Source: a virus. From it: 64,000 nt of DNA. Of this stretch, positions 1 to 64,000 are shown piece by piece. The notes under the pieces are model-generated. The model searched no databases and was not told the origin of the DNA. It saw only the letters and a program-made list of their open reading frames with translations. Where the stretch lies: IMG/VR virus record IMGVR_UViG_3300028837_000875, positions 1 through 64,000 of that record. One strand, 5' to 3'. The position numbers and the translations under genes are program-made. Positions within the stretch are counted from its first letter, which is position 1; each line of letters starts with the position of its first letter.

Positions 1-71
1 AAGTTCCGCAAGGGGAAACGGCATACCGCCTGCGCCCTGCGCTCAAGAAGGTGTTGGGGGAATCGAGATGA
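1..71 (+). CDS. 3' end of a gene cut by the window edge
   Basis: Only the last 22 codons are visible, in the frame starting at base 3, ending in LKKVLGESR and a TGA at 69-71. The peptide has a plausible coding composition but is too short to assign. A GGGGGA at 57-62 could serve an ATG at 68 that overlaps this stop (ATGA); that reading gives an unconvincing 71-codon frame, so the next gene is placed at 88. Confidence 0.4.
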   Translation, partial: VPQGETAYRLRPALKKVLGESR

Positions 72-87
72 GAGATAGAATTGATGA

Positions 88-396
88 ATGGATTGCCATG
101 AAGGGGAAATGGTATTTTCATTTCAGGCGACTTGCCCGCTTGTGGCGACATATCGAGAATACTTTATGGAAGCTACTGACTTCTTTGGCTATGGACGCCA
201 GTTCTTGTGGGATGCAGAATCATTCCGTGGAGTCAGTGTTCATATTGGAATGGAACTTTGCAAGCTTGCAGAAGATTGCCTAAAGAGAGCAAGAAGCGGA
301 GCAAAGATAGCTAAGGACGGAGGAGTTGAATCTGCAATATATCTTCTAAGAAAGATTGAAGAACAAGAGCAGAAACTCAAGGAGATAAGAGGCTAA
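88..396 (+). CDS. Hypothetical protein, 102 aa
   Basis: Not recognised. The first part has aromatic-rich segments such as YREYFMEATDFFGYGRQF and the last 25 residues are a charged helix ending EEQEQKLKEIRG. The start ATG follows two in-frame TGA codons directly, so no longer start is possible in this frame. The stop overlaps the next start as TAATG, which implies translational coupling. An ATG at 68 in another frame has a better ribosome site but encodes an unlikely peptide. Confidence 0.65.
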   Translation: MDCHEGEMVFSFQATCPLVATYREYFMEATDFFGYGRQFLWDAESFRGVSVHIGMELCKLAEDCLKRARSGAKIAKDGGVESAIYLLRKIEEQEQKLKEIRG

Positions 397-641
397 TGAG
401 TTCAGCTTGCAACACATGTTCTATAAGCGCAGTACATAAGCAGAAGATTTGCCGTCCATGCGAATGTCATTTGTTTGAAGTAGAAAAGAGATTCTACTGG
501 CATGGCTTAGATGCAACATTCAAGTTTATAGAGAATACAAAAATAAGCAATGAGTTCAAAGTTGGTCTTGAAGAAAAGGAACTCAAGACACTTGAAGAAT
601 TAGATGAATATTTTGGTCACTATGAGGAGGAGGAAGAATAG
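396..641 (+). CDS. Cys-rich hypothetical protein, 81 aa
   Basis: The N-terminal 25 residues hold a cysteine cluster (CNTCS, then ICRPCECH), which suggests a zinc-binding knuckle. The C-terminus is acidic and ends EEEEE. It starts at the TAATG overlap with the upstream gene and ends in a TAG sharing its G with the next GTG start. No family is recognised. It is one of several small zinc-knuckle proteins in this accessory region. Confidence 0.7.
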   Translation: MSSACNTCSISAVHKQKICRPCECHLFEVEKRFYWHGLDATFKFIENTKISNEFKVGLEEKELKTLEELDEYFGHYEEEEE

Positions 642-1018
642 TGGCGCGAGTTATCAAGCGCAAAGGTCATAGCTTAAAAGTCACTGGTGATAAATCAATT
701 GTCATTGAGGGCTGGTGGTCTGGCGAATTAAAAGAGATGCATGAGTTTCCTTCTGATAATGACACAAGAGAAATCAATTGTGATGAAGTTTCACTTTGTG
801 CAGATTGCAGACATGACGCATGTATCAGAAAAGGTCAGTGTGACATCATGCACAACGCGGCTTGGCGGTGGGGCACCAACGGAGCAAGAAGTTTTCTTAA
901 ACTAAAAGGACATGGAGATATAACTCCAAAAATGCTCAAGCGAATAAAACGCAAATGTGCTAAGCCGCTCAAAAAGTGCAGACGAATCAAAATTATTGTT
1001 TCTGAGAATGGGAGGTAG
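641..1018 (+). CDS. Hypothetical protein with CxxC-type cysteine cluster, 125 aa
   Basis: GTG start overlapping the upstream TAG, preceded by a GAGGAGGAGGAA purine run. Residues about 50-67 contain CADCRHDACIRKGQC, four cysteines spaced like a structural zinc site. The C-terminal third is very basic (KRIKRKCAKPLKKCRR), which would fit nucleic-acid binding. The function is unknown; binding to nucleic acid is inferred from charge only. Confidence 0.7.
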   Translation: MARVIKRKGHSLKVTGDKSIVIEGWWSGELKEMHEFPSDNDTREINCDEVSLCADCRHDACIRKGQCDIMHNAAWRWGTNGARSFLKLKGHGDITPKMLKRIKRKCAKPLKKCRRIKIIVSENGR

Positions 1019-1020
1019 GA

Positions 1021-1254
1021 ATGAGAAACGGTCCGCATGATGTTGTGAAGAATGACTGGGACCATCTTACTCAGCGAGAGATTGATTTGGTCTACAAGTT
1101 AGATGACATGGATAAGACTGTAGATTCTCACGAAGCTGAATTTCTCAATCAAGCAATTACTAAGCTGAAAGAGCAAGGCGAAGATGGAGCTAAGTTTTCT
1201 GCTAAGCAAAGAAACTGGATTCATCAAATGGCAGAAAAATATCTTGGAGGTTAG
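1021..1254 (+). CDS. Hypothetical protein, 77 aa
   Basis: Starts at an ATG just after a GGGAGGT ribosome site. The C-terminal segment FSAKQRNWIHQMAEKYLGG resembles a short motif found in many small phage proteins of unknown function. It is charged and probably helical, with no membrane segment. Confidence 0.75.
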   Translation: MRNGPHDVVKNDWDHLTQREIDLVYKLDDMDKTVDSHEAEFLNQAITKLKEQGEDGAKFSAKQRNWIHQMAEKYLGG

Positions 1255-1255
1255 T

Positions 1256-1465
1256 ATGGGATTTATGCAGGAAATATTCAGAGAAGTTTTATCAGGTGCA
1301 GTAGGCAATTTACAGAAGTCTTATCTGCAAAGAGTAAAGCCTGCTGAGAAATTCAGTAAAGATTTTAAGGATGGATTTATCTCTGCTGTTGAAACTCTTA
1401 AGTTAATACAAAACGAAATGATTGAGAAAGCAAAGAAGATTGACGAAGAGGAAAAATATCCGTGA
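1256..1465 (+). CDS. Hypothetical helical protein, 69 aa
   Basis: The start at 1256 is chosen because GGAGG at 1247-1251 lies directly upstream; the same frame is open further 5' but that part overlaps the previous gene. The product (MGFMQEIFREVLSG...) is amphipathic and helical. Its TGA overlaps the next start as GTGA. No family recognised. Confidence 0.65.
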   Translation: MGFMQEIFREVLSGAVGNLQKSYLQRVKPAEKFSKDFKDGFISAVETLKLIQNEMIEKAKKIDEEEKYP

Positions 1466-1668
1466 TAAAGCAGATAGGTCAAAAGAATGAATCTTCTAAG
1501 GTTCGCTGTGATTGCGGCCATGTGTTTTGGTGTGACCCTTTGAGTGAGGATAACTTAGTTAGAATAAAAAGAGAGCAGCATATTATTCTTGTTCCGTGCT
1601 GTCCTAATTGTACTCACATAGATTATGAATGGGCTAAGGCAACTTATGAGAAAGAGAAGCATCAATGA
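1462..1668 (+). CDS. Zinc-ribbon hypothetical protein, 68 aa
   Basis: GTG start overlapping the upstream stop. Two cysteine pairs, CDCGHVFWC near residue 17 and CCPNC near residue 47, form a zinc-ribbon-like pattern. The product is small and soluble. It ends with an ATGA overlap onto the DUF488-like gene, so the two are co-translated. Confidence 0.7.
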   Translation: MIKQIGQKNESSKVRCDCGHVFWCDPLSEDNLVRIKREQHIILVPCCPNCTHIDYEWAKATYEKEKHQ

Positions 1669-2057
1669 AAATACATGTAGCTTCATTTTTTGAGCCGCAA
1701 AATCATCGAGGCAGGCCGCTCTCGATTGCAATGTGTCAGCCCAAAAAATTCCAGGACATCAAAATCATAACTTGCCTTTTACCAACCTGGAGCTTAGTCA
1801 GCAGATATAGAACCGGAAAGATAACTAAAGAAGAGTACGAACAAATCTACGAGGATAAAATCCTTAAACATCTGACGCCATATATTCTCATATCTCAGAT
1901 ACTTGATGCTGTAGGCAAAAGAATAAAAGAAGCAACATTGCTTTGCTGGGAAAAAGAAGGCGAGTTCTGTCATAGAACTTTAGTATATAAATGGCTCGAA
2001 AAACAGAAAAAAGAAAGGCCAGGTATTTGGGAAGTTGAACTCGGAGAAATGCACTAA
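1665..2057 (+). CDS. DUF488-like protein, 130 aa
   Basis: Recognised by the DUF488 signature near residues 93-105, LLCWEKEGEFCHR, a Cys/His motif conserved in that family. The biochemical role of the family is not established. It is preceded by a segment rich in K and E (TGKITKEEYEQIYEDKILK). The start overlaps the upstream stop (ATGA) and the stop overlaps the next start (TAATG), placing it in a continuous operon. Confidence 0.7.
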   Translation: MKIHVASFFEPQNHRGRPLSIAMCQPKKFQDIKIITCLLPTWSLVSRYRTGKITKEEYEQIYEDKILKHLTPYILISQILDAVGKRIKEATLLCWEKEGEFCHRTLVYKWLEKQKKERPGIWEVELGEMH

Positions 2058-2155
2058 TGTTCAAGTATAAACGAAAGATATTGAGAAAAGGCGAGAAGGC
2101 AAAGCGCAAACCGATAGAAAAAAGTTATAGTGAATTGCTTGTTCTTGCAGCATAA
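2057..2155 (+). CDS. Small basic protein, 32 aa
   Basis: A 33-codon frame starting at the TAATG overlap and ending just before the AAGGAGA ribosome site of the next gene. The N-terminal two thirds are almost all Lys/Arg (MFKYKRKILRKGEKAKRK) and the end is hydrophobic (ELLVLAA). The perfect fit between two neighbours supports translation; function is unknown. Confidence 0.45.
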   Translation: MFKYKRKILRKGEKAKRKPIEKSYSELLVLAA

Positions 2156-2168
2156 GGAGAGAGATAAC

Positions 2169-2417
2169 ATGGAGCGAAAAGATTATCATTACGTAATTGT
2201 GTACAATCGTTCTGATGCTACTATGTTTCGGCTTAAGTCACTTGGGGCGCTTGGAGAATTTGTCAGAACAAAAGCGGATAACAAAACTGTTAGCATTGTT
2301 CAACCAAATGATAATGTAGTCGAGCTTGCTTATGCAAGAGCCGAAGCAAGAGGATTGAACTGGGATTTAGGAATAAACTTGACAGCTGAGGAAGGATTGA
2401 GAGCTAATGCAGATTAG
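2169..2417 (+). CDS. Hypothetical protein, 82 aa
   Basis: ATG at 2169 follows AAGGAGAGAGATAAC, a good ribosome site; an in-frame ATG 39 nt upstream lies inside the preceding small gene. The sequence has alternating beta-like hydrophobics (DYHYVIVYN) and a helical C-terminus. It overlaps the macro-domain gene by 11 nt. Not recognised. Confidence 0.7.
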   Translation: MERKDYHYVIVYNRSDATMFRLKSLGALGEFVRTKADNKTVSIVQPNDNVVELAYARAEARGLNWDLGINLTAEEGLRANAD

Positions 2418-2928
2418 AACTTGTGACATTTGGGATTTGAAAGAGACGCATGCGATTTGTATACCAACAAACTTGGGATGGAAAAATGATGGCTCAAATG
2501 TCATGGGTAGAGGATTGGCTAAGCAAGCAGCAAGAAGATTCCGTAAGCTTCCAAAATTTATTGGCAATTCTTATCGGCAGATACAAACCAAATTTCATAC
2601 TGGAGTTTCTGAAATCTCAATCAATCAATTAGCTCCTATCATTTCTACAATAATGAATGGAACTGAACTCATAATGATTCCATCAAAGAAGTTAGTTAAG
2701 CCCCCATATCTCTCATGGAAACAGAAGTCAGATGCTCGTTTGATTTCAAGAGCGTTGTGGCATCTTCGAGAGGATATACTTGGCGATAAATTTCATCGCA
2801 TGTTTTTTGCCGTGCCTCTAATTGGTGCTGGCAATGGACAGCTTAGCGATGAATTATCTCAGAGCATTGTTGAGTCTGTTCTTGGTAATGTTCCTGGTGT
2901 TGAACTTATAAAATGGAACGGGGGTTAG
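2407..2928 (+). CDS. Macro-domain (ADP-ribose-binding) protein, 173 aa
   Basis: The N-terminal half carries the macro-domain signature: ICIPTNLGWKNDGSNVMGRG (residues about 17-36), equivalent to the N-x-x-G-x-G phosphate loop, followed by LAKQAARRF. Near residue 140 it has VPLIGAGNGQL, the second ADP-ribose loop. Macro domains bind or hydrolyse ADP-ribose adducts on protein, RNA or DNA, or ADP-ribose-1''-phosphate. The nearby ADP-ribosyltransferase-like gene at 4589 suggests that both act in one ADP-ribosylation cycle; that link is inference. Confidence 0.75.
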   Translation: MQIRTCDIWDLKETHAICIPTNLGWKNDGSNVMGRGLAKQAARRFRKLPKFIGNSYRQIQTKFHTGVSEISINQLAPIISTIMNGTELIMIPSKKLVKPPYLSWKQKSDARLISRALWHLREDILGDKFHRMFFAVPLIGAGNGQLSDELSQSIVESVLGNVPGVELIKWNGG

Positions 2929-2929
2929 A

Positions 2930-3184
2930 GTGAGAATAAAGTTACTTGAAGCATCAGACAAAATGTTGCTGGCTTTGAAGGTAAAAAACATTCCTGATTT
3001 GAAAGAAAGACTTGAAGAATTTGAACTTGCAATCGTTGAAGAGAAAATACATCTTGCTGAGTCCAAACGAGCTGGCTGTAACTCAGAACTTAATAATTTA
3101 GGTAAACGAAAAGTTGAGTTATGCAATATCATTGATGTTCGGCGAACAGAGCAAGAAAAGATTAGAGGTCGAAGTAAAAAATGA
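2930..3184 (+). CDS. Coiled-coil hypothetical protein, 84 aa
   Basis: GTG start one base after the macro-domain stop. The sequence is nearly all helix-forming, with heptad-like spacing of Leu and Ile and many charged residues, so a coiled coil is likely. The last codon and stop overlap the next gene (ATGA). No function can be assigned. Confidence 0.65.
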   Translation: MRIKLLEASDKMLLALKVKNIPDLKERLEEFELAIVEEKIHLAESKRAGCNSELNNLGKRKVELCNIIDVRRTEQEKIRGRSKK

Positions 3185-3600
3185 CAGAGTTCAAATGCAA
3201 CAAATGTCATGGCACAAGTTTTTCTGTCTTGGCAAATCAAGGAGAAATGATTTGCAGGGGTTGTGGAAAGCATTTTGATATTTTCGTAACTCAACTTAAG
3301 ATGCCAGCTGTGACAAAAAAAGAGATACGAGAAAGGCTGGCTGCACTTGAGCACGAACAATGGATACACTGGACTAAGTACATGATAGAAAACTTGACTA
3401 CTGAAAATATTCTTTTGTGGCGTAAAGAGATTGAAGCTGTATACGAAGAATTATCAGAGAAACAAAAAGATTCTGATAGAGAATGGGCAGATAAAGTATT
3501 ATCTATAATTGCTCAATATGTAATTGAACCTGGAGGTGCTGAATGTCATTTGCCAAAGCGCAAGAGCGAAAGCAAAAGCAGATTCAAGCGGAGACGTTGA
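3181..3600 (+). CDS. Zinc-ribbon protein with HEQWIHW motif, 139 aa
   Basis: Residues 5-30 form a zinc ribbon (CNKCHGTSF then MICRGCGK). Residues about 54-105 (LAALEHEQWIHWTKYM ... YEELSEKQKDSDREWADK) resemble a domain common in phage and bacterial hypothetical proteins and loosely the RyR-type repeat (H-x-x-W, then Y-x-x-L-S). The very basic C-terminus overlaps the next gene by 58 nt. Its role is unknown. Confidence 0.65.
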   Translation: MTEFKCNKCHGTSFSVLANQGEMICRGCGKHFDIFVTQLKMPAVTKKEIRERLAALEHEQWIHWTKYMIENLTTENILLWRKEIEAVYEELSEKQKDSDREWADKVLSIIAQYVIEPGGAECHLPKRKSESKSRFKRRR

Positions 3601-3872
3601 AGAGTCTTAAACAGCAAGTAGCAGATTTGAAAGATGAAATTAAAAAGAACAAAACTCCTCTTCGCTTGAAGGCAGAACAGCTCCAAGCAAGAATATTAGA
3701 ACTTGAGAAAGAGAAGCTACACGTTGAATTAAAATTAGGTTCTGTACAGCGTGAGAATGCTGGACTCAAGAAAGAAGTAGAAAAGCAGTGCATGGGATTT
3801 GCAGATATTGAAAGAAAACGTGAAATGCTTAAGGAGAGTAAGGATGCAAGTGACAAACATTCAAGCATCTAA
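3543..3872 (+). CDS. Coiled-coil hypothetical protein, 109 aa
   Basis: ATG at 3543 follows GGAGGTGCTGA. Almost the whole length is a long charged coiled coil (for example LQARILELEKEKLHVELKLG). It overlaps the end of the upstream gene by 58 nt and the start of the thymidylate-synthase-like gene by 29 nt, both in different frames. Function unknown. Confidence 0.65.
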   Translation: MSFAKAQERKQKQIQAETLKSLKQQVADLKDEIKKNKTPLRLKAEQLQARILELEKEKLHVELKLGSVQRENAGLKKEVEKQCMGFADIERKREMLKESKDASDKHSSI

Positions 3873-4551
3873 TCTGAGTGATATTTGGTTCAAGCTACTT
3901 GATAAAGTAGTTGATAGCGGAAGAGTCTACGAAGTTGGAGATGGACCATACGCAGGAAAGAAAAGACTTGAACTTGAGTTTGCCGTACTCAATGTCCACT
4001 GTCCATGGCAAAAGCTTTGGCCTGACTTAGAGCCACCACTTTTTTCTATAGAAGATTTTGAAGAATATATTGATTGGCTTTTATCAGGAATGAAGAAAGA
4101 ATTCAAAAGCTATCGGCCAACAAAGGATTACGAGTTGCTGTTTGAATCTATTCCTGAATTCAGTGTAGTAAAAAATTTAGATATAGATTTTTCTCCAATT
4201 GGTTTGCTTATTGCCAAGTATAAACGCGATGGATTCAAAACAAATCGTGCTTGCATTGAGCTTGCAGACAAGTCGGATATTGCCAGGGCATTTCCTATTT
4301 GCATTAGATTGATTGATACAAAGGTATTGTATAACAGACTCCATTTCTTTGTATACTTTCGCTCTTGGGATTTGTGGAATGAATTCTCTTTTGATTTAGC
4401 GGTCCTTGAGCGTATTAAGCTTTACGTAGCTGAGCGTATAGGTGTTGAAAGCGGAGAACTTGTGGCTTGTTCGAAGGGCATCCACTTATACGAAAAGAGT
4501 TGGAAGAAAGCCGAAGAGATAGTTGGACGAGAGATTCAATTCAAACTCTGA
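3844..4551 (+). CDS. Thymidylate-synthase-family protein, predicted dCMP-type (Asn to Asp), 235 aa
   Basis: The start at 3844 follows GGAGAGTAAGG. The C-terminal half has the ThyA fold signatures: catalytic Cys153 in FPICIRLIDTK, the phosphate-binding Arg in YFRSWDLW (173-178), and the C-terminal SKGIHLYEKSW. At position 184 the sequence is SFDLA, where dUMP-specific synthases have P-F-N-I-A. In established enzymology this Asn selects dUMP, and Asp at this site is found in T4 dCMP hydroxymethylase and lets engineered synthases use dCMP. The predicted substrate is therefore dCMP, with methylation or hydroxymethylation undecided. It is a paralogue of the gene at 5281 (which keeps Asn), with the shared block KxDGFxTNxAC. 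Confidence 0.75.
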   Translation: MQVTNIQASNLSDIWFKLLDKVVDSGRVYEVGDGPYAGKKRLELEFAVLNVHCPWQKLWPDLEPPLFSIEDFEEYIDWLLSGMKKEFKSYRPTKDYELLFESIPEFSVVKNLDIDFSPIGLLIAKYKRDGFKTNRACIELADKSDIARAFPICIRLIDTKVLYNRLHFFVYFRSWDLWNEFSFDLAVLERIKLYVAERIGVESGELVACSKGIHLYEKSWKKAEEIVGREIQFKL

Positions 4552-4588
4552 TAGATGGTATGCAAAGCAAGTTCAGGAGGAATTAGAA

Positions 4589-5284
4589 TTGAAATTATAT
4601 CATGGGACAAGTGCCAAGCGAGTTTGGCAAATTACAAAAAAGGGTATACGTCCAAGAAGTCTAACTGGTAAATCTAACTGGAATGAAGTTCCAGAATTCA
4701 AATCAAGAAACGATATGGTATATTTGACTTCTTGCTATCCGCTTTATTTTGCTGTGTGCTGTACAGAAGGAAATAGAATAGGTATAGTTGAAATAGATAC
4801 AGACAAACTTGATGTCAATAAGCTGTTTCCTGACGAAGATGTTATTGCTCAAATTCTTTCGGAGCAAACGGGTGTTTCGTTAAAAGAAACACACTCAAAA
4901 GTTAAAGCAAAACTCTTGTATATGCACGACCAGTGGGAAACTTCGCTGCAAGCCATGGGCACTTGTTGTTATCACGGACTCATTCTTCCTGAAGCATTGA
5001 CGCGCTATGCGTTGATTGACTTGAAAGGCAGAGGACAATTGATGCTCAGCATGTTAGACCCTGCCATTGCTATTCGCAATTATCAAATTAAAGGAGAGTA
5101 TTATAAAGCTTTTGTTGCTTGGGTTTTTGGAGATAGAGAAATTCTGCCTCAGTATGAAGAAACGAAAATGTTTATTGATGCAGGTATTCCAGGATTGGAA
5201 AGGCAATTCAAGTTCTGGGAAGAACAGCAGTCAAATCGTAATGGAATTGTTGTCGTTGAACTCTCGAAAGGAAAGAAGAAATGA
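4589..5284 (+). CDS. ADP-ribosyltransferase-fold protein, 231 aa
   Basis: TTG at 4589 is preferred because AGGAGG lies at 4575-4580; the frame is open upstream but overlaps the previous gene. The N-terminus LYHGTSAKRVWQITKKGI followed by DMVYLTSCYPLYFAV matches the general pattern of ADP-ribosyltransferase-like folds (conserved His of the NAD site, then a beta-strand YLT and a helix), as in DarT/DUF4433-type or Tpt1-type proteins. The closest branch cannot be named. The position between two thymidylate-synthase paralogues and the macro-domain gene nearby suggest a nucleotide or DNA substrate; this is inference. The 3' end overlaps the next start (ATGA). Confidence 0.6.
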   Translation: MKLYHGTSAKRVWQITKKGIRPRSLTGKSNWNEVPEFKSRNDMVYLTSCYPLYFAVCCTEGNRIGIVEIDTDKLDVNKLFPDEDVIAQILSEQTGVSLKETHSKVKAKLLYMHDQWETSLQAMGTCCYHGLILPEALTRYALIDLKGRGQLMLSMLDPAIAIRNYQIKGEYYKAFVAWVFGDREILPQYEETKMFIDAGIPGLERQFKFWEEQQSNRNGIVVVELSKGKKK

Positions 5285-5991
5285 AAGTTGTTTCAATCAA
5301 TGCATTCGATTTAGATGACCTTTGGTTTAAGCTGCTTTGCGCTGTCATTGATTTTGGCCACATCTATACAATCACAAGAGGTTCATATGAAGGCCAGAAG
5401 CGACTTGAGTTTGATATGGTATACTTGCAAGTTGAAAAGCCAAGTAGTCAGATTATTCCTATTATTCCAGAAGGTATGAACATTCCGCCGCCGACTGATA
5501 TGGCATACGTAGAAAGATATATGAGTTATATTTTAAGTGGAAAGGAAGTAGAAGGTGAAGATTATACTTATGGAGAACGTTTGACAGAAGCGACTGAAGG
5601 TTCGGATGAAACGTTGAATCAAATACTTGAAGTAATTAGAATGTATAAAGAAGATGGTTTTGGTACAAATCAGGCGTGCATGGAAGTTGCTATGCCTTGG
5701 GATTTAATGATGGAATCTCCTCCTTGTTTGCGCTTGATTGATACTCGAATCAGATATGGCAAACTTCACTTCTTTGTATATTTTCGTTCTTGGGATTTGT
5801 GGGGAGGCCTGCCACCCAATCTTGCTGGCATTCAAAAGCTCAAGGAATTTATGGCCGAAGAAATTGGAGTAGAGGATGGCCAACTCTTTGCAGCATCAAA
5901 AGGATTGCATCTCTATGATTATAATTGGCCTCATGCTGAGCTAAGAACTGGAAAGAAGATTTCACTTGAAGGTAGGACAGAGGTTTCGTGA
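5281..5991 (+). CDS. Thymidylate-synthase-family protein, dUMP-type (Asn retained), 236 aa
   Basis: Paralogue of the gene at 3844. It has catalytic Cys149 in SPPCLRLIDTR, then YFRSWDLWGGLPPNLA with Asn180 at the pyrimidine-selecting position and an intact G-L-P-x-N motif, and SKGLHLYDYNW near the end. These agree with the archaeal-like, shorter ThyA group. The expected reaction is transfer of a one-carbon unit from methylenetetrahydrofolate to C5 of dUMP, giving dTMP or hydroxymethyl-dUMP. It overlaps both neighbours (ATGA, GTGA), so it is co-expressed with the ADP-ribosyltransferase-like gene. Confidence 0.8.
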   Translation: MKVVSINAFDLDDLWFKLLCAVIDFGHIYTITRGSYEGQKRLEFDMVYLQVEKPSSQIIPIIPEGMNIPPPTDMAYVERYMSYILSGKEVEGEDYTYGERLTEATEGSDETLNQILEVIRMYKEDGFGTNQACMEVAMPWDLMMESPPCLRLIDTRIRYGKLHFFVYFRSWDLWGGLPPNLAGIQKLKEFMAEEIGVEDGQLFAASKGLHLYDYNWPHAELRTGKKISLEGRTEVS

Positions 5992-6548
5992 TAGAAGCAA
6001 TCAAAACAAAAGAGCAAAGCGTAGAGCTTTTCAGAGCAGGCTACTTTGGCAATCGTGTGCGACAATGGAATACTCTCGAAGAGTTGGATGCGGACCCCTT
6101 TGATGGCTTAGTTGTATTACGGCAAAGAAGCCGCCCTGCTGGCGGTAGAGGCATAACTATCTATGATATTGAGAAGAAACACGCATCAAAGGTCCTAAGC
6201 TCTCAGGCGTGTATAGGACAGCCTATCAGTTCTTTCTATTTCAATGAAGCAATCATTCCATCTGACGTTTTATTTCAAGGCGAGATTTGCAGAACAATCA
6301 AAGGTTTGTACTTGCTTTATTCTACACTTCCAATGCACATGCACGATGCTTTGCTGAAAGAGCCAAAGCACGCCTTTGGATTGAAAGCCAGGTTGTTGAT
6401 GGAGTACTTCCTCGATTCTTCTGGCTTGATTTGTATTTATGAATTTCTTGAGCGATTTGATGACCATGTAGTGGAGTTTACTTGTTGCTCAAAATCGTTT
6501 GGTGATTTGGGCTGGAGAACTATCATTTGGGAATGTAGAGGATTTTGA
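5988..6548 (+). CDS. Hypothetical protein, 186 aa
   Basis: GTG start in a GTGA overlap with the second thymidylate-synthase-like gene, so co-translated with it. The N-terminus MIEAIKTKEQSVELFRAG is followed by WNTLEELDADPFDGLVVLR and a Gly/Arg loop (RPAGGRGITIYDI). There are two Cys at TCCSKSF and one in WECRGF near the end. No family is recognised. Its tight coupling suggests a role in the same nucleotide pathway. Confidence 0.65.
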   Translation: MIEAIKTKEQSVELFRAGYFGNRVRQWNTLEELDADPFDGLVVLRQRSRPAGGRGITIYDIEKKHASKVLSSQACIGQPISSFYFNEAIIPSDVLFQGEICRTIKGLYLLYSTLPMHMHDALLKEPKHAFGLKARLLMEYFLDSSGLICIYEFLERFDDHVVEFTCCSKSFGDLGWRTIIWECRGF

Positions 6549-6549
6549 A

Positions 6550-6783
6550 ATGTTAAAAATCAAAACGCTGAAAAAGAAATTGAAGCCAAAGACGCTCAAG
6601 ATAAAAGAGCTAAAGAAGAAAGAATTGAAAGTCAAGCAGATTGCTGGCACTAAAATATATGCTGGTAAGGGACTCAAAATAATATCTTGCTCAGATTGTG
6701 GCAAAAACATGGAAGTAGGAAGAGAAGCAAAAGCTGGACGTTGCAAAACATGTACTCAGAAAATGCTTTCAGGAGAAGGCTAA
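6550..6783 (+). CDS. Lys-rich zinc-ribbon protein, 77 aa
   Basis: ATG at 6550 follows AGAGGATTTTGAA and lies two bases after the upstream stop. The first 40 residues are repeats of K-L-K-type basic residues (KTLKKKLKPKTLKIKELKKK) and the C-terminal part holds two CxxC pairs (CSDC and CKTC), a zinc ribbon. Nucleic-acid binding is likely from charge and fold; there is no specific assignment. Confidence 0.65.
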   Translation: MLKIKTLKKKLKPKTLKIKELKKKELKVKQIAGTKIYAGKGLKIISCSDCGKNMEVGREAKAGRCKTCTQKMLSGEG

Positions 6784-7007
6784 TGAATGAAAAACTGGAG
6801 TTGCAGATAGCAAAAGGTAAGAGAGTCCTCAAAGATATGAAGGACTCTCTTGAGTTTCTTAAACATCCAGCTCAACTATTAGATGTAGTAGAAGAGCTTG
6901 ACGTTGTGAGAGCTTTTCTAACTTCAACTATTTCTGGTATGGAATTCTGGGTTCAAATGAAAATAGATGAATGGGAGGCTAAGACAGATGAAAAGTGGAG
7001 TGAATGA
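6783..7007 (+). CDS. Hypothetical helical protein, 74 aa
   Basis: Starts at a TAATG overlap with the upstream gene. Predicted to be all helical (ELQIAKGKRVLKDMKDSLEF), with an acidic C-terminus (WEAKTDEKWSE). It overlaps the start of the MazG-like gene. Function unknown. Confidence 0.65.
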   Translation: MNEKLELQIAKGKRVLKDMKDSLEFLKHPAQLLDVVEELDVVRAFLTSTISGMEFWVQMKIDEWEAKTDEKWSE

Positions 7008-7518
7008 TATAACGTCAGAAAACTATGTTGAGAATGTTGTTAGAAGTGAGTCAGTTGATTTCCCGAAAATCAGAGAAAGACTGAAAGAGAAAAGACTTAT
7101 TCGATTGCTTCATTGTGCCATGGGACTCTGCACAGAAGCTGGTGAGTTCATGGACCATTTGAAGAAACATATTTTTTATGGAGCAGAATTAGACCCAGTA
7201 AACATGATAGAAGAACTGGGCGACAATCAATGGTATGTTGGTGTTGGCGTTGATGAACTTGAAGCTAAGTTCAATGAAATGTTGCAAAAGAATATTGATA
7301 AGCTTCGAGCAAGGTATCCTGAAAAGTTCGAGCCAGAGCAAGCAATCAATCGTGACTTAAAAAAAGAAAGAAGCATTCTTGAAAAGAGCAAATCAAAGAA
7401 AGGAATTCCATGTCCAGCTTGCGGCTCTCTGATAGCTGAGGATGCTGCTCAATGTTGGAAGTGCAAGATTGAATTTACGGAGGATAATAAAGATGAATCA
7501 GGTAGAGACAAAAACTAA
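6988..7518 (+). CDS. MazG-like nucleotide pyrophosphohydrolase with C-terminal zinc ribbon, 176 aa
   Basis: The start at 6988 has GGGAGG about 10 nt upstream. Residues about 35-90 carry the all-alpha NTP pyrophosphohydrolase pattern: CTEAGEFMDHLKKH followed by MIEELGDNQWYVGV, the E-x-x-E ... E-x-x-D metal-binding residues of MazG. A zinc ribbon (CPACGSL ... CWKC) is appended at the C-terminus. The family hydrolyses dNTPs or modified nucleotides to monophosphates. Here it could feed the thymidylate-synthase-like enzymes encoded just upstream. Confidence 0.75.
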   Translation: MKSGVNDITSENYVENVVRSESVDFPKIRERLKEKRLIRLLHCAMGLCTEAGEFMDHLKKHIFYGAELDPVNMIEELGDNQWYVGVGVDELEAKFNEMLQKNIDKLRARYPEKFEPEQAINRDLKKERSILEKSKSKKGIPCPACGSLIAEDAAQCWKCKIEFTEDNKDESGRDKN

Positions 7519-7843
7519 GTTTACGGATAAACTCAAGAAAGTATTCAAACGGTTATATGGAAAGCCTATGGATATTTATGAGGAATGTCTGCTTGATGCT
7601 CTGCCTGATGAATTGACTGAATTCATTTCTCACTCGGCTGATGCTGCCGATAAGATTTGTGACTTGCTTGATTTATTCAGGCAGCGAATGGCTCCGGATA
7701 TTACTCAAAGTGAAGTAGCAGACTTGTCAGACTGGTTGCAAACCCAAGGAACAAAATATTCTGCTCGACTTATGTTATTGATTCGTGGTGTAAATATCAT
7801 TATGGCCGCAATTGCAGATTTAAGATTAAAACTATTGCCTTAG
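7493..7843 (+). CDS. Hypothetical protein, 116 aa, last gene of the first operon
   Basis: ATG at 7493 follows GGAGGATAATAAAG; it overlaps the MazG-like gene by 26 nt. The protein is helical and moderately hydrophobic at the C-terminus (LMLLIRGVNIIMAAIADLRLKLL), which could be a membrane-associated helix. No family is recognised. It is followed by the only sizeable gap in this part of the window. Confidence 0.65.
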   Translation: MNQVETKTKFTDKLKKVFKRLYGKPMDIYEECLLDALPDELTEFISHSADAADKICDLLDLFRQRMAPDITQSEVADLSDWLQTQGTKYSARLMLLIRGVNIIMAAIADLRLKLLP

Positions 7844-7913
7844 TCCAAACAATTCTTTTTATCTATTCCTTAAAGAGAAAAGTCTATCAAGACGCTCTTT
7901 AAGAAAATGAACA

Positions 7914-7941
7914 TTGAACTCTATTGAATCGAGCGTATAAT
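7914..7941 (+). promoter_or_regulatory. Sigma70-type promoter for the late region
   Basis: TTGAAC (7914-7919) and a perfect TATAAT (7936-7941) are separated by 16 nt. This is the best match to the host vegetative promoter consensus in the window and lies in the gap between the accessory genes and the packaging/structural genes. Transcription would begin near 7948. It probably starts the long structural transcript. Confidence 0.65.
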
Positions 7942-7959
7942 TCTGCATTGCTTTGAAAC

Positions 7960-8068
7960 AGGAGGACTCATGCGGACTGACTCCGAAAACCATCTCTCGA
8001 ATCGAGGTCTACACGCAATCAGTCCTCCTAAAAAAGAATCCGCTTTTTTGCGGGAAAGGAGAACAGTA
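7960..8068 (+). promoter_or_regulatory. Structured mRNA leader with alternative pairings over a ribosome site
   Basis: AGGAGGACT (7960-7968), containing a ribosome site for an ATG at 7970, is perfectly complementary to AGTCCTCCT (8021-8029). The same 3' strand can instead pair with GGACTGA (7974-7980) through TCAGTCC (8019-8025), so the two helices exclude each other. A small CTCG-AAT-CGAG hairpin (7996-8006) and CCGC-T6-GCGG near 8040 lie between or after. This resembles a switchable leader. The frame from 7970 is open into the lipoprotein gene. Confidence 0.45.
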
Positions 8069-8386
8069 GTGAAGTCGATGTTGAAGATGGTAGCGATTCT
8101 ACTTTTTGTTATTTTAGCAATCAGCACGTCTGGTTGCTTTTTGACAATCACTCAGAATTTGAAGGACGGCTCCACGCTTCTCGTCTCTTCGTATGATTCG
8201 TTAACTGAGGATTATGACAAGCTAAAATCCACAGTAGACATTTACGTTGCTGAGCCAACGGAAGATAATCTGAAGAAATACAAAGACACAGAGAAAATTT
8301 TTCGTGAAGGTTTCGATGCTGTTGGCATAGCAATAAAAGCAGAGGATGAAGTTATTCAATCGCTTAAATCTAAGAAGGAGAAATAG
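8069..8386 (+). CDS. Small predicted lipoprotein, 105 aa
   Basis: GTG at 8069 follows AAAGGAGAACAGTA. The N-terminus MKSMLKMVAILLFVILAISTSGC is a signal peptide ending in a lipobox-like S-G-C, so a membrane-anchored lipoprotein is predicted. The mature part is a charged helix. The frame is open upstream to an ATG at 7970 with its own ribosome site, giving a possible 33-residue N-terminal extension that would bury the signal. It is the first gene of the late operon. Candidate roles are superinfection exclusion or an outer spanin; neither is shown by the sequence. Confidence 0.65.
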   Translation: MKSMLKMVAILLFVILAISTSGCFLTITQNLKDGSTLLVSSYDSLTEDYDKLKSTVDIYVAEPTEDNLKKYKDTEKIFREGFDAVGIAIKAEDEVIQSLKSKKEK

Positions 8387-8388
8387 CC

Positions 8389-8712
8389 ATGGGGCTTGAC
8401 ACACTAAAAGAAGATTTAGCTGACATGGTTAAAAAAGCAGTAGATGAAATTCAGGCAGAGGCTGGAGCAGATTTTGAACTTATCCAGACTGAGACAAAAG
8501 CAACATTGACTCAAATTGCTCAGGAGATTGCAAGCGGCAAATCCATCCAGGAAGTAATCGAGCACTATGATACAAAGACAAAAGCTCTTGCGGCCGCTGC
8601 ATTATTCAAGCTTGCAAAAAATCAGCAGTCGGCGTTGACTCATCTTGAGTCAGTATTGAAAGGAATTACTGGTATTATTTTAAGGACGGTGCTTTTGAAG
8701 CTCACCGGATAG
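8389..8712 (+). CDS. Hypothetical helical protein, 107 aa
   Basis: ATG at 8389 follows AAGGAGAAATAGCC and lies two bases after the lipoprotein stop. The product is acidic and helical, with an Ala-rich stretch (ALAAAALFKLAKNQQSAL) and a hydrophobic C-terminus (GITGIILRTVLLKL). It occupies a position where a small terminase subunit might be expected, but no DNA-binding motif is visible, so that role is not claimed. Confidence 0.65.
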   Translation: MGLDTLKEDLADMVKKAVDEIQAEAGADFELIQTETKATLTQIAQEIASGKSIQEVIEHYDTKTKALAAAALFKLAKNQQSALTHLESVLKGITGIILRTVLLKLTG

Positions 8713-8720
8713 GTGGGCCC

Positions 8721-8984
8721 ATGACACACTATGCTCTTTCATCAAACAAGCCATGCAAGCTCTGTGGAAAAACCCACGGATACATCACTCATGCACATCG
8801 TATAATAATTGCCGATGATAATTCTAAGTTTTTTATGGAGCAGTTCTGCAAGAAGCATTCTGCTTCTGAAGTAGTAGAAGTTGATTTGCCATTTCTTATC
8901 AAGAAACGAATTCTTCTGATTGATATTCTAAGTGTGTTGAAGAAAATAGTTCCTTTGGAAAACAAAAATGGTTCAAGTGGCTAA
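8721..8984 (+). CDS. Cys/His hypothetical protein, 87 aa
   Basis: ATG at 8721 after AGGTGGGCCC. The N-terminus has CKLCGKTHGYITHAH, a possible metal site, with a further Cys/His at FCKKHS. The C-terminal half is hydrophobic and helical (FLIKKRILLIDILSVLKKIV). It overlaps the terminase start by 17 nt in another frame. Function unknown. Confidence 0.65.
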   Translation: MTHYALSSNKPCKLCGKTHGYITHAHRIIIADDNSKFFMEQFCKKHSASEVVEVDLPFLIKKRILLIDILSVLKKIVPLENKNGSSG

Positions 8985-11037
8985 GAAGAAAAAACTTAAA
9001 CTAAAGAAGCTTAAAAAGAAACAAGCTCCTTGGCTTATTAGAAAGGGACAAAATCTTCGTAAGCACTTGACAGATAAGAATCAATGTCACTGGCATAGTG
9101 ATGATGGCGTGCGTTGTAAGAATTTCGCAAAGAAAGGAAAGCAATACTGTCGGCATCACGAGGGAAAAGAGACTTACACAACATTAGTTGATTTTGATTT
9201 ATGGGAAGAGATTCAGAAAGCTGGAATCAAGAAGAATGAAAAGCTTTTCTCACTCAATGAATATCCTCAGCTTATGGCAATATATAGAGATAGACATCCA
9301 GAAAAAGTGATAATGAAAGCGGCTCAGTGCGGAGTCACAGAATACGGAACTTTGTTTGGTGAGTTCTTTTTGAAGTTACATCGCGGTACATCTGTTATCT
9401 ATACTCTGCCTTCCAGAAGTTTGGCCTCTTCAATTTCTAAGCAGCGTATTGATTCAATGCTTAACGAGAATGAGCGAGTTTTTCTCAACGTAAATAAAAA
9501 GGGAAATGTTCAGGTCAAATATGATTCTATCTTTGAGAAGCAAATCAAAAACGGCTATCTTTTCTTGCAAGGAACTTGGAAGGAAGGACAAGCCATATCT
9601 GTTCCAGGCGATGTCTTGATACATGACGAAATAGACTTTTGTAAAGGTGATATTCTCAAGAAGTTTAGAAGCAGAATAGGAAATTCAGATTATAAATGGA
9701 TAGTTCAATTTTCAACTCCTACATATCCTGAGTATGGTATTCACAAAGAATTCCTAATGACTGACCAACATCATTGGTGGTACAAGTGTGAGCACTGTGG
9801 ACATGTATTTATGCTTTGTTGTTCATGGCCTGACATTCTTCATTTTGATGAAGAAACAGGAAAACCGTTTTTCGGTTGCGTAAGTTGTCATAAAGAAATT
9901 GCAAGAAAAGAAGGATGGTGGAAGCCGCAAAATCCTTTAAGTTCTAAGCGTGGTTATCATGTAACTAAACTTGCGTCTCCTCGAGTTAGTGCTTCTCAAT
10001 TAGTTGATGCTCAAGAAGAATACAAAACAGAAAAAGATTTCTGGAATTTTGAATTAGGTCTACCATATGCAGGAAGCGAGGACAGAATAACTATAGCAGA
10101 TTTGGAAGCTTGCGAAGATGGAAGATACCATCTCATGGTTCGTGAGCGTATGACTTGTGCAGGAGTAGACCAAGGTGGCAAAGCGATATACGTTGTAGTA
10201 GTGAAGCCAGGCAGAGACAAAGACAGAATCATTTATGCTGACCACATTACTGGATTAACTTGCTGGGCGGAGTTGGCAGTCATAATAAATCAACTTGGAG
10301 TAATGCGTTGTGTTGTAGACGCTATGCCGGATACATTCAAGGCAGGAGAGTTTCAAAGATTGTTCAAGCGAAAAGTTTATTTGGCTTATTATAATGAACG
10401 TTCAAAGGAAGGTGTGAACTGGCAACCGACCAAAGGAATTGTCACTCTTAATCGAAGTACAACTCTTGATATGACAATGGAAAAAATTCGTAGAAGAAAA
10501 GTTATAATTCCAGTTTCTGATAAATTGATTGCTTTCAAAAAACACATGACGTCTTTTGTCAGAGTGAAAGAAGTTGATGACCAAACAGGTGAAATCAGAT
10601 ATGCTTATAAGAAAGTCAGAGAGGACCATTTCGGCCACGCGTATAACTATGCAAATGTGGCAGCATTGAAAATGGATATATCAAGTTTTCAAGTACACTC
10701 TCCATCAGAAAGAAAAAAGGATGCACGCAGTATAGCTGTTGGAAACTACGGAGATGAAATTATAAATCATCTTGCAGGACTGCTGCTTGATAATATTATC
10801 TCAATAGATATGCTTATGAATTATCGAATGCAAAAGACTAATGGAAAGTTTGTAAGTGAAATGGATTTGAGTTCTGATTTTAAACAGATAATGAGTACAC
10901 TTGAACTTAAGTATACTGTGTCTAATCTTATAACTTCAATTCAGAATCTTGAAATTGTGAAAGATAGAATCAAAATAATTCAGGAAGCAAGACGACAAAA
11001 GGCAATTGAAGGAGAAAGCAATGGAAGGGAAGAATGA
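8968..11037 (+). CDS. terL: Terminase large subunit, GpA-like, 689 aa
   Basis: Packages DNA into the prohead using ATP and cuts the concatemer. The ATPase half has KAAQCGVTE at 117-125 (the lambda gpA-type Walker A variant) and Walker B VLIHDEID ending at 223, then IVQFSTPTYPE. A zinc-ribbon-like insert follows (CEHCGHVF ... CVSCHKE). The nuclease half has GVDQGGKAIYVVV and VVDAMPD acidic motifs and DHFGHAYNYA. A basic N-terminal tail carries a small CHWH ... YCRHH zinc motif. The length fits the family. The 3' end overlaps the portal gene. Confidence 0.9.
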   Translation: MVQVAKKKKLKLKKLKKKQAPWLIRKGQNLRKHLTDKNQCHWHSDDGVRCKNFAKKGKQYCRHHEGKETYTTLVDFDLWEEIQKAGIKKNEKLFSLNEYPQLMAIYRDRHPEKVIMKAAQCGVTEYGTLFGEFFLKLHRGTSVIYTLPSRSLASSISKQRIDSMLNENERVFLNVNKKGNVQVKYDSIFEKQIKNGYLFLQGTWKEGQAISVPGDVLIHDEIDFCKGDILKKFRSRIGNSDYKWIVQFSTPTYPEYGIHKEFLMTDQHHWWYKCEHCGHVFMLCCSWPDILHFDEETGKPFFGCVSCHKEIARKEGWWKPQNPLSSKRGYHVTKLASPRVSASQLVDAQEEYKTEKDFWNFELGLPYAGSEDRITIADLEACEDGRYHLMVRERMTCAGVDQGGKAIYVVVVKPGRDKDRIIYADHITGLTCWAELAVIINQLGVMRCVVDAMPDTFKAGEFQRLFKRKVYLAYYNERSKEGVNWQPTKGIVTLNRSTTLDMTMEKIRRRKVIIPVSDKLIAFKKHMTSFVRVKEVDDQTGEIRYAYKKVREDHFGHAYNYANVAALKMDISSFQVHSPSERKKDARSIAVGNYGDEIINHLAGLLLDNIISIDMLMNYRMQKTNGKFVSEMDLSSDFKQIMSTLELKYTVSNLITSIQNLEIVKDRIKIIQEARRQKAIEGESNGREE

Positions 11038-12460
11038 CGCGCCGCGTCAAGCTGGACGGATGGAAATCCAGCTTATATCCCGAGACAGAACTCAACTTCA
11101 GGTGAGTGATTCTCGACGTGAGTATGTAGAGCGGGATTCAAAGAAAGGACTGAGATACCGAAGATACTATTTGGAAACTGAGTGGCAGATTATCCAGACA
11201 AAACTTTTGTTTTACGACATTTGGAAAAAACATCCTTGGATTCGTGCTCTTACAAACAAGATTGCTAATATTGCTATTACTGTTGGATGGTTCATTGACT
11301 ACACTGGAGCTGGCAAAGCTACTCCAGAAGAAAAGAAACGCATTGAAAACTTTTTCATGTATCCAAATTATCAAGAATCATTTTCAGATATACTCTGGAA
11401 AACAATAGTGCAATTGAAAATATTTGCCGAATCGTTTTGGGAAATGGTTAAGAGCCGAAAAGGTTATCCGATAGATTTTTATATTCTTGATGGAGCTGTC
11501 AGAGTTTGTCTTGATGAACACGGCAATCCAGGGAGTCCGGCATACGTTCAGAGAGTATTCAACGACACGGCTGAATTTGAATATGACGAAGTAATTTATT
11601 TTAAGTTTCCTGACCCCATAGGAAAAGTTCATCCATCTTCAGAACTCGAAGCTCTTGAACTTACTGTTCTTACTGACGTTTATGCAATGGCTCTGAACAA
11701 GACTACTTTTACACAAGGTGTCAGAAAAGGGAAAGCGTTTATTTTCCCAGCGGATACTGGCCCTGAACAGATGAAGCGCAACAGGGAGCAAATAGATAAT
11801 CTTCACTCAGGAATAATTGGTTCGTATTCTGCTTTCGTTGCTCTCGAAGGAGAATGTACAGTTCAGGACCTTAAGCTTACTGAAGAGAAAATGGAAGCTA
11901 AAGACCTGCGTGAATATCTCCGCGAAGAAATGGCAGCAGTAGTTGGAACACCACTTTCAAAAGTTGGAGTCAACGCTGTTGATGTAAAGGAATCTCAATA
12001 TGTCGACAAATCATTTTGGCAGGAGGAAGTGCAGCCACTAATTGATTTGGTTGCAAACACAATAAATCGTTATCTTGATTTGCTTGGCATATATGATTAT
12101 AGATTCAAGTTCAAGAAATTTCCGATTAGAGATTTGAAAGAGACGGCAAGATTGATTGACGTGCTCAAGAAGCACGGTGCAATTTCAACGGATGAAGTAA
12201 GAGAAATGGTTGGCTTAGATACTTTGAATACAGCGTCGAGCAAGAAGCCGTTTCTTGTTACGCGTGATGGCACTATTATTTTCATTGATGAAATTGAGAA
12301 AGAGAAAGCAAATATTGATGCTGTAAAGAAAGAAGAAAAAGCAAGTGCGTTTCCATTCCAAATGGGCCGTCGTAGGATTGCACGCAAAGGCGCGACACTT
12401 CCTGCTACTGAAGAGACTGCCGCTGAAGAGGAGGAAGCGGCTCCGGACCCTTTTCTTTAA
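11021..12460 (+). CDS. Portal protein, 479 aa
   Basis: ATG at 11021 follows GGAGAAAGCA; an upstream in-frame TTG at 11006 is possible. The features match HK97/SPP1-type portals: WIRALTNKIANIAITVGWF near the N-terminus, EVIYFKFPDPIG in the middle, and MAAVVGTPLSKVGVN followed by a long C-terminal helix. It forms the dodecameric DNA channel and head-tail joining vertex. The end of the gene holds a canonical -1 slippery heptamer at 12448-12454, two codons before the stop, which would fuse about 478 portal residues to the MuF protein. Confidence 0.88.
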   Translation: MEGKNDAPRQAGRMEIQLISRDRTQLQVSDSRREYVERDSKKGLRYRRYYLETEWQIIQTKLLFYDIWKKHPWIRALTNKIANIAITVGWFIDYTGAGKATPEEKKRIENFFMYPNYQESFSDILWKTIVQLKIFAESFWEMVKSRKGYPIDFYILDGAVRVCLDEHGNPGSPAYVQRVFNDTAEFEYDEVIYFKFPDPIGKVHPSSELEALELTVLTDVYAMALNKTTFTQGVRKGKAFIFPADTGPEQMKRNREQIDNLHSGIIGSYSAFVALEGECTVQDLKLTEEKMEAKDLREYLREEMAAVVGTPLSKVGVNAVDVKESQYVDKSFWQEEVQPLIDLVANTINRYLDLLGIYDYRFKFKKFPIRDLKETARLIDVLKKHGAISTDEVREMVGLDTLNTASSKKPFLVTRDGTIIFIDEIEKEKANIDAVKKEEKASAFPFQMGRRRIARKGATLPATEETAAEEEEAAPDPFL

Positions 12461-12502
12461 TCTACTCAATTCTGGCCGAGAGCAGAATTAGTCCTGAGGA
12501 CC
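12428..12502 (+). other. Predicted -1 programmed ribosomal frameshift site (portal to MuF)
   Basis: Three elements line up as in bacterial -1 frameshift cassettes: an internal ribosome-site-like GAGGAGG at 12428-12434; the canonical heptamer C-CCT-TTT at 12448-12454 in the portal frame with a stop two codons on; and downstream stem-loops AATTCTG/CAGAATT (12468-12489, 8-nt loop) and GTCC-TGA-GGAC (12491-12501). The -1 frame is open from 12425 but has no ATG, GTG or TTG until 12607, which itself lacks a ribosome site. The spacer to the hairpin (13 nt) is longer than usual. Confidence 0.65.
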
Positions 12503-14187
12503 TGGCTGATTTTCTCAGTGACGTATACGGCTCAGTCTTAGATGGACAAGCTGCTCTTAAAGATGCTCAATTCAGTTTCACGCGCTCCAACTCTGTAGAT
12601 AAAATAATGATTAAGTCAGATGAAAATCTTGTTGCTGATTTCGATAGAATCAAAAAGAAAACAATCAAGACATGGTTGGAAGTTGCACGAAAGAAGAAAC
12701 TTCAAACTGGTGCGGAGGAAGCTAATATAGTCATTGATACGTCTGTATCTGGAAATGAACTTACAGTTTCGGTTGTCCAAGGACACAAAGCAGGATTTCT
12801 TTATGGCTTTGGTGAAGTAGCATCTGGGCTTGGCTTCAAGCCAGGAGATGAAGGCAGAGTTGGAAAGTTTGATTTTGATTACATGTCTCCTGAGACTTTC
12901 AATCGAGCAAAGCAATCGGCAAGAAGAATTTCAAACAAGACTATTGACGGCATGATGAAAGGCGATGCTAAAAAGTTTGCAAGACGCAATGTGCGTAACA
13001 TTGTCAAGGAAGGAATCAGAACAGGAAAGAGTGATACTGATATTGCAAACGAGATAGGTCAGTTCTTTGATGATTCAAAGTATTGGAAAGCGGCAGAGAT
13101 AACGAGAACTGAAATTCCTCTTGCTTATAACTATGGCCGTATTGATGCTGCTCGAAAAGATGGATTAACTAAAGCACGAATATATCTTGGAGGACGTCCT
13201 TGTAACTGGTGCATTGATAACCATCTTGATGTCAGGACGTTGGACCAAGCCGAAGCATATATGAATGCGCATCATCCAAACAATGATTGCACGGTTGTTC
13301 CACTTATTGACTTTGATTATTATGGCATTGAGCCACCTGAAGGATATTATGAAGGCGATGAAGGTCCGCTTGAGCCTCCAATAGCTAAGCCTGGAAAACC
13401 AAAGGCACCTCCAAAGCTTATACCTCCAGTAATTCCTAAAGTCCCGCCTCCTGCCGTTGCTCCTGCGGTTCCTGCTATGCCTCCTAAAGCTCCACCAGTT
13501 ACTATTGACCCTAAGAAAGTTGGTGACCTTCCAAAAGAAACTTCAGCTAAAAGAGCAGAGCGAAGAATAAAAGAGTTTGAAGAAAAGAGTAAAATTACAG
13601 CTCCTAATAAAAGCTCTCAAGAATTCATCAATGAAACGAAAGAACGTTTTGGGATTCAGTTTAATAGTGGAAAATATTACAAGCAGGATAGAGTTCAAGC
13701 TTTTTTAGATTCGTTGGAAAATTTACACAAAAATCTGGATACGAAAATACGCAAAAGATTGTATAAAGGTAATTTGCTAACAGTACAATCAGCAACACCA
13801 GGCAATGAAATTGGTTCAAGAGTGCTTGGTGATTACTGGGAAAAAGGACGTTTATTAAGAGTCAATGAAAAATGCAGATTGACAAGAGAGATAACTAAAT
13901 GGATGCCTAAAGCTCGTCCAAATCTATTGAGAGAATCTTACGAGTGGGTTTCAACGCATGAATATGGACATCATATTTATCAGACTGGACTAACAAAATC
14001 CATCAAACAAAAATGGTTTGGAATTTGGTCAACTGAACCGAAAAGAATTACTATGTACGCAAGCAAAAATGCGGCAGAAGGATTCTGTGAATCACTTGGA
14101 GCTTATATGCGAAGTCCTAAAGCTCTAAAGCAAACTTCTCCAGAGGCATACGAGTTCATTAAAAAATACATAATGGCAGGAGGATAA
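12454..14187 (+). CDS. MuF-type head morphogenesis protein with C-terminal zincin metallopeptidase domain (-1 frame extension of portal)
   Basis: Given from the first codon after the proposed frameshift; the first ATG is at 12607 (526 aa) and has no ribosome site. Coding-like sequence clearly continues 5' of it (SILAESRISPEDLADFLSD). The central part is a Mu gpF-like domain: AAEITRTEIPLAYNYGRIDAA, then RPCNWCIDNH and AHHPNNDCTVVP. A Pro-rich linker follows. The C-terminal domain has HEYGHH (451-456 counted from the ATG) and a downstream E in AAEGFCESLG, the HExxH...E pattern of zinc metallopeptidases. The MuF part acts in capsid assembly. The peptidase may mature the capsid or act as an injected effector; this cannot be decided here. 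Confidence 0.8.
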   Translation, partial: SLIYSILAESRISPEDLADFLSDVYGSVLDGQAALKDAQFSFTRSNSVDKIMIKSDENLVADFDRIKKKTIKTWLEVARKKKLQTGAEEANIVIDTSVSGNELTVSVVQGHKAGFLYGFGEVASGLGFKPGDEGRVGKFDFDYMSPETFNRAKQSARRISNKTIDGMMKGDAKKFARRNVRNIVKEGIRTGKSDTDIANEIGQFFDDSKYWKAAEITRTEIPLAYNYGRIDAARKDGLTKARIYLGGRPCNWCIDNHLDVRTLDQAEAYMNAHHPNNDCTVVPLIDFDYYGIEPPEGYYEGDEGPLEPPIAKPGKPKAPPKLIPPVIPKVPPPAVAPAVPAMPPKAPPVTIDPKKVGDLPKETSAKRAERRIKEFEEKSKITAPNKSSQEFINETKERFGIQFNSGKYYKQDRVQAFLDSLENLHKNLDTKIRKRLYKGNLLTVQSATPGNEIGSRVLGDYWEKGRLLRVNEKCRLTREITKWMPKARPNLLRESYEWVSTHEYGHHIYQTGLTKSIKQKWFGIWSTEPKRITMYASKNAAEGFCESLGAYMRSPKALKQTSPEAYEFIKKYIMAGG

Positions 14188-14188
14188 A

Positions 14189-14488
14189 ATGACTCTGTAT
14201 AAAATCAGAGACGTCGAGCAAGAAGATAAGCTTGGAAATAAAGAGGAAGTGATTGCAGCAATTATAGAAGTAGAAGATGAAAAAATTTCGTTGAAGGATG
14301 GATGGCAAGCAATCAAAGATATTCTTGCTGCTCCTGCAATTGCAACGCTTACTGGAGGAGAGCAAGAGGACGGAACATACGAAGAAAGCGGAGAAGTCAA
14401 GCCTGGTGATGAAGGATATTTTCAAGCTTTCAAAGATTTGCTAATAACTCAAGGATTCATTGTTGAAGAAATAAAGAAAGAGGAATGA
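14189..14488 (+). CDS. Hypothetical acidic protein, 99 aa
   Basis: ATG at 14189, preceded by GGAGGATAAA at the end of the MuF gene. Strongly acidic, with the segment TGGEQEDGTYEESGEVKPGD. Its place in the head module suggests a small structural or assembly protein. Not recognised. Confidence 0.65.
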   Translation: MTLYKIRDVEQEDKLGNKEEVIAAIIEVEDEKISLKDGWQAIKDILAAPAIATLTGGEQEDGTYEESGEVKPGDEGYFQAFKDLLITQGFIVEEIKKEE

Positions 14489-14498
14489 GGAGAAAAAC

Positions 14499-14567
14499 AT
14501 GTCCATTTTGCTTGTTAAGGAAACTGAAAAGTATAATCCAGAAAATCTTGATGATGCAAGAGGATAA
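14499..14567 (+). CDS. Very small ORF, 22 aa
   Basis: ATG at 14499 with GAGGAGAAAAAC directly upstream; the product begins MSILLVKETEKYNPENLDD and stops just before the endonuclease gene. The strong ribosome site argues for translation. It could be a genuine micro-protein or the 5' remnant of a gene disrupted when the downstream endonuclease inserted. Confidence 0.4.
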   Translation: MSILLVKETEKYNPENLDDARG

Positions 14568-14572
14568 GTAAT

Positions 14573-15262
14573 ATGCCACCTAAGGGCTATAAACAACATG
14601 AGGAGACAAAAGAAAAAATAGCTGCTTGGAATAGAGGTAAGAAAAGAAGTACTCAGACCAAAGCAAAGCTATCAAAAGCTTTGAAAGAGAAATGGAAGGA
14701 TAAAGTTTATCGAAAGAAGTTGATTAAAAAAGCACAAGGACGGAAGTTGAGTACAGAGCATAAGAAAAAAATTTCTCAGTCTTTGAAAATAACAAGAGCA
14801 GAAAAGAAGTTTAGTTCTGAACGCAACAAGAAAGTTTCTAAAGGCTTGAAGCAATTTTGGGCAAGTCTTACATCTCAAGAAAAAACTGAACGCTTGAAAG
14901 GATTTATACAGGCGGGCGCAAGAGCAAGAGGATTTTTCAATACTAAAATAGAACAAATAACAGAGGCATTTCTTAAACGTATAAAAGTTGAGTATACAAA
15001 GCAGAAGATGTTTTGTTCTGGAAATAGAAGAGCAATTGGTGACTTCTATCTTCCAAAATTCAATTTGGTATTGGAGTGTGATGGAGAATATTGGCATTCA
15101 GTGTTAGAACAAAAACAAAAGGATAAAATGAAAGATAGATTTTATCATAGTCTTGGACTGAAAGTCATAAGACTAAGCGAAAAGGAAATCATTAACAATC
15201 TACGATATTCTTTTTTGAAAAAACTGCGATTGATTCTTGTGAAAAGAAAAGGAGTGGCCTAA
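14573..15262 (+). CDS. Freestanding homing-endonuclease-like protein (NUMOD repeats plus Vsr-like nuclease), 229 aa
   Basis: The N-terminal 110 residues repeat short K/S-rich helices of the NUMOD3 DNA-binding type (HEETKEKIAAWNRGKK, TQTKAKLSKALKEKW, TEHKKKISQSLK). The C-terminal domain has IGDFYLPKFNLVLECDGEYW, then a QKxKDxxKDR run and VIRLSEKEI, the pattern of Vsr/EDxHD-type nucleases. Such enzymes cut DNA lacking the insertion and spread by repair. It sits between head genes and ends in a TAATG overlap with the next gene. Confidence 0.75.
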   Translation: MPPKGYKQHEETKEKIAAWNRGKKRSTQTKAKLSKALKEKWKDKVYRKKLIKKAQGRKLSTEHKKKISQSLKITRAEKKFSSERNKKVSKGLKQFWASLTSQEKTERLKGFIQAGARARGFFNTKIEQITEAFLKRIKVEYTKQKMFCSGNRRAIGDFYLPKFNLVLECDGEYWHSVLEQKQKDKMKDRFYHSLGLKVIRLSEKEIINNLRYSFLKKLRLILVKRKGVA

Positions 15263-18200
15263 TGGCTGAAGTTCCTAATATTGCTTCAATGGATTTTAAG
15301 AAAGTTGATGATGAAGTTTTATCCAGAAGTTTCAATACTGTCAATGCTTGGTATGCTTCAATCAAGCAAGGTAAAAAACTCAAACATTCTTTAGACACTA
15401 TTATTCGTTTGGGTGTGCAGATAATGACCGAGTTGTTGCGTAGAGGAAAAGTAACTTTTCATCCTGAAGAAATGAAACAGGTATCTCGTGAATTCTCTGC
15501 TAAGGTGCTTGATAAAATAGTAAAGCAGAAAGTAAACGTTGAGCCGCCTTACGGAGATTTGATAGCAGAAGGCAAAGCCAAAGGATTACTTCTTGGCGAG
15601 GATATCCCGCTTGATAAGATATATCTATTTGTGCAAGACGGAAAAGCTTTGGGATATGTTCGCTTTGGTGCAATGCCATCAATCGAGAGCAAGCCAGGTT
15701 CTGGAGCAGCGTTTGGAACTTACCATTATAAAATTGTTGGAGATGATTTTAAGAAGTATCAAAAGATTCATCGCGTATCGGATGAAGAAAAAGAGCAACT
15801 TTGGCCTAAGAATAAAATACTTTGGCTTTATCCGGTACGCGACTTTTTTCCATTAGATAAGCCTATTCAACTTTCAACAAATCTTGATACGACTCTGCCT
15901 GAAGGATTGAAGCCAGAAGATTTGACTCCTGATTATCTAAAGCAAATTAACAGCATGACGCTTGTCAAGATTCACGGCTGGTTGCATTCAGGATTCTTTC
16001 AAGCTCAGAAAAGAAAAGAAGCTATTGAAAGATGGGTAAATGCACATGCGTTTGTAGTAGATGAAATGATAAACAGAAAAATGGAACATCGTCCTTGGTC
16101 AGAGCTTGATGAATTCTCTAAACAATATCAGACTCATAAGTTTGAAAGAGCCATTGATTATCTGCAAGATTTTCTGATTCGTAAGCCTTATGCTTTGGCT
16201 GCTGGCTCTGTCTTTGTCTCAGGTGAAGGAAATGATTTGGATGTGGTAATAAGAGATGAAGAGAATCAGTATTTCAAAGAAGCTGTTCTTCACTTCATGT
16301 CTAAATCTAATCTTAAAGCTGATATGGTTTTTGGTGCTTGGACTTCATCTTTCACAAACAATGTTTCACTATATGATTATGGATTGACTCGAAATCCGAG
16401 AAGTGAAATGTTCCTCTCTAAGATAAAACTTCATGGACTTGATTTACAATTACCTTCGTTTGTAAATTCACAGCCAAGAGTGTTTATCAAACAGCGTGAT
16501 ACAAAGTTGCTTTTCTGGATAAGAGAAGATATAACAAAAGAAAGAGATGGAATTGTAGAGTTTAAAATCAAGCAGATGCTCCCGCTTTATTATGATGCTA
16601 AATTTGATTATGGACTTTATGTTCCATCAGATTATAAGCCGATATACTGGGATGTATATCTTAGAGAGCCAGAGCCTGAGATGATTACTATGTCTATTGT
16701 TCAGAGCAGACATGAAGTTAGACTTGCACGTGGTATAAAGATAATGAGATATTTTCAAACTATGAAGCCTGCAAAAGCAGCAAAGCCAGGAGAGCCGGCT
16801 ACGTTTGATTTCTATCTTGCTGTTTTTAAGTCGAGAGATTTCCCTGTGTTTTTGCAAAAAAAATACGACGGAGCTAATCTTGAAATTCATCGTTCTGGAA
16901 ATGACGTAAAGATATGGACTGAGGACGGAGTTGATGTCACACATCGTTTGCCAGGAACTGTTGAAGAAATAAAGAAACTCAATCATAATAAGTTTGCTGC
17001 TCTTGCTGAGGCAGAATTTTGGAAAGGAAAGTTTCATTATCCGAGAGAAAGAGCCGCTGGTTATCTCATGTCAAAAGATAAGCCAGATGATTCTAATATC
17101 GTTTTGAATTTTTATGATGTAGTTGCTACTGGGTCTCATGGAGACGTATCAGGAAAGAACATGATTGAAAGAGATAAAGTTCTTGATACGTTTGATTTCA
17201 AGCAGTCCACAATTGGTGTGCCTGATTTGAAATATAGATTGAATCGTGCTCCAAGCAAGATGGCAAAGAACGCAAGTGAATTGAAAACAAAATCAGAAGA
17301 GTTGAGATTTGCTGCTGGCTCAGAAGGAATAGTTGCTAAGCCGTTTTGGGGAGTCTATGATTTATCTGGTAGAAGAAAAGAACAAATCAAATTTCATAAC
17401 TCAGTCATCTTTGTTGCAAGAGTGTTGAAGCGAAATCAAACAAAGACGCCCGGAGTGTATACTTATAAATGGGCTATAAAATCTGGACCGCTTAAAGCAC
17501 GAGAGCAACACGCTGTGATGATAAACAATGAAGAATATATTCATGGTGGCAATACTGATTCTACTGATTTCAAATTGAGCAAAGGTGATTTGATTGTCAT
17601 CGAAGCAGAAACATTCAATAAAGTTTATTATGAGAAAGATGATACTGTTAAAGTTTCTGCTTGGGTTCCTCGCGTGCTTGAACAAAAAGCAGATAAGGGA
17701 GTTGATTCAGTAAAGAGTGTGATGAAAGAAGCTCAGAACAATCGTGTATTGACAATCAAGAAAGTTCACAAAGATGGCTCTGAATCTTATCTTCCACAAG
17801 AAGCTTTCAAATTGAATACTGAACATACAGCTTTATTGCGCCTATCTGCTCTTGAGGAAGAACATGGTATATTACCATTGATTGAGAGCTTAGAGGACAT
17901 TAGGACCGAAGAGGAGGCCATTTTACAGAGGTATTCAAGGGATATTCCTGTGCCGTCCGATATCAAAGCAAAAGAGAGCAAGTGGAATTCAATCTCATTA
18001 GATGAACTTGAAAAAATGAATCCAAGTAGTTTGCCGAAAGGATTTTTTGTTATTGTCGACCATTATCGTGGTAAGAGTGTACATGGGGATTTAAGAGGCA
18101 AGGAAAATGGTACGGCAGATGGCTGGACAATATCAAATGCTTGGGCAGGAAAGATAAAAGAGCCAGTTGATTCTTTCAGTGAAGCTCAAGCGATTCAATC

Positions 18201-19269
18201 AGATAAATCTGTTTGGAAATTCAATCCTGATATGCCACCAACTAAACATGTGTTTGCTACTCCAAAGCCTCCGCATCCTTTAGGCTGGTTGACTCAAGTC
18301 AAGAACATTCATAAGGAAGGAGAAGTTGGAGCCACTCGTTTTGAAGAAGGATTGTTTTATGGAAAAGACTGGGGCTTACGCTATCACGGTGCAGGAGGCA
18401 AAGGCTCTCATGGAACTTCAAAGCCTTGGTTCTTTGAGTATTTTCTGCGCGGAAGAAAATTCAATTGCAAGATAGTTTTCAGATTGCTTGAAGCTCCAAA
18501 AGGTGGAGGCAGAAAAGTAGAGAAAGGAATTTTCTGGCAAGCTTGGATTGCTAAAGACCAGTTTCCATATATCCTCACTCGCTCAGCAAGAACAAAAAGA
18601 GATTGGCTACCGCCACATGGGCGTTCTGCTATTCCTCCTGAATTAGAAGTTCTAATTCCAAATGAATTGAAATGGTGGAATCTTCCCAAAGGTCATTCAA
18701 AAGAAAAGATGCTCGACACAATTGACAAAGCTTATAATCACTTAATTGATGAAGGATGGATTGCAGCAAGAAAACTTCCAGTGCGCGAAGAACAAACGCA
18801 ATCTTTGGAAGGAAAGAAAGTTCCTTTCATACTTCAATATGAGTGGTGGAAAGGTCCTGAAGTAATTAGAGGCATGAGGCAGAACAAATTTTTCATCAAG
18901 CTTCAGGACAATTCAAATGTTCAAGCAATATCTTTCCTTGAGAAAAAGCCAGTGTTGACAACAGAAGATGCTGGCATTGCAGCAACAATGCACAAAGTTT
19001 CTCACGGACCAAAACGTGGAATGAAGCCAATAGACTGGATGCGATTTGAAGGAGAGATAGGTCCGGGTGAGCCTGGACATCCTTTAGAAATAAAAAAATT
19101 GCCTCTACATGTAGAAATTATGGACAGAGGTAGTGTTCAAGTTATTGAGGATGGAGAGCTTTTCAAATCACTTCAGTTTGATGGCAAACTCTTAAAGGGA
19201 TATTACGTTATGAGACGTGAAGGTCCAGATTCCAAACTATGGGTTTGGCAGAAGTCAAAGCTTCCATAA
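15262..19269 (+). CDS. Giant multidomain protein: nucleotidyltransferase-like, ATP-dependent ligase-like and 3'-phosphoesterase-like domains, 1335 aa
   Basis: Several nucleic-acid-repair modules are visible in order. Residues 313-330 (AAGSVFVSGEGNDLDVVI) look like a Pol-beta-type nucleotidyltransferase with D325/D327. Residues 530-720 look like a covalent nucleotidyltransferase: motif I KYDG at 534-537, EDGVDVT at 554, EGIVAKP at 688-694, and KEQIKFHN as a motif-V-like segment. Residues 925-960 (FFVIVDHYRG ... VHGDLRG) resemble the LigD 3'-phosphoesterase core, H...H-x-D-x-R. The C-terminal 350 residues are unassigned. It lies between MuF and the capsid protease, where such a protein is unexpected; packaging in the virion is possible but not shown. 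Confidence 0.65.
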   Translation: MAEVPNIASMDFKKVDDEVLSRSFNTVNAWYASIKQGKKLKHSLDTIIRLGVQIMTELLRRGKVTFHPEEMKQVSREFSAKVLDKIVKQKVNVEPPYGDLIAEGKAKGLLLGEDIPLDKIYLFVQDGKALGYVRFGAMPSIESKPGSGAAFGTYHYKIVGDDFKKYQKIHRVSDEEKEQLWPKNKILWLYPVRDFFPLDKPIQLSTNLDTTLPEGLKPEDLTPDYLKQINSMTLVKIHGWLHSGFFQAQKRKEAIERWVNAHAFVVDEMINRKMEHRPWSELDEFSKQYQTHKFERAIDYLQDFLIRKPYALAAGSVFVSGEGNDLDVVIRDEENQYFKEAVLHFMSKSNLKADMVFGAWTSSFTNNVSLYDYGLTRNPRSEMFLSKIKLHGLDLQLPSFVNSQPRVFIKQRDTKLLFWIREDITKERDGIVEFKIKQMLPLYYDAKFDYGLYVPSDYKPIYWDVYLREPEPEMITMSIVQSRHEVRLARGIKIMRYFQTMKPAKAAKPGEPATFDFYLAVFKSRDFPVFLQKKYDGANLEIHRSGNDVKIWTEDGVDVTHRLPGTVEEIKKLNHNKFAALAEAEFWKGKFHYPRERAAGYLMSKDKPDDSNIVLNFYDVVATGSHGDVSGKNMIERDKVLDTFDFKQSTIGVPDLKYRLNRAPSKMAKNASELKTKSEELRFAAGSEGIVAKPFWGVYDLSGRRKEQIKFHNSVIFVARVLKRNQTKTPGVYTYKWAIKSGPLKAREQHAVMINNEEYIHGGNTDSTDFKLSKGDLIVIEAETFNKVYYEKDDTVKVSAWVPRVLEQKADKGVDSVKSVMKEAQNNRVLTIKKVHKDGSESYLPQEAFKLNTEHTALLRLSALEEEHGILPLIESLEDIRTEEEAILQRYSRDIPVPSDIKAKESKWNSISLDELEKMNPSSLPKGFFVIVDHYRGKSVHGDLRGKENGTADGWTISNAWAGKIKEPVDSFSEAQAIQSDKSVWKFNPDMPPTKHVFATPKPPHPLGWLTQVKNIHKEGEVGATRFEEGLFYGKDWGLRYHGAGGKGSHGTSKPWFFEYFLRGRKFNCKIVFRLLEAPKGGGRKVEKGIFWQAWIAKDQFPYILTRSARTKRDWLPPHGRSAIPPELEVLIPNELKWWNLPKGHSKEKMLDTIDKAYNHLIDEGWIAARKLPVREEQTQSLEGKKVPFILQYEWWKGPEVIRGMRQNKFFIKLQDNSNVQAISFLEKKPVLTTEDAGIAATMHKVSHGPKRGMKPIDWMRFEGEIGPGEPGHPLEIKKLPLHVEIMDRGSVQVIEDGELFKSLQFDGKLLKGYYVMRREGPDSKLWVWQKSKLP

Positions 19270-19301
19270 AACCTGCATAAGCCAAAGAGCGGTAGACAAA
19301 T

Positions 19302-19382
19302 GTGCTGGTAAGAAAAATTTTAATTGCAAAAGCCTTGAAAGGTAGTAATATTCTTAGAGTAGTCAAGAGGAATAAGAGTTGA
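19302..19382 (+). CDS. Possible small basic ORF, 26 aa
   Basis: GTG at 19302 opens 26 codons (MLVRKILIAKALKGSNILRV...) and the TGA overlaps the TTG start of the next gene (TTGA), a typical coupling. The ribosome site (AGAGCGGTAG) is weak, so this remains tentative. It fills most of the gap after the giant gene. Confidence 0.3.
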   Translation: MLVRKILIAKALKGSNILRVVKRNKS

Positions 19383-19573
19383 CAGAAACAACTAAAGAGA
19401 AAACAGAAATAGAATTTAAAGATGAACAAGGAAAAGTTTGTAAAGTTGAAGTGAAAGAAATTTCAATTCCTGAAAATTTCGATTCTATACTTATCAATTT
19501 TAAGACAAATCAAGGCACTGTGAAGCGTTATCTTCTCAGGCGAACAAAAAGAGACAGATTGGTGCTGACATAA
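19379..19573 (+). CDS. Hypothetical protein, 64 aa
   Basis: TTG start preceded by AAGAGGAATAAGAG. The product is short, with alternating beta-like and charged residues (KVEVKEISIPENFDSILINF) and a basic end. It is compact and probably a small beta-fold. No family recognised. It lies immediately before the hairpin-controlled protease-scaffold gene. Confidence 0.55.
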   Translation: MTETTKEKTEIEFKDEQGKVCKVEVKEISIPENFDSILINFKTNQGTVKRYLLRRTKRDRLVLT

Positions 19574-19605
19574 TCTGGTTAGCTCTTTAGCGAATACAAG
19601 TAGTG

Positions 19606-19645
19606 ACGAGCAACCCTAAAGTTTTTGACAAGGAGGTTGCTCGTG
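19606..19645 (+). promoter_or_regulatory. RNA hairpin occluding the start of the protease-scaffold gene
   Basis: ACGAGCAACC (19606-19615) is exactly complementary to GGTTGCTCGT (19635-19644); extending outward adds two more pairs across one mismatch. The 3' arm covers the last two bases of the AGGAGG ribosome site (19631-19636) and the first two bases of the GTG start (19643). The 19-nt loop contains the rest of the ribosome site. This would act as a translational operator or thermosensor. Confidence 0.55.
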
Positions 19646-21034
19646 ACCAAGACAGCCGCTAAACCAGCTTTGATTTTAAGACGCAAACTTGCGTTAAAAG
19701 TTGGTGTACACAACGGCATCAATTATTCAGAGGATGAAGTACGCAAGCTTTATCTTCGGTACCAGCAACTCGAGTCCAAGCCTTTTGAGCAACTCTCAAT
19801 GGAGGAAGTACACGCCTTCGATTTATTCAAAGGTGGAGATGAGGACCACAAAGACTCAACTGGGACTTGGGTCGGAAGCGTCAAAGATGTGTACTGGGAT
19901 GATACGTCAAAAGGATTTGGATTTGACAAGTGGAATATCGTAGATGAAGATTTTGCGAGAAAGATTGAATTTCAAAAGTCACGCGGTAAAGCTTCGTTTG
20001 GAGTTTCTCCGCGTTTGAATGTGTTGCGCAAAGGAACAGATGCAACGGATATACTTCCGAAGAATATTGGCATCGTCTTGAATCCAGCAGGAGGCGAGGA
20101 TTTGATGCTGAGCAGAGATTCGGACAATGCTGATTATGAATTAAGGGAAGATATAATTCAAGAGTTGACACTGTCAGAACAAGAGTCCATTCAAAGAGGA
20201 GGAGAATTGAACATGGACGAGAAGCAGATTGCGGAAGCTCTCGGTAAAGTTGGCGAAGCGATTGAAGGAATCAATACTAGGCTTGATAAAGTTGAGAATG
20301 CAAAGAGAGAAGCAGAATTAAAAGCTAAAGAAGATGAAATGAAACTCAAATGCGAGGCTCTTGAAGCCGAAAAAGTAAAGCTTGAAACTGAGCTGGCCAA
20401 GAAGAAAGAGGAAGAGGAAAAGATGCAGGCCGGCAAAGGTAAAGGCAAGGACAAAGAAGATGAAGAAAAAATGAGTGATGAAGAAAAAGCAGCACTCGCC
20501 AAGAAGAAAGAGGAAGAGGAAAAGATGCAGGCAGGTCCAGGCAAAGACAAGAAGTACAAGTATTACGGTGCCGCGTCTGCCAGGGATTCTCTCCTGAAGA
20601 AATTCGCTGTCACTCCGGACCTTCGTCTCATGGACGAGCAGTCCATCAATCGCGTTGCCGAGGACATCGTAAACGCGGCTAAAATTTTCGATGCAACTTT
20701 CACGCTTGAGAAAGCACAGAAAGGCATCGAGGAACTTCAGGCAATTCTTTTGAATCTGCCTTCAAACGCGCAGGAAGAGAAAGCACTCATGGAGCACGTA
20801 GAGGAAACTCTTTCGAGCGTAAGCCAGCAGATTGTAGGCAAACTTGATGATAAATTGAATTCGGGTTCAAGTCAGGGCAGAAGAAAAGGTCTCGTCCTTG
20901 GTGATGAAGAGGGAAGAGCAGACGAAACTCTTTCTGGAAAAGGAAATTCCGGCAATCAGAATCAGCCGGTCACCAAGCAGGATGTATTGAATGACATTTC
21001 TTCGAGCCTTTGCAAAGGACTCGGAATCAAGTAG
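19643..21034 (+). CDS. Capsid maturation protease fused to scaffold domain, 463 aa
   Basis: GTG at 19643 with AGGAGG at 19631-19636. The first 180 residues look like a prohead protease: a candidate catalytic His in GGDEDHKDSTGTWVG and a Ser in RGKASFGVSPRL, with GIVLNPAGGEDLML following. The next 130 residues are a charged coiled coil with low complexity, as in scaffolding proteins, and the C-terminus has a helical region and a Gly/Asn-rich tail. A second ribosome site and ATG inside the gene (20213) would give the scaffold alone. The position directly upstream of the capsid gene supports the assignment. Confidence 0.75.
   Translation: MTKTAAKPALILRRKLALKVGVHNGINYSEDEVRKLYLRYQQLESKPFEQLSMEEVHAFDLFKGGDEDHKDSTGTWVGSVKDVYWDDTSKGFGFDKWNIVDEDFARKIEFQKSRGKASFGVSPRLNVLRKGTDATDILPKNIGIVLNPAGGEDLMLSRDSDNADYELREDIIQELTLSEQESIQRGGELNMDEKQIAEALGKVGEAIEGINTRLDKVENAKREAELKAKEDEMKLKCEALEAEKVKLETELAKKKEEEEKMQAGKGKGKDKEDEEKMSDEEKAALAKKKEEEEKMQAGPGKDKKYKYYGAASARDSLLKKFAVTPDLRLMDEQSINRVAEDIVNAAKIFDATFTLEKAQKGIEELQAILLNLPSNAQEEKALMEHVEETLSSVSQQIVGKLDDKLNSGSSQGRRKGLVLGDEEGRADETLSGKGNSGNQNQPVTKQDVLNDISSSLCKGLGIK
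20213..21034 (+). CDS. Nested scaffold protein from an internal in-frame start, 273 aa
   Basis: ATG at 20213 lies in the frame of the protease-scaffold gene and is preceded by AGAGGAGGAGAATTGA, a strong ribosome site. The product starts MDEKQIAEALGKVGEAIEG and consists of the coiled coil and C-terminal region only. This is the lambda C/Nu3 arrangement, in which an internal start supplies excess scaffold. Confidence 0.6.
   Translation: MDEKQIAEALGKVGEAIEGINTRLDKVENAKREAELKAKEDEMKLKCEALEAEKVKLETELAKKKEEEEKMQAGKGKGKDKEDEEKMSDEEKAALAKKKEEEEKMQAGPGKDKKYKYYGAASARDSLLKKFAVTPDLRLMDEQSINRVAEDIVNAAKIFDATFTLEKAQKGIEELQAILLNLPSNAQEEKALMEHVEETLSSVSQQIVGKLDDKLNSGSSQGRRKGLVLGDEEGRADETLSGKGNSGNQNQPVTKQDVLNDISSSLCKGLGIK
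20396..20532 (+). repeat. 35-bp direct repeat pair inside the scaffold coding region
   Basis: A 35-nt stretch occurs identically at 20396-20430 and 20498-20532, 102 nt (34 codons) apart, encoding AKKKEEEEKMQAG twice. It reads as an in-frame duplication within the low-complexity coiled coil and could expand or contract by recombination. Confidence 0.8.
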
Positions 21035-21079
21035 GATTAAGGATATTAAGTTTCCAACTTTCAAGAAGGAGAATCAACA

Positions 21080-22414
21080 GTGAACTCGATGTGGGATTTG
21101 ATTCAACAGCGGGCTTCGGCAGAACTTCGCGGAGTTCGGCAGGAGCTTTCACTGGCTCTTGATACGACTACTGGTGGAGCACTTTCGCCAGAGTCTCTTG
21201 AGCCAAAGATTGTTGAGTTAGTCCGCAAGCTATCTCCGCTGGTAGCTGGACTGACAGTTATTCAGGCAGACGGAAAGACTCATGAGTACAATGAGAGAAG
21301 CGCACTTCCGTCCGCTGCATTCGAAGGCGAGAAAGCTGTAACTGGAACTTCGCAGTCTACTTATACACGTAGGCCAACTCCTCTGAAGATAATCAGAGCA
21401 AGGGGTGGAGTCACAGGATTCCAGCAGGCAGCGTCAAGGAAGTTCGTAAATTCTTATGTTAAAGAAATCGCTGGAGCCGCTCAGGCAATGGCGTGGGGAA
21501 TGGAATTTGGCGTAATGTGGGGCAACGCAACTTCGGACCAGTATCAGTACGATGGCCTCGACACGAAGATTATTACAAATAGACTTGAGAGAAATGCAGT
21601 TGTTACTCTCAGGCATCTTGATGAAGTCATTGATGCGATAATTGGAGTGGGTGCTCTCGACCCATCAAATATGGCGTTCTATCTGAGTCCTCAGATGCAC
21701 TCGAAAATTTCCTCGCTTGCTACTGAAGTGAGAAAAAATCTGCCAAGAATCAAGTACCCTGGCGGTCTGGAAATGGAGTCCTATCGAGAGATAGCACTCG
21801 TTGATTCTTCATTCTGCAAGCCCACCTCCCAGATGGGTGTAGTCACTGCTGCGGACGATGCCACGGTGGGTGGCTTAATTGCTGCTACTCAGTATCGTTA
21901 CAAAGTTGCTGCCGTTACTCGCTTCGGTGAACAGTGGGCAGGTGCAGAAGTAACGCACACCACAGGAGGCGGCATCACTTCAATCAAGCTTTCATTTACA
22001 GCTGTAGCCGATGCACAGTTGTACAAAGTGTACAGGACAATCGGAGGTGGCGGAGTAGGAACGGAAGTTCTTGCTGGAATATATGCTGCAAAGACGTACG
22101 ATGGTGATGGAACTATCACAGGTTACGTCGCCAGCATAATCGACATTGTTGCGGATGCTGCTCTGGGAACAGACACTCCGCTGGATTATACAAATCGTGA
22201 AGAGACAGTTTTCCTCGTGAATCGTGACCCTGAAATCTCGACAGAGATTGCGGGACTTATGAATGAGCAAGGAGAGAAAGTACAGAATCTGATTCAGATG
22301 CTTCCTCTTGCCAGGGTTAAGGACCAGGAAGAATTCTTGCTCCTGAGCTATCAGGCACTTATTTATAAGGGCGATATATTCAATGGTTTGCTGAGGCGCC
22401 TACGCACAGCGTAA
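21080..22414 (+). CDS. Major capsid protein, HK97 fold with an inserted Ig/Fn3-like domain, 444 aa
   Basis: GTG at 21080 after AAGGAGAATCAACA. The protein has HK97-type features: an N-terminal helical arm, KIVELVRKLSPLVAGLTVIQ, and GMEFGVMWGNAT in the A/P-domain region. The order protease-scaffold then capsid is typical. Residues about 265-350 (AATQYRYKVAAVTRFGEQWAG ... AQLYKVYRTIGGGG) look like a fibronectin-III/Ig-like domain inserted into the capsid fold, which would project from the capsid surface. GC content and codon use are higher than in neighbours, as expected for a highly expressed gene. Confidence 0.8.
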   Translation: MNSMWDLIQQRASAELRGVRQELSLALDTTTGGALSPESLEPKIVELVRKLSPLVAGLTVIQADGKTHEYNERSALPSAAFEGEKAVTGTSQSTYTRRPTPLKIIRARGGVTGFQQAASRKFVNSYVKEIAGAAQAMAWGMEFGVMWGNATSDQYQYDGLDTKIITNRLERNAVVTLRHLDEVIDAIIGVGALDPSNMAFYLSPQMHSKISSLATEVRKNLPRIKYPGGLEMESYREIALVDSSFCKPTSQMGVVTAADDATVGGLIAATQYRYKVAAVTRFGEQWAGAEVTHTTGGGITSIKLSFTAVADAQLYKVYRTIGGGGVGTEVLAGIYAAKTYDGDGTITGYVASIIDIVADAALGTDTPLDYTNREETVFLVNRDPEISTEIAGLMNEQGEKVQNLIQMLPLARVKDQEEFLLLSYQALIYKGDIFNGLLRRLRTA

Positions 22415-22460
22415 TTTGTTCTTTGAAATTTTTGAAAACTTCAAATTGAAGGAGAAACCT

Positions 22461-22772
22461 ATGGCTCTCTTTTTTGTGAAGGACATCAGGGCTGGTTCTG
22501 TCTTTGGGTATGTGATTAAAAATTACATAGTTGAAGTCAAAGACGAAGAGCACTTGAAAGCACTTAGGAAAGAGCCGGACAGGTTTCAAGAAGTAGTAGA
22601 CAAAAAGGAGGCGGCTAAAATGGCCGCCTCCTTATCTACTTCTGAAGCTGATATAGAGCCGGCAGAAGAAACTGAAGAACTTAAAGATGAAGATAAAGAG
22701 AAAGATGAGGAAGAGGAAGCAACCAAGAAAATTGCTGCTTCAAAGAAGCAAAAGAAGATTAAGAAAAGGTAG
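22461..22772 (+). CDS. Small acidic/basic-tailed head protein, 103 aa
   Basis: ATG at 22461 follows AAGGAGAAACCT; an earlier in-frame ATG at 22416 lacks a site. The N-terminal 50 residues are compact (FFVKDIRAGSVFGYVIKNYI) and the rest is a very acidic linker (DEDKEKDEEEEA) followed by a Lys-rich tail. It lies directly after the capsid gene, so a minor capsid or decoration role is plausible. The coding sequence contains an 11-bp perfect hairpin (22605-22633). Confidence 0.6.
   Translation: MALFFVKDIRAGSVFGYVIKNYIVEVKDEEHLKALRKEPDRFQEVVDKKEAAKMAASLSTSEADIEPAEETEELKDEDKEKDEEEEATKKIAASKKQKKIKKR
22605..22633 (+). other. 11-bp perfect stem-loop inside the coding region
   Basis: AAGGAGGCGGC (22605-22615) and GCCGCCTCCTT (22623-22633) pair perfectly around the 7-nt loop TAAAATG. 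The stem contains GGAGG. No long T-run follows, so it is not a classical terminator. It could slow RNase decay or lower expression of the genes after the capsid. Confidence 0.6.
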
Positions 22773-22796
22773 CTTTAATACAAGTGAGCTGGCATC

Positions 22797-23447
22797 ATGC
22801 TAATATGGATAAGTCACGACTTGTTAGTAGAAGAACTCGAGGATTTGGGTTTAGATACTACTGCATGGACAGATAACAATTATGCCAAGCTCGATGCTGA
22901 AATCCTCAAACAACAAAGAGTATTTGAGCGACTTACAAGAAGGAAGTTTGAGCAAGCCACAATAGTGGAAAAGCTGAACGGGACTGGGAAAGAATCTATA
23001 GTTCTTAGATACTTTCCCATTATCTCTATAAGCTCTATTATTATTGAAGATGTTCCTGGCTACCCATATCTGTTGACACTAAGCGAATTTAGAGTAGATA
23101 AAGAAACTGGAATTGTAGTTCTTGTATCCACATATCCAAAGTTGACATCTTACTTTATCAAAGGAAAGCAGAATGTAACTGCTACATATGTTTATGGATA
23201 TGCAACAGGAACGATTCCAGAAGATATTCAGGACACAATTCTTTACATGACCCTTATTGGAGTTATCATGCGGACTCCAGGAGATTGGGAAAAGCTTGGA
23301 TTAAAAAGCATCCGCATAGCTCAGTATGCTGAGTCATTCGGTAGTAGCAAAAGTAAGTCAGGTGGAATTTATGCTCCACAAAAAGATTACTGGGCAGATA
23401 CAATTAAGTCAACAATTGCAAGATACAAAAGAATGCCGGTGCTCTAA
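22797..23447 (+). CDS. Head-tail connector (gp6-like), 216 aa
   Basis: The organisation matches adaptor proteins: an N-terminal helical part (WISHDLLVEELEDLGLDTT ... KQQRVFERLTRRKF), a beta section (YFPIISISSIIIED), and a helix with IPEDIQDTILYMTLIGVIM. Position right after the capsid genes and before other connectors supports the assignment. It would form the ring under the portal. No strong ribosome site is visible. Confidence 0.65.
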   Translation: MLIWISHDLLVEELEDLGLDTTAWTDNNYAKLDAEILKQQRVFERLTRRKFEQATIVEKLNGTGKESIVLRYFPIISISSIIIEDVPGYPYLLTLSEFRVDKETGIVVLVSTYPKLTSYFIKGKQNVTATYVYGYATGTIPEDIQDTILYMTLIGVIMRTPGDWEKLGLKSIRIAQYAESFGSSKSKSGGIYAPQKDYWADTIKSTIARYKRMPVL

Positions 23448-23449
23448 AT

Positions 23450-23800
23450 ATGGCCTGGGAAATTCCATTAAGGTTGCTGCCATTAAGAGCCGCAGTCAAG
23501 CGATTCAATAACGCGACTGGGGAATACGATAATACTGTTTATACAAGTCTGCCTTGCAGAATAGGACTTCACAGAGACAATTATCATACAGACCAAGCGC
23601 ACATTTCTTCTGAAGCTGAATATACAATTCTTATTTTCAATTATCTATTCAAGGCGGCAGTTGTAGACTTGAGATTTGAGGACCAGATTCATATAGGTAC
23701 ACACGTATATAGAGTGCTCAAAGTTTCAAACGCTGAATCTGCTAACCATCATTTTGAGTGCACGGTTGAGCAGACAAAGACTCCAAAGACGCAGGCTTAA
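23450..23800 (+). CDS. Head-closure/head-tail joining protein, 116 aa
   Basis: Starts three bases after the connector. All-beta appearance (FRNATGEYDNT-like loop, ISSEAEYTILIFNY, FEDQIHIGTHVYRVLKV), typical of SPP1 gp16-like head-closure adaptors. The assignment rests mainly on position and size. Confidence 0.6.
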   Translation: MAWEIPLRLLPLRAAVKRFNNATGEYDNTVYTSLPCRIGLHRDNYHTDQAHISSEAEYTILIFNYLFKAAVVDLRFEDQIHIGTHVYRVLKVSNAESANHHFECTVEQTKTPKTQA

Positions 23801-23802
23801 TT

Positions 23803-24321
23803 ATGCAAATGACAATAACAATTCCAACAAGAGCTTTGAGAAACATTCAAAGACGTTTTGGTTCTGTTGCCAATCTGCGTTGGTTAAAAAGGCCAATACG
23901 TGATTCGTATTATTTTATGCTGCATTCAGTAGAAAAGAACTTCAGAAGCGAAGGACGTCCTCACAGATGGCGTGAGTGGAGTCCAGCCTATAAAGAAAGA
24001 GTTAGAGACAAGATAGGACCGCCACACCAAATATTACAGCTTTCAGGAAAGATAGATGCAAAGAACGCAGGAGGAACAAGCGAGAGAAGAACATTTGCGT
24101 TAAAGCTCAAGCGTTCAGTTCAAGTTGGAAAAGTAGTTAGAAGAGGATGGATAATTGGTACAAACGTAGTGTATGCAAGACTTCAACAGAAAGGTGGTAC
24201 AGTTGGCAAGTATGGACAGGCTCAAGTTCCAGCCAGACCTTTCTTGGTATTTCAACTTCAGGATATTGTAATTATTCGCGCTATGTTTCAAGCGCATATT
24301 CAAAAGATGCTTTTGATTTAA
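23803..24321 (+). CDS. Virion morphogenesis / tail-completion protein (Mu gpG-like), 172 aa
   Basis: Typical motifs of phage virion morphogenesis proteins: FRSEGRPHRWREWSPAYKER, ILQLSGKIDAKNA and the C-terminal GKYGQAQVPARPFLVFQ, where PARPF is highly characteristic. These proteins act at the head-tail joint or tail terminator. The gene is basic and directly follows the adaptor genes. Confidence 0.75.
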   Translation: MQMTITIPTRALRNIQRRFGSVANLRWLKRPIRDSYYFMLHSVEKNFRSEGRPHRWREWSPAYKERVRDKIGPPHQILQLSGKIDAKNAGGTSERRTFALKLKRSVQVGKVVRRGWIIGTNVVYARLQQKGGTVGKYGQAQVPARPFLVFQLQDIVIIRAMFQAHIQKMLLI

Positions 24322-24331
24322 GGATGTTCTA

Positions 24332-24841
24332 ATGGCAGTACAGAAATATGATTATGAAGAAATGATAGATGCTCTCAAGCAATTGCTTGAGGCAAATCTT
24401 CCTGCTGCTATTGTAGAGATAAATACGGCTAAGGGCAATTATCCAATGAACAATCCTTTAGCTTATCATTTTGGTTTTCGTCACGTAGATACTCAGAAAG
24501 ACATTGGCAATGCTGTAGTAGTATTAAACGCTAACAACGTCGAAGGAATGGAATTCAATCCTGGAGTAACTGAAGAGGATTTCAGTATAGATGTGTATGT
24601 TGTTTACTGGGATAGAAAAGCAGAAATAGTAGAACGTAAAGTTCTTCGATATACAAAAGCAATAAGAAAAGTTCTTGATGCTCAATCAATCTTTAAGGAA
24701 GTAACGCCAAGGCCATCTAATGTAGGAGATTCTGTTGTCTCCATGCTTAATTGGGACCCAACGGATTTTGAAGGAGAAGTTTATTTTAAGTCAGGTTTCG
24801 TTAGAGTAAAAATTCGTGACATCTACACTTACGAGGATTAG
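24332..24841 (+). CDS. Tail terminator-like protein, 169 aa
   Basis: ATG at 24332 after AAGGATGTTCTA. The sequence has an N-terminal helix (YEEMIDALKQLLEANLPA) followed by beta segments and a helical KVLRYTKAIRKVL. Size and position between the gpG-like gene and the tail tube genes fit a tail-terminator or tail-completion protein. No diagnostic motif is seen. Confidence 0.5.
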   Translation: MAVQKYDYEEMIDALKQLLEANLPAAIVEINTAKGNYPMNNPLAYHFGFRHVDTQKDIGNAVVVLNANNVEGMEFNPGVTEEDFSIDVYVVYWDRKAEIVERKVLRYTKAIRKVLDAQSIFKEVTPRPSNVGDSVVSMLNWDPTDFEGEVYFKSGFVRVKIRDIYTYED

Positions 24842-24849
24842 GAGGAAAA

Positions 24850-25119
24850 GTGGGTAAGATAATTTTTAAAGGTTGTGTTGGTTCCAAAGCTGTTATTGGT
24901 GGAACTGTATTGCAACCAGGAGAAGAAATGAATTTGCCAATTGCAGCTATTCCTGAAGGCTGTATCAATTCGAAGGACTATGAGGTCTTTGATGATGCTG
25001 GTGAACCAGTAAAATGGAAATCAAAATTAAGTAAACCAAAAGTAGGTGAAGCCAGAATCGGAAGTAAAGAGAAAGGCAAAGAAGAGAACAAGAAAGAGAA
25101 GAAAGCTAAGGAAGATTAG
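24850..25119 (+). CDS. Small tail-region protein with Lys-rich tail, 89 aa
   Basis: GTG at 24850 after TTAGGAGGAAAA. The first 50 residues form a compact beta-like unit (IIFKGCVGSKAVIGGTVLQPG) and the rest is Lys/Glu low complexity (KGKEENKKEKKAKED). It sits among the tail genes; role unknown. Confidence 0.55.
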   Translation: MGKIIFKGCVGSKAVIGGTVLQPGEEMNLPIAAIPEGCINSKDYEVFDDAGEPVKWKSKLSKPKVGEARIGSKEKGKEENKKEKKAKED

Positions 25120-25148
25120 GTTAAGAAAGATTGACAGGAGGACAAGGC

Positions 25149-25880
25149 ATGACGATTCTTAAAGCAGACTTCCTGAAGATAGCGGATTCGATGGCCGCTC
25201 AATCTCAGGAGCTTGCGAAAGAGATGGGTACTGGAGTAGAAGCGGGCACGGCTTCACTCGGTGCACAAAATAACATTGGTATAATTATGAGTCCTCTCGC
25301 AGAGGATGTTGTTGAAGATTTACTGGAAGCATTTCGCGACCAGCTCGGAAAAATGACTACGTATCCGAATGCTTATTCAGAACATGAAGTAGGAATGAAG
25401 GCACTTAATCGTCACACTGGGGGCATCAATACTTATTTGACAGCACAGGCTGCGCGAGTAGCTCCTGAGTTCAAATGGGCAATTGAAATGCTGGCAATAG
25501 AATCTTTAGACCCTGCAAATACTTTCTCGCCTGTTGTAGACCCAATGGATACAGTTGAGATAACTGGTCTTGACGCTGCAACTTGGGTTGATATTACAGA
25601 TATTGACTCAGATAATTATTATCAATCGCCTCTTGAATTAGTAAAGACTACTGCGGCTGGAGCAGCGGACCCAATAAACTTTACAATTCGATATACATTT
25701 TTTGATGGAACTACCTCTGACCAAATTACTACAGTTGATGCAAGTGATGCGATTGACACTGTAGATTTGCTTCCTCAGGAAGCTATCGCTGTCACTTTAG
25801 TTTCTGTAACTTGTGGAGCTGGGTCTGCTGGCCAAGCATGGAAAGTTCGTTCAAAACTTGAAAGAGTTGTTGTTCTTTAA
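25149..25880 (+). CDS. Predicted tail structural protein, 243 aa
   Basis: ATG at 25149 follows ACAGGAGGACAAGGC; an upstream in-frame TTG is less likely. The N-terminal half is helical and Ala-rich, and the C-terminal half (FTIRYTFFDGTTSDQITTVDA) looks like a beta-sandwich of the Ig type. Its GC content is relatively high, suggesting strong expression. It directly precedes the tail-tube-like gene. Confidence 0.5.
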   Translation: MTILKADFLKIADSMAAQSQELAKEMGTGVEAGTASLGAQNNIGIIMSPLAEDVVEDLLEAFRDQLGKMTTYPNAYSEHEVGMKALNRHTGGINTYLTAQAARVAPEFKWAIEMLAIESLDPANTFSPVVDPMDTVEITGLDAATWVDITDIDSDNYYQSPLELVKTTAAGAADPINFTIRYTFFDGTTSDQITTVDASDAIDTVDLLPQEAIAVTLVSVTCGAGSAGQAWKVRSKLERVVVL

Positions 25881-25906
25881 TCAAACAACTAAGAGGAGAA
25901 AGTCGT

Positions 25907-26416
25907 ATGAAAGAGTGCAAGAATATCCTTCATGGCATCGCGTCGGTATTCCTTGACGGAGCCGATATAGGATATACCGAAGGCGGTGTTGAAGTTGAAA
26001 AAGGAATGGACACATTTGATAAGCTTGTGGACCAGGAGCTTGATGCTTGCGATATAGCAGTCACACAGTACACGATGATTGTGCGCACATCATTAGCTGA
26101 GACCACGCTTGAGAATATTAAGAGAGCTTGGAATGAAGCTGCTGTAATTACTACAACTCCAGGCCCGCCAAAGTATAGAACATTGACGTTTGGAATTCAG
26201 CAAGAAATTCCTGAGCATACATTGAAGTTTGTAGGATATTCTCCTGAGAAACTTAATCGTGAATATAATTTCAGAAGAGCAAAGCAAATTTCATCTTCGG
26301 CTCACACACTTCAGAAAGGTGACAAGGTTGTAGTGCCGGTAGAATTTCGCTGCTTGCCAGATTTTACCAAGCCCCGTGAAGAGCAGTATGGCTGGGTTGA
26401 CGATTTTGAAAGCTAA
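25907..26416 (+). CDS. Major tail (tube) protein, 169 aa
   Basis: ATG at 25907 after GAGGAGAAAGTCGT. The opening ASVFLDGADIGYTEGGVEVEKG is characteristic of tail-tube proteins (F-x-D-G-x-x-x-G-x-T-x-G-G-V). It is followed by DELDACDI-like beta hairpin segments and VPVEFRCLPDFT. It lies directly before the two tail chaperone frames and the tape measure, the standard order. Confidence 0.75.
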   Translation: MKECKNILHGIASVFLDGADIGYTEGGVEVEKGMDTFDKLVDQELDACDIAVTQYTMIVRTSLAETTLENIKRAWNEAAVITTTPGPPKYRTLTFGIQQEIPEHTLKFVGYSPEKLNREYNFRRAKQISSSAHTLQKGDKVVVPVEFRCLPDFTKPREEQYGWVDDFES

Positions 26417-26444
26417 ATAGCTGACTTGCTTTAGGAGGTAAGAG

Positions 26445-26969
26445 ATGTCAGTAGAGGGTGTAGGTACCGATAAAGAAGTTAATGCTGATAAAGCGGAAGA
26501 AATAAAAGAAAAGGTATTGGAAGTCAAAGACGCTTTTTCAGACATTGAAGTTCTTGCAGGACCTTGTAGGGAATACACCATCGGTGATAAGAAGTTTTCA
26601 CAGAAGCCTCTCGTTATGCGTGATTTCGGGAGGCTGTTTGAACATCTTATCGAGATGCTAAGCATAGCTGTAGCAGTGAATCCTGATTTATTAAAGTCAG
26701 GAAAATTTGAAGTTGATACGGATAATCTTTCGCCAGCCTTTTTAATTGGAATGGCTCAAGGCAGTAAAGAAATGATGGAGAAAGTATATGACATCATTAC
26801 TTTGTTGCTAAATGCTGATAGAGATTTCCTGCTTGATAATCTGAACATTTCTCAATTCACTCGAATTTTGGCTGATGTAATAGAGCTTAATGACTTAAGG
26901 GAAATTATCGCAAATTTTTCAAGGATGGGACGTCAGGTACGGGAATATCTTCAGAAGAGCAAGACATAA
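26445..26969 (+). CDS. Tail assembly chaperone, short frame (gpG-like), 174 aa
   Basis: ATG at 26445 after TTAGGAGGTAAGAG. Helical acidic protein located between the tail tube and tape measure, the position of lambda gpG. It contains the slippery AAATTTT at 26912-26918 in its own frame; most ribosomes would stop at 26969 and a minority would shift -1 into the downstream frame. Confidence 0.75.
   Translation: MSVEGVGTDKEVNADKAEEIKEKVLEVKDAFSDIEVLAGPCREYTIGDKKFSQKPLVMRDFGRLFEHLIEMLSIAVAVNPDLLKSGKFEVDTDNLSPAFLIGMAQGSKEMMEKVYDIITLLLNADRDFLLDNLNISQFTRILADVIELNDLREIIANFSRMGRQVREYLQKSKT
26912..26918 (+). other. -1 frameshift slippery site of the tail assembly chaperone
   Basis: The heptamer A-AAT-TTT in the gpG-like frame fits the X-XXY-YYZ rule. 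The -1 frame is open from here through 27244. Coding-like sequence is visible well before its first ATG at 27038 (ITWGSIFEFFAACYTWKKEY). The arrangement is conserved across long-tailed phages. Confidence 0.75.
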
Positions 26970-27244
26970 CTTGGGGTTCCATTTTTGAATTTTTTGCAGC
27001 GTGCTATACGTGGAAAAAAGAATATATCCTCGATAGCATGACGTTCCCACAAGTGAAGCTTTACTTAAATCGCAATCTTGCAAGGCGAGAAATGGAAGCC
27101 AAAGAAATAGAAAAAATTACAAATGTGACTGGAGCAATGTTTGATAGCAATAGAAGTAAGGAAGTTACTCCAATGACTAATGCTGATTTGCCTTCTTTTG
27201 GTCTTGGACTTAGGAAGAAAAAGAAAGAATCAGAGGCAGAATAA
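26918..27244 (+). CDS. Tail assembly chaperone, -1 frame extension (gpT-like)
   Basis: Translated by -1 frameshifting from the gpG-like frame, giving a fusion of about 266 residues. The extension includes WGSIFEFFAACYTW, LDSMTFPQVKLYLNRNLARR and a basic end (LRKKKKESEAE). Starting at ATG 27038 alone would lose the clearly coding first 40 residues. The stop is adjacent to the tape-measure start. Confidence 0.7.
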   Translation, partial: FKDGTSGTGISSEEQDITWGSIFEFFAACYTWKKEYILDSMTFPQVKLYLNRNLARREMEAKEIEKITNVTGAMFDSNRSKEVTPMTNADLPSFGLGLRKKKKESEAE

Positions 27245-30200
27245 ATGGCGTTACTCAGCATAGGACTTGGCGTTATCACTGCTCCTTTTACTGCTGGCCT
27301 TGGATTAGCAGGCACCGCTGTCAAAGGATTTACGAGTATTCTTAGCGGTGCTTACGGTCTACTCAAAAGCTTCTGGATGAAAATCAAAAAGTGGGCGCTA
27401 ATCGCAACAGCAGCACTTGCTGGTACAATTTATATGGCCGCCAAATTCCAGAAGCAAATGGCGTTTGTTGCTACAATGGTGAAGGACACAGACAAGTGGA
27501 TGGGCAAATTTACTGAAAGCGTCAAACAAATGTCTGTTGCTTTCGGTCAATCTACGAACGGCATGACTCAAGCTCTCTATGATATTCTTTCTGCAAGCGT
27601 TCCTCCACAAAAAGCATTGAAGATGTTGGAGACAGCGGCAAAGGCCGCTGTTGCTGGTTTTACTGATGTAGAGCAAGTAGGAAAAACTCTAACTTCAGTG
27701 ATGAATGGAATGGGTATTTCTTTCGAGCAGTCTGGAAAAGTTGCAGACGTGATGTTCAGAATTGTAGAGAAAGGACAATTAACATTTAATCAACTTCAAG
27801 GAAACATGGCTCGTGCCATGGTTGCTGCTCGTGCTGCACGAGTTCCATTTGAACAGCTTGCTGCTTCTTATGCCTTCTTGACTCGTAAAGGTTTTAGTGT
27901 TGCAATGGCTGAGACAGCTATTGCAAGAGCACTTACATCTACGCTTACTCCAAGAAAAGAAGCGAGAAAAGCGGCTGAAAAATACGGAGTTGAACTTGGT
28001 GAAACTGCGCTTGCTACAAAAGGTTTGTTAGGAGTTATAAAGGATTTAGCAAAAGCAGGATTGACTGAAGCTCAACTTCAAGAATTGTTCCCAGCAATCA
28101 GGGCACGTAATGCTATCAGTGCAATGATAAAAGATGTAAAGGGATTTGAAGGCGACGTCATTGCTATGTATCAGGCAGGAGGAGCACAGGGCAGGGCTTT
28201 CGCAAAAGCAACAGAAACGCTTGCGTTCCAATTTTCTAAATTCATTCAAGGCATGAAAGTATTCTTGATTGACTTAGTCACTCCAATGTTGCCAGCTCTG
28301 CAAAAGCTATTCAAGCGACTTTCAATGATTGCAGAATACTTAAGGACAACTTTTGCGGTAGATATTGCTGGAGATATGGCCGCGCTTGCAGACAACATTG
28401 TTAAGAAAATAGAGAGTGTAATTTTTTGGATTATGCAAGAAGTTCCTTATATCTTCCAGAAGATTTGGGGCTATCTTAAGTTTACTATGAAAATCATTTC
28501 TACTGTTCTTGATGTTGGAATTCTCAAGACACTGGTTGGAGCTTATTGGACTTATCTTACAAATTTCTTTGAGAATATAATCAGAGTTGTAACTGGATTA
28601 GCTCGGGCAGTTGGCGAAAGACTTTATCAAATAGCTCGTAAAACCTGGTGGGAAATAAAAAGTTTTATTACTGGTGAAGCGATTCCGGATTACATAAATG
28701 AATTTACTGGTATGCTTGATTACATAGAACTCCAATTGACTAACAGGATGCCAGATGCATTCAAAGAAGGATGGCAAAAGGCAAGTAAATGGTATGAGGA
28801 TTATACAAAAGGAATTGATGCTAAATATGAAGCACGAGCTAAAAAGCTTGCGGCGTTACGAGATAAGATGAATCAAGAAGAACTCAAAGGCGCACAAGAC
28901 AATGCTGAATCTGCAAGCAAGATAGACCATGCTTTTGAAAACGAGAAAATGAATGTAGCAAAAAAAGCTATTAAGGAAATAATAGAGGAAGAGGAAAAGA
29001 AGATAGCACATCTTAAAGCTCTCGGTCAGCTTTCTTTGGATGAGGAAATCAAACGCTATAAGAAACTTCTTTCTATTGCAAAAGCTGATACAGAAGAAAG
29101 AATGAAGCTTGAACAGAAAGTATATGAGCTTGAGAAATCATTACGAGAAAGAAGGAAGAGCGAGGCTTTTGAGCACTTTGGTTATATGGAAAAAACTGAA
29201 CGTGAAGTAACTCAAGCTAAGGTAGGTTATCTTGAAAAGTTTCTCAAGGAAGAAAAAGGAAGTTATCAAGAAAGACGAGCGGCTGCAATAGAACTATTCA
29301 AGCTACGTCAAGAGTTGCGCAAGATGGATATGGAAGAACAAAAGAAACTCAATGAATTTTATATGGATGAAGATTGGAAGCGACTCAAAGCTCAAGAAGA
29401 GATACTTAAGAAACGCAAGTTCATGTTTGCTCGTGATAAATTTGCACATCAGAAAATAGATGCAGCATTGCAAAAAAATCTAAGAAGGCAAGCTGAACAA
29501 AGAGCAGAGTTTATCCGCAAGCTTACAGTTAAGCAGACAAAGACTTGGGACCTTGAAGGACTTAGAAGGCTCAAGATTGCAGAGCGTCACGCAGAGGAAG
29601 CAGTAAAGAAGGACAAGCTCTCGGCAAAAGAGAAGGCAGCTTATGAGAAAGAGCTTGAGAAAATACGAGAGCAGATAACACAAGCTCGTGGCGACGTGAT
29701 GAAAAAAGAGGGAATGAAAACTGAGGACCTGTTAAAGAAAGAACAAGAGTGGCATAAGGCACTTGAAAAAGAAATAGCAAAAGCAACTGGCAAGAGAGTA
29801 GACGAAGTTGCAGATAAAGAAAAATCAACACAAGAAAAACGAGTCCAGCAGGCAGAAGAGACAAAGCAGAAAGTTGGAGAGATAGGAGACAAAGCAAAAG
29901 GAAAGATAAAAGAAATCTCAGAAGCTATGCAAGATTCTATGACAAGTGCAATCAAAGCAATACTTGAAGCATTGAAAAAACTTGAACAACAATTGATAGC
30001 TATCTTCGATAGAATCAGACAGATATGTGCAGCGGCTCAATGTGGCGGTGCTTTGCCGGTACCAGGCTTCGGCAAGGCGGCCGCTGGCAGATTGCTCAAT
30101 GGAAAGAGAGCAGGAGCAGGGACGGCTATTACTAAGCGAGACGTTAAAGTGGGACCAATATACATTGGCAAGATTGATTCAATGGTTGATGTTATTCGAG

Positions 30201-30265
30201 CCGGCGAGAAGATAGGCGAAGAACTTGCAAGCTCGGCAGGAAGAGATTTCAGGGCAGTGCTATAA
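27245..30265 (+). CDS. Tail tape measure protein, 1006 aa
   Basis: The largest tail protein, directly after the chaperones. The N-terminus is hydrophobic (WALIATAALAGTIYMAAKF), followed by the TP901-type tape-measure region (ALYDILSASVPPQKALKML, VMNGMGISFEQSGKVADVMF). The middle has further hydrophobic helices. The last 450 residues are a long Lys/Glu coiled coil, then a Gly/Ala segment. It sets the tail length and helps DNA entry. Its size implies a tail of roughly 150 nm if the usual 0.15 nm per residue holds. Confidence 0.85.
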   Translation: MALLSIGLGVITAPFTAGLGLAGTAVKGFTSILSGAYGLLKSFWMKIKKWALIATAALAGTIYMAAKFQKQMAFVATMVKDTDKWMGKFTESVKQMSVAFGQSTNGMTQALYDILSASVPPQKALKMLETAAKAAVAGFTDVEQVGKTLTSVMNGMGISFEQSGKVADVMFRIVEKGQLTFNQLQGNMARAMVAARAARVPFEQLAASYAFLTRKGFSVAMAETAIARALTSTLTPRKEARKAAEKYGVELGETALATKGLLGVIKDLAKAGLTEAQLQELFPAIRARNAISAMIKDVKGFEGDVIAMYQAGGAQGRAFAKATETLAFQFSKFIQGMKVFLIDLVTPMLPALQKLFKRLSMIAEYLRTTFAVDIAGDMAALADNIVKKIESVIFWIMQEVPYIFQKIWGYLKFTMKIISTVLDVGILKTLVGAYWTYLTNFFENIIRVVTGLARAVGERLYQIARKTWWEIKSFITGEAIPDYINEFTGMLDYIELQLTNRMPDAFKEGWQKASKWYEDYTKGIDAKYEARAKKLAALRDKMNQEELKGAQDNAESASKIDHAFENEKMNVAKKAIKEIIEEEEKKIAHLKALGQLSLDEEIKRYKKLLSIAKADTEERMKLEQKVYELEKSLRERRKSEAFEHFGYMEKTEREVTQAKVGYLEKFLKEEKGSYQERRAAAIELFKLRQELRKMDMEEQKKLNEFYMDEDWKRLKAQEEILKKRKFMFARDKFAHQKIDAALQKNLRRQAEQRAEFIRKLTVKQTKTWDLEGLRRLKIAERHAEEAVKKDKLSAKEKAAYEKELEKIREQITQARGDVMKKEGMKTEDLLKKEQEWHKALEKEIAKATGKRVDEVADKEKSTQEKRVQQAEETKQKVGEIGDKAKGKIKEISEAMQDSMTSAIKAILEALKKLEQQLIAIFDRIRQICAAAQCGGALPVPGFGKAAAGRLLNGKRAGAGTAITKRDVKVGPIYIGKIDSMVDVIRAGEKIGEELASSAGRDFRAVL

Positions 30266-32137
30266 ATGGGAACACATAGACAATTTGAAGGTGGAGGGGA
30301 CCCACCGCAAAAGCCGATACCTCTTCCTCCAAAGGGAGGCAGAATCGGTGACTCTTGCGATGGCACAAGTAAACTTGCTCTTCAATTTATACTCACGCCA
30401 TCACTGACGCCATCAGGTCCATTTGACTGGGAAGGCAAAAGTCTGGACCAGGAAATTCTTAATAGAATGGTTCCAGGCTTCACCGTCACTGCATATACTT
30501 TTAATGTTTGGGAAGGTAGACCAGTTCTTGCAAATAGAATGAGTCCAGAAGATTTCAGAGAAGCAACAGAGAATCCACCTAAAGGTATAGATGAAACGCC
30601 TAACAAACCAAGAACAACTGGAACCGATAAAGATGAAGAATGGAAAAAGAATCCGCGTACAGTTCCATCTGACCCAGTTAGAAAATTGCAGAAGAGAGAA
30701 GAATACGAAGTAAAGAAAGTCAAGCAGATGCCTGACGGACCGAACAAAATAAAGCTTGAAGTAGAAGCTCAAAACAAGAAAGAAAAACTGCTTGAGAAAA
30801 AGATAAACAAACGCTTTGGGCCAGAATATGGAACGCCAAAAGTCAGCGATGTGGTTAAGTACGTTGCAGAGCAATGTGGCTTTAGTGATGCCCGTGTAGA
30901 TGAAGTTGATATTGTTATGCCTACGTTTGACTGCCGTGAATATTACGCAAGAGAAGTTCTTGATATTTGCTCGAAGATTTCAGGAGGAGCATATACAATC
31001 CTTGAAAATACACTTCATTTCTTTACGCCTGGCTCAAGGCCAAATCCAGTTCCTGCAACTACTGACCCTAACAAAAAGAATTGGGGCACTACTGTAAGAG
31101 ATGATGATGTAATACCAAACGGAATCAGAAAAGGGACTCTTGAGGTTGAAAAGAACTCAGAGAATTTAGTCAACAAAGTGCAAGAAGCAAATTCAGGAGA
31201 GAAAGCAAAGCGCAAAGAAAAGTTAGTCGGTGATGGACAAAAGGATGAATTGCATTGCTCTTATGAGCCGGAAGAAACGTTTGTATTCACGATGCATTCT
31301 GATGGCGAAGGCGAGTCTCTTCCGCGCTTCATTAGACAGGACTGGGGTGATAGAGAAATTGTTCAGCACTATCTTGATGCTGGAGTTGCTTACCCTTCTC
31401 CTGATTATGAAGGAGCAGTAGAGCCATCGAGTATTTGGGGCGTTTATGTAAATACAAAAGAGAAGGCAATTCGTCTTGTCTACGCCGATACAGGCCAACC
31501 ATTTGTCATGCCAGATAACTCTTTGAACCCAGATTACTTTCTTGAGTTTGAATATTATTATCGAGCACCAGTATTCAGAATTCTCAGTGCTGATGCTTCT
31601 GTTGGAAGATGGGGCGAAAGAGAAACAATAATCGTATCTCCTGAGCGTCAGTATGATGAGCTTTATAGACGCCTTGCGGAAGCTGAACTTGCAGACTGGT
31701 GTGAACCAGTAACACAAGTGCGCTGTGAAGTATTTGATGACGTGTATCAGGTAGGAGATACGGTCAGATTCATAGCTCCTGAAATCGGACTTGATAAAGA
31801 GTTTACTATCTTTGAGATAACAAGAGACTTCGATGCAGAAGTAAGACAGCATTATCCTCAAAAAGATTATGGTCAATCAGTACAAATCAAAGCAGGAAAT
31901 AAGCTGCCGCGTGAACTTAGACATATACTTGCTTTTCTGAACAGGAATATCAATAATCTGAATAGAGCTTTTAATCTATCTGACTTGAATTCTGAATCTG
32001 GTAGTTCAGTACCCGTTCAATGGGAAAGATATTATCCAGAAGGAATTGAAGTAAGAGAAACTGTCACATGTGAACTTGGAGTTATGCCATTGGATAGAAA
32101 AGGCGGACGCATAGGACATACGCGGATACAAAGTTAA
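30266..32137 (+). CDS. Tail-tip hub / tail-associated protein, 623 aa
   Basis: Starts directly after the tape measure. Central segments VDIVMPTFDCREYYAREVLD and ISGGAYTILENTLHFFTPGS fit the hub fold of tail-tip or late-control-type proteins. The region around residues 100-200 is highly charged. The last 150 residues include beta-rich DVYQVGDTVRFIAPEIG and a helical ILAFLNRNINNLNRAFNL. The gene position supports a distal tail or hub role; catalytic activity is not evident. Confidence 0.6.
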   Translation: MGTHRQFEGGGDPPQKPIPLPPKGGRIGDSCDGTSKLALQFILTPSLTPSGPFDWEGKSLDQEILNRMVPGFTVTAYTFNVWEGRPVLANRMSPEDFREATENPPKGIDETPNKPRTTGTDKDEEWKKNPRTVPSDPVRKLQKREEYEVKKVKQMPDGPNKIKLEVEAQNKKEKLLEKKINKRFGPEYGTPKVSDVVKYVAEQCGFSDARVDEVDIVMPTFDCREYYAREVLDICSKISGGAYTILENTLHFFTPGSRPNPVPATTDPNKKNWGTTVRDDDVIPNGIRKGTLEVEKNSENLVNKVQEANSGEKAKRKEKLVGDGQKDELHCSYEPEETFVFTMHSDGEGESLPRFIRQDWGDREIVQHYLDAGVAYPSPDYEGAVEPSSIWGVYVNTKEKAIRLVYADTGQPFVMPDNSLNPDYFLEFEYYYRAPVFRILSADASVGRWGERETIIVSPERQYDELYRRLAEAELADWCEPVTQVRCEVFDDVYQVGDTVRFIAPEIGLDKEFTIFEITRDFDAEVRQHYPQKDYGQSVQIKAGNKLPRELRHILAFLNRNINNLNRAFNLSDLNSESGSSVPVQWERYYPEGIEVRETVTCELGVMPLDRKGGRIGHTRIQS

Positions 32138-32149
32138 GCTGAGGAAATA

Positions 32150-32671
32150 ATGGAACTTGAAATAAAAGGCCGAGCAGAAATAACCTTGCTGAGAGATGGC
32201 AAGATTATAGAAATCAGACGGATTGATAACCTCATAACAAATAACGGACTCAATACTATTGCCAAAGCTATCCTTGCTGCGGGCGGATATGCAGGTGCAT
32301 TAGGTGTTCCATATATTGCGGTAGGAGATAATGATGGCGTACCACTTGTTCCTGCACCTTCACCAACTGATACTGTGCTTGCTCACGAGTTACCAGATAT
32401 TGATGTTCCAAGAAAACAAGTGCAAGCTTTGGGCGGCTTAAATCTGGAAAACAATGTAGCAATCTTTGAAGTTATATTTATGCCAGATGAAGCTAATCAC
32501 GCAGTAGGAAAGCAGCTTGTAGACGCTGGGCTTTTTTGGGACGGAGCTACAGTGTTGAGGAATACTGGAGTTCTTGTTTCAAGAGTTTTGATTCTACCGC
32601 CTATGACTAAAAGTCCTGTGTTTAATACTCTGAGAATTAAATGGACGTATGAAATAAATCGCAAAGAATAG
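32150..32671 (+). CDS. Tail-tip / baseplate-type protein, 173 aa
   Basis: ATG at 32150 after GAGGAAATA. The sequence has the pattern of small tail-tip proteins: LITNNGLNTIAKAILAAGG, then YIAVGDNDGVP, and repeated beta-strands (VAIFEVIFMPDEANHAVGK, LVSRVLILPP). It may connect the hub to the fibre that follows. Confidence 0.6.
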   Translation: MELEIKGRAEITLLRDGKIIEIRRIDNLITNNGLNTIAKAILAAGGYAGALGVPYIAVGDNDGVPLVPAPSPTDTVLAHELPDIDVPRKQVQALGGLNLENNVAIFEVIFMPDEANHAVGKQLVDAGLFWDGATVLRNTGVLVSRVLILPPMTKSPVFNTLRIKWTYEINRKE

Positions 32672-32683
32672 AAAGGTTAAAGA

Positions 32684-34381
32684 ATGTCTAATCCAGATGT
32701 ACCGAGAACAAAAGACTGGGAACCGTGGGGTCCTGATGACCTTATATCAGAATGGAGAGAGAACGGGGTTGATGAAGAGGTTCTAAACAACGTGGTTCAA
32801 GGACTTCAGTTCCGTCCTAACGGCAATGGATTGCTCGGGCATAGAATCACCCCAGGCATAGCGTACATAGACGGCTATCGTGTCAAATATGATATAGATG
32901 AAGTATTTGATTTTGTAGCTTCGACTTATTATACTTTCTGGGCTATCTTGAAGTTTACTGCTGACCCTTCAGGAGGAGTGTCAGATGCTTGGATTGAGAT
33001 TAGAGTTCAGAGTAATGCCGGTAGTATTTATGACGGAGACCCACCTACGTTCCCAAAAATACTTCTTGGTTACATTGTTGTTGGCGGTGCTGGTCCGTTT
33101 CTTACAGCAGGTTCGGTAATTTGGAAAGATAACTTAGCCATGTCTCCTGAAGAAATTGACGGCAATTCTGTATCGCTTCTTAACATGTGGTTTTGGGATA
33201 GAACGCCAATAGCTCCTGGAGGTGTAGGAACATTTCTTTCTACTGTTTGGAGTCCTCAGTTCTATTATAAAATGAGCGAGGGAATAACTGCTTCTTTGAA
33301 GAGCGAGACATCCGCGTTGGATGTAATAAATCCTAAAGCAGTGCTGCCGTTTGTTAGACCTGTTAGAGCCAGAAGAGGAAAAGGTCAATTGTTTGATGCA
33401 TATATGGGTGGAGTCAATTCATATCGTTTCTCAACTAATCCTACATATATTAAAGCGGAAGGCTTGCTTCCACTTTATTATACTTACTTTTTCTCAATTT
33501 GGGCTTATCCATTCCGTGATGATGTTGATATGTTTTTGCTCTTCAAGGACCAGGACTTTTATCTCAAATGGAATGCAGCTTCAAAGAAACTTGAGTTTTA
33601 TATAGGAAACGGGGCAGGAGGATTCACTCGCTTTGTTGAGTCTCTTGCAATCACTTCTTTCAAAAATACTTGGTTCCATATTTCTTTTGGCTTCAATAAT
33701 GCTACTAACAAGCATTGGATTGTAGTAAACGATGGAGCAATTCAAATAGAAATTGGAACTGGTGCAAGAGGAGTTGCGGCAACTGATTTTTATATGGGCA
33801 ACAATGATACGCCTGATACTCCATTTTATGGTATTCTTGATGAGTTTTGCAAGTTTACTGTTAATGATTTTTATCACAGATTGTTTATACACGAGCTTTA
33901 TAATCATGGAGTAGGGTTGAGATATATAAGTGAGGGAGAAGGAAATCGAAAATCACTTATCCAATTTGCAACGTATATGAATGCTCCAATAGCAATCGGA
34001 GCTAATGCCGGAATTGTTGCACCATTCAACACTGGGGAAGCTGACCCATATGCTTGGATAAACAAATATTACAATGCAGCTTTGTATAGATTCAACGTAC
34101 CCAGAGCAGGAATATTTGAAGTCCATGCAAGAGTAACTCTGGATAACCCGATAGCTGGAGGTCATTATTATATTGCTACTCGTACAAACATCGGATTAGA
34201 TGATTCAGCGGATTTTCATGCAGTTGATGCGGATGATTTGACGTTACAAATAACAGCAGTAATTTCGTTTCTTGCAGCGGCTGATTTTATTGAAGTTTAT
34301 GTTTACAATGATACTGGTGTTATTGTGAATCTTAAAGGCGGGGCAAGCAACTCGTCATTTATCATAGAACAGATGGCTTAA
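32684..34381 (+). CDS. Tail fibre / receptor-binding protein with lectin-like and C1q-like domains, 565 aa
   Basis: The N-terminal 180 residues resemble a fibre attachment part (GLQFRPNGNGLLGHRITPGI). Residues about 240-410 form a LamG/concanavalin-like jelly roll (FFSIWAYPFRDDVDMFLLF, NTWFHISFGFNNATN, YGILDEFCKF). The last 120 residues look like a C1q/TNF-like trimer-forming domain (LYRFNVPRAGIFEVHARVTL ... FIEVYVYND). These domains typically bind surface carbohydrate or protein. Confidence 0.65.
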   Translation: MSNPDVPRTKDWEPWGPDDLISEWRENGVDEEVLNNVVQGLQFRPNGNGLLGHRITPGIAYIDGYRVKYDIDEVFDFVASTYYTFWAILKFTADPSGGVSDAWIEIRVQSNAGSIYDGDPPTFPKILLGYIVVGGAGPFLTAGSVIWKDNLAMSPEEIDGNSVSLLNMWFWDRTPIAPGGVGTFLSTVWSPQFYYKMSEGITASLKSETSALDVINPKAVLPFVRPVRARRGKGQLFDAYMGGVNSYRFSTNPTYIKAEGLLPLYYTYFFSIWAYPFRDDVDMFLLFKDQDFYLKWNAASKKLEFYIGNGAGGFTRFVESLAITSFKNTWFHISFGFNNATNKHWIVVNDGAIQIEIGTGARGVAATDFYMGNNDTPDTPFYGILDEFCKFTVNDFYHRLFIHELYNHGVGLRYISEGEGNRKSLIQFATYMNAPIAIGANAGIVAPFNTGEADPYAWINKYYNAALYRFNVPRAGIFEVHARVTLDNPIAGGHYYIATRTNIGLDDSADFHAVDADDLTLQITAVISFLAAADFIEVYVYNDTGVIVNLKGGASNSSFIIEQMA

Positions 34382-34400
34382 CTTTTCAAAGGAGAAAAAA

Positions 34401-34778
34401 ATGGGACAAGAGAAAGGCTTATACGGCAAGCAAAAATGGTGGAATGAAAAGCCGCTCATACTGCACGGAGCCGCAGCGGAGCCGAATCAGAATCCAATGG
34501 TATTTCCTGAAGGCGAATTCATGCGTGTCGTCGGAGAGATAAAAGGAAATCTTGTTGGATGCGTAGGCAATTTTACAATCACGATTAAAGGCAAGCTTTA
34601 CGGCGAGGAAGTTGTGATTGATACGCTCGTAGTTGTTGCTGCTGGCCTCGCTAAAGTTCTTGGAACTAAGCTTGTAGATATTCGCGGCTTCGATGAAATA
34701 ACTGGTTCAGTAGTTTATGTGGATGGAGCTGGCCTTGGCGTCACGTATCAAGTTTATGTTGGAGTTCCTTACAAATAA
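34401..34778 (+). CDS. Hypothetical tail-region protein, 125 aa
   Basis: ATG at 34401 after AAAGGAGAAAAA. A compact, mostly beta protein (VGEIKGNLVGCVGNFTITIK, VVIDTLVVVAAGLAKVLGTK) with higher GC than its neighbours, suggesting strong expression. It could be a decoration or fibre-associated protein. No family recognised. Confidence 0.6.
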   Translation: MGQEKGLYGKQKWWNEKPLILHGAAAEPNQNPMVFPEGEFMRVVGEIKGNLVGCVGNFTITIKGKLYGEEVVIDTLVVVAAGLAKVLGTKLVDIRGFDEITGSVVYVDGAGLGVTYQVYVGVPYK

Positions 34779-34793
34779 GTAGAGTGAAACAGA

Positions 34794-35393
34794 ATGGGTT
34801 GGCCAGAACTTATTCCAGAAAATTTACGAACCGTCCTCGACACATTGATGTACGAGGCTAATTCTAATACGCTTAGACTTACAGTATATCCTTCCAGTGA
34901 TACAGTTAATTGGTCTCCTCCTCCTCTTGTGTATGTTCCTAATTCTTCAATGCAAGCTTTTGATTTTGGAACAGTAGGAAAGAATGAAGGAATGTCAGGT
35001 CATTGTCAAATTTTTGATTATGACTTTCCTTTTGATAACAAATCAGCATACGGCTTAGGATTTAGAATCAAGTACTCCGCTGAAGGTGATGTTGCAGTAG
35101 ACCAAAATGCTTATATAGATTTGGAATATAAAGTTATAAATCATTTGGGTGATAAGTCAACAGATATTATTACAGCTGCGGATTTTCTGATTCCAGTTCC
35201 GACAGGTTCTGTTGAGCAGACTGAGAGATATTTAGATTATGGGTTTATACCCAGCACAGAGCTTTCGGTAGGAGCCATGGTTATAATGAAAATCTTTGGC
35301 AGAGATGCTACGCACGTAGATGATACTCTGGCAAGTCGTCTATTGATTGAAGAAATAATACCAAAGTTAATGGACGTAGTTATTCCACCATAA
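34794..35393 (+). CDS. Hypothetical tail-region protein, 199 aa
   Basis: ATG at 34794, with only a weak ribosome site. Beta-rich, with alternating hydrophobics (NTLRLTVYPSSDTVNW, YGLGFRIKYSAEGDVAVDQ). Likely part of the adhesion apparatus by position. No catalytic motif is visible. Confidence 0.55.
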   Translation: MGWPELIPENLRTVLDTLMYEANSNTLRLTVYPSSDTVNWSPPPLVYVPNSSMQAFDFGTVGKNEGMSGHCQIFDYDFPFDNKSAYGLGFRIKYSAEGDVAVDQNAYIDLEYKVINHLGDKSTDIITAADFLIPVPTGSVEQTERYLDYGFIPSTELSVGAMVIMKIFGRDATHVDDTLASRLLIEEIIPKLMDVVIPP

Positions 35394-35411
35394 TATTGGA
35401 GGTAAATAAAA

Positions 35412-36356
35412 ATGTTTTATGGATGTCCAGATTGTACTTCTGGATATTTTTCGCACGTAAAAGGTTTGGGTGGAGAAGAAGGCAAGGCAGTAGTTTTTTC
35501 TGACAAATATGATGGCGTAGATATGGTAGCAAAGATTATCAATGCTATCACTTCTGTATATGAAGGATATGGCTGTGGATTGGTGGTTGTGCCGCCTGGC
35601 CAGCACTACTCTGCTACTATTTTAACCCCAGTACAAGCCGTTCCAAAAGTCACAGTAATGGGGCTTGGATATTATCTTGGTCAGTATAGTTTACCACCTA
35701 CTCAACTTCTCCAAACAACAGACACATATGTAGTCAGACTTCTCACCCGAGGCAGTATATCTTTTTGTGGTTTAACTTTTATGTATGAACATCCACATAA
35801 AGGTATTGTAATGCATGGATACAATAGCGGTGCTGTCTATCTGCATCAATGTGGTCTGTATGGAGGATACAACGGGCCTGAGACGTTAAGAGTTGAACAA
35901 AATGCTTCTGGTTGGGATATACGAGATTGTCAAATTGGCAGATATAATAATGGCGTAAATGGACATGCTATTGTTTTTGATAATGCATACAATTGTCATT
36001 TGAAACGAGTTCGCGGCACTGTCAACGGGCATGGAGTAAAGATTTCTGGCAATGGTAGTGTGAGCAAGTATAACAAAGACTTCAGTTTTGAAGAGTGCAT
36101 GTTTGGCCCAGCCACGTATCAGGCAAATCAAAGAGACGCATACTACATTGATGCAGTGAATGTTGGACGGGTAGAGTGGCGTGATTGTACTCAGCTATCT
36201 TCACACGCTAACAACGGAGCCAACGCTCGTCATGCAATAAACTTGGTTTCAACTCCAGTTGACAGTCTGAAAATCTTTCATGGTAAGTTCTACGGGCAGA
36301 CGGCGGCATTCAACGACAAGAGCAAGTTTGTGATGGATATGATTGAAATAGAATAG
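35412..36356 (+). CDS. Right-handed beta-helix tailspike-like protein, 314 aa
   Basis: ATG at 35412 after TTGGAGGTAAATAAA. The middle contains successive short beta-helix coils (ISFCGLTFMYE, AVYLHQCGLYGG, GWDIRDCQIGRY, CHLKRVRGTVNG, FSFEECMFG, VEWRDCTQL), the pattern of pectate-lyase-fold tailspikes and depolymerases. GLVVVPPGQHYSATIL at the start is the usual entry of such folds. It may bind or cut a host surface polysaccharide; no catalytic residues are assigned. Confidence 0.65.
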   Translation: MFYGCPDCTSGYFSHVKGLGGEEGKAVVFSDKYDGVDMVAKIINAITSVYEGYGCGLVVVPPGQHYSATILTPVQAVPKVTVMGLGYYLGQYSLPPTQLLQTTDTYVVRLLTRGSISFCGLTFMYEHPHKGIVMHGYNSGAVYLHQCGLYGGYNGPETLRVEQNASGWDIRDCQIGRYNNGVNGHAIVFDNAYNCHLKRVRGTVNGHGVKISGNGSVSKYNKDFSFEECMFGPATYQANQRDAYYIDAVNVGRVEWRDCTQLSSHANNGANARHAINLVSTPVDSLKIFHGKFYGQTAAFNDKSKFVMDMIEIE

Positions 36357-36366
36357 GAGAAAAACT

Positions 36367-36600
36367 ATGGGCATGAAATTGGAAACACAGGTAACAGAGA
36401 CGCGGCAGATTGAGGCAGTTACTATTCGGATACTGGAACCTGAGAAGGATGTAACTGTTGAAGTATATTACAGAAACAGAAGCGACATGACGCCATTCTT
36501 TGTAATGAAAGATAGTAAATCTGAAATAGGATTTGAGGCAGTCGAGCAGGCAACAAAAGCAATTCTTAATGCTATAGGAATTACTGTTACGGAGAAGTAG
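36367..36600 (+). CDS. Small hypothetical tail-region protein, 77 aa
   Basis: ATG at 36367 after ATAGGAGAAAAACT. Beta-strand N-terminal half (IEAVTIRILEPEKDVTVEVYY) and helical C-terminal half (AVEQATKAILNAIG). Ends just before the next gene. Not recognised. Confidence 0.6.
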   Translation: MGMKLETQVTETRQIEAVTIRILEPEKDVTVEVYYRNRSDMTPFFVMKDSKSEIGFEAVEQATKAILNAIGITVTEK

Positions 36601-36601
36601 C

Positions 36602-37129
36602 ATGACGATAGAATCACGAAACTTAGATGTGCTACATTTTGCAGATATAGGAGCAGACCCTACAATTGCTGGTGAAGAAGTTCGGAATGGAGCCAGAAAG
36701 AAATTTCACGATGGTGCGATAGTACAGACAATTGCTTTCTTGAGCGACATTGGCGGTGGCGGTAGCCCAACACGTTTTGTGACGTTCAAAGTAGATGGCG
36801 GGGAAGCCCCACTTCTTCCGGGTTTTCAAGATTTCATTTTTGTCGGTTTTGCAGGTACTATCTCGGCTTGGGTCATTCTCGCAGATGCTCCAGGAGATAT
36901 TAAGATAGACATTTGGAAGTGCGTCTATGCCGATTATCCGCCAAGTGATGAGGACTCTATTTGTGGTGGGCATGAACCAGAGATTGCTGCGGCAGATAAG
37001 GACTTTGATGATGACCTGGAAGATTGGGATGACACTGCCTTAGCAATCGGAGACATCTTGAAATTTAATATTGTTTCCAGCGACTTGATTAAGAAAGTAA
37101 CATTGATGCTCATTTGTGAGCCAACTTAG
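36602..37129 (+). CDS. Hypothetical tail-fibre-region protein, 175 aa
   Basis: ATG at 36602, two bases after the upstream stop and preceded by ACGGAGAAGTAGC. It has the composition of fibre modules, with Gly-rich DIGGGGSPTRFVTFKVDGG, then FIFVGFAGTISAWVILADA (jelly-roll-like) and an acidic loop (DKDFDDDLEDWDD). The acidic loop may bind calcium. No family identified. Confidence 0.55.
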   Translation: MTIESRNLDVLHFADIGADPTIAGEEVRNGARKKFHDGAIVQTIAFLSDIGGGGSPTRFVTFKVDGGEAPLLPGFQDFIFVGFAGTISAWVILADAPGDIKIDIWKCVYADYPPSDEDSICGGHEPEIAAADKDFDDDLEDWDDTALAIGDILKFNIVSSDLIKKVTLMLICEPT

Positions 37130-37140
37130 AGGAGATTCAA

Positions 37141-37920
37141 ATGGGATTTGTCGCCGGTTCTATTGGAGCTACTGCAAGGAATAGTTTTGGTGAAGCAATA
37201 GCGGCATGGTTGATTGCTAACGCTGGTTGGACAAGATGTGAAGTGGGCTACACTGGCGTAGAAAGTCCAGACGGAAACTGGGTTTTACAATATGTAATAA
37301 CAGGAAGCAGTAGCATTGACGAATTGCGTTTCAGCAAAACATGGGACGCAGTTGCACATACACCAACGAGTTATGCTTGTATACAAATTAAATTTTGCTC
37401 TTCGTCATCTTCAAACATGTATGCTCTTCTGATTGCAGCAAGAGATTCGGACTACATTACGTTAAGATTGACGAGTTCTTCTTCTCCATACTATCCAATT
37501 ATCTATGCGTTCAGAAAGAATGGTTACATTGGGGCTGCAACAAATTCGCTGGTTGGTGGTACTTCGTACATAGCAGTGCCAGTTTACACGGCTGCGATTT
37601 GGAGAGAGCTTGATGATGCTAAGCCACGAGGCTATTTCCCGGTGTTAATGCAGCCATGTGCTCTCGGAACAACGTATGGTTATATTTCACATTTCTCGAT
37701 TGTGACTGCTCCGAGTACAAAGACATTGCTCTTTCCGATATACTGTTCTGCAAATGACGGGGTTGAATTATTTGCGCTGGACGACATTTACGGGCCTGGT
37801 GCTGATTTGATTGACGGGGATACTATTCAATATGATGGAAAGACATTCACCGTCTACACTCCTACCAATGTAGCTTGTCAGTCACAACTTTTGAAATGTC
37901 TTGCGTTGAGGACAGCATAA
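37141..37920 (+). CDS. Hypothetical adhesin-like tail protein, 259 aa
   Basis: ATG at 37141 after AGAGGAGATTCAA. Rich in Ser, Gly and aromatic residues with beta-strand pattern (YACIQIKFCSSSSSNMYALL, DYITLRLTSSSSPYYPIIYA), suggesting a jelly-roll or lectin-like fold. Ends in a TAATG overlap with the next gene. Confidence 0.55.
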   Translation: MGFVAGSIGATARNSFGEAIAAWLIANAGWTRCEVGYTGVESPDGNWVLQYVITGSSSIDELRFSKTWDAVAHTPTSYACIQIKFCSSSSSNMYALLIAARDSDYITLRLTSSSSPYYPIIYAFRKNGYIGAATNSLVGGTSYIAVPVYTAAIWRELDDAKPRGYFPVLMQPCALGTTYGYISHFSIVTAPSTKTLLFPIYCSANDGVELFALDDIYGPGADLIDGDTIQYDGKTFTVYTPTNVACQSQLLKCLALRTA

Positions 37921-38252
37921 TGGCAAACTATCCTGATGGCGAACCATTCGCAGGTGGCAAGACAGATGTTGCTTGGTCTGAAGCATACTATGACCAAGAC
38001 AATGGAGCTAATCCTGCTGACTGGGTTTTAAGAAGTTCACTCGCACTCAGAGGCAGAGGAGTAGAAGGAGCCTTGAAACTTTGTACAGCAACCCCAACAA
38101 ATTTTCTCTTTTGGGGCGCTGGTGAAACAACTCCTGTTGGTGCTAAGATGAAAGGATTGTTTGTTGGTTCTTTCCCGGCAGGAATTTACATGGGGACTCC
38201 TGTCAGTCATAGCTTCCCTTCTTGCATAAGGACTTCAGCAGGAGTAGGATAA
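37920..38252 (+). CDS. Hypothetical tail-region protein, 110 aa
   Basis: Start at the TAATG overlap with the upstream gene; a longer in-frame start would lie inside that gene. The protein has aromatic and Gly-rich segments (DVAWSEAYYDQDNGANPADW). It ends in another TAATG overlap, so three successive genes are coupled. Not recognised. Confidence 0.6.
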   Translation: MANYPDGEPFAGGKTDVAWSEAYYDQDNGANPADWVLRSSLALRGRGVEGALKLCTATPTNFLFWGAGETTPVGAKMKGLFVGSFPAGIYMGTPVSHSFPSCIRTSAGVG

Positions 38253-38461
38253 TGAAGATAACTTTCAAAGTCACAGCAACATTCAAGGTTGATGAAGTGG
38301 AGCTGGACGAAACAGAAAATATCAACTTGATTGGTGACACAATCGGTGATGGTATTTCGGAGAGACTCAAAGAAGCATTTGATATTGACATCAACGATGG
38401 GCGGACAGTTCAGGCAAAACTTTTTGAGATGGAAGTTGCTTCAGACGGAATAAATGAATAG
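38252..38461 (+). CDS. Hypothetical protein, 69 aa
   Basis: Starts at the TAATG overlap. Begins with beta-like MKITFKVTATFKVDEVELDE and continues acidic. The small size and coupling suggest an accessory structural protein or chaperone for the neighbouring adhesins. Confidence 0.6.
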   Translation: MKITFKVTATFKVDEVELDETENINLIGDTIGDGISERLKEAFDIDINDGRTVQAKLFEMEVASDGINE

Positions 38462-38470
38462 GAAGTTTCG

Positions 38471-39622
38471 ATGATAGAGTATATTGCAGATAAGTTCAAC
38501 GAGACTCCGGCTGACATTGACAACAACAAGAAAGTTGTTGGGGGAGCGCTTCAGCTTTGGCAGGACTTCTTTGGGGTTGCTCTTGACGGCCATTGGGCGA
38601 TAGGAACTCATCCATATTGGACTAACCCAGCAGGAACAAATATCATAGAGATTGGGGGCGACCTTCATTGTGAAACTTATTCTGCGGCGATGGTAGGCAG
38701 AGCTATTTATTCTCCTGCTGTTTTCAATGACTTGACATGCGTGATTGATTGGAATAACTTTGCGTGGGGAAATGCTGACCATGACGCGAGCATGTTCATA
38801 TTCAAAGACATCAACAATTATGTGTGGTTGCGGAGGTATGCCAATCCTTACTGGGCCAGTCTACATTTGATAGTGTGTAACAAATGTGTTGCTGGGGTGC
38901 TAAGCGAAATAGCGCGTATCAACTTCTTCCCCACTGCTCCAAGAAACGGAAAGTTCAAGATTGTACGAGTCGCGGATATATTTGAGTTCTGGTATGATGT
39001 TGGCGCCGGCTGGGTGTTGTTAGCTACTTCTTCCGCTGCCATTGGTGCTGACTGCCAGTTGGTTCTGGCTATTGCTGGAAGCGGATACCCTGCAAACAAC
39101 TGGACTGAGATTGACTACGCATCGTGTGAGCTTTTCGATTCAAATTATTTTTGGGATGACCTGCCTTGGATATATGTCATCGCTTCTGAAGGAGTAGAGC
39201 ATGCGTTTGATGCTGGTGTTGGAGAGACGTGGAAACTTACAGGAGCATCTTGCGTATCTGGGCCGTTAAGCTCCTCTCTCCTCTTTGAACTTGGGGTCTC
39301 AGATTCAGGACTATTCATTGATGTTGATTGGAAAGATATTATCTTCAAACCGATAGCACAGATTGCTGCTAATGCGGCAGCAGGATTGTATGACGACCAC
39401 AGATATATACATGTCAAGGCTCAGTATGTTTCTGACGGAACAGTTCAATCCTTTCTTACAAGTTTTAGTATTTCAGAACTTAGTCCTCCTTCAGTCACTA
39501 TAAAGAGACAGTTGATTGTTCCGTTGATTGATAAACAAATAACAATAGCGAGAGAGAGTAAAAGAATAACTATTCCAAAGAAGCCAAAGAAACAGCTTAC
39601 GTTTCAAGTGCCTATAAACTAA
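38471..39622 (+). CDS. Lectin-like (concanavalin-type) tail protein, 383 aa
   Basis: ATG at 38471 after TAGGAAGTTTCG. Residues 20-220 form a jelly-roll pattern (CETYSAAMVGRAIYSP, TCVIDWNNFAWGNADHDASM, NYVWLRRYANPYWASLHLI, GKFKIVRVADIFEFWYDVGA), as in DUF1349/LamG-type sugar-binding domains. The C-terminal part ends in a basic repeat-like stretch (IKRQLIVPLIDKQITIARES). Probably a receptor-binding component. Confidence 0.6.
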   Translation: MIEYIADKFNETPADIDNNKKVVGGALQLWQDFFGVALDGHWAIGTHPYWTNPAGTNIIEIGGDLHCETYSAAMVGRAIYSPAVFNDLTCVIDWNNFAWGNADHDASMFIFKDINNYVWLRRYANPYWASLHLIVCNKCVAGVLSEIARINFFPTAPRNGKFKIVRVADIFEFWYDVGAGWVLLATSSAAIGADCQLVLAIAGSGYPANNWTEIDYASCELFDSNYFWDDLPWIYVIASEGVEHAFDAGVGETWKLTGASCVSGPLSSSLLFELGVSDSGLFIDVDWKDIIFKPIAQIAANAAAGLYDDHRYIHVKAQYVSDGTVQSFLTSFSISELSPPSVTIKRQLIVPLIDKQITIARESKRITIPKKPKKQLTFQVPIN

Positions 39623-39641
39623 TAGATTTGGAGGAACAACA

Positions 39642-40010
39642 ATGACTGCTGAAGTTGAGCTACAAGAAACTATATTCAAGCAAAAGGAAGCAGGCCCGCT
39701 TGAATTTCTTTACGTTGATGAAAATGGAAGTCCGATTGATGTTTCTACTGGCACTTTCAATTTGTTAGTAAAGGAAAATAAAAGTAAAGATGATGCAGAT
39801 GCTATCATTACCAAAGCCGATGCAGACTTAGATAAAACTCAAGCTGACGTTGGAAAAATAATAGCAACTATTTTAGAAGCTGATACTGACCAGCTTGCAA
39901 AAAAATGGCTTGGTGAAATGAGAGCAGTCTTTGGTCCTGATGATATTGAAAAGAGCGATGACTTTTGGTTTACAATAAGAGAAGCAATTCACAAAGACGA
40001 TGCTCCTTAG
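39642..40010 (+). CDS. Hypothetical fibre-related protein, 122 aa
   Basis: ATG at 39642 after TTTGGAGGAACAACA. Begins ELQETIFKQKEAGPLEFLYVDENGSPIDVS, the type of beta-domain seen at the N-terminus of lactococcal-phage baseplate proteins (BppU-like), and continues acidic. Located at the end of the tail module. The assignment is tentative. Confidence 0.5.
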   Translation: MTAEVELQETIFKQKEAGPLEFLYVDENGSPIDVSTGTFNLLVKENKSKDDADAIITKADADLDKTQADVGKIIATILEADTDQLAKKWLGEMRAVFGPDDIEKSDDFWFTIREAIHKDDAP

Positions 40011-40018
40011 GAGAAACC

Positions 40019-40222
40019 GTGCAGGATAATTGTCAAGAAGGAATAAAAGCAGCTAACTTTAGAATTGCGTTGAAACATTTGAAGATAGCTTGGGATGCTC
40101 TAATAAAAACTGACAGAGCAGATTTAGGAAAGAGACTCAAGAAGATTGGAAGGCAAATCATAAGTGATGCTTTCAAAACATTGCCAGAAGATTTGGCAAG
40201 AAGGCTTGCAAATTCAGAATAA
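40019..40222 (+). CDS. Hypothetical helical protein, 67 aa
   Basis: GTG at 40019 follows TTAGGAGAAACC; upstream in-frame codons lie inside the previous gene. Predicted all-helical with basic patches (DLGKRLKKIGRQIISDAFK). Not recognised. Confidence 0.55.
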   Translation: MQDNCQEGIKAANFRIALKHLKIAWDALIKTDRADLGKRLKKIGRQIISDAFKTLPEDLARRLANSE

Positions 40223-40240
40223 GAAAAAAGGTACTTTAAA

Positions 40241-40402
40241 TTGAAAGAACAAGCAGCAAAACAAGTCATTCATAAACGCGCCTCTGAGGCTCTCAAATCA
40301 TCTATCTGGTATGAATCATTGTGTTTCTCAACACAATGGCTTAGGCAAGGTCCTAGGACGTCCTACAGAGTTAATATTCAGCAAAGCGTAGAGAGGATTT
40401 AG
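40241..40402 (+). CDS. Probable small protein, 53 aa
   Basis: TTG at 40241, with AAAAAGGTAC about 9 nt upstream, opens 53 codons to a TAG at 40400. The product (MKEQAAKQVIHKRASEALKS ...) has helical, phage-like composition, which favours coding over a structural RNA. The same DNA contains an ATTGTGTT/AACACAAT hairpin (40317-40336) and the palindrome GTCCTAGGAC (40350-40359), which also occurs at 58721. Confidence 0.4.
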   Translation: MKEQAAKQVIHKRASEALKSSIWYESLCFSTQWLRQGPRTSYRVNIQQSVERI

Positions 40403-40448
40403 ACGTGTCAGTTTATCGTATAAGAGCAAAGAGGATAGGAGGTGCTTC

Positions 40449-40658
40449 ATGGATACAGCAATAGTAATAAGCCTCATAGGTATTATCCTAACGCCATTGC
40501 TTACTGCTGCGTTTGTTTTCGGAGTGATGCGCGGAACAATAAACGGATTGAAAGAAAAAGTTGATAAGCTCTGCGGAGCCATCAATATAACGCACAAGCG
40601 TATAGATAATCACTTAGAAGGACATTGTAAATCTTGTCCAGGTACTCGCAAGAAGTAA
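40449..40658 (+). CDS. Small membrane protein, possible holin, 69 aa
   Basis: ATG at 40449 after GGATAGGAGGTGCTTC. One clear N-terminal transmembrane segment (IVISLIGIILTPLLTAAFVFGVM), then a charged helix and a CKSC pair near the end. The position after the tail genes and next to a second membrane protein fits a lysis cassette. No holin family signature is certain. Confidence 0.5.
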   Translation: MDTAIVISLIGIILTPLLTAAFVFGVMRGTINGLKEKVDKLCGAINITHKRIDNHLEGHCKSCPGTRKK

Positions 40659-40668
40659 GGAGGAAGAA

Positions 40669-40986
40669 ATGGATATTGGTTTGAATGTCGAGACAATAGC
40701 AATTGTAATTACGCTTGTGAGTATAATTATTACTTTCATCCAAGTCAAGAAAAGAAAAGGCTGGAAGGCCGCTCTGCTTGCAGTGATGAGGACAATTCAA
40801 GGCGCCAAGGTTGATGAAGAAACAAAAGAGAAAGTTGAAGCTGCATTGAAAATTGCAGAAGAAATCAAAAAGCAATGGGACAAAAATTCAAAAGTCAAAG
40901 CCATTGCCAATATTGGCTCATTCATTGATACTGTTTATGATGCTCAAGTTAAAGACATCGAGAAGTGGAAGAATAAAATTCAATAA
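40669..40986 (+). CDS. Small membrane protein, possible holin partner, 105 aa
   Basis: ATG at 40669 after TAAGGAGGAAGAA. A transmembrane segment at the N-terminus (TIAIVITLVSIIITFIQV) is followed by a cytoplasmic charged helical domain (KVEAALKIAEEIKKQWDK). It is paired with the preceding membrane gene. A holin/antiholin or accessory lysis role is possible, but no endolysin was seen in this window. Confidence 0.5.
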   Translation: MDIGLNVETIAIVITLVSIIITFIQVKKRKGWKAALLAVMRTIQGAKVDEETKEKVEAALKIAEEIKKQWDKNSKVKAIANIGSFIDTVYDAQVKDIEKWKNKIQ

Positions 40987-41041
40987 GAGACTTGGTGAAA
41001 TGGCAGTCGGCTAATTGCTGGCTACATTTCTTACCTCCAGA

Positions 41042-41080
41042 GGGGCCGATGGATTCTTATTCCTCGGCCTTCTCTCTTTC
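41042..41080 (+). terminator. Probable terminator at the end of the structural region
   Basis: GGCCGA (41044-41049) pairs with TCGGCC (41064-41069), extended by two G-U pairs, around a 14-nt loop, and is followed by a pyrimidine run (TTCTCTCTTTCTC). The T-run is interrupted, so efficiency is uncertain. It separates the late genes from the replication operon. Confidence 0.45.
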
Positions 41081-41087
41081 TCTAAAG

Positions 41088-41109
41088 AGTCAACCTTACT
41101 CGGATAGAT
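41088..41109 (+). promoter_or_regulatory. Repeated motif upstream of the replication operon (copy 1)
   Basis: AGTCAA-N3-TACTCGGATAGAT. The same 19 defined bases recur at 56393-56414. Both copies follow a terminator-like hairpin and lie 26-40 nt before the first gene of an operon, so a phage-specific promoter or activator site is likely. It does not match a standard sigma70 promoter well. Confidence 0.55.
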
Positions 41110-41134
41110 GATGATTGTATGAAGGATTATATCT

Positions 41135-42559
41135 GTGACAAAGCTAATAGTACATTTGAGCGATTCGTATATTATCAAACTGAATCGGCTCTCGAAAGCC
41201 GAACAGCTCAATCTTCGTAACAGTTTTTCTAAGAAGAATCCTCAATATTATAAGCTCAGAGCATTAGGTTATTCAACTCAAGGCATCAAAGCGCACATAA
41301 ATCTTTTCGATATTCGTGGCGACAAAATCTGTCTACCTCGAGGAAATCGAGAGTTAATGGAAAATTTGCTGCCTGGCAAGGAGCTTGAATTTGTTGATGA
41401 ACGAATCACTATTCCTCTTAGTAAAGACATCAAATTTAGAAAAGGATTCAAGTTTTGGACAGAACAAGAGAAAGCAATTGAAAGCGCCATCATTCAAGAA
41501 CAAGGATTGATTCAAGGCGAGTGCGGTTCAGGCAAGACAGAAATATTACTAGGCATATTTGCTGAGCTTGGACAGCGCACGTTGGTGGTTGTTGATAAGC
41601 TTGAACTAATGAAGCAATGGGTAAAGAGAGTCAAGGCAAGATTCGAGAACGTCGAAGTAAAAACAATTGGTGCTGGAAAGTGGGGCGTTGGTGATTTGAC
41701 TATTGGCTCTCAGAAAACACTGTATAAGCACGCAAGCAAATTGCAGAACAAATTCGGAGCTATACTGTGTGATGAAGTACATCACTTTGCCGCGCCCACT
41801 TTCCAGGACCTCATTTCCAAGATGCCGGCAAGATATAGAATTGGAGCTACAGCGACTCTTGCAAGAAAGGACCGAAAGGAATTTTTAGTATACGCTGCAT
41901 TTGGAAATGTTCTGCACACCATAACAGATGCTGATTTGAAAGAAGAGGGAAAGATATTTGAAATTGAAATGATAGTTGTTCCAACTGATTTTGAGTGCTG
42001 TTCTTATATTGAAACTTATACTAACAAGATGACTAACGAAGAAGAAATTGTAAATTACAATTATCATGCTTTGCTTACTGAAATGAAAGTAGATGAACTC
42101 CGTAATCAACTACTTTTAGAGTTCATTGAAAAAGAGGTAAACAAAGGACATAAGTGTCTTGTGATGGCTGACCGCATAGCCCATTGCATTTATATTAGGA
42201 GACTCTTGCAAAAGCGCAATATTTCAACTGGGCTAATGGTTGGAGAAAAAGAATTCGAGCAAGAGCGAGAGCAAGCACCAGAGCAACTCAAAAACGGTAA
42301 GATTTCTTGCATCGTAGTTTCTCCTCTTGTCCAAGAAGGATTTGACTTGCCAGAACTCGATAGAGGATTCATCATAAATCCTTCAGCTAATAATGAAGGC
42401 AAGCTCAAGCAGCAAGCCGGAAGAATCAAGAGGATAGCTAAGGGAAAGAAGTCTGCAAAGGTTTATTATTTCTGGGATAAGAAAGTGCACGGCTTTCAAG
42501 CACACTTGAGGAAGATTCAAAAGCTCTTCCCGAAAACAAAGGTCTATGTTAAGCGATAA
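41135..42559 (+). CDS. SF2 DNA helicase (UvsW-like), 474 aa
   Basis: GTG at 41135. Walker A GECGSGKTE near residue 130, DEVHHFAA as motif II near residue 212, GATATLARKD as motif III, and PLVQEGFDLPELD plus QQAGRIKRI as motifs V and VI. The N-terminal 110 residues precede the helicase core. Members remodel replication forks and recombination intermediates or help origin-to-recombination switching. It opens the replication operon and overlaps the next gene by 14 nt. Confidence 0.85.
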   Translation: MTKLIVHLSDSYIIKLNRLSKAEQLNLRNSFSKKNPQYYKLRALGYSTQGIKAHINLFDIRGDKICLPRGNRELMENLLPGKELEFVDERITIPLSKDIKFRKGFKFWTEQEKAIESAIIQEQGLIQGECGSGKTEILLGIFAELGQRTLVVVDKLELMKQWVKRVKARFENVEVKTIGAGKWGVGDLTIGSQKTLYKHASKLQNKFGAILCDEVHHFAAPTFQDLISKMPARYRIGATATLARKDRKEFLVYAAFGNVLHTITDADLKEEGKIFEIEMIVVPTDFECCSYIETYTNKMTNEEEIVNYNYHALLTEMKVDELRNQLLLEFIEKEVNKGHKCLVMADRIAHCIYIRRLLQKRNISTGLMVGEKEFEQEREQAPEQLKNGKISCIVVSPLVQEGFDLPELDRGFIINPSANNEGKLKQQAGRIKRIAKGKKSAKVYYFWDKKVHGFQAHLRKIQKLFPKTKVYVKR

Positions 42560-43619
42560 AGAAAAATCAAGAATAAAAGCGATAGAGGAAATCCTCTACA
42601 GAAATAAAACTGGGAACTATGCTGTAGCTCCTCTGCGGCTTATCGCTTATATCATTGTAGTTTTTGGTGACCAGCGTATAATTCATCTAAGCTACAAAGA
42701 TGAATGGATTAAGTTAAATTTCACACGCATAAGTTATATGCGTAGCGTTTCTTTTCTCAAGCTTAAAGATATACTTCAAAGAAAAGTTTCTGGCAAAGAT
42801 GTCTATAAGGTTAATTTCAAATATCTCAAAAATATAATTGTAGATGCACTTGATATTGAGGCTCTTTTAGAGATTGATAGTTTCTTTAAGTTCAGGAAGA
42901 AAAAGCTTAAAGTCAAACGTCTAAAAGAAAAAAGTAGTCAAACAGATAGTTCGGCTAATTTTAGTCTATATAGATACAATAGGCCAGATGGCACAAAAAG
43001 AAACACATCTAAGTTAGATGTAGATGTAGATGTTAGGAAAGTAGATGTTAAGAAAAAAGAGTCTTTAGACTCTATGATAAAAACAAATGTGCAATCTAAA
43101 TCTGCTTCAATAAAATCTTTGTCTAAATTAAAGTCTCTTATCAGGCAACGTTCTGGAAAGCCTCGCAAATCTCTTCGGAAAGACTCAACAGAACTCTATG
43201 GGCAATTCAAATTCAACCCTTCAGAGAATCCAAAGCTTTGTTCTTGGAAAAGCAGAGAAATTGAAAAGTGGCGTTCTATAGATTTCCTTGGCTATTATAT
43301 CTGTCTTTATAAAGAGGAGACTGAATTAGAAAACATCTCTTTGCAGAATGACCAAGCTTACAGTAAAGTCAAACACATGATTCGTGATATGCTTAAACGT
43401 TGGTTCAATGGCAACAAGAAAATGATGTATGACTATCTCAAATGGTCTGTTCATTATTTCACACATGAAATGGATGGAAGATATTCACCATCAATTGGAA
43501 CACTGCTCAATCCATACAAGCAAACTCATTGGGTGTATGATTTATTTGTGAAGAATAAAAGCAAAAAAGGAAAGAGAAGTAAGGATAACAAGTGGGCATC
43601 AGAAAAAACATGGAGGTAG
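42546..43619 (+). CDS. Replication-associated protein, initiator or loader-partner candidate, 357 aa
   Basis: Starts in an overlap with the helicase gene. The N-terminal 110 residues are helical (DKEKSRIKAIEEILYRNKT) with a winged-helix-like look; the middle is a low-complexity linker (KLDVDVDVRKVDVKKKE), and the C-terminal part has KVKHMIRDMLKRWFNGNKKM followed by a basic tail. The position directly before DnaC- and DnaB-like genes suggests origin binding or helicase loading. No family is named with certainty. Confidence 0.55.
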   Translation: MLSDKEKSRIKAIEEILYRNKTGNYAVAPLRLIAYIIVVFGDQRIIHLSYKDEWIKLNFTRISYMRSVSFLKLKDILQRKVSGKDVYKVNFKYLKNIIVDALDIEALLEIDSFFKFRKKKLKVKRLKEKSSQTDSSANFSLYRYNRPDGTKRNTSKLDVDVDVRKVDVKKKESLDSMIKTNVQSKSASIKSLSKLKSLIRQRSGKPRKSLRKDSTELYGQFKFNPSENPKLCSWKSREIEKWRSIDFLGYYICLYKEETELENISLQNDQAYSKVKHMIRDMLKRWFNGNKKMMYDYLKWSVHYFTHEMDGRYSPSIGTLLNPYKQTHWVYDLFVKNKSKKGKRSKDNKWASEKTWR

Positions 43620-43622
43620 AAG

Positions 43623-44300
43623 ATGGCAAAAGATTCATGGCATGAGCGAAGAAAAGTTTTAATGCCGGCGATTGTTGATAGGTTGCAAGAAGGACTTCAT
43701 CCGGATGATATTCTATATCTTGCAGAAAGAGGACTGCCGAGAAAATTCATTAAGTACAATCTTGAGGACTATCTCAGATTTATTAAGAATGAATCTTGGG
43801 AACTAATGAGCTGTTACGTTAGAGAATTTTGGGAGCGATTGAATCAGGGTAAAGGATTGATGTTTGTCGGTCCAGTTGGAACTGGCAAAACTTCAGCGGC
43901 TACAGCTATGCTCAAATATACTTTTGCATTTCTAAAGAACGATGAATTCTTTCAAGCGTTCGCTGATAATTTTCCAGGACGATTGAGTCCAGAATTCATA
44001 GTTTACTTTTGGCCGTCAGCACAAATATTGATGGACTACTTCAGATGCAAGGATGAATTTCAAGGCAAAGTTAATTCAATTGTGTTAGTTATTGATGACG
44101 TTACAAAAGTCTCTCAAGATATTTATAAAGAGGTTCTTGATTATATTGTGCGTTATCGAGACCATAGCGGACTGCCGACAATTATAACTTCTCAATGTCC
44201 ATTGAAGGAACTATTCGATTTATTTGGATTAGCAATTCACGATATACTTAGAGGCAATAACGAGGAGATTAAGCTTATAGGAGAATCTAAGAGGGGATAG
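43623..44300 (+). CDS. DnaC-like helicase loader ATPase, 225 aa
   Basis: ATG at 43623 after TGGAGGTAGAAG. GLMFVGPVGTGKTSAATAM contains the Walker A at about 83-90; VLVIDDVTKVS is Walker B; PTIITSQCPLKELFD follows in the sensor-1 region. The fold, size and position before a DnaB gene fit DnaC/DnaI-type loaders, which open the hexameric helicase on DNA. Confidence 0.8.
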   Translation: MAKDSWHERRKVLMPAIVDRLQEGLHPDDILYLAERGLPRKFIKYNLEDYLRFIKNESWELMSCYVREFWERLNQGKGLMFVGPVGTGKTSAATAMLKYTFAFLKNDEFFQAFADNFPGRLSPEFIVYFWPSAQILMDYFRCKDEFQGKVNSIVLVIDDVTKVSQDIYKEVLDYIVRYRDHSGLPTIITSQCPLKELFDLFGLAIHDILRGNNEEIKLIGESKRG

Positions 44301-44301
44301 A

Positions 44302-45630
44302 GTGAGCAAAGAACGAAATGTATTTGAGGACTTTGAAATCAACATACACAATGAGCAGTTGATTCTTGCTTCTCTTATACAATCTAAAAAAATGAGAGAA
44401 AGAATCCTGACTCAAGTTGAAGCTTCAGAGTTCATTGGTACAAGGCATCGGAATATTTTTAAAGTGCTGCTCAAAATGGAAAAAGAGCAGTTGGATTTTA
44501 ATGAGGATTCATTTATACAAGTTGCTGGAGAGTCAGATGTTGGAGGCATCAAATATCTACGGAAGCTTCTCCAGGCGTTTGAGAAAAATGCAAACGTTGA
44601 TTATCATATCAAGCAGCTAAAGACGGACCGCTTGAAGTTCTTGCTGTTCAGTGGCCCAGTAAAACAATTGATTGAAGCTCTCACAAGTAAAGATGTGGAA
44701 CGCAGAGAATTGCTTCAGCTGACTAATCGAATCAACGATGAAGTACTAAAGAAAACAGAAGCTGAAAGAATTCACACTGGAGAAGAAACAAGTAGACTAT
44801 ACTTAGAGGATTTCAGCGATAGAATGAGCACGGCTTTTACTGGAACTGGATTGCCAGAGCTTGACGAAAAACTCACTGATGGTTTTCGTCCTGGCACAAT
44901 CTCTGTAATATCCGGAAGGCCACAAATGGGCAAGACACTTTTTATGATAAATGTCGTATCTCACTTAATGAGAAAAAAGAAGATGCTCATTTGTGAAATA
45001 GAGCAAGGAACAATGATGCTAATTGATATGCTTGTTGCTCTGCATACTGGGATTAACCTTAGCAAATTAGTAAAGTTTCCTGAACGGCTAAGTGAGAATG
45101 AACAGAAGCGTATCAAACTCAAAGTTCGACAACTTTTGAGTAATGAAAATCTTTCTTTCCATGATGACCCTGAATTGACTCTTGATAGATTGGAAATGGA
45201 GTTAAAGAATAGACGTTATGATATTTGCTTCATAGATTTGTTTGGCAGATTAGCAGACGTTCAGCCAACTCCAGAAGGATTTACCAAGAAGCTTTATCAA
45301 GTCAAACGTATAGCTCGAATGACAGAAACTCATTTGTGTCTTGTGCATCAAATAAAAAGAGGCAGAGAAAAAGATAAGAAGATGCGGCCAACTCTTGAAG
45401 GACTTAAGGATTCTGGAACTTGGGAGGAAGCCGGAGATTTGATTATCGGATTACATAGAGAAAAATATTACGCTCCAAAACTTACAAGAGATGTGGCAGA
45501 GGTATCTATTCTCAAGCAGAAGCGTGGAGTTTCAAATATAGTACTACCATATTTGTTTGATGGAAGCATCTGCGAGTTTGGAGAATATGTTAGAGATTAT
45601 GTGCATGGGCGAGATTTAAGTTCGTTCTAA
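44302..45630 (+). CDS. dnaB: Replicative DNA helicase, DnaB-like, 442 aa
   Basis: GTG at 44302, one base after the loader stop. The N-terminal domain (NEQLILASLIQSKKMRERIL) is the DnaB helical domain. The RecA-like domain has ISVISGRPQMGKTLFMINV (Walker A at about 205-212), LICEIEQGTMMLIDML, and IDLFGRLADVQP for Walker B, with KDSGTWEEAGDLIIGLHREK near the end. It unwinds DNA ahead of the polymerase and recruits the primase encoded two genes downstream. Confidence 0.88.
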   Translation: MSKERNVFEDFEINIHNEQLILASLIQSKKMRERILTQVEASEFIGTRHRNIFKVLLKMEKEQLDFNEDSFIQVAGESDVGGIKYLRKLLQAFEKNANVDYHIKQLKTDRLKFLLFSGPVKQLIEALTSKDVERRELLQLTNRINDEVLKKTEAERIHTGEETSRLYLEDFSDRMSTAFTGTGLPELDEKLTDGFRPGTISVISGRPQMGKTLFMINVVSHLMRKKKMLICEIEQGTMMLIDMLVALHTGINLSKLVKFPERLSENEQKRIKLKVRQLLSNENLSFHDDPELTLDRLEMELKNRRYDICFIDLFGRLADVQPTPEGFTKKLYQVKRIARMTETHLCLVHQIKRGREKDKKMRPTLEGLKDSGTWEEAGDLIIGLHREKYYAPKLTRDVAEVSILKQKRGVSNIVLPYLFDGSICEFGEYVRDYVHGRDLSSF

Positions 45631-45675
45631 ATTAAAATAGTTTGGAAGTGTAAAAAATGATAGATAGGCTTTAGT

Positions 45676-46272
45676 ATGGATAAGAAGTATTGGTACAATA
45701 CGCCTACAGAGAAGTGGCATACTAAGATTTGTGAATTTTGTGGCAAAGAATTTCAATGTTATGATAAGCGAAGAAAGTTTTGCTCTCACAGATGTAGTGG
45801 TAAGAATTCAGGAAGAAAAAGAATGCTTCCAATTGTAGTTAAGAAATGTCCTGTGTGCGGCAAAAAATTTAGAACTTCAAAGAAAGAAAAGAGGCACGGT
45901 CACAATGCAGAGAAGCGTTGTTGTTCTATTTCATGCGGCACTGTTTTTGGAGCAAGAACGAGAGCACTAAGAAAGGCTAAAAGGAATGGCTGTGAACCAA
46001 AGTTGCCTATTCGTTCTTTTGGCAGAGCAGTTCTTGAACACACTGCTGTTGCTGAAAAGAAATTAGAGCGTAAGCTGAAGCGTTATGAAACAGTGCATCA
46101 TATCAATCATAATCCAAAGGATAATAGCCCTGAAAATTTATGGGTGTATTCAAGTCAGCGTGCGCATCTTAGAAATGGACATTGGAACTTTCAAGCATTG
46201 ATAGCTTCTTGTGTCGGAAAGAAAATTAAGATTGATTTTGTTGATGGCAAGTATATTGTGAAGGAATTCTAA
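45676..46272 (+). CDS. HNH homing-endonuclease-like protein with zinc ribbons, 198 aa
   Basis: ATG at 45676. Two Cys-rich zinc motifs at the N-terminus (CEFCGKEFQC ... FCSHRC and CPVCGKKF ... CCSISC) precede an HNH core, ETVHHINHNPKDNSPENLWV. This layout is common in phage homing endonucleases. It sits between the helicase and primase genes and overlaps the primase start (TAATG), a typical target neighbourhood for such elements. Confidence 0.75.
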   Translation: MDKKYWYNTPTEKWHTKICEFCGKEFQCYDKRRKFCSHRCSGKNSGRKRMLPIVVKKCPVCGKKFRTSKKEKRHGHNAEKRCCSISCGTVFGARTRALRKAKRNGCEPKLPIRSFGRAVLEHTAVAEKKLERKLKRYETVHHINHNPKDNSPENLWVYSSQRAHLRNGHWNFQALIASCVGKKIKIDFVDGKYIVKEF

Positions 46273-47285
46273 TGCTCGATGAAATAAGATACAAGCGTGC
46301 AGTCAAGAGAGTAGATATACGAGATGTGCTACGGCATCTTGAATTGGATTTTGAGGAGATAGGTTCTGAGCTTCGCTTTCTCTGCATCAATCCTGAGCAC
46401 AAAGAGTCCGTTGCTTCAAGCACGATAAACTTTAATCCTCTCTCGGATAAGTACACTTGGTTTTCATGCTTTGGCTGTGATTATTCTGGGACCTTGCCGA
46501 AGCTTGTCTCAATTGTGGCAGGCATCACTATTGCAGAAGCAAAGAAATTTATCATGGAGTTTGATTCTGGAAAAGTTCCGTTCAAGAAAAAGAATCAATA
46601 TCATATTGAAGGCAAGAAACGAATTATCAGGCGCGTAAAAATAAAGCTGCCAGAAGAATTCAGGCTGATAGATTTGAATGTACACAATTCCTATCTTCGC
46701 TATTTGCAAAGCCGTGGAGTTATTGAAGCTGATATAATCAAATATGGATGGGGCTTTTGCGCCAAAGGTCATTATGCAAAGCGAGTCATCTTGCCAGTAT
46801 ACATGAAAGACAAGCTCGTCAATTTTTTTGCTCGACACATCTCGACAGAGAATAAAAAGCGCAAACATTTTAATGCTTGGTGCGCAGAAGTTGAGCGTGT
46901 GGTTTTTCCTTATGATGAAATTGATTTTGATTTGAAATACATCTGGGTTGTAGAGTCTGCTTTCAATTTGTTCAAAGCTAAAAGACTGAAGCTAAAGAAT
47001 CTGGTATGCACATTTGGAAACAAGTTGACTGAATGGAAAGAGGAATTGTTCAGAAAATTTGAAGAGGTCAGATTTATTCCTGACGGCGATAAGGGTGGCA
47101 GAGAATTTGTGAGGAAAACACGACGGCGATTGCCTGAAGAGATAAGAGTAAAATCAGTACACATGTATGATGGTGAGGACGTAGCTTCAATTTCTTTGAG
47201 GCAATTGAAATTTGTTTTGAGAACGTTGCACGAAGTAAAGCGATTCGGCACATCTGTTCAAGTCGACTACTCAATTAAGAAGTAA
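46272..47285 (+). CDS. DNA primase, DnaG-like with Toprim domain, 337 aa
   Basis: Starts at the TAATG overlap. The N-terminal zinc-binding domain is visible as FLCINPEHKES ... WFSCFGCDYSGT. The Toprim part has WVVESAFNLFKAK and VRFIPDGDKGGREF, the conserved E and D-x-D positions. It lacks a long C-terminal helicase-binding domain and is shorter than bacterial DnaG. It makes RNA primers for the phage fork. It is the last gene of the replication operon. Confidence 0.8.
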   Translation: MLDEIRYKRAVKRVDIRDVLRHLELDFEEIGSELRFLCINPEHKESVASSTINFNPLSDKYTWFSCFGCDYSGTLPKLVSIVAGITIAEAKKFIMEFDSGKVPFKKKNQYHIEGKKRIIRRVKIKLPEEFRLIDLNVHNSYLRYLQSRGVIEADIIKYGWGFCAKGHYAKRVILPVYMKDKLVNFFARHISTENKKRKHFNAWCAEVERVVFPYDEIDFDLKYIWVVESAFNLFKAKRLKLKNLVCTFGNKLTEWKEELFRKFEEVRFIPDGDKGGREFVRKTRRRLPEEIRVKSVHMYDGEDVASISLRQLKFVLRTLHEVKRFGTSVQVDYSIKK

Positions 47286-47659
47286 ACAGCACTCAAACTA
47301 TATCAGCACATTCATATTTGTAACATGTACTCAAATGCACCGTCGCTCAAAGTAACGCTACAAAACTGACACTTTGGCTATGCCAAAATGACATATCGTT
47401 TTCGAGTTCAAAACACCCTTCCTGGTAGCCAAACGTGGTTTTCAGCTTTTTTTGCTGATTTTGACTTGAAACAATCTTGAAAATAAATGAAGTTTTTTAA
47501 GTTCAAGTATTATAAGAACTTAGGATAAGTAAGTGATACGCTTGTGCTGCACTTCACTTGAAAAAATAAAAGTTCAAGTTGACGGCCGCATCTTATTGAT
47601 GTATCATTCACTTGGAATGAGAAAGCAAGCGCAAAACTTGGAACAGAAGGAGGTCAGAA
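47286..47659 (+). promoter_or_regulatory. Noncoding control region with repeated ACTTGAA/TTCAAGT sites
   Basis: No convincing gene starts before 47660. The stretch holds a TTTGGC-TAT-GCCAAA hairpin near 47372-47386 and five copies of one 7-mer in either orientation: ACTTGAA (47464), TCTTGAA (47475), TTCAAGT (47502), ACTTGAA (47556), TTCAAGT (47573). The last two form a dyad with a 10-nt spacer. TTGACT at 47461 with TAAATG 17 nt on is a weak promoter candidate. Likely an operator/promoter for the following operon, or an origin. Confidence 0.5.
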
Positions 47660-47734
47660 ATGAAGCTGGTCTTTGTGTTGACTTGGGTGGTTCTGATTAT
47701 CGGAGTGCTGATTCTCGACGGACACATTTTTTGA
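47660..47734 (+). CDS. Tiny membrane peptide, 24 aa
   Basis: ATG at 47660 follows AGAAGGAGGTCAGAA, a near-perfect ribosome site. The product is MKLVFVLTWVVLIIGVLILD plus DGHIF-like end residues, essentially one hydrophobic transmembrane helix. It overlaps a longer but weaker frame. Such micro-proteins often act on membrane potential or host proteins; no assignment is possible. Confidence 0.55.
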   Translation: MKLVFVLTWVVLIIGVLILDGHIF

Positions 47735-47811
47735 AGGAGGACGCTACTGCATCTATTTATATGGAGTCAGGAGTTTTGAAGTCGTATCAATCTATTTTGA
47801 GGAGGTGTACT

Positions 47812-48114
47812 GTGGCCAGAAGTGAGAAGCATTTTTATTGCAAGATTTGGGCGACGGAAGATGATTTTCTTCAGAGCAAGTTTGTGCTCAGAAGTTTTTA
47901 TGCTGAATCTCTCCGCGACATTCGTCAGCGTTTGATTTTTCTGAAAGCCGAGTGTCCATACGTGACGGACGTGAGTACAATTCTCATTCGAGATAGAAAG
48001 AGTACGACCACTCTTCGCGGTGGTACCGTTCAAGCTAATGTTGAAACAATGATGCGGGCAATCAAGACCGGCCAGCTGGCAGTTGCAATCAATCAGCTTG
48101 CACAGCTTGCATAA
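47812..48114 (+). CDS. Hypothetical protein, 100 aa
   Basis: GTG at 47812 is preferred because TGAGGAGGTGTACT precedes it; the frame is open back to 47533 but that portion overlaps the control region and the micro-protein. The protein has a mixed alpha/beta pattern (FYCKIWATEDDFLQSKFVLR ... TDVSTILIRDRKS). It belongs to an operon of small genes with uniformly strong ribosome sites. Not recognised. Confidence 0.65.
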   Translation: MARSEKHFYCKIWATEDDFLQSKFVLRSFYAESLRDIRQRLIFLKAECPYVTDVSTILIRDRKSTTTLRGGTVQANVETMMRAIKTGQLAVAINQLAQLA

Positions 48115-48142
48115 CCCATCTATTATTATCTGGAGGTGAATC

Positions 48143-48628
48143 ATGGAGAGAACAGCAATGGAAGCGAGAGCACAAGCGAAATATCAAGCAAGCGTCAAGA
48201 GAGCAAGAGCATCATACGAAAAAGCTTGCGGCAAAATTCTTTTCAAGAATGCTTCTGATAGTGAGAAACGAAAAGCTTATGACAAAGCACAGGCAAGACT
48301 TGAAAGAGCATACAGTCTTGCTCGTGAAAGATTTGAAAAAGATTCATTTTTGGGAACGTTTGTTTGCAAAGCAGAGAAAAAAGAAAAAAGAGTCGAGCGA
48401 AGATTTCATGCGTGGGTTCAAGCGGACAGAATGTATCGCAGAAGATTCCACGGCAAACACGCTTCCTCAAATGCAAAGAAATGGATGCGAAATAAAACTG
48501 CTCAACTCCAGCGAGACGGAAAGCATCCGAACGATGCTAAGGTATGTTGGGACCGCTACGAAGATGGTGTGTTCATTTGCACAGAAGTTTACACTCGCTT
48601 GGGTGCAGACTTTGATTGGGCTGAATAG
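48143..48628 (+). CDS. Basic helical hypothetical protein, 161 aa
   Basis: ATG at 48143 after CTGGAGGTGAATC. The first 100 residues are a Lys/Arg/Ala-rich helix (AKYQASVKRARASYEKACGK), suggesting nucleic-acid or polyanion binding. The C-terminal part is more globular (WDRYEDGVFICTEVYTRLGA). No family recognised. Confidence 0.65.
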   Translation: MERTAMEARAQAKYQASVKRARASYEKACGKILFKNASDSEKRKAYDKAQARLERAYSLARERFEKDSFLGTFVCKAEKKEKRVERRFHAWVQADRMYRRRFHGKHASSNAKKWMRNKTAQLQRDGKHPNDAKVCWDRYEDGVFICTEVYTRLGADFDWAE

Positions 48629-48645
48629 ATAAAAGAGGTGCTCAA

Positions 48646-48906
48646 ATGAGATGTAAAGAATTTGAAGAACGAGCCAAGCTATCAAGAGCGCTCAAACTTT
48701 CTAATGACGTATGGTCAAGGCCGGCACAGGATATGCTGAGAATTTATGCCTTTGCAGGCTTTGATACAAAGAAGATTGTTCGGAAAGCAGTAGTGCTGGC
48801 ATCGCCGAATGCGCTTAAAATAAATCTGCCTACAGTCGAGAAAGCTTGGGGCAAGTGTTACAGAAATGCTGGTGATGGAAATTACGCAGATATTTCCGAG
48901 TTTTAA
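48646..48906 (+). CDS. Hypothetical protein, 86 aa
   Basis: ATG at 48646 after AAGAGGTGCTCAA. Helical (FEERAKLSRALKLSNDVW), with WGKCYRNAGDGNYADISEF at the end. Part of the small-gene operon. Not recognised. Confidence 0.65.
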   Translation: MRCKEFEERAKLSRALKLSNDVWSRPAQDMLRIYAFAGFDTKKIVRKAVVLASPNALKINLPTVEKAWGKCYRNAGDGNYADISEF

Positions 48907-48924
48907 TTTTGAGGAGGTGCTCGA

Positions 48925-49185
48925 ATGTTGAGACCAGAATTTACAGATTGCTATACAACGCCTCCGGGATACCACGAGTACTGCGAGTTGTGTCAGCAGG
49001 CAGTTGAATGGTTCAAGGTACATCTTTATTTTTATTCGAGAGTCACGACGATTGGCTATCTCGTTAAGCTTTTTGGCATTGAGAAGGACGATGCTGCACA
49101 AGTGTATGAAAATGTCTGGAGCATCTTCGGTCCTGAAGGGGAGTTCAGCATCGAAGATGAAAACGAAAACGTAGCGGCCGCTTAA
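48925..49185 (+). CDS. Hypothetical protein, 86 aa
   Basis: ATG at 48925 after TGAGGAGGTGCTCGA. Contains a CELCQQAVEWFKVHLYFYS segment and an acidic C-terminus (GEFSIEDENENVAAA). Function unknown. Confidence 0.65.
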   Translation: MLRPEFTDCYTTPPGYHEYCELCQQAVEWFKVHLYFYSRVTTIGYLVKLFGIEKDDAAQVYENVWSIFGPEGEFSIEDENENVAAA

Positions 49186-49204
49186 TTTTTTAAGGAGGTT
49201 TGAT

Positions 49205-49435
49205 ATGGCTGAGAAGAAAGCGAAAAGAGATAAGTGGACTTGCAGAACTTGTGGACACAAGTTCACTGCAAAAGACAAGAGAGATTTTAGTGATGGAATG
49301 AATGGAAGCTATTGCACACTTTGCGATACACTTGTATGTCAAGACTGCCTCGATAAATATCTTGAGTCTTGTGGCGAAGGCAAAGAGGAGCTTTGCGAAT
49401 ATTGCGGCAAGGATGGTTTTCATTCTCCTTGCTAA
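49205..49435 (+). CDS. Zinc-finger hypothetical protein, 76 aa
   Basis: ATG at 49205 after TAAGGAGGTTTGAT. Ten cysteines in CxxC pairs (CRTCGHKF, CTLCDTLVCQDC, CEYCGKDGFHSPC) indicate at least two zinc sites, a treble-clef or RING/LIM-like arrangement. It could act as a protein- or nucleic-acid-binding adaptor. Confidence 0.7.
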   Translation: MAEKKAKRDKWTCRTCGHKFTAKDKRDFSDGMNGSYCTLCDTLVCQDCLDKYLESCGEGKEELCEYCGKDGFHSPC

Positions 49436-49459
49436 TCTTAATTTGAATGGAGGTAAGAA

Positions 49460-49564
49460 ATGAGTGCAGCGGAAAGAAAGCAGAAAGCATTGAACGCATA
49501 CATCGCAGTTCAAGTTGAGAGAATGAGAAAGACAAACGGCAAGAGCAAAAAGGAAGCGAGGTAA
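49460..49564 (+). CDS. Very small basic protein, 34 aa
   Basis: ATG at 49460 after ATGGAGGTAAGAA. Product begins MSAAERKQKALNAYIAVQVE and ends in Lys/Arg residues. The strong ribosome site and even spacing to both neighbours support translation. Confidence 0.5.
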   Translation: MSAAERKQKALNAYIAVQVERMRKTNGKSKKEAR

Positions 49565-49567
49565 AAT

Positions 49568-49846
49568 TTGAGAAAGTTCAAAACAATTGATGAAGCAAGA
49601 GCCGCAACATTCCTTGAGATAATTGAGGAAGCGCGGGAAGAAATCATCAAGCTCAATGACGAAAAGTTTTATCTTCATGCTGAGCAAATGAAATCTCGGT
49701 ACTTCGTCGTAGAATTGATGCTGGCAAAAATCGAGAAGCTGTTTTCAAAGAAAGAGGAGGAGAGCATAGAAGAAAGTTTTCACAGAGCTGTTATGATTCG
49801 AGACGAGCTGGATAAAATCGTACCAGCTTGCGGTCGTTTGAATTAA
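49568..49846 (+). CDS. Helical hypothetical protein, 92 aa
   Basis: TTG at 49568 with GCGAGGTAAAA just upstream, three bases after the previous stop. Amphipathic helical sequence (EARAATFLEIIEEAREEIIK). Not recognised. Confidence 0.6.
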   Translation: MRKFKTIDEARAATFLEIIEEAREEIIKLNDEKFYLHAEQMKSRYFVVELMLAKIEKLFSKKEEESIEESFHRAVMIRDELDKIVPACGRLN

Positions 49847-49858
49847 GGAGGTGCAGGA

Positions 49859-50065
49859 ATGTTGTTCACGACTTTTGCAGAAATGAAGAGCGGACTAATA
49901 AAGAGGGAGCTTCTTTCACTCAAGCGGAATAAGCTTCGTTCGGTTATGCTCAGAGCAACAGGCAAGAGACGCCACAACGAAACGAAGGAGGATATGGCAG
50001 CAATCATATTGAAGAACACAAACGCGCAGACTGTACGCCAGATACTCGCGCACACGACGATATAA
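49859..50065 (+). CDS. Basic hypothetical protein, 68 aa
   Basis: ATG at 49859 after TAAGGAGGTGCAGGA. Basic (KRELLSLKRNKLRSVMLRAT), helical, possibly DNA- or RNA-binding. Member of the small-gene operon. Confidence 0.6.
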   Translation: MLFTTFAEMKSGLIKRELLSLKRNKLRSVMLRATGKRRHNETKEDMAAIILKNTNAQTVRQILAHTTI

Positions 50066-50130
50066 GAAAAGAGATTCAGAATGTCTGGACCAAATACTTT
50101 GATAGATAGATTAGAAAGGAGGTTTGCATA

Positions 50131-50541
50131 TTGCGTTATGGAATTGCTACATGGCACTACACAAGCAAGCACTGGTACTGCCGCAGCTATACCAAGCGTG
50201 CAACTTGGAAGTTTGAATATTCAAAGCAAAGAGTTCAAGCTCCAGATGGAAAGATGCGCTTCAAAGCAACTCGCTGGAAAGAAACTAATACGCGAGGAAA
50301 TAGAGTTGTGCAAGAACGTTTCTTTCAAGTCAAGTGGCGTGCAAGGGACTGGTGCTATAAGCAGTGGTGCAAGTATGAAGGGGAAACATTTGAGTCCCTT
50401 CATGTTGTTTCAGAAGGAAGGAGAAAAGCAGGACACAAACTTCTCAAAGTCAAGAAGCTTCGTACCGAAGGAATCAAAGCTGGCCTCAAGCCAGTTCGGA
50501 GACGCAAAATTCTCCGCAAGAAAAATCTCAAGGAGGAATAA
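50131..50541 (+). CDS. Trp-rich basic hypothetical protein, 136 aa
   Basis: TTG at 50131 with AAAGGAGGT at 50116-50124. Contains many Trp/Tyr in a basic context (YGIATWHYTSKHWYCRSYT, VKWRARDWCYKQWCKYEG) and a Lys/Arg-rich end, which would fit nucleic-acid binding. A frame of 156 codons on the same strand (from 50081) was judged a shadow because it lacks a ribosome site. Not recognised. Confidence 0.55.
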   Translation: MRYGIATWHYTSKHWYCRSYTKRATWKFEYSKQRVQAPDGKMRFKATRWKETNTRGNRVVQERFFQVKWRARDWCYKQWCKYEGETFESLHVVSEGRRKAGHKLLKVKKLRTEGIKAGLKPVRRRKILRKKNLKEE

Positions 50542-50543
50542 TA

Positions 50544-51593
50544 ATGGTTAAGTTGAATGCAGCATTGATTGATGAAGTCAATGAGCTTTTTGAAAGAGGC
50601 GTCATCATTGACTTGGATATTTCCTGGTGGTCAGGACAGGCGAAATTGAGAGCAGAAGATTTGGGCATCCCGAAAGATGACATCAATCTTGATTTATTCT
50701 CGCTCGGTAGGAAGCGGTTCATATCTAAGAATTGGATTGGCCGCTTTCGCAAGTATGAGCAGAAGGGACGCGCCCTTGTTGACGAATATTCTTTCAGATT
50801 CAAGAGAGGTGCAAATTCATTTGTCCCGCTCGATGCTCTTCCGGCAATGCTTGAGAGATTGAATGACTGCAAAGAGAATTTCCTCAAGGTCGTCCAAGGC
50901 TTTGCTGAGCAGTATCCAATGATAAAGAGAAAGATGATTGTGGCCTGGGGCGAAGAGGTTCCGAAAATATACAAGCGTCTGAAATCTTTCGGAGCAAAGG
51001 TCCCGAGTGTAGAAACATTCGAGAAACGTTTCATGGAAGCAGTCAAGAACTGGTATCCGAAGGACCCAACTATTTTCTTCAGATACACTTGGTCGTTTCA
51101 TGAACTGACTTTGCCTCGGCAGTTCAAAGAGAAAGAAGTCAAGCTGAAAAGAAAGCTCAAGAAAGCGGACCTTGAAAGAGCAAAGCAAAGAGCATTGATT
51201 CAGAAATATAATGATGGCTTGCAGAATCAAGTCAGCGATTTTCTTGAGTCAGTTGTTCGCCAGCTAAGAAGCTCAACTGTTGAGCTTGCAGAAAGAGTAC
51301 GCAAGCAGATAACAGACGGAAGCGTTACTGATAACAGACTTGATAGGCTCCGTGAGTTCATCGACAAATTCACGAAGCTCAACTTTATGAATGACCGCGA
51401 GGTTGAAGTTTCTCTTCAGGACCTTAAGAAAAATCTTGAGCATACAGCAGAGGAATACAAATCTAATGAGGAGCTTGAGTCTGCTCTTCGCGGTTCGCTC
51501 GGAAAAGTAATCAAGATTGCATCGAAGAATGGCGCGGCTGTTCTTGCTTCTGCTTTCAGCAGGAAGCGCAAAGTCGTCCGTCGCAAAAAGTAA
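50544..51593 (+). CDS. DUF3150-like protein, 349 aa
   Basis: ATG at 50544 after AAGGAGGAATAATA-type site. The N-terminus (ELFERGVIIDLDISWWSGQA) and the following AEDLG segment match DUF3150, a family often encoded next to AAA+ ATPases in phages. The C-terminal 150 residues are coiled coil with a basic tail. Its biochemical role is unknown. Here it directly precedes the Ycf46-like ATPase and may be its partner. Confidence 0.6.
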   Translation: MVKLNAALIDEVNELFERGVIIDLDISWWSGQAKLRAEDLGIPKDDINLDLFSLGRKRFISKNWIGRFRKYEQKGRALVDEYSFRFKRGANSFVPLDALPAMLERLNDCKENFLKVVQGFAEQYPMIKRKMIVAWGEEVPKIYKRLKSFGAKVPSVETFEKRFMEAVKNWYPKDPTIFFRYTWSFHELTLPRQFKEKEVKLKRKLKKADLERAKQRALIQKYNDGLQNQVSDFLESVVRQLRSSTVELAERVRKQITDGSVTDNRLDRLREFIDKFTKLNFMNDREVEVSLQDLKKNLEHTAEEYKSNEELESALRGSLGKVIKIASKNGAAVLASAFSRKRKVVRRKK

Positions 51594-51616
51594 TAAGAAT
51601 TGAAAGGAGAATAGAG

Positions 51617-53164
51617 ATGGGATTTAAGACAGAAATTACCAGCCACATAGCAGCTGGCTACTCGATTCTATATGTGCAGAGCTATGAAGAACTCAGAGCA
51701 CGCATCGTCCTTCGCGACGTTGCTGAAAAGCTCGAAAAGAAATTCTATCTTTGGTCGTCAACCATCGGCCTTTGCGCTGTAGAAGGCGACGAGCTTACAA
51801 AGATAGAAGAGACGCAAAGCCCAGAAGAATTGCTGAGTCATCTTTTCGAGAGCTTCACTGAAGAGATGGCAGTTATCGTGCTTTGCGATTTCCACGAGTT
51901 CATGGACGACCCAATGGCAAAGAGAGTCATTCGTGAACTTGGCTCTCGCTTCAAAGAGAAAGGAAACAACTTAATTTTTCTCTCGCCAATTATGAAGCTT
52001 CCTCAGGAGTTGAAGAAAGACGTGACGCTCGTTGAGTTTGACTTGCCAAACAAGGAAGAGCTTGCGAAAGTTGTTGAGGAAGTTGGCGAAGAAAACGAAG
52101 TTGAAATAAATAATGGACAGCTTGATAAAGTTCTTGAAGCTGTTCTTGGTTTGACTACGATAGAAGCGGAAAACGCTCTTGCTCTTTCAGTGTACAACCA
52201 TAATGAATTCTCTCCTGCTGAGCTAATGAAAACCAAAGCAGCAACAATCAAGAAGTCAGGAATACTCGAGTACTTCGAGTCTGATTTCACATTGGAAGAT
52301 GTTGGCGGCTTTCCAGTGCTCAAGGAATGGCTGAGACTCAGAGAGCTTGCATTCACAAAGGAAGCAAGAGAATACGGAATAGACCCGCCGAAAGGTGCGT
52401 TGCTTCTTGGCGTACCAGGCTGCGGCAAAACGCTGTTAGCGCGTGCGGTTGCCAATGCCTGGGGTATGCCATTGCTCAAGCTCGACCTTGGCCGTGTATT
52501 CGGTTCGCTGGTAGGTCAGTCAGAAGAAAACATGAGAGCAGCGATTCAACTTGCGGAAGCAGTAGCCCCTTGCATTCTCTTTGTAGACGAAATCGAGAAA
52601 GGACTTGCAGGAGCCGGAGGCGGTGGCAAGCATGATTCAGGAGTCACGGATAGAGTGTTCGGCACATGGCTGTCCTGGATGCAAGATAAGAAGTCTCAAG
52701 TATTCGTCATTGCTACAGCGAATAATATTGAGGCTCTTCCTGCACCGCTGCTCAGAAAAGGAAGATTCGATGAAATGTTTTTCGTCGACCTTCCAACAGA
52801 GGAAGAAAGAAAAGAGATATTCAATATTCATCTGAGCAAGCGCAACCGCAAGCCGAAAAACTTTGACTTAAACGAGCTTGTCAGACAGACGGATAATTTC
52901 ACTGGCTCTGAAATTGAGGAAGCAGTCAAGTCTGGGCTGTTCCATTCTTTCTCGGAAAATCGAGAGCTTGAGACAAAGGATATTGTTCGAGTCATTAGAG
53001 GAACGGTACCGCTAAGCAAAACAATGTCACTTCAGCTTGATGCTATTCGCAAGTGGGCTAAGGACAGAACGGTTAACGTCTCTTGCTCTGGTTCCGAAAA
53101 GAAGCTCTTGAAGAAAAAAGTTATTCGCAAAATCAAAGGCCGCGGTAACAGCTCACTCAATTAA
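51617..53164 (+). CDS. Ycf46/FtsH-like AAA+ ATPase, 515 aa
   Basis: ATG at 51617 after AAAGGAGAATAGAG. The N-terminal 200 residues (AAGYSILYVQSYEELRARI) are a Ycf46-type domain. The AAA+ core has Walker A GVPGCGKTLLARAVA (about 265-279), Walker B CILFVDEIEKGLAGAG, sensor 1 VFVIATANN and the arginine-finger-like RKGRFDEMFFVDLP. It lacks a transmembrane segment and protease domain. It likely remodels protein or nucleoprotein substrates together with the adjacent DUF1257 and DUF2997 proteins. Confidence 0.85.
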   Translation: MGFKTEITSHIAAGYSILYVQSYEELRARIVLRDVAEKLEKKFYLWSSTIGLCAVEGDELTKIEETQSPEELLSHLFESFTEEMAVIVLCDFHEFMDDPMAKRVIRELGSRFKEKGNNLIFLSPIMKLPQELKKDVTLVEFDLPNKEELAKVVEEVGEENEVEINNGQLDKVLEAVLGLTTIEAENALALSVYNHNEFSPAELMKTKAATIKKSGILEYFESDFTLEDVGGFPVLKEWLRLRELAFTKEAREYGIDPPKGALLLGVPGCGKTLLARAVANAWGMPLLKLDLGRVFGSLVGQSEENMRAAIQLAEAVAPCILFVDEIEKGLAGAGGGGKHDSGVTDRVFGTWLSWMQDKKSQVFVIATANNIEALPAPLLRKGRFDEMFFVDLPTEEERKEIFNIHLSKRNRKPKNFDLNELVRQTDNFTGSEIEEAVKSGLFHSFSENRELETKDIVRVIRGTVPLSKTMSLQLDAIRKWAKDRTVNVSCSGSEKKLLKKKVIRKIKGRGNSSLN

Positions 53165-53187
53165 GATAATAGAAAGAGAGGTGACAA

Positions 53188-53583
53188 ATGTCACATTGGT
53201 CAACAGTTGAAACTGAATTCACAAATGAGCAAGGATTGATTGATGCTCTTAAGGAGATGCATCCAGAACATGAAGTAGTCAAAGGTGGCAACGTGCGCGG
53301 CTACCAAGGGACGCAGAAAGCTGATATCGTCCTGAAGGGAAAGAACATGACGCGCAGTTCTGGATTTGATATCGGATTCAAGAAGAATGCCAATGGAATG
53401 TACTCAGAAATTTCCGATTGGTATGGACTTGATTGGCTTGGAGATAAGTCAACGTTCCAAGATAGATTGAAACAGAGCTATGCCAAGGCAGTCGTCAAAA
53501 GGCGTGCGAAGAAATTCGGCTGGACCATCAAAGAAAAGCAGCAAGAAGATGGAACAGTCAAACTCTCTCTGACAAAATTCTAA
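53188..53583 (+). CDS. DUF1257 (Ycf35-like) protein, 131 aa
   Basis: ATG at 53188 after AAGAGAGGTGACAA. Signature features of the family: MSHWSTVETEFTNEQGLIDA, GYQGTQKADIVLKG, GFDIGFKKNANGMYSEISDW and a C-terminal EDGTVKLSLTKF. Ycf35 and Ycf46 are encoded together in chloroplasts and cyanobacteria, and here the order is Ycf46 then Ycf35. The function of the family is not established. A paralogue lies at 54070. Confidence 0.85.
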   Translation: MSHWSTVETEFTNEQGLIDALKEMHPEHEVVKGGNVRGYQGTQKADIVLKGKNMTRSSGFDIGFKKNANGMYSEISDWYGLDWLGDKSTFQDRLKQSYAKAVVKRRAKKFGWTIKEKQQEDGTVKLSLTKF

Positions 53584-53598
53584 GAAAGGAAGTGAGCT

Positions 53599-53790
53599 GT
53601 GAGAATAAGAAAAGAAATCATCGTCACGATAGGAACAAAAGGCGAGACAAAGATTGAAGCCAAAGGTTTCAAAAACCGAGAGTGCTTGAGAGCGACTCAG
53701 CCGTTTGAGGAAGCTCTCGGTAAAATCTCCAACAGAAAAATGAAGAGACCAGTTGAGACTCAGAAGGAGACGCAGAGCCTTGGAAACTAA
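53599..53790 (+). CDS. DUF2997 protein, 63 aa
   Basis: GTG at 53599 after AAGGAAGTGAGCT. KGETKIEAKGFKNRECLRAT followed by EEALG matches the DUF2997 core (G-x-x-x-x-E-x-x-G-F-x-x-x-x-C-x-x-A-T). This small family is typically found with DUF1257, completing the cassette. The 3' end overlaps the next small gene by 11 nt. Confidence 0.75.
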   Translation: MRIRKEIIVTIGTKGETKIEAKGFKNRECLRATQPFEEALGKISNRKMKRPVETQKETQSLGN

Positions 53791-53950
53791 AATAGAAATC
53801 ATCATTGAATCAGACGGCAAAATTAAATCTTGGTGGTCACCAGAGTTCGAGGAACTCGTATCAGAAGTGGCTACTGAAAAAATAGAGAATAGAGAAGGGG
53901 GTCCCCAGCCAATCGGGGACCTGCCCTTCCATCCTGAATTTTGCGGATGA
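53780..53950 (+). CDS. Small hypothetical protein, 56 aa
   Basis: TTG at 53780 with AAGGAGA at 53764-53770; the upstream in-frame part is an Arg-rich shadow of the previous gene. Starts METKIEIIIESDGKIKSWWS, reminiscent of a truncated DUF2997-like strand pattern. Its 3' end contains a GGTCCCC/GGGGACC hairpin (53900-53921). Confidence 0.5.
   Translation: METKIEIIIESDGKIKSWWSPEFEELVSEVATEKIENREGGPQPIGDLPFHPEFCG
53899..53922 (+). other. GC-rich hairpin at a gene end
   Basis: GGTCCCC (53900-53906) and GGGGACC (53915-53921) pair perfectly around an 8-nt loop, with a flanking G-U pair. It lies inside the last codons of the small gene and has no T-run after it. It stands out in this AT-rich genome and precedes the structured leader at 53949. 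Confidence 0.55.
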
Positions 53951-54069
53951 AAGCTGGATATAGATAAATGAAGCTTCAAAAGCATTCAAGACACCGCCTC
54001 ATACCCTGTAGGAGGCCGTCTAACGAAGCACCTAATGGTTCTATATGCTGGCTTTCAGGGAGGGAATAG
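53949..54069 (+). ncRNA. Predicted structured leader before the second DUF1257 gene (possible 33-codon ORF inside)
   Basis: A closing helix is formed by GAAAGC (53949-53954) with GCTTTC (54051-54056) and ATATAG (53958-53963) with CTATAT (54041-54046). Inside are TGAAGCTTCA, a GCCTC/GAGGC hairpin (53996-54016) flanked by GAC/GTC, and ACC-TAAT-GGT. It ends at the GGGAGGGAATAG ribosome site of the next gene. An ATG at 53968 opens 33 codons ending at 54069, but the Arg/Cys/Ser-rich product looks non-coding. The 15-mer ACCCTGT-N2-GAGGCC (54003-54017) recurs at 58729. Confidence 0.4.
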
Positions 54070-54468
54070 ATGTCTCATTATTCAGAAGTAGATACGGCGT
54101 TCAGAGATAGAGACTGTCTCGTTGAATCTCTGCAAGAGATGGGTTATCAAGTAGAGATTCACGAAGGTGAAGGCTCTAATCTTTTTGGTTATCAAGGAGA
54201 CAAGCGAGAGCAGAAAGCAAACGTAATTGTTAGGCGTCAATTTGTTGGACGCTCTTCAAATGATTTGGGCTGGAAGTGGAACGCGAATAGCGGATGCTTC
54301 ACTCAGATTATTTCTGAGTTCGACCAATACACAAGCAAGCTTGACGAAGGCAAGCTAAAACAAATGTATGCTGAGAAGAAAGTGACTAAGAAAGCACGTA
54401 AGCTTGGTTACAGAATCAAGCGCAATGTTGAGGACGGAGCTGTTCAGCTTACGTTGGTGAAATACTAA
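54070..54468 (+). CDS. Second DUF1257 (Ycf35-like) protein, 132 aa
   Basis: ATG at 54070 after AGGGAGGGAATAG. Clear paralogue of the protein at 53188: MSHYSEVDTAFRDRDCLVES, FGYQGDKREQKANVIVRR, NDLGWKWNANSGCFTQII and EDGAVQLTLVKY. The changes around the central GF-D-I-G-F motif (here N-D-L-G-W) suggest a different partner or ligand. The stop overlaps the next start (TAATG). Confidence 0.8.
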   Translation: MSHYSEVDTAFRDRDCLVESLQEMGYQVEIHEGEGSNLFGYQGDKREQKANVIVRRQFVGRSSNDLGWKWNANSGCFTQIISEFDQYTSKLDEGKLKQMYAEKKVTKKARKLGYRIKRNVEDGAVQLTLVKY

Positions 54469-54686
54469 TGAACAAAAGAGCAGAAAAAGAAAGACGACGA
54501 GAGCGAAAACAAGAACGCAAGTTCAAGCAAGAAGGAAGGAGACGTGAGCGTAGAAAAGAAGAAAGAAAAATTGAAGAGGAATTTGTTAGCAAGCTGACCC
54601 CACAAGAGAAGGCAAGATACAAAGCACGTAAATTTGCCAAAGCTCTTGGCTGGAATGAAGAAGCTCTTGATTCTTTGGACGTTTAG
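54468..54686 (+). CDS. Charged helical protein, 72 aa
   Basis: Starts at a TAATG overlap. The first 40 residues are almost only Arg, Lys and Glu (EKERRRERKQERKFKQEG), a single long charged helix; the rest is KARYKARKFAKALGWNEEAL. May bind nucleic acid. One base separates its stop from the next start region. Confidence 0.6.
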   Translation: MNKRAEKERRRERKQERKFKQEGRRRERRKEERKIEEEFVSKLTPQEKARYKARKFAKALGWNEEALDSLDV

Positions 54687-54687
54687 A

Positions 54688-55428
54688 ATGTATCTAACAA
54701 AAGAATTTTCTCAAAGAGAAAAGACATTGAAGAGAGCGAAGCCAAAGAATAGAATGAGCAGCGACACATCACGAGAGAGATGGTTGTTCATAGAAAGGAG
54801 TCGGCTATTGTCAAATCGTTATTCGTATACCTTTGAGGAGGGAATGGAGAGATTAAAATCTTACGTTAGTTTTCATGCCTTCAGGTTTGGTACAATTTCA
54901 AGATTGAATGACAAGGAGGATTTTGAGTCAATCGCACATTCGGTCATCTGGAAATGCATCACAAAATACAAACCTCAATGTCCGCTGTGTAGAAAGAAGT
55001 TCATTTCGTTTAGTGCGTATAAGAAGCACTCGCACAATCGTAGAAGAATACTCAAGCCAGTCTACAGTCTTGATTCATATATCAAGCTCAGAGTTCTTTC
55101 TGCATTTCAGTTGACAATTAAAAAGGAAATAGCTCAGAAAAGACTTCCTGAAGGTGGTGTTGGATTGCTTGAATCCGAACCGGCAAAATTGTATCAGGAG
55201 TTTGATGGCATTGAGTTGAGTGATGCGATTGATGTCATGTTGCGGGAATTTACATCAGTTGAAAGAGCTATTGTCAGAATGCTCTGTGAGAGGTATCAAG
55301 TATCAGATATTATTACCATGCTTGAACCGCATGGAATCAATATGAGTTTTGTCAGACAGACGATTGTAAAGTTCAGGCAATACTTAACTAGTCAAAACTT
55401 TTCAAAAAATATGAGGCATACTGCTTGA
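54688..55428 (+). CDS. Sigma-factor-like protein with an inserted zinc finger, 246 aa
   Basis: ATG at 54688, one base after the upstream stop. Residues about 65-90 (LNDKEDFESIAHSVIWKCIT) and 127-150 (YSLDSYIKLRVLSAFQLTIK) resemble the two halves of sigma region 2; between them lies CPLCRKKFISFSAYKKHSH, a C2H2-type zinc finger. The C-terminal segment FTSVERAIVRMLCERYQVSD followed by VRQTIVKFRQYL looks like the helix-turn-helix of region 4. It may redirect host RNA polymerase to phage promoters such as the repeated motif at 41088 and 56393; that link is hypothetical. Confidence 0.55.
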   Translation: MYLTKEFSQREKTLKRAKPKNRMSSDTSRERWLFIERSRLLSNRYSYTFEEGMERLKSYVSFHAFRFGTISRLNDKEDFESIAHSVIWKCITKYKPQCPLCRKKFISFSAYKKHSHNRRRILKPVYSLDSYIKLRVLSAFQLTIKKEIAQKRLPEGGVGLLESEPAKLYQEFDGIELSDAIDVMLREFTSVERAIVRMLCERYQVSDIITMLEPHGINMSFVRQTIVKFRQYLTSQNFSKNMRHTA

Positions 55429-55445
55429 GTTTGGATAGAAAGCTA

Positions 55446-55505
55446 ATGAGAGTCGAAGTAATGTGCTTCAACAATTTGGAAATGCTCGGAAGAGCAAGGA
55501 GGTAA
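55446..55505 (+). CDS. Possible leader peptide, 19 aa
   Basis: ATG at 55446 opens 19 codons (MRVEVMCFNNLEMLGRARR) and ends in a TAA four bases before the next ATG; its last codons are the AAGGAGG ribosome site of that gene. The TGCTC-GGAA-GAGCA tetraloop hairpin (about 55483-55496) lies in its 3' half. It could couple translation of the downstream gene. There is no ribosome site of its own. Confidence 0.25.
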   Translation: MRVEVMCFNNLEMLGRARR

Positions 55506-55508
55506 GGA

Positions 55509-56336
55509 ATGAAGTTAGAGGCGATGAAGTCGTTCGCAAAGGACAACGGAATCAAGGTCAGCAAGAAGGAGACGGAGAAATCGCTGGAACTGAAGATACG
55601 CGAGAAGTGGGAAGAGGACGGCATTGAAAACGAATGCCTCTGCCCGTCTTGCAGTGCAGAAATTCCTGACTTGAATAGCTGTCCGTTCTGCGGTTCGGTA
55701 TTTGAGGAAGAGGAGAAAGAGGAGCCTCAGCCTGAGAAGGAAGAGAAGAAAGAAAGCAAAAAGAAAGCAAAGTCAAAAGGTAAAGGGAAGAAAGACAAGC
55801 CCGCAAAGAAAGAGAAGCCGGCCAAGAAAGAGAAGGCGAAGAAAGAAAAGAAGGGACCCAAGGCAGGTGGCTTGAACTTCAAAGACTGCGTCGAGCACAT
55901 TTCTTCTTACGTCGAGAAAGAGGGCTACGAAGTCAGGGTAAGAGGCAACTTTACTTCTTACTTCATCGACGGCCTCCGCGTTTTCCACATCTCAAAAGCT
56001 ACCAGAGCTTACTCGATGGAAATCGGTGCTCCTGGTTTCTCAATGAAGATGAAGCACGGAGAAGTCAAGACTTTCTCTGACGAAGAAAGAGCACGCAAGC
56101 ACATGGCTGGCATGTTCGGCACTCTCAAGACAACCAATCTTGACGAAGCTCTTGCAGCGGTCAAGGAAATGACCAAGTGTGCGAGAGCATATCTGGCGAA
56201 GAACAAGAAAGAGAAGCCGACAAAGAAAGAGAAGGCAGCGAAGAAAGTCAAGAAGCCTGCGAAGAAAGCGGCCAAGAAGCCCGCAAAGAAAGTGCTCAAG
56301 AAGAAAGTCAAGAGCAGCAAGAAGAAAAAGAAGTAA
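55509..56336 (+). CDS. Histone-H1-like, zinc-ribbon DNA-binding protein, 275 aa
   Basis: ATG at 55509 after GCAAGGAGGTAAGG, the strongest ribosome site nearby. Residues 1-35 resemble a SAP/HeH-type DNA-binding helix pair; CPSCSAEI and CPFCGSVF form a zinc ribbon. A first Lys/Pro/Ala run (residues 80-118) is followed by a globular domain (FKDCVEHISSYVEKEGYEVR ... RVFHISKATRAYS), and a second H1-like tail (KKPAKKAAKKPAKKVLKKK) ends the protein. Codon use is GC-richer than average, as for the capsid gene, so abundant expression is likely. It may compact or coat phage or host DNA. Confidence 0.65.
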   Translation: MKLEAMKSFAKDNGIKVSKKETEKSLELKIREKWEEDGIENECLCPSCSAEIPDLNSCPFCGSVFEEEEKEEPQPEKEEKKESKKKAKSKGKGKKDKPAKKEKPAKKEKAKKEKKGPKAGGLNFKDCVEHISSYVEKEGYEVRVRGNFTSYFIDGLRVFHISKATRAYSMEIGAPGFSMKMKHGEVKTFSDEERARKHMAGMFGTLKTTNLDEALAAVKEMTKCARAYLAKNKKEKPTKKEKAAKKVKKPAKKAAKKPAKKVLKKKVKSSKKKKK

Positions 56337-56358
56337 CAACCATCTCTCTATTCTCTCG

Positions 56359-56386
56359 GGGAAGCTCTGCGGAGCTTCCTTTTTTT
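56359..56386 (+). terminator. Rho-independent terminator
   Basis: GGAAGCTC (56360-56367) and GAGCTTCC (56372-56379) form a perfect 8-bp stem around TGCG, followed by seven T (56380-56386). It ends the operon that finishes with the histone-like gene. This is the cleanest terminator in the window. Confidence 0.9.
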
Positions 56387-56392
56387 ATGTTT

Positions 56393-56414
56393 AGTCAATG
56401 CTACTCGGATAGAT
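56393..56414 (+). promoter_or_regulatory. Repeated motif upstream of the nucleotide/polymerase operon (copy 2)
   Basis: AGTCAA-N3-TACTCGGATAGAT, identical at all 19 defined positions to 41088-41109. It lies just after the terminator and 40 nt before the next gene. TATAAA follows about 6 nt on (near 56419), which could serve as a -10 element. Confidence 0.55.
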
Positions 56415-56453
56415 AGATATAAAGAGAATTCAATTAAGCAGTAGGAGCAGTTG

Positions 56454-57758
56454 ATGAAGGACAATCTGGTTATCGGTGGAGGCATATCAGGCCTCATTTT
56501 TTGCTATTACAATCCTGAGTTTTATTTGATTACAGATTCTCTTGGAGGCTTGCTCAAACAAGAGGGTAAATTTGGAGTAATGACTTTATGGGATACTCCA
56601 GAAACTCGAAAGCTCTTAAAAGATTTAGATATTGAAGTCAAGCCGTACAAGGCAGAGATTAGATATTTCTTCAATGGTAAAATTTATGAAGTGGCTCCTG
56701 ACGTTTTGCGTCGTGAATACATTCAAAAAAAGATGGGGCAGCTTGCACACAAAATTGACTTTGCAGATTTGGCTTTGTCTACTGACGAGACGAATTATAT
56801 TCCTGCTCTCAAAGTTGACTTTGATGTGCTCATGGAAAAGTTGCTGCACGAAGTTGAGAGCCGAAAGAATTATATGATAGCTACAATTTCAGAAATTCGA
56901 GATGATTCAATTACTCTTTATGATATGAAGAGTCCTTCAAGAATAATGAAATATAAAACGCTTGTCTCTACTATCCCAGCATTTCTATTTTGGTTGATGT
57001 GGAAAGGACGAGAGTGCAGAGAAGTTTGTGTTCCAGGAGAATTTGCTTTCAGTCCAACTACTACAGTTTCTATGAAAGCTCCTCATAAAAATTTGATTTC
57101 ACTCTTTGATGAAATGAACGGAATGATTCCAGCGTATATCTATTATCTTGATAACTCAAGATTTCATAGATTCTCGCACAGCTCTCAAGGCTGTTACGCT
57201 TTTCAGTTTGCAGGAGAGATTTCAAAGGAAGAGATTGCAATATATCTTGAAGTAGATGAATCTGATTTAGAATATCGAGTCGAGAAGATAGGGCAGTTCG
57301 TTACGCACAAGGGTAACATTCCTCCACGCAATATTATGTTTCTTGGAAGGCATGCGCAATGGGATTATAAAGTTAAGGTCCAGGACATTGTGCGTGTCTC
57401 TCGATTCTCTAAGTTCATGCTTGCTGATATGAGGAGCAGGCAATCAAGATTCAATAAGAACTTTATGGACTTCAATTCGCTGAGCTTTGAAGATAGACAG
57501 CGATTGACTGAGAAGTGGATTCTGTATGTGCAGGCAGAGTTGACCGAACTCTTGGACGAAACAAACTGGAAGTTGCATCGGCCTGGAAAGGAGATTGAAA
57601 AGAGCAAGATATTAAATGAGTGGATTGATTCTTTGAAGTTTTTATTAGGTATTGCAGATATTTGGGGCTTTGACAATGCGGAGATATTCAAGGCGTTCCA
57701 CGATAAGAGCGACTTTGTTGAGAAACGTTTTCAGGAGGAAGAGAAGAATGGGAAATGA
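56454..57758 (+). CDS. FAD-dependent oxidoreductase fused to an all-alpha dUTPase/dCTPase-like domain, 434 aa
   Basis: ATG at 56454 after GTAGGAGCAG. The N-terminus NLVIGGGISGLIFCYY is the GxGxxG dinucleotide-binding motif of amine-oxidase/UDP-galactopyranose-mutase-like flavoproteins; this domain covers about 330 residues. The last 100 residues (YVQAELTELLDETNWKLHRP ... EWIDSLKFLLGIADIWG) match the dimeric dUTPase/MazG superfamily, with E-x-x-E and E-x-x-D metal sites. Such domains hydrolyse dUTP or dCTP to monophosphate. The fusion and the overlapping ThyX-like gene suggest a pyrimidine-modification step. Confidence 0.7.
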   Translation: MKDNLVIGGGISGLIFCYYNPEFYLITDSLGGLLKQEGKFGVMTLWDTPETRKLLKDLDIEVKPYKAEIRYFFNGKIYEVAPDVLRREYIQKKMGQLAHKIDFADLALSTDETNYIPALKVDFDVLMEKLLHEVESRKNYMIATISEIRDDSITLYDMKSPSRIMKYKTLVSTIPAFLFWLMWKGRECREVCVPGEFAFSPTTTVSMKAPHKNLISLFDEMNGMIPAYIYYLDNSRFHRFSHSSQGCYAFQFAGEISKEEIAIYLEVDESDLEYRVEKIGQFVTHKGNIPPRNIMFLGRHAQWDYKVKVQDIVRVSRFSKFMLADMRSRQSRFNKNFMDFNSLSFEDRQRLTEKWILYVQAELTELLDETNWKLHRPGKEIEKSKILNEWIDSLKFLLGIADIWGFDNAEIFKAFHDKSDFVEKRFQEEEKNGK

Positions 57759-58683
57759 GTTTGAGTCAATCACAGAGTTCCATGGCAAGAAAATGTTGAA
57801 TGCATTTCATAAAGGAGAGAAGCCGAAAACAGATTTCAAAGATTCTTCGGATTCTGTTAGAGTTGCTTTGCTTAATTATTCTCCAAGTGTATACGAGGAC
57901 ATGTTCTGGTTCATCATGGGCTCGTATGGAAACGAAGCCAACAAGAGAAAGCAGTTCACTCCTTCAGAGGAAGATATTGAAAAGGTTATTGAAGCTTGCT
58001 TGAATCGTGAAGCAATGCCGTTAGCTCTTGAAATTCCGAAGTTTACTTTCGTAATATGGGGCATTGATAGAATCATCACTCACCAGATAGTCAGAAACAG
58101 AATTGGTGTTGTGTATTCTCAACACTGTACGGGAGACAATGACATACGTCATGTAGATTTTCTCCTGCCACATCGAATGATAGGAGCAAACACAGAGGAC
58201 GAAGTAGATTTCAGGATGCGAGTGAAGGAATGGCATAGAGTTGGCAAGGCACTCTACGCAGAAGGCATTGACGTCCATGGATATTCCATGCAGGACATGA
58301 GGCACATGATGCCGCAGGACGTGGATACGTACGTAATGATGAGTTGTAATTACATGATGCTTCAGAACTTTGTCGGCCGGCGTCTCTGCTCAAATGAGAC
58401 GATGCAGATTCAGCGAGTAGCAGAATTGATTAAAGAGGAAGTGACAAAGGTCTATCCGTTTCTTGGTCGTCATCTAATGAGCAATTGCGATAGAGCAAAG
58501 AGATGTCACTTCAAGAAGAATGGAACAATCTTTGGAGGTTCTGTTTATTATCCTTGCGGCAAGTATCCATGGAGCAGCAAAGAAGCTCCTGACCCGGAGG
58601 CATTCATTCACCCTATGACTTCAGAAGAAATCAGACAGGTAGAGAATCCGGCTTACAGACATTTAGAATCTGAGCAGGATTAG
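57748..58683 (+). CDS. thyX: ThyX-like flavin-dependent thymidylate synthase homologue, 311 aa
   Basis: ATG at 57748 with AGGAGG at 57733-57738, overlapping the previous gene by 11 nt. The core ITHQIVRNRIGVVYSQH (residues 110-126) corresponds to the ThyX motif, but the canonical R-H-R is R-N-R and the following spacing is altered. The C-terminal part has CNYMMLQNFVGRRLCSNETM, the usual second signature region, and a short Cys-rich end (NCDRAKRCHF ... YPCGKYPW). The enzyme would methylate or otherwise modify dUMP with FAD. The altered motif suggests a changed substrate or reaction. Confidence 0.7.
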   Translation: MGNEFESITEFHGKKMLNAFHKGEKPKTDFKDSSDSVRVALLNYSPSVYEDMFWFIMGSYGNEANKRKQFTPSEEDIEKVIEACLNREAMPLALEIPKFTFVIWGIDRIITHQIVRNRIGVVYSQHCTGDNDIRHVDFLLPHRMIGANTEDEVDFRMRVKEWHRVGKALYAEGIDVHGYSMQDMRHMMPQDVDTYVMMSCNYMMLQNFVGRRLCSNETMQIQRVAELIKEEVTKVYPFLGRHLMSNCDRAKRCHFKKNGTIFGGSVYYPCGKYPWSSKEAPDPEAFIHPMTSEEIRQVENPAYRHLESEQD

Positions 58684-58835
58684 CTCTATCAGAATCAGAG
58701 CCTCAAATAGGGCAAGAAGCGTCCTAGGACCCTGTCTGAGGCCATTGAATAGATTATCTTAGGTATGATATAGCTGAGGCATATAGTTCTGAAGGACAGC
58801 GTATTATCAAAAGGCTCTGATAGAGGATTCAATCC
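58684..58835 (+). ncRNA. Predicted structured intergenic RNA region
   Basis: No credible gene fits here. CTCTATCA + GAGCCT (58684-58691, 58698-58703) can pair with AGGCTC + TGATAGAG (58812-58825) to close the whole region, with a 6-nt bulge. The same 5' strand can instead form GCCTCA (58700-58705) with TGAGGC (58737-58742) and AGGG (58709) with CCCT (58730), so two folds compete. It contains the palindrome GTCCTAGGAC (58721-58730) and the 15-mer shared with 54003. It precedes the kinase gene by ten bases. Confidence 0.4.
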
Positions 58836-59375
58836 ATGATAATTTCAGTAGAAGGACCTGACGGATGTGGAAAGACAAGCTTTGCAAAAGAGCTTGAAAA
58901 GAAAACAGGCTTGCCAATAATCGAGTACAACTTTCAGATTGTTGGAGGCAATAGAAAAGAAGAACTTGCATATATTCAAATGCTTTCGTTTGTTGCCATC
59001 TCTTTTCATTTTAATTTCATCCGTGATAGGCATCTAATGTCTAATATGGTTTATGCATCTATATTTTCTGATGATTGTTATTGGCGTAAATATCTTGAGC
59101 TAATAGAAAGGACTCAAATACTCATTGCATATATTCACGTTCCAGCAGAAGAATTGATTAAGAGAATCAAGCAGCGTGAAGCAAGTGATGGAATTAAAGA
59201 GCCTGAAGATATACTTCTAAACTTGTTGGTGGCACATGAAAGTTTTGAAACTGCTTATTTTGAAATCAAGAAAAGATTTCCAGAGAAGATAATCAAACTT
59301 GATGGCTTGCTGACAATTGAGGATATGGTCAGTGATTATTTCAAGAAAAGACTCCAGCAAGAAAGGCAAACATGA
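58836..59375 (+). CDS. Thymidylate-kinase-like dNMP kinase, 179 aa
   Basis: ATG at 58836 after AGAGGATTCAATCC. MIISVEGPDGCGKTSFAKEL is the P-loop of the dTMP-kinase family; RDRHLMSNMVYAS carries the D-R motif, and IHVPAEELIKRIKQREAS is a LID-like region with Arg. It phosphorylates a deoxynucleoside monophosphate. In phages with modified bases, such kinases act on the modified dNMP, as T4 gp1 does. It overlaps the radical SAM gene (ATGA). Confidence 0.75.
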   Translation: MIISVEGPDGCGKTSFAKELEKKTGLPIIEYNFQIVGGNRKEELAYIQMLSFVAISFHFNFIRDRHLMSNMVYASIFSDDCYWRKYLELIERTQILIAYIHVPAEELIKRIKQREASDGIKEPEDILLNLLVAHESFETAYFEIKKRFPEKIIKLDGLLTIEDMVSDYFKKRLQQERQT

Positions 59376-60427
59376 AACCTTATACTGAAAAGAAATTCGA
59401 GAAAATCTTTCCTTGGTTTGAAGCAATCAATCTTGATTTGCTGAAGGCACCAGTTGCAGTAAGACTTTTGGTGACAGATAAGTGCGCTTGCAAATGTCAC
59501 ATGTGTACGCACTGGAAGATGAAAAAGTTTTACTCGCTCGATTATAAAACGTTCAGTTCAATTGTGCTTGCTTGTCAGAACAATGGAACTCAATCTATGT
59601 TTCTTTCAGGAGGAGATGTCTTTTCTTGGGAGTGCTGGGAAAGATTTTTGAAAGATGAAGAAATTACAATTGCTGCTCTGACTGTTACGCCATTGATAAT
59701 TCCAAAAAGCTTTGACAAAGATTTGCTCAAGAGACTCAAATGGCTACGAGTTTCTTTTGATGCAATCAAGAGTGAAACGTTCAAAAAAATCAGAGGCGTA
59801 AACGCGTTGTCATCTGTAAAGCATGACTTGTCTTATATCCTCGCTAACAAATTGGTAGAGGATATCGGCATGACAACTGTTTTGCAGAAGGATAATTTTT
59901 CAGAGATTATAGAGATGGGTGAATACTTCGTTAACTTGGGCATCAAGAGATGGATAGTTCAGCCAGTCAATTATAATCCAAGGCTCAGCTTAACTCCTGA
60001 AGCAATACAAATGCTTGGCTATCAGTTGAGCAAGAAGTTTGGTGAAGCCATACCAACAAACAATTTCGATGTCCTTCAAAGCGATTTCAGTCTTTGGAAT
60101 TCTACTCACAATCTGCCTTGCATAATTCCGCGCATGGAAGCATTCATTGATACAAGACTCAGGGTATGGCCTTGCTGCAATCTTGCTCAAGATGCGCACG
60201 GAGATGAAGAAAGAGCAGAGAGATTGAAAATGGGTACGTTTATACAAGGCGCAAGTGCCGGTGAATATTTCCTTGAGCTTTGGCGTGAACGTAGAAATCT
60301 GCTCGATAAATTTACTGACTTCAAAGACATTCATCCTTTATGCAAGCAGACATGTAAGTTCAAATACTTCTACTATAATCTTGGCTTTGATTGGTGCAGA
60401 AAAAACAGAGAAGCTATTTATATTTGA
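59372..60427 (+). CDS. Radical SAM enzyme with SPASM/twitch-like C-terminus, 351 aa
   Basis: ATG at 59372 overlapping the kinase stop. VRLLVTDKCACKCHMCTHWK contains C-x3-C-x2-C that binds the [4Fe-4S] cluster; SMFLSGGDVFSWECW is the SAM-binding GGE-like motif, and LRVSFDAIKSETFKKIRG follows. C-terminal cysteines (LPCIIPR, WPCCNLA, HPLCKQTCKF) indicate a second cluster domain. The substrate is not predictable. Co-translation with a dNMP kinase and a ThyX-like gene suggests nucleotide or base modification. Confidence 0.75.
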   Translation: MKPYTEKKFEKIFPWFEAINLDLLKAPVAVRLLVTDKCACKCHMCTHWKMKKFYSLDYKTFSSIVLACQNNGTQSMFLSGGDVFSWECWERFLKDEEITIAALTVTPLIIPKSFDKDLLKRLKWLRVSFDAIKSETFKKIRGVNALSSVKHDLSYILANKLVEDIGMTTVLQKDNFSEIIEMGEYFVNLGIKRWIVQPVNYNPRLSLTPEAIQMLGYQLSKKFGEAIPTNNFDVLQSDFSLWNSTHNLPCIIPRMEAFIDTRLRVWPCCNLAQDAHGDEERAERLKMGTFIQGASAGEYFLELWRERRNLLDKFTDFKDIHPLCKQTCKFKYFYYNLGFDWCRKNREAIYI

Positions 60428-60438
60428 TAGGATGTAAT

Positions 60439-61053
60439 GTGCCTCAAATTTCAGAAAGAATGCTGATTAGGAAACACCGATTTCATTTGGAGCGTTCTAT
60501 TCAAGAATGTTCAGAGTGCAGCATACATAGAAACGAAGAGAATATACAATCCAAATCTATGGGTAATGGCAATTGCTATGACCCTGATATTTTTTTCATA
60601 GGCTTAGCTCCTTCTCAGAATAGACGGCCGCTCAAGCAAGATAAGCATGGCAACAAAATTCCTCTAAGAACATTTGAGTATTTAGTAGGTGGAAGATTTA
60701 GAAGATTGCTCAAGAGCTTAGGACTATATGAGAGAAGCTATCTAACAAATCTACTCAAGTGCAGCACTCCTGATAATAGAAAACCAAAACACACAGAAAT
60801 AAAAAATTGCTCAGTATGGTTTCACAAGGAATTCAATATGCTATCTCCCAGAGCCATTGTCCCTTTGGGCAATGTTGCAAGACGTGCTCTCGAAAGAACG
60901 ATGCAAATGACAGATGACAACAGAGGATTTTTATTTGGCGTAGAGGTAATCGTCATCAATTGCTTTCATCCGAATTATTGTTATAGCTATGGTGGAATAA
61001 CTGAGGAACGTTATGCCGAGCTATTATTAAAAGTAGAGAAAGAGTTAGAGTGA
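60439..61053 (+). CDS. Uracil-DNA-glycosylase-superfamily protein, 204 aa
   Basis: GTG at 60439 is preferred, with ATAGGATGTAAT upstream; the frame is open to 60391 inside the previous gene. Features of family-4 UDG: a Cys pair (CSECSIH) near the N-terminus, DIFFIGLAPSQNRR (motif A), SYLTNLLKCSTPDNRKP, IVPLGNVARRAL and VIVINCFHPNYCY (motif B). It would remove uracil or another altered base. The Cys spacing fits an iron-sulphur form only partly. The stop overlaps the polymerase start (GTGA). Confidence 0.65.
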   Translation: MPQISERMLIRKHRFHLERSIQECSECSIHRNEENIQSKSMGNGNCYDPDIFFIGLAPSQNRRPLKQDKHGNKIPLRTFEYLVGGRFRRLLKSLGLYERSYLTNLLKCSTPDNRKPKHTEIKNCSVWFHKEFNMLSPRAIVPLGNVARRALERTMQMTDDNRGFLFGVEVIVINCFHPNYCYSYGGITEERYAELLLKVEKELE

Positions 61054-64000
61054 AAAGATTTCCTAAAAAGTTAGACATGACCATTCCGGAATATGAAGAG
61101 GATAAACATCTGTATACACCCATTCATGTTCATTCTTCGTATTCTCTTTTTGATTCAGTCAGCACAATCATGGAGATTCCAGAAGTTGCCAAGAAGCTTG
61201 GAATGAAAGCTGTCTCTTTATCTGACCATGGAACAATGAGCGGTACGTTTTCTTTTGTCGAGCATTGCAAAAGTAGTGGAGTTAAACCAATTGTAGGCTG
61301 TGAGTTCTATGTCAATCCAAGAAGATTAAAAAAAGATAAAGATGCAAACAACCAACACTTGTGTTTGTTTGCAATGAACATGGAAGGATGGAAGAATCTA
61401 CTCAAGATAACTTATGACGCAGTTACTAATGGATTCTACTTCAGGCCAAGAACAGATTTGGATTTTATAGCTGAGCATTCGGAAGGACTCATTTGCACTA
61501 CTGCTTGCATGGCCTCGCCAATCATCAAGCCGTTTCTCGATGATAATAAAAAGCAAGCTCTAAACAACTTGAAAAAGTTGAAAGAAGTTTTTGGAGATAG
61601 GCTGTACATAGAATTTCAATTCAACGAATTGGATATTCAAAAAAAGATTGTAGACTGGCTTGAATTTATTACCAAACGCTTTGGTCTCAAATCTTTGTAT
61701 GGACTTGATTCTCATTACACGTATCCGAATGATGTGTATCTGCAAGATATTATAAAACTCAATAGAAGAAAGATGACTGTATATGATGCCAATTGGCAGG
61801 AGGCGATTTTTGATATACGTAGACTTTTTATTAAGCCGTTTCAAGTGGCTCTCGACGAACCTGAGGAACTGGGATTCAAAGTAACCAAACAACGAGTTCG
61901 GTCACTTTTAGAAACAACTAATGAGCTTGCAGGTAGAATTCATTTTGAGTTTGAATTAGGATTGCACGCACCTGTTTATGAGCATCGTGGCAAAGCGGTA
62001 GACCAAGCCAAGTTTTTGAAGCTTCAAATTCAACGCGGCTTCTTGAAGAAAATCAAACAAGGTATGATTCCAAAAGGACAAGAGGAAGCTTATAGAAAAA
62101 GAACATGGTATGAATATGAGCAGATACTTAAATGCGGTTATCCAAATTATTTCTTAATGATTTGGGATATGGTTCGCGTTGCTGTAAGGCGTGGAATACA
62201 AAAGGGCATAGGCAGAGGCAGTGCTTCTGGTTCGCTTGTGTCTTTTGTTCTTGATATAAGCGGAGTGGACCCCATCAAACATGGCTTGCTCTTCGAGAGA
62301 TTTCTTGACGTAGAAAGAAAAGACCCACCAGATATAGATTTAGACTGGGAATCAGAACGCAGAAATGAGATTGAAGATTATCTTGTCGAGAAGTATGGAA
62401 AAGAAAAAGTAGCTCATGTTGCAACGTTCAGTTATTGGGGAACAAAGTCTGCTCTCAGTGAAGTATTCAAAACGCTTGGAGAAGATGGAAGTCCTATCTT
62501 CGAGATGTCAAAATGGATTCGTTCTGATGAAAAAGACATTCGATATGCAAAGCATGTTGATGATGCTATTGAATGGCTGAGAAAATATTGTCCGAAAAAT
62601 GAAGTGATAGATTTAGTTGATAGACAAATGGAACTGGGCGTACCGCTTGCAAAGCGGCTGGTTGATAATGTGCGTCATGTAGGTTTGCACGCCGGAGGAA
62701 TTGTCGTCTCTCCTAAGCCGATATGGGAATACATTCCAGTGATTCAGCATAAAGGAAAAATTGTAACTGGTTTTCCTCAGAGTTCAGAAATACGAAGAGG
62801 AGAATGGGGAACGCTTGAGAAAATAGGATTGATAAAGATTGATAATCTTGGAGTCAATTCAGTCTCTACAATTAAAGCAACACTTCTCTTGATAAAAGAG
62901 AGGCATGACTTAGATTTGTTTGAGCATATATGGAAAGTTGAGTTAGATGATTCTGAGGTATATCGTTTTTATGCTGAGTGTTTTACGGAAGGTGTATTTC
63001 AAGTAGAGTCAGATAGCATAAACAATTTTATCAGAAGATTGAAGCCAAGCAATTTCAGTGACATCTGTGCTCTTATGGCTTTGTATAGACCAGGTAGTTT
63101 GCAATCAGGAGAATCAGAACGCTTTATAAAGCGCAAGGCTGGAAAAGAGAAGATTGAATATGTACATCCAAAGCTCAAGAAATATCTTGAGGATACGTAT
63201 GGGTGTTTTGTTTATCAAGAGCAGCTAATGTTTATCATGCAAGAGCTGGCTGGCTTTGGAAAAGGAGAAGTTCTACGCAAGATGAAACTTCTCAAGCAAG
63301 CATATGATGTCAACAATGTAGATGTGCTTGCAATGGTAAAGCGATTGAGAGAGGAATTGATAAGGCTTTCTAACTTTACAGAAAAGCAAGCAGATGAATT
63401 AACTGAAATGATGCGCAAGTGTTATGCGTATATCTTCAACAAATCTCACGCGACTTCTTATGCGTTCTTCTCATACCAAATGATGTGGCTTAAAGTACAT
63501 TATCCTATTGAGTTCTTTTGTGGATTGCTTTCTCGCACGGAGAATCAAATCACAGAATTGAAAGGTGGTGCAATCAAGTTAAAAATTAAGAAGTATATCT
63601 CCGCAGCAAAAAAGCTTGGCATCACAGTTCTTCCTCCAAAGTTTGGAGTATCTGGAAGTGAATTCAAAATTATAGATGACAGCACAATTGTTGCTGGTAC
63701 TCGCATCATAGTTGGCATCGGCAAATCAGCGGCAGAGCTTGACAAGACTGTGGATGATTCCTGCTTTGAGGATTTTGTCTGCAATGAAAATATACAGTGG
63801 CAGAAACTCAACAAAAGTAAAGTTGAGAAGCTAATAAAAATTGGCTACTTTGATGATTCAGTAAAGACAAGAAAGAGCATCACCAAAAAACAATTAGTAC
63901 ATGCATGGAAGCTTTACAACGAGAGAAAGAAAAAGAAATGTGAAAGAGATACGATAGTAGAAGCAATCAAAGAATCAGTCAAGATAGTTGAAGGAGAATA
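61050..64000 (+). CDS. dnaE: DNA polymerase III alpha-like (DnaE-type) family C polymerase, 983 aa visible
   Basis: GTG at 61050. N-terminal PHP domain: TPIHVHSSYSLFDS (H26, H28) and SLSDHGTMSG. Polymerase palm: GIGRGSASGSLVSF, then PPDIDLDWE with D428/D430 as the catalytic pair, and IGLIKIDNLGVNSV with D598 as the third Asp. VGLHAGGIVVSP and the YQEQLMFIM/MRKCYAYIFNKSHA regions are the fingers. It replicates the phage DNA. The window ends on codon 983 followed by TA, so the stop may lie at the edge; beta-clamp-binding and OB parts would then be missing or very short. Confidence 0.85.
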   Translation, partial: MKRFPKKLDMTIPEYEEDKHLYTPIHVHSSYSLFDSVSTIMEIPEVAKKLGMKAVSLSDHGTMSGTFSFVEHCKSSGVKPIVGCEFYVNPRRLKKDKDANNQHLCLFAMNMEGWKNLLKITYDAVTNGFYFRPRTDLDFIAEHSEGLICTTACMASPIIKPFLDDNKKQALNNLKKLKEVFGDRLYIEFQFNELDIQKKIVDWLEFITKRFGLKSLYGLDSHYTYPNDVYLQDIIKLNRRKMTVYDANWQEAIFDIRRLFIKPFQVALDEPEELGFKVTKQRVRSLLETTNELAGRIHFEFELGLHAPVYEHRGKAVDQAKFLKLQIQRGFLKKIKQGMIPKGQEEAYRKRTWYEYEQILKCGYPNYFLMIWDMVRVAVRRGIQKGIGRGSASGSLVSFVLDISGVDPIKHGLLFERFLDVERKDPPDIDLDWESERRNEIEDYLVEKYGKEKVAHVATFSYWGTKSALSEVFKTLGEDGSPIFEMSKWIRSDEKDIRYAKHVDDAIEWLRKYCPKNEVIDLVDRQMELGVPLAKRLVDNVRHVGLHAGGIVVSPKPIWEYIPVIQHKGKIVTGFPQSSEIRRGEWGTLEKIGLIKIDNLGVNSVSTIKATLLLIKERHDLDLFEHIWKVELDDSEVYRFYAECFTEGVFQVESDSINNFIRRLKPSNFSDICALMALYRPGSLQSGESERFIKRKAGKEKIEYVHPKLKKYLEDTYGCFVYQEQLMFIMQELAGFGKGEVLRKMKLLKQAYDVNNVDVLAMVKRLREELIRLSNFTEKQADELTEMMRKCYAYIFNKSHATSYAFFSYQMMWLKVHYPIEFFCGLLSRTENQITELKGGAIKLKIKKYISAAKKLGITVLPPKFGVSGSEFKIIDDSTIVAGTRIIVGIGKSAAELDKTVDDSCFEDFVCNENIQWQKLNKSKVEKLIKIGYFDDSVKTRKSITKKQLVHAWKLYNERKKKKCERDTIVEAIKESVKIVEGE

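Follow-up and report, generated by a model that had tools for sequence, protein, structure and literature searches.

A candidate dCMP-directed duplicate of an archaeal-type thymidylate synthase, adjacent to its Asn-type sister in a ThyX-bearing virus

The window analysed here consists of bases 1-64,000 of an 88,571-base virus record and harbours two paralogous genes of the thymidylate synthase (TS) family, referred to below by their first base as 3844 and 5281. Genes 3844, 4523, 5281 and 5988 share a strand, the end of each overlapping the start of the next. The following features were annotated in this region:

3844..4551, + strand: fast-evolving TS paralogue, Asp184 in the substrate-selecting column (open reading frame (ORF), Pfam, NCBIfam, alignment)
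4354..4400, + strand: YFRSWDLWNEFSFDLA block, DNA, with Asp184 (exact pattern match)
4523..5284, + strand: ORF that separates the two TS genes and overlaps each of them; resembles an ADP-ribosyltransferase by eye only (LYHGTS...VYLTS) (ORF call)
5281..5991, + strand: slow TS paralogue with Asn180, of archaeal type and presumably acting on dUMP (ORF, Pfam, NCBIfam, alignment)
5779..5825, + strand: YFRSWDLWGGLPPNLA block, DNA, with Asn180 (exact pattern match)
5988..6548, + strand: uncharacterised protein, conserved TS neighbour in other viruses (gene context)
6967..7518, + strand: MazG-like nucleotide pyrophosphohydrolase (Pfam MazG 6e-6, PHROG 8e-40)

Both TS genes start with ATG and encode proteins of 235 (3844) and 236 (5281) amino acids, which share 43 % pairwise identity. 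The Pfam model Thymidylat_synt (PF00303) matched both above its curated cut-off of 24.3 bits, with 31.4 bits for 3844 and 44.0 bits for 5281. The best NCBIfam model for each was TIGR03283, the archaeal/methanogen-type TS, with 62.7 and 96.8 bits, respectively. Both scores fall below the curated cut-off of 174.55, and by this cut-off the two proteins are relatives of archaeal-type TS, not members. They resemble archaeal-type TS and its virus-borne and bacterial relatives in their short length and in the PPC(L/I)R and FRSWD blocks, and both have the catalytic Cys along with R-S-x-D and H-x-Y of the nucleotide site. Asp184 of 3844 and Asn180 of 5281 share one column within an ungapped FRSWDLW-(5)-N/D-LA block, making the alignment at this site unambiguous. 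The first-pass annotation had reported this Asn/Asp difference between the paralogues, and its coordinates, residues and quoted motifs were all found to be correct from the ORFs, profile matches and pairwise alignment.

A profile built from the two sequences recruited 31 viral loci and 12 loci from bacterial metagenome-assembled genomes (MAGs). Asn is invariant at the selecting column among these ~40 relatives, and 3844 alone has Asp. The Asp form was also sought at DNA level in 2.9 million viral contigs (IMG/VR), with a pattern checked on the window and on loci; a single stretch emerged, in a second record of this virus that matches the window at 100 % over its first 16 kb. Across 395 genomes of one bacterial phylum, that of one of the MAGs, the pattern found nothing. 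Orthologues of 3844, ORF 4523 and the terminase were sought directly as well, and again only the second record of this virus was returned. In phage GenBank records, 3844 had no tblastn match and the 2-8 kb region no blastn match. Because the relatives all carry Asn and the pattern scans gave only the same virus, the Asp form appears to be a singleton lineage. Replacement of Asn by Asp at position 177 of E. coli TS (EcTS) switches the enzyme to dCMP, and an Asp there goes together with modified cytosine in phage DNA (PMC8670742, PMC5175136). On account of Asp184, dCMP is the likeliest substrate of 3844.

Phylogenetic analysis paired 3844 with 5281 (support 91/81), their end branches measuring 3.82 and 0.27, respectively, although the tree output marks the placement of the very long 3844 branch as uncertain. 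The simplest reading is that a duplication took place in the lineage of the window virus and was followed by rapid change of the 3844 copy. Among the 73 columns conserved in at least 90 % of the relatives, 5281 keeps 69 and has changed 4, whereas 3844 keeps 49 and has changed 24. Retained in 3844 are C153, R173, S174, D176, H214 and Y216, equivalent to C146, R166, S167, D169, H207 and Y209 of EcTS. It deviates at the YTYG loop (EcTS Y94-G95), at the positions three and one before the Cys, at G180 and P182, and at the selecting Asn. All 6 alignable nucleotide-site residues are thus kept against 6 changed cofactor and loop positions (Fisher p ~0.002, for residue classes that were picked after seeing the data). 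The YTYG motif, kept by nearly every relative, reads YRPTKDYE in 3844 and is broken. The Gly is absent; the Tyr may have gone too, or Y96 may provide it after a four-residue insertion. An initial reading that the catalytic Tyr is lost was dropped, since the pairwise alignment permits Y96 as its replacement. With 24 of 73 conserved columns changed and Asp replacing a changed Asn in a fraction of ~0.11, the rough chance of an Asn-to-Asp change at the selecting column is ~3.5 %, so that Asp184 by itself is suggestive, not overwhelming. The frame of 235 amino acids is intact and the G+C content by codon position is like that of other viral genes, which argues against recent decay of 3844.

An AlphaFold2 model of 3844 predicted a TS fold with confidence (mean pLDDT 86.5, pTM 0.84), with the broken YTYG loop poorly modelled (pLDDT 52-66). 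PDB matches of the model were TS structures, among which N229D of L. casei TS with dCMP (1njc). CMP hydroxymethylase MilA (5jnh) and the phage dCMP hydroxylase AfhB (9iqu) were also matched.

3844 was further aligned with T4 gp42, its Klebsiella and Aeromonas homologues, the Microbacterium Glamour and Chako proteins, RB69p048, Triscuit gp66, and proteins of Gordonia Pons, a Serratia phage and Stenotrophomonas phage DLP4. All of these Asp-type phage enzymes have the selecting Asp, and all but DLP4 (Pro) have Thr after the catalytic Cys. In 3844 this residue, at EcTS position 147, is I154; position 147 is a second substrate discriminator (PMC8670742). The signature of T4 hydroxymethylase consists of Asp three residues before the Cys (Asp145) and Ser-x-Tyr (PMC6400193). 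The Asp of this signature is lacking in 3844, which has F150 three before the Cys and neither Asp nor Glu there, while its Ser/Thr-x-Tyr part falls in the poorly modelled loop in which Y96 may supply the Tyr. In the T4-like and Glamour/Chako proteins Tyr-Gly is present and this -3 position is Asp. Use of Asp at -3 as a hydroxymethylase mark within the archaeal-type subfamily was rejected, as 27 of 30 Asn-type relatives carry it, among them chromosomal genes that are the sole TS found in their MAGs. Some features are common to 3844 and the cytosine-type enzymes: a Pro two positions ahead of the selecting column, lost in 3844, is mostly missing from the Asp-type phage enzymes as well, and Ile directly before the Cys is shared with Glamour/Chako.

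T4 dCMP hydroxymethylase gp42 thus resembles 3844 in its superfamily, Cys nucleophile, selecting Asp (D179), R-S-x-D and H-x-Y, but 3844 has no equivalents of Asp145 and Thr149 and no intact Tyr-Gly loop (Ser94 and Tyr96 in T4), and it appears to have arisen separately, from archaeal-type TS. A 5-hydroxy-dCMP synthase of the TS superfamily has also been reported, with RB69 p048 as a candidate gene and AfhB (PDB 9iqu) as a structure (PMC13390438). Asp-type enzymes may therefore yield products other than 5-hydroxymethyl-dCMP. This synthase shares with 3844 the TS fold, Asp at the selecting site and several altered cofactor-site residues, but RB69p048 retains Tyr-Gly, Glu three before the Cys and Thr after it, all three of which are missing in 3844. 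The first-pass annotation had predicted a cytosine-specific enzyme. Its residue logic holds for Asp184 but draws on this one residue, and Ile at position 147, F150 and the broken YTYG loop do not agree with it. The proposed substrate is plausible though under-determined.

Members of the 5281 family were found in 12 MAGs among housekeeping genes such as gyrB, obg and prmA. In 10 of these the family member is the only ThyA/ThyX found (completeness of the MAGs not being established), so an ordinary member of this family is very probably a true TS, and the earlier assignment of 5281 as uracil-specific is well supported. None of the 22 viral relatives tested, many of them fragmentary records, showed a ThyX or second TS. 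Three viral relatives have a glycosyltransferase (Glycos_transf_1, GT4-conflict) directly upstream of TS (L010:8630-9997, L016:6867-8189 and L020:8718-9992), suggesting that some viral members may serve base modification. SPO1 dUMP hydroxymethylase (gp29) is matched by 5281 in tblastn with 34 % identity over 116 residues; unlike the gp29 group, 5281 is of archaeal type and has Leu, not Asn, after the Cys. The product of gene 5988 had no Pfam or PHROG match. In 12 other viral contigs with a relative of it (L027, L066-L076), a TS-family gene is the neighbour in 9, two of which are apparent near-copies. In 3 of the 9 a MazG gene follows, in the order TS, 5988-family, MazG that is also seen in the window. 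Except in L027, these neighbouring TS genes are SPO1-dUMP-hydroxymethylase-like with Asn; SPO1 gp29-like genes of other phages are accompanied by a 5988-family gene and MazG, as is 5281.

Further genes related to pyrimidine metabolism were found towards the other end of the window:

56451..57758, + strand: fusion of an N-terminal GGGISG region, FAD/NAD-like by eye, with dUTPase_2 at the C terminus (Pfam dUTPase_2 3e-6, residues 326-412)
57652..58683, + strand: ThyX-like flavin-dependent thymidylate synthase, third thymidylate-forming enzyme (Pfam Thy1 1.1e-20)
58836..59375, + strand: thymidylate/deoxynucleoside-kinase-like, candidate dNMP kinase (Pfam Thymidylate_kin 4e-8, dNK 8e-8)

The ThyX-like protein scored 74.7 bits against the Thy1 cut-off of 24.8. 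It has an unusual RNRIGVVYSQHCTGDNDIRH stretch where the RHR motif is usual, and its start codon overlaps the preceding, adjoining GGGISG/dUTPase_2 gene. A divergent radical-SAM-like protein (59372-60427; Pfam 6e-4, below cut-off) adjoins the kinase and ThyX genes. The virus also encodes DNA polymerase III alpha, a ribonucleotide reductase interrupted by an HNH-bearing intein (L003:9941-13201, genome 73941-77201) and two different proteins of the uracil-DNA-glycosylase superfamily (window 60391-61053 and L003:9369-9944, genome 73369-73944). Glycosyltransferase, carbamoyltransferase and dCMP deaminase genes were absent among the ~96 proteins scanned from this possibly incomplete record. The modified-cytosine genome predicted by the first-pass annotation is accordingly hinted at by Asp184, but gene content adds no support and no base-decorating enzyme was found. 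A PvuRts1I-like match, a possible 5hmC-related nuclease, was below cut-off and was discarded as the NUMOD3/DUF559 homing-endonuclease-like ORF 14573-15262.

The ORF lying between the TS genes had no Pfam match, and its structure model, made without an alignment, was unusable (pLDDT 34). The product of 2407-2928 matches the DarG antitoxin macrodomain (4e-6, far below cut-off), and together with 4523-5284 it may possibly form a split DarT/DarG-like pair. A DUF488-N3a protein (1665-2057) is encoded near the macrodomain and the candidate ADP-ribosyltransferase. A weak NMN-transporter (PnuC-like) match, below cut-off, was found in the virus with the DarG-like macrodomain protein (L004:423-977, genome 80423-80977).

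TS is an obligate dimer, the active sites of which share residues across the interface. Because the dCMP assignment of 3844 rests on one residue, this protein may act on dCMP, serve as a partner without catalysis of its own, or be a duplicate in decay. As a partner, 3844 would form a heterodimer with 5281 or act as a nucleotide sensor, tuning or inhibiting 5281, and Asp184 would be one of many relaxed positions. The excess of changed conserved positions over 5281, the broken YTYG, the lost Gly and Pro of the selecting loop and the linkage of both genes in a single overlapping string are in line with such a role. It is nevertheless rather unlikely in our judgement, given that neither the catalytic Cys nor any alignable nucleotide-site residue has been lost, that Asn to Asp is the specific change of cytosine enzymes and that several other losses of 3844 occur in Asp-type enzymes too. 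Decay of a duplicate, with Asp184 as a neutral accident, would explain the very long branch (3.82 vs 0.27) and the failure to find orthologues; drift to Asp at this column has an estimated chance of ~3.5 %. The intact frame, normal codon-position composition, confidently predicted fold and intact nucleotide site make it quite improbable.

A different possibility concerns 5281 and overlaps with the preferred reading on 3844: both proteins may modify pyrimidines, 5281 as a dUMP hydroxymethylase (giving modified thymine) and 3844 in a cytosine or related reaction, with ThyX making dTMP. The 5988-family gene beside SPO1-like dUMP hydroxymethylase genes in other phages and the glycosyltransferases upstream of TS in three viral relatives point in this direction, as does ThyX, which renders a second TS redundant. 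However, the position of the family as the only ThyA/ThyX in most of the MAGs indicates that its ordinary member is a real TS, and a glycosyltransferase was not found among the ~96 scanned proteins of the window virus. We regard modification by both proteins as unlikely.

The best explanation, for which we see about an even chance, is that 5281 is the ancestral TS and that 3844 is a duplicate predicted to have become a dCMP C5 enzyme. 5281, which belongs to a conserved module that also comprises the 5988 protein and the MazG pyrophosphohydrolase, would represent the ancestral virus-borne archaeal-type TS or another dUMP C5 one-carbon enzyme. After duplication in the lineage of the window virus, 3844 retained the TS fold and its six nucleotide-site and catalytic residues while the selecting Asn became Asp and the cofactor and catalytic loops were remodelled. 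ThyX in the same genome would free a TS copy for another role. We take the genes, fold, residues, duplication, gene order and ThyX as shown, and infer for 3844 a dCMP substrate, an activity, a product and a DNA modification as follows: Asp184 would hydrogen-bond N3 and N4 of cytosine and C153 would attack C6 of dCMP, C5 of which would gain methyl, hydroxymethyl or hydroxyl. A dNMP kinase, for example 58836, would phosphorylate the resulting nucleotide, which would then enter DNA, while MazG or the dUTPase-like protein may trim unmodified precursors. With the Tyr-Gly loop broken and Asp145 absent, its chemistry may differ from that of T4 hydroxymethylase. It is only tentatively proposed that a cytosine-specific C5 enzyme with such possibly different chemistry evolved separately from archaeal-type TS by duplication in one virus.

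Pairs of Asn-type and Asp-type TS are already known, T4 td and gp42 being one such pair and Triscuit gp66 and gp67 another. The tandem genes of Microbacterium phage Triscuit (L081:2018-3723) are adjacent, like 3844 and 5281, with MazG and thymidylate kinase genes nearby. In contrast to 3844 and 5281 they are not a recent duplication, as the Asn-type gp67 is a canonical bacterial TS and the Asp-type gp66 (HFQDDV) belongs to another widespread family. Matches to gp66 were found in 294 phage records. What appears to be new is an Asp-type member born within the archaeal-type family, beside its slow parent, in a virus that bears ThyX. Independent of the activity of 3844, the conserved order of TS, 5988-family and MazG genes singles out a protein family, so far unstudied, that partners phage enzymes modifying pyrimidines. 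If 3844 is cytosine-specific, one virus runs three TS-like enzymes (ThyX, Asn-type and Asp-type). If it acts on dCMP, the switch from dUMP to dCMP arose separately in the archaeal-type TS family, which otherwise has the Asn form only among the sequences found here, and the Asp form would mark a phage lineage with possibly modified cytosines. 5281 beside 3844 would then provide a natural before/after pair for a change in substrate choice and one-carbon chemistry.

Follow-up and report, generated by a model that had tools for sequence, protein, structure and literature searches.

A Ycf46-like AAA ATPase cassette in phages: conserved partners, exchangeable parts and a putative protein-remodelling role

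A cassette encoding a Ycf46-like AAA ATPase with DUF3150, DUF1257 (Ycf35) and DUF2997 proteins was found in a phage record and at many other viral loci. Co-occurrence of its genes, their persistence where they are dispersed and the exchange of parts among loci give good support to the view that the genes work as a unit. The cassette could well be a p97-like protein-remodelling motor with a degenerate first domain, exchangeable adaptors and clients of the thiol, metal or Fe-S kind, a reading that we infer and hold tentatively.

Gene content of the phage cassette

The window, i.e. the whole stretch of 64,000 nucleotides analysed, comprises positions 1 to 64,000 of IMG/VR virus record IMGVR_UViG_3300028837_000875 (whole record, 88,571 bases), which also encodes terminase, portal, capsid and tape-measure proteins and DnaB. 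The cassette lies on the plus strand. It begins with a DUF3150 gene (349 aa; 50544..51593; PF11348, E 3e-17), followed by the Ycf46-like AAA ATPase (515 aa; 51617..53164; PF00004, 9.3e-33; phrog_8638, 3.3e-134), DUF1257/Ycf35 copy 1 of the FDIGF type (131 aa; 53188..53583; PF06868, 4.4e-15) and a DUF2997 gene that retains the conserved cysteine (63 aa; 53599..53790; PF11211, 8.8e-10). A small ORF with a TTG start (about 53780..53950), a gap of 119 nt (53951..54069) and DUF1257 copy 2 (132 aa; 54070..54468; PF06868, 1.7e-10), assigned to a phage subfamily by alignments, complete the series. DUF3150, the ATPase, both DUF1257 copies and DUF2997 all scored above the Pfam cut-offs (5/5), which bears out the gene order and coordinates proposed in the sequence-only reading. 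Since the intergenic distances from DUF3150 through DUF2997 are only 23, 23 and 15 nt, the cassette, up to and including the second DUF1257, is likely to form a single operon.

The two DUF1257 copies scored 56.2 and 41.5 bits (PF06868 cut-off, 22.2) and are 39-41% identical to each other. The motifs by which they had been told apart, FDIGF in copy 1 and NDLGW in copy 2, were both found in the sequence. Copy 2 had been described as a diverged copy; it is a genuine second DUF1257, and since it carries the RR..VG..[AS]ND[ILV]G motifs typical of a large phage subfamily in the alignments, it is more than a degraded one. A quick tree built from 72 of the 85 rows, after removal of 13 that were long or gappy, neither demonstrated nor rejected a sister relationship of the two window copies (p-AU 0.32), so that copy 2 may or may not have arisen by duplication here. 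A histidine close to the N-terminus was present in 61% of DUF1257 rows.

The DUF2997 protein scored 38.7 bits against a cut-off of 24.1. The family cysteine was conserved in 118 of 119 aligned rows, the sole exception being the small ORF at 53780-53950, which has Ser at that position. This ORF matched no Pfam family, fell outside the C88 family (E 12) and reached E 0.19 over 17,911 ORFs with a DUF2997 HMM built without it; it is possibly a degenerate DUF2997 member. The gap behind it lies within a stretch of strongly folding predicted RNA (53870-54069; z -3.12; 2/200 shuffles), and 53951-54069 matched no Rfam family.

Relatives of the window DUF1257 and DUF3150 proteins were reached by profiles only: plain searches gave 0 matches in phages for either protein and 0 in viral contigs for DUF1257. 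DUF3150 scored 63.3 bits (PF11348 cut-off, 24.9) and was matched at E 1.5e-55 by our own DUF3150 HMM, built without the window protein. Its predicted model (pLDDT 85.2) suggests a protein of long helices that is alpha/beta in its N-terminal part and ends in a helical bundle; structure searches returned generic helical bundles only (best Z 11.4, rmsd 2.6, 100 aligned), and no paper in the literature collection searched mentioned DUF3150. The predicted model of DUF1257 copy 1 (pLDDT 91.8) had no PDB match at E <= 0.001 and one strong viral structural match; its best match on a second look was Flpp3 (Z 6.2, rmsd 3.3, 88 aligned), in a range common for such models. No solved relative of DUF1257 was found by sequence, and neither the DUF1257 nor the DUF3150 model led to a function through structure searches.

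Co-occurrence of the genes in viruses and cells

Among 91 viral ATPase loci, DUF1257 was present in 49, DUF2997 in 45 and DUF3150 in 36, and in 48, 39 and 34 of them, respectively, the partner lay at most 4 kb from the ATPase. Viral loci are not independent of one another: 84 of the 91 ATPase ORFs were left after near-copies were removed, with DUF1257 in 42, DUF2997 in 38 and DUF3150 in 30 of these. Pfam's own models, applied to 50 whole records (50 of 90 loci), detected DUF1257 in 19, DUF2997 in 30 and DUF3150 in 12. The HMM runs excluded loci L001-L003 and L017. Ten of the 91 loci had the ATPase without any known partner.

Searches begun from the partners led back to the same set. From DUF1257 subfamily B, 52 loci were obtained, with the ATPase in 44, DUF2997 in 47 and DUF3150 in 36; judged by contig name, 12 of the 52 were on contigs already in the ATPase-start set. 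From DUF3150, with module-linked sequences as queries, 20 loci overlapping both other sets contained the ATPase in 19, DUF1257 in 19 and DUF2997 in all 20. Nine loci lacked a nearby ATPase, which was encoded elsewhere in five of those records; four partner-only records of 13.5-41 kb had none and are perhaps fragments. Against the possibility, raised in the sequence-only reading, that each gene occurs independently in related phages, the parts thus co-occurred from three starting proteins. The set had been presented as a special find of one phage and proved instead to be widespread in phages.

Gene order differed among loci, and single parts occurred at some. Such variability would suit chance co-transfer as the link between genes that each have a role of their own. 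We regard that explanation as very improbable, because the partners were on the ATPase strand wherever they occurred in the 91 viral loci, the reverse searches returned to the set, and alternative parts (see below) were mutually exclusive. Moreover, dispersed parts persist: in three records of 219-548 kb the ATPase, a DUF1257 pair and DUF2997 were kept tens of kb apart, the DUF1257 genes again in tandem.

The core set also occurs on bacterial chromosomes, including cyanobacterial ones. DUF3150 was rare in cells, being found in 2 of 89 cellular ATPase loci versus 36 of 91 viral ones, a difference to which our HMMs may contribute, since they were iterated on viral loci and are biased toward viral forms. 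The phage cassette has the ATPase, DUF1257 and DUF2997 families in common with Ycf46 (Slr0374) and Ycf35 of cyanobacteria and plastids. Ycf35 and Ycf46 were named from plastids, and among 14 control genomes only Synechococcus had a DUF1257 match, so that the phage genes might be auxiliary photosynthesis genes acquired from cyanobacteria in the manner of cyanophages. This origin is hardly credible. The named hosts of carriers are Rhizobium, Agrobacterium, Aeromonas, Rhodobacter, Pseudomonas and Mycobacterium, and the cellular relatives include Myxococcales, Verrucomicrobia, Bacillota and archaea. The cyanobacterial loci seen were without DUF3150, unlike the phage cassette, and the tree, with weak support, did not nest the phage proteins inside cyanobacterial ones.

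The ATPase and its two partner sets

The ATPase matched phrog_8638 over residues 3-499 of 515. In the alignment its second AAA domain retains K271, D324, E325, N369 and R383, and the Walker lysine, the Walker B DE pair, the sensor asparagine and one arginine were invariant in all 178 rows (87 viral, 91 cellular). From these intact residues the C-terminal domain is predicted to be active. The N-terminal part aligned with the C-terminal AAA profile in hhalign (85.7%, E 5.5e-6, 150 columns) and is, on this evidence, a degenerate AAA-like domain that has lost its own ATP site. VAT/p97 were the closest solved relatives. The phage ATPase shares the AAA domain and catalytic residues with p97/CDC48/VAT and differs from them in the loss of the first ATP site; it did not reach the curated cut-off of the CDC48 family (NCBIfam TIGR01243; 135.8 vs 802.65 bits). 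Threading motors usually carry an aromatic residue in the pore loop. At the corresponding position the window ATPase has Leu, and so do 36 of 87 viral rows.

The sequence-only reading took the cassette for a working machine used in infection, perhaps in host takeover or anti-defence. The co-functioning unit stood, on the grounds of co-occurrence, dispersed persistence and part exchange. A machine that unfolds or disarms host proteins is, by contrast, improbable in our judgement. DUF3150, largely specific to phages in the counts above, could redirect a host-type motor, and the ATPase was also found in a satellite phage and on plasmids. However, PADLOC and NCBIfam gave no defence or counter-defence match beyond generic AAA similarity, to IetA (4.3e-30) and others in PADLOC; the window ATPase shares an AAA domain with IetA of the anti-phage IetAS system and falls far under the IetAS cut-off (87.6 vs 510 bits). 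The core is, besides, a chromosomal gene set in cyanobacteria.

A second build of the cassette was found in which C265 and C114 replace DUF3150 and DUF1257 beside the ATPase. DUF3150 occurred with C265, and DUF1257 with C114, in 0 of 91 loci each; 25 of these loci had the second build alone and 2 were mosaics. After near-copy removal, C265 was present in 26 and C114 in 25 of the 84 loci. In profile comparisons the pairs C265-DUF3150 and C114-DUF1257 outranked all 47 null clusters. C114 has two cysteines and two histidines in 25/25 rows. The Corndog-type build (phrog_8638, phrog_11021, phrog_11784) thus shares with the window the ATPase family, one helical and one small partner; it differs in having C265/C114 in place of DUF3150/DUF1257 and is mostly without DUF2997, which was absent from 25 of 27 loci carrying C265 or C114. 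Mycobacterium carriers have the second build. DUF2997 was rare in Actinomycetota (2/246, centre genome counted).

Neighbouring genes suggested a replication helper that would remodel replication proteins, e.g. load or unload DnaB, or clear protein blocks from phage DNA. The window cassette comes after DnaB and a primase-like gene, and, the partners aside, the cluster most often found nearby, at 17 loci, is judged by eye to be DnaB-like; another, presumably of SF2-type helicases, was found at 12 loci. Yet 17 is far under the partner counts of 49, 45 and 36, and the set also occurs on cyanobacterial chromosomes and, according to the literature, in plastids. As the ATPase is nearest to p97/VAT and not to helicase loaders, such a role seems unlikely.

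Possible clients and cellular relatives

An NrdG-like radical-SAM gene was found at 22 of 89 cellular ATPase loci, two of them weak (E 6e-4 and 7e-6), with the C-x3-C-x2-C motif in 21 of the 22. PF13353 was matched by three of four candidates checked, the fourth being a stretch cut before its domain. On Paenibacillus polymyxa plasmid pPPM1a the ATPase, DUF1257 and DUF2997 genes are consecutive, as in the phage. This bacterial/plasmid form differs from the phage cassette in having a radical-SAM (4Fe-4S single cluster) gene and in lacking the DUF3150 of the window. With our own PF13353-type HMM no radical-SAM gene was detected in the window or in 64001-88571, and only 5 of 91 viral loci had one near the ATPase. 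The radical-SAM protein was considered as an NrdD activator and rejected: NrdD was present in just 6 of 16 carrier records checked, the ten without it including two large Dactylosporangium genomes. Ribonucleotide reductase is encoded by the window's phage; as only 11 of 50 ATPase-bearing records (again 50 of 90 loci) have one, it is not a general client.

A cyanobacterial DUF2997-ycf35-fed7 cluster, with a ferredoxin gene beside DUF2997-ycf35, is described in PMC4284462; no ferredoxin gene was found among the cassette neighbours scanned. Lowered activity of EcaB, a carbonic anhydrase, is the effect published for Ycf46, as cited second-hand by PMC7496141; it fits other readings too. Conservation of Cys and His, likewise, can have a structural as well as a chemical basis. 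No paper in the literature collection searched joined three of phage, DUF2997, AAA ATPase, ycf46, DUF1257 and 4Fe-4S single cluster.

We propose, as the tentative motor reading has it, that Ycf46 would assemble into a ring, its second AAA domain hydrolysing ATP and its degenerate first domain having a structural role. DUF1257 and DUF2997, and in phages also DUF3150, may contact it as small adaptors that select a client or hand it over, and the phage-type helical part (DUF3150 or C265) is swappable and would set the target during infection. The likeliest clients would be proteins that need reactive cysteines, metals or Fe-S/radical chemistry, to be activated or repaired by the machine during phage DNA synthesis. 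In favour of this client class are the DUF2997 cysteine, the Cys and His residues of C114, the radical-SAM neighbour in cells and the cyanobacterial fed7 cluster; the pore-loop Leu, the ten loci with no partner, the four partner-only records and the lack of a radical-SAM gene in this phage speak against the motor reading as a whole. A broader proposal is that this is a widespread phage p97-like system, with one motor and two interchangeable partner sets, that maintains cysteine-, metal- or radical-dependent proteins during infection of many hosts, plastid ycf35 and ycf46 then being chromosomal representatives of this mobile system; we consider it doubtful.

To our knowledge, Ycf35 and Ycf46 have for decades been conserved yet unexplained genes of plastids and cyanobacteria. 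Phages offer a route to learning what a Ycf46-type motor remodels, and the exchange of DUF3150/DUF1257 for C265/C114 offers a natural test of which partner is the client-choosing one. The core is also present in phage isolates of Mycobacterium smegmatis, Rhodobacter capsulatus and Rhizobium, which are genetically tractable hosts, and its function is therefore testable by phage deletions rather than in a photosynthetic organism.

The window cassette and its ATPase

The operon proposed in the sequence-only reading is present on the + strand at 50544-54468, with DUF3150, a Ycf46-like ATPase, DUF1257/Ycf35, DUF2997, a small ORF (53780-53950) and a second DUF1257. Five of the six gene identities were upheld, the products scoring over the Pfam curated cut-offs, but the small ORF, read as DUF2997-like, had no match on Pfam search. 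It overlaps the 3' end of DUF2997, gave E 0.19 with an HMM from which it had been left out, and has Ser at the column where 118 other aligned DUF2997 rows show Cys. RNA folding of 53870-54069, covering the end of this ORF and the gap upstream of the second DUF1257, was unusually strong (z -3.12, 2/200 shuffles); a GGUCCCC/GGGGACC stem is predicted there, and the segment matched no Rfam family.

The setting is a tailed phage, with tape measure, DnaB, helicase, primase-like Toprim protein, ThyX and nucleotide kinase genes in the window, and the complete IMG/VR record is 88,571 bases long. A 275-aa lysine-rich protein with a zinc-ribbon-like stretch and a histone-like tail is encoded at 55509-56336; its Pfam matches are all weak. 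In the remainder of the record (L255, 64001-88571), the ribonucleotide reductase frame at record positions 74055-77198 (L255:10055-13198) contains an HNH nuclease domain within an intein-like stretch.

The window ATPase matched the phage family phrog_8638 across almost its full length (E 3.3e-134). The Walker A Lys, Walker B Asp-Glu, sensor Asn and one Arg did not vary in any of the 87 viral or 91 cellular rows, and another Arg was kept in 85/87 and 91/91, respectively. These ATP-site residues are located solely in the second domain. A profile of the C-terminal AAA domain of the same family matched the N-terminal part (85.7%, E 5.5e-6, 150 columns); the six other profile comparisons with this part gave no match. 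Taken together, the N-terminal AAA match and the restriction of the ATP site to the second domain show that the protein has two AAA domains, the first of which has lost its site. By sequence, VAT and p97 are its closest relatives of solved structure.

Spread among phages and exchange of partners

The cassette is a phage-wide module. The ATPase was found by tblastn in 137 of 50,697 phage records, and a profile scan of IMG/VR with the ATPase alignment matched more than 80 loci, of which the best 80 were taken. In Rhizobium phage RHph_I4 the ATPase is followed by a 200-240 aa ORF, DUF1257 and DUF2997, the last two annotated as such. Alignment gave a comparable order in Rhizobium L338C, Agrobacterium JP1, Aeromonas HJ05, Rhodobacter RcKickapoo and Pseudomonas SM1, some of these isolates having one or two extra genes in between. 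Pfam's own models detected DUF1257 in 19 (17 above cut-off), DUF3150 in 12 and DUF2997 in 30 of 50 whole records. With iterated HMMs the counts among 91 viral loci, the window included, were 49, 36 and 45, every gene being on the ATPase strand; after removal of near-copies they were 42, 30 and 38 of 84.

All three DUFs occurred in 26 of the 91 loci and none of them in 35. Of those 35, 24 carried neighbour family C265 (phrog_11021, Catdawg gp95-like). C114 (phrog_11784), a small family starting M-P-C, occurred in 25 viral loci, nearly those with C265. Both lie on the ATPase strand within 4 kb of the ATPase (26/26 and 25/25). Across the 91 loci DUF3150 never co-occurred with C265, nor DUF1257 with C114; two mosaic loci have C265 alongside DUF1257 and DUF2997. 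In hhalign comparisons, C265 against DUF3150 and C114 against DUF1257 scored higher than any of the 47 null clusters in either direction, with low single probabilities (4.9% and 24.3%), which suggests remote homology within each pair. These results show that the ATPase, intact but for its degenerate first domain, is inherited together with small partners that come in two interchangeable builds.

The protein families and their cyanobacterial neighbourhood are already known. No description of the phage module or of DUF3150 was found in the literature searched, which takes in a minority of subscription papers.

Several further observations were made on the viral loci. C88, a further small family near the ATPase in 26 loci with DUF1257/DUF2997 (e.g. 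L040, L066 and L072), has a start resembling the DUF2997 hairpin across 17 columns. The 14-kb Streptococcus satellite phage Javan368 (L008) has the ATPase without any known partner. The ATPase match is split in two in records G046 (two frames) and G049 (a gap inside one 1035-aa frame); an inserted element, for example an intein or an intron, may be responsible.

Linkage from the partner side

The cassette had been taken for a working unit, an idea at odds with independent occurrence of its genes. Scans from the partner side returned to the ATPase set. Of 52 loci found from the second DUF1257's subfamily, 12 of them on contigs already known from the ATPase scan, the stretch examined contained the ATPase in 44, DUF2997 in 47 and DUF3150 in 36. 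Among 20 loci found from DUF3150, 19 had the ATPase, 19 DUF1257 and 20 DUF2997. Nine loci had no ATPase nearby: five of their records carry it elsewhere (two in two pieces), and the other four, of 13.5 to 41 kb, may be fragments.

In records G016 (548 kb), G017 (219 kb) and G024 (351 kb), which carry all three, distances of about 38 kb or more separate the ATPase, DUF1257 and DUF2997. The parts are thus kept while dispersed, and close linkage alone is an insufficient explanation. DUF1257 is likewise present there as two adjacent copies, so the pairing recurs; the second copies form one clade (support 98/97), separate from the window copies.

Cellular relatives and proposed mechanism

The ATPase scan of 84,980 genomes gave 573 confirmed stretches, the best 80 of which were used; the cellular set comprised 89 loci, nine plasmid loci included. 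In this best-match set with plasmids, DUF1257 occurred in 54 loci, DUF2997 in 38, an NrdG-type radical-SAM protein in 22 and DUF3150 in two. Both DUF3150-bearing loci also carry C88 and may therefore be phage-derived. Three of four radical-SAM candidates, those with the domain in the stretch searched, matched PF13353. NrdD, the enzyme activated by NrdG, was found in 6 of 16 records with the radical-SAM protein.

Published studies of cyanobacteria list DUF2997, ycf35 and the ferredoxin gene fed7 as a cluster (PMC4284462) and describe SigD dependence of both fed7 and ycf35 in Synechocystis (PMC8875361). They also place slr0374 (Ycf46) in a stress-responsive operon and mention lower EcaB activity upon its inactivation (PMC7496141, citing Jiang et al. 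2015). The DUF2997 cysteine is present in 118/119 rows, and C114 carries two Cys and two His throughout (25/25). The radical-SAM and ferredoxin neighbours, the EcaB effect and these residues are circumstantial evidence for thiol, metal or Fe-S chemistry, and it is on them that the proposed client class rests.

We propose that the ATPase would form a ring, that its partners would bind both it and clients, and that, driven by ATP, cofactor-dependent proteins would be refolded, activated or disassembled. Such a machine is likely. Anti-defence, put forward alongside host takeover in the sequence-only reading, is a possible role but found no support here. The main rival is help in replication by the ATPase machine. 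A DnaB-like family is the commonest unrelated neighbour cluster after the partners, in 17 of the 91 viral loci; one partner set or the other is present in 81. For the proposed action on clients, the thiol, metal or Fe-S class is the best of several candidates and is put forward tentatively. Because the machine is likely and this class doubtful, the reading that combines them stands slightly short of an even chance.

In two Treponema loci (L095 and L105) the radical-SAM gene occurs together with the ATPase; L095 is a plasmid, on which both genes have neighbours annotated as contractile injection and baseplate genes.
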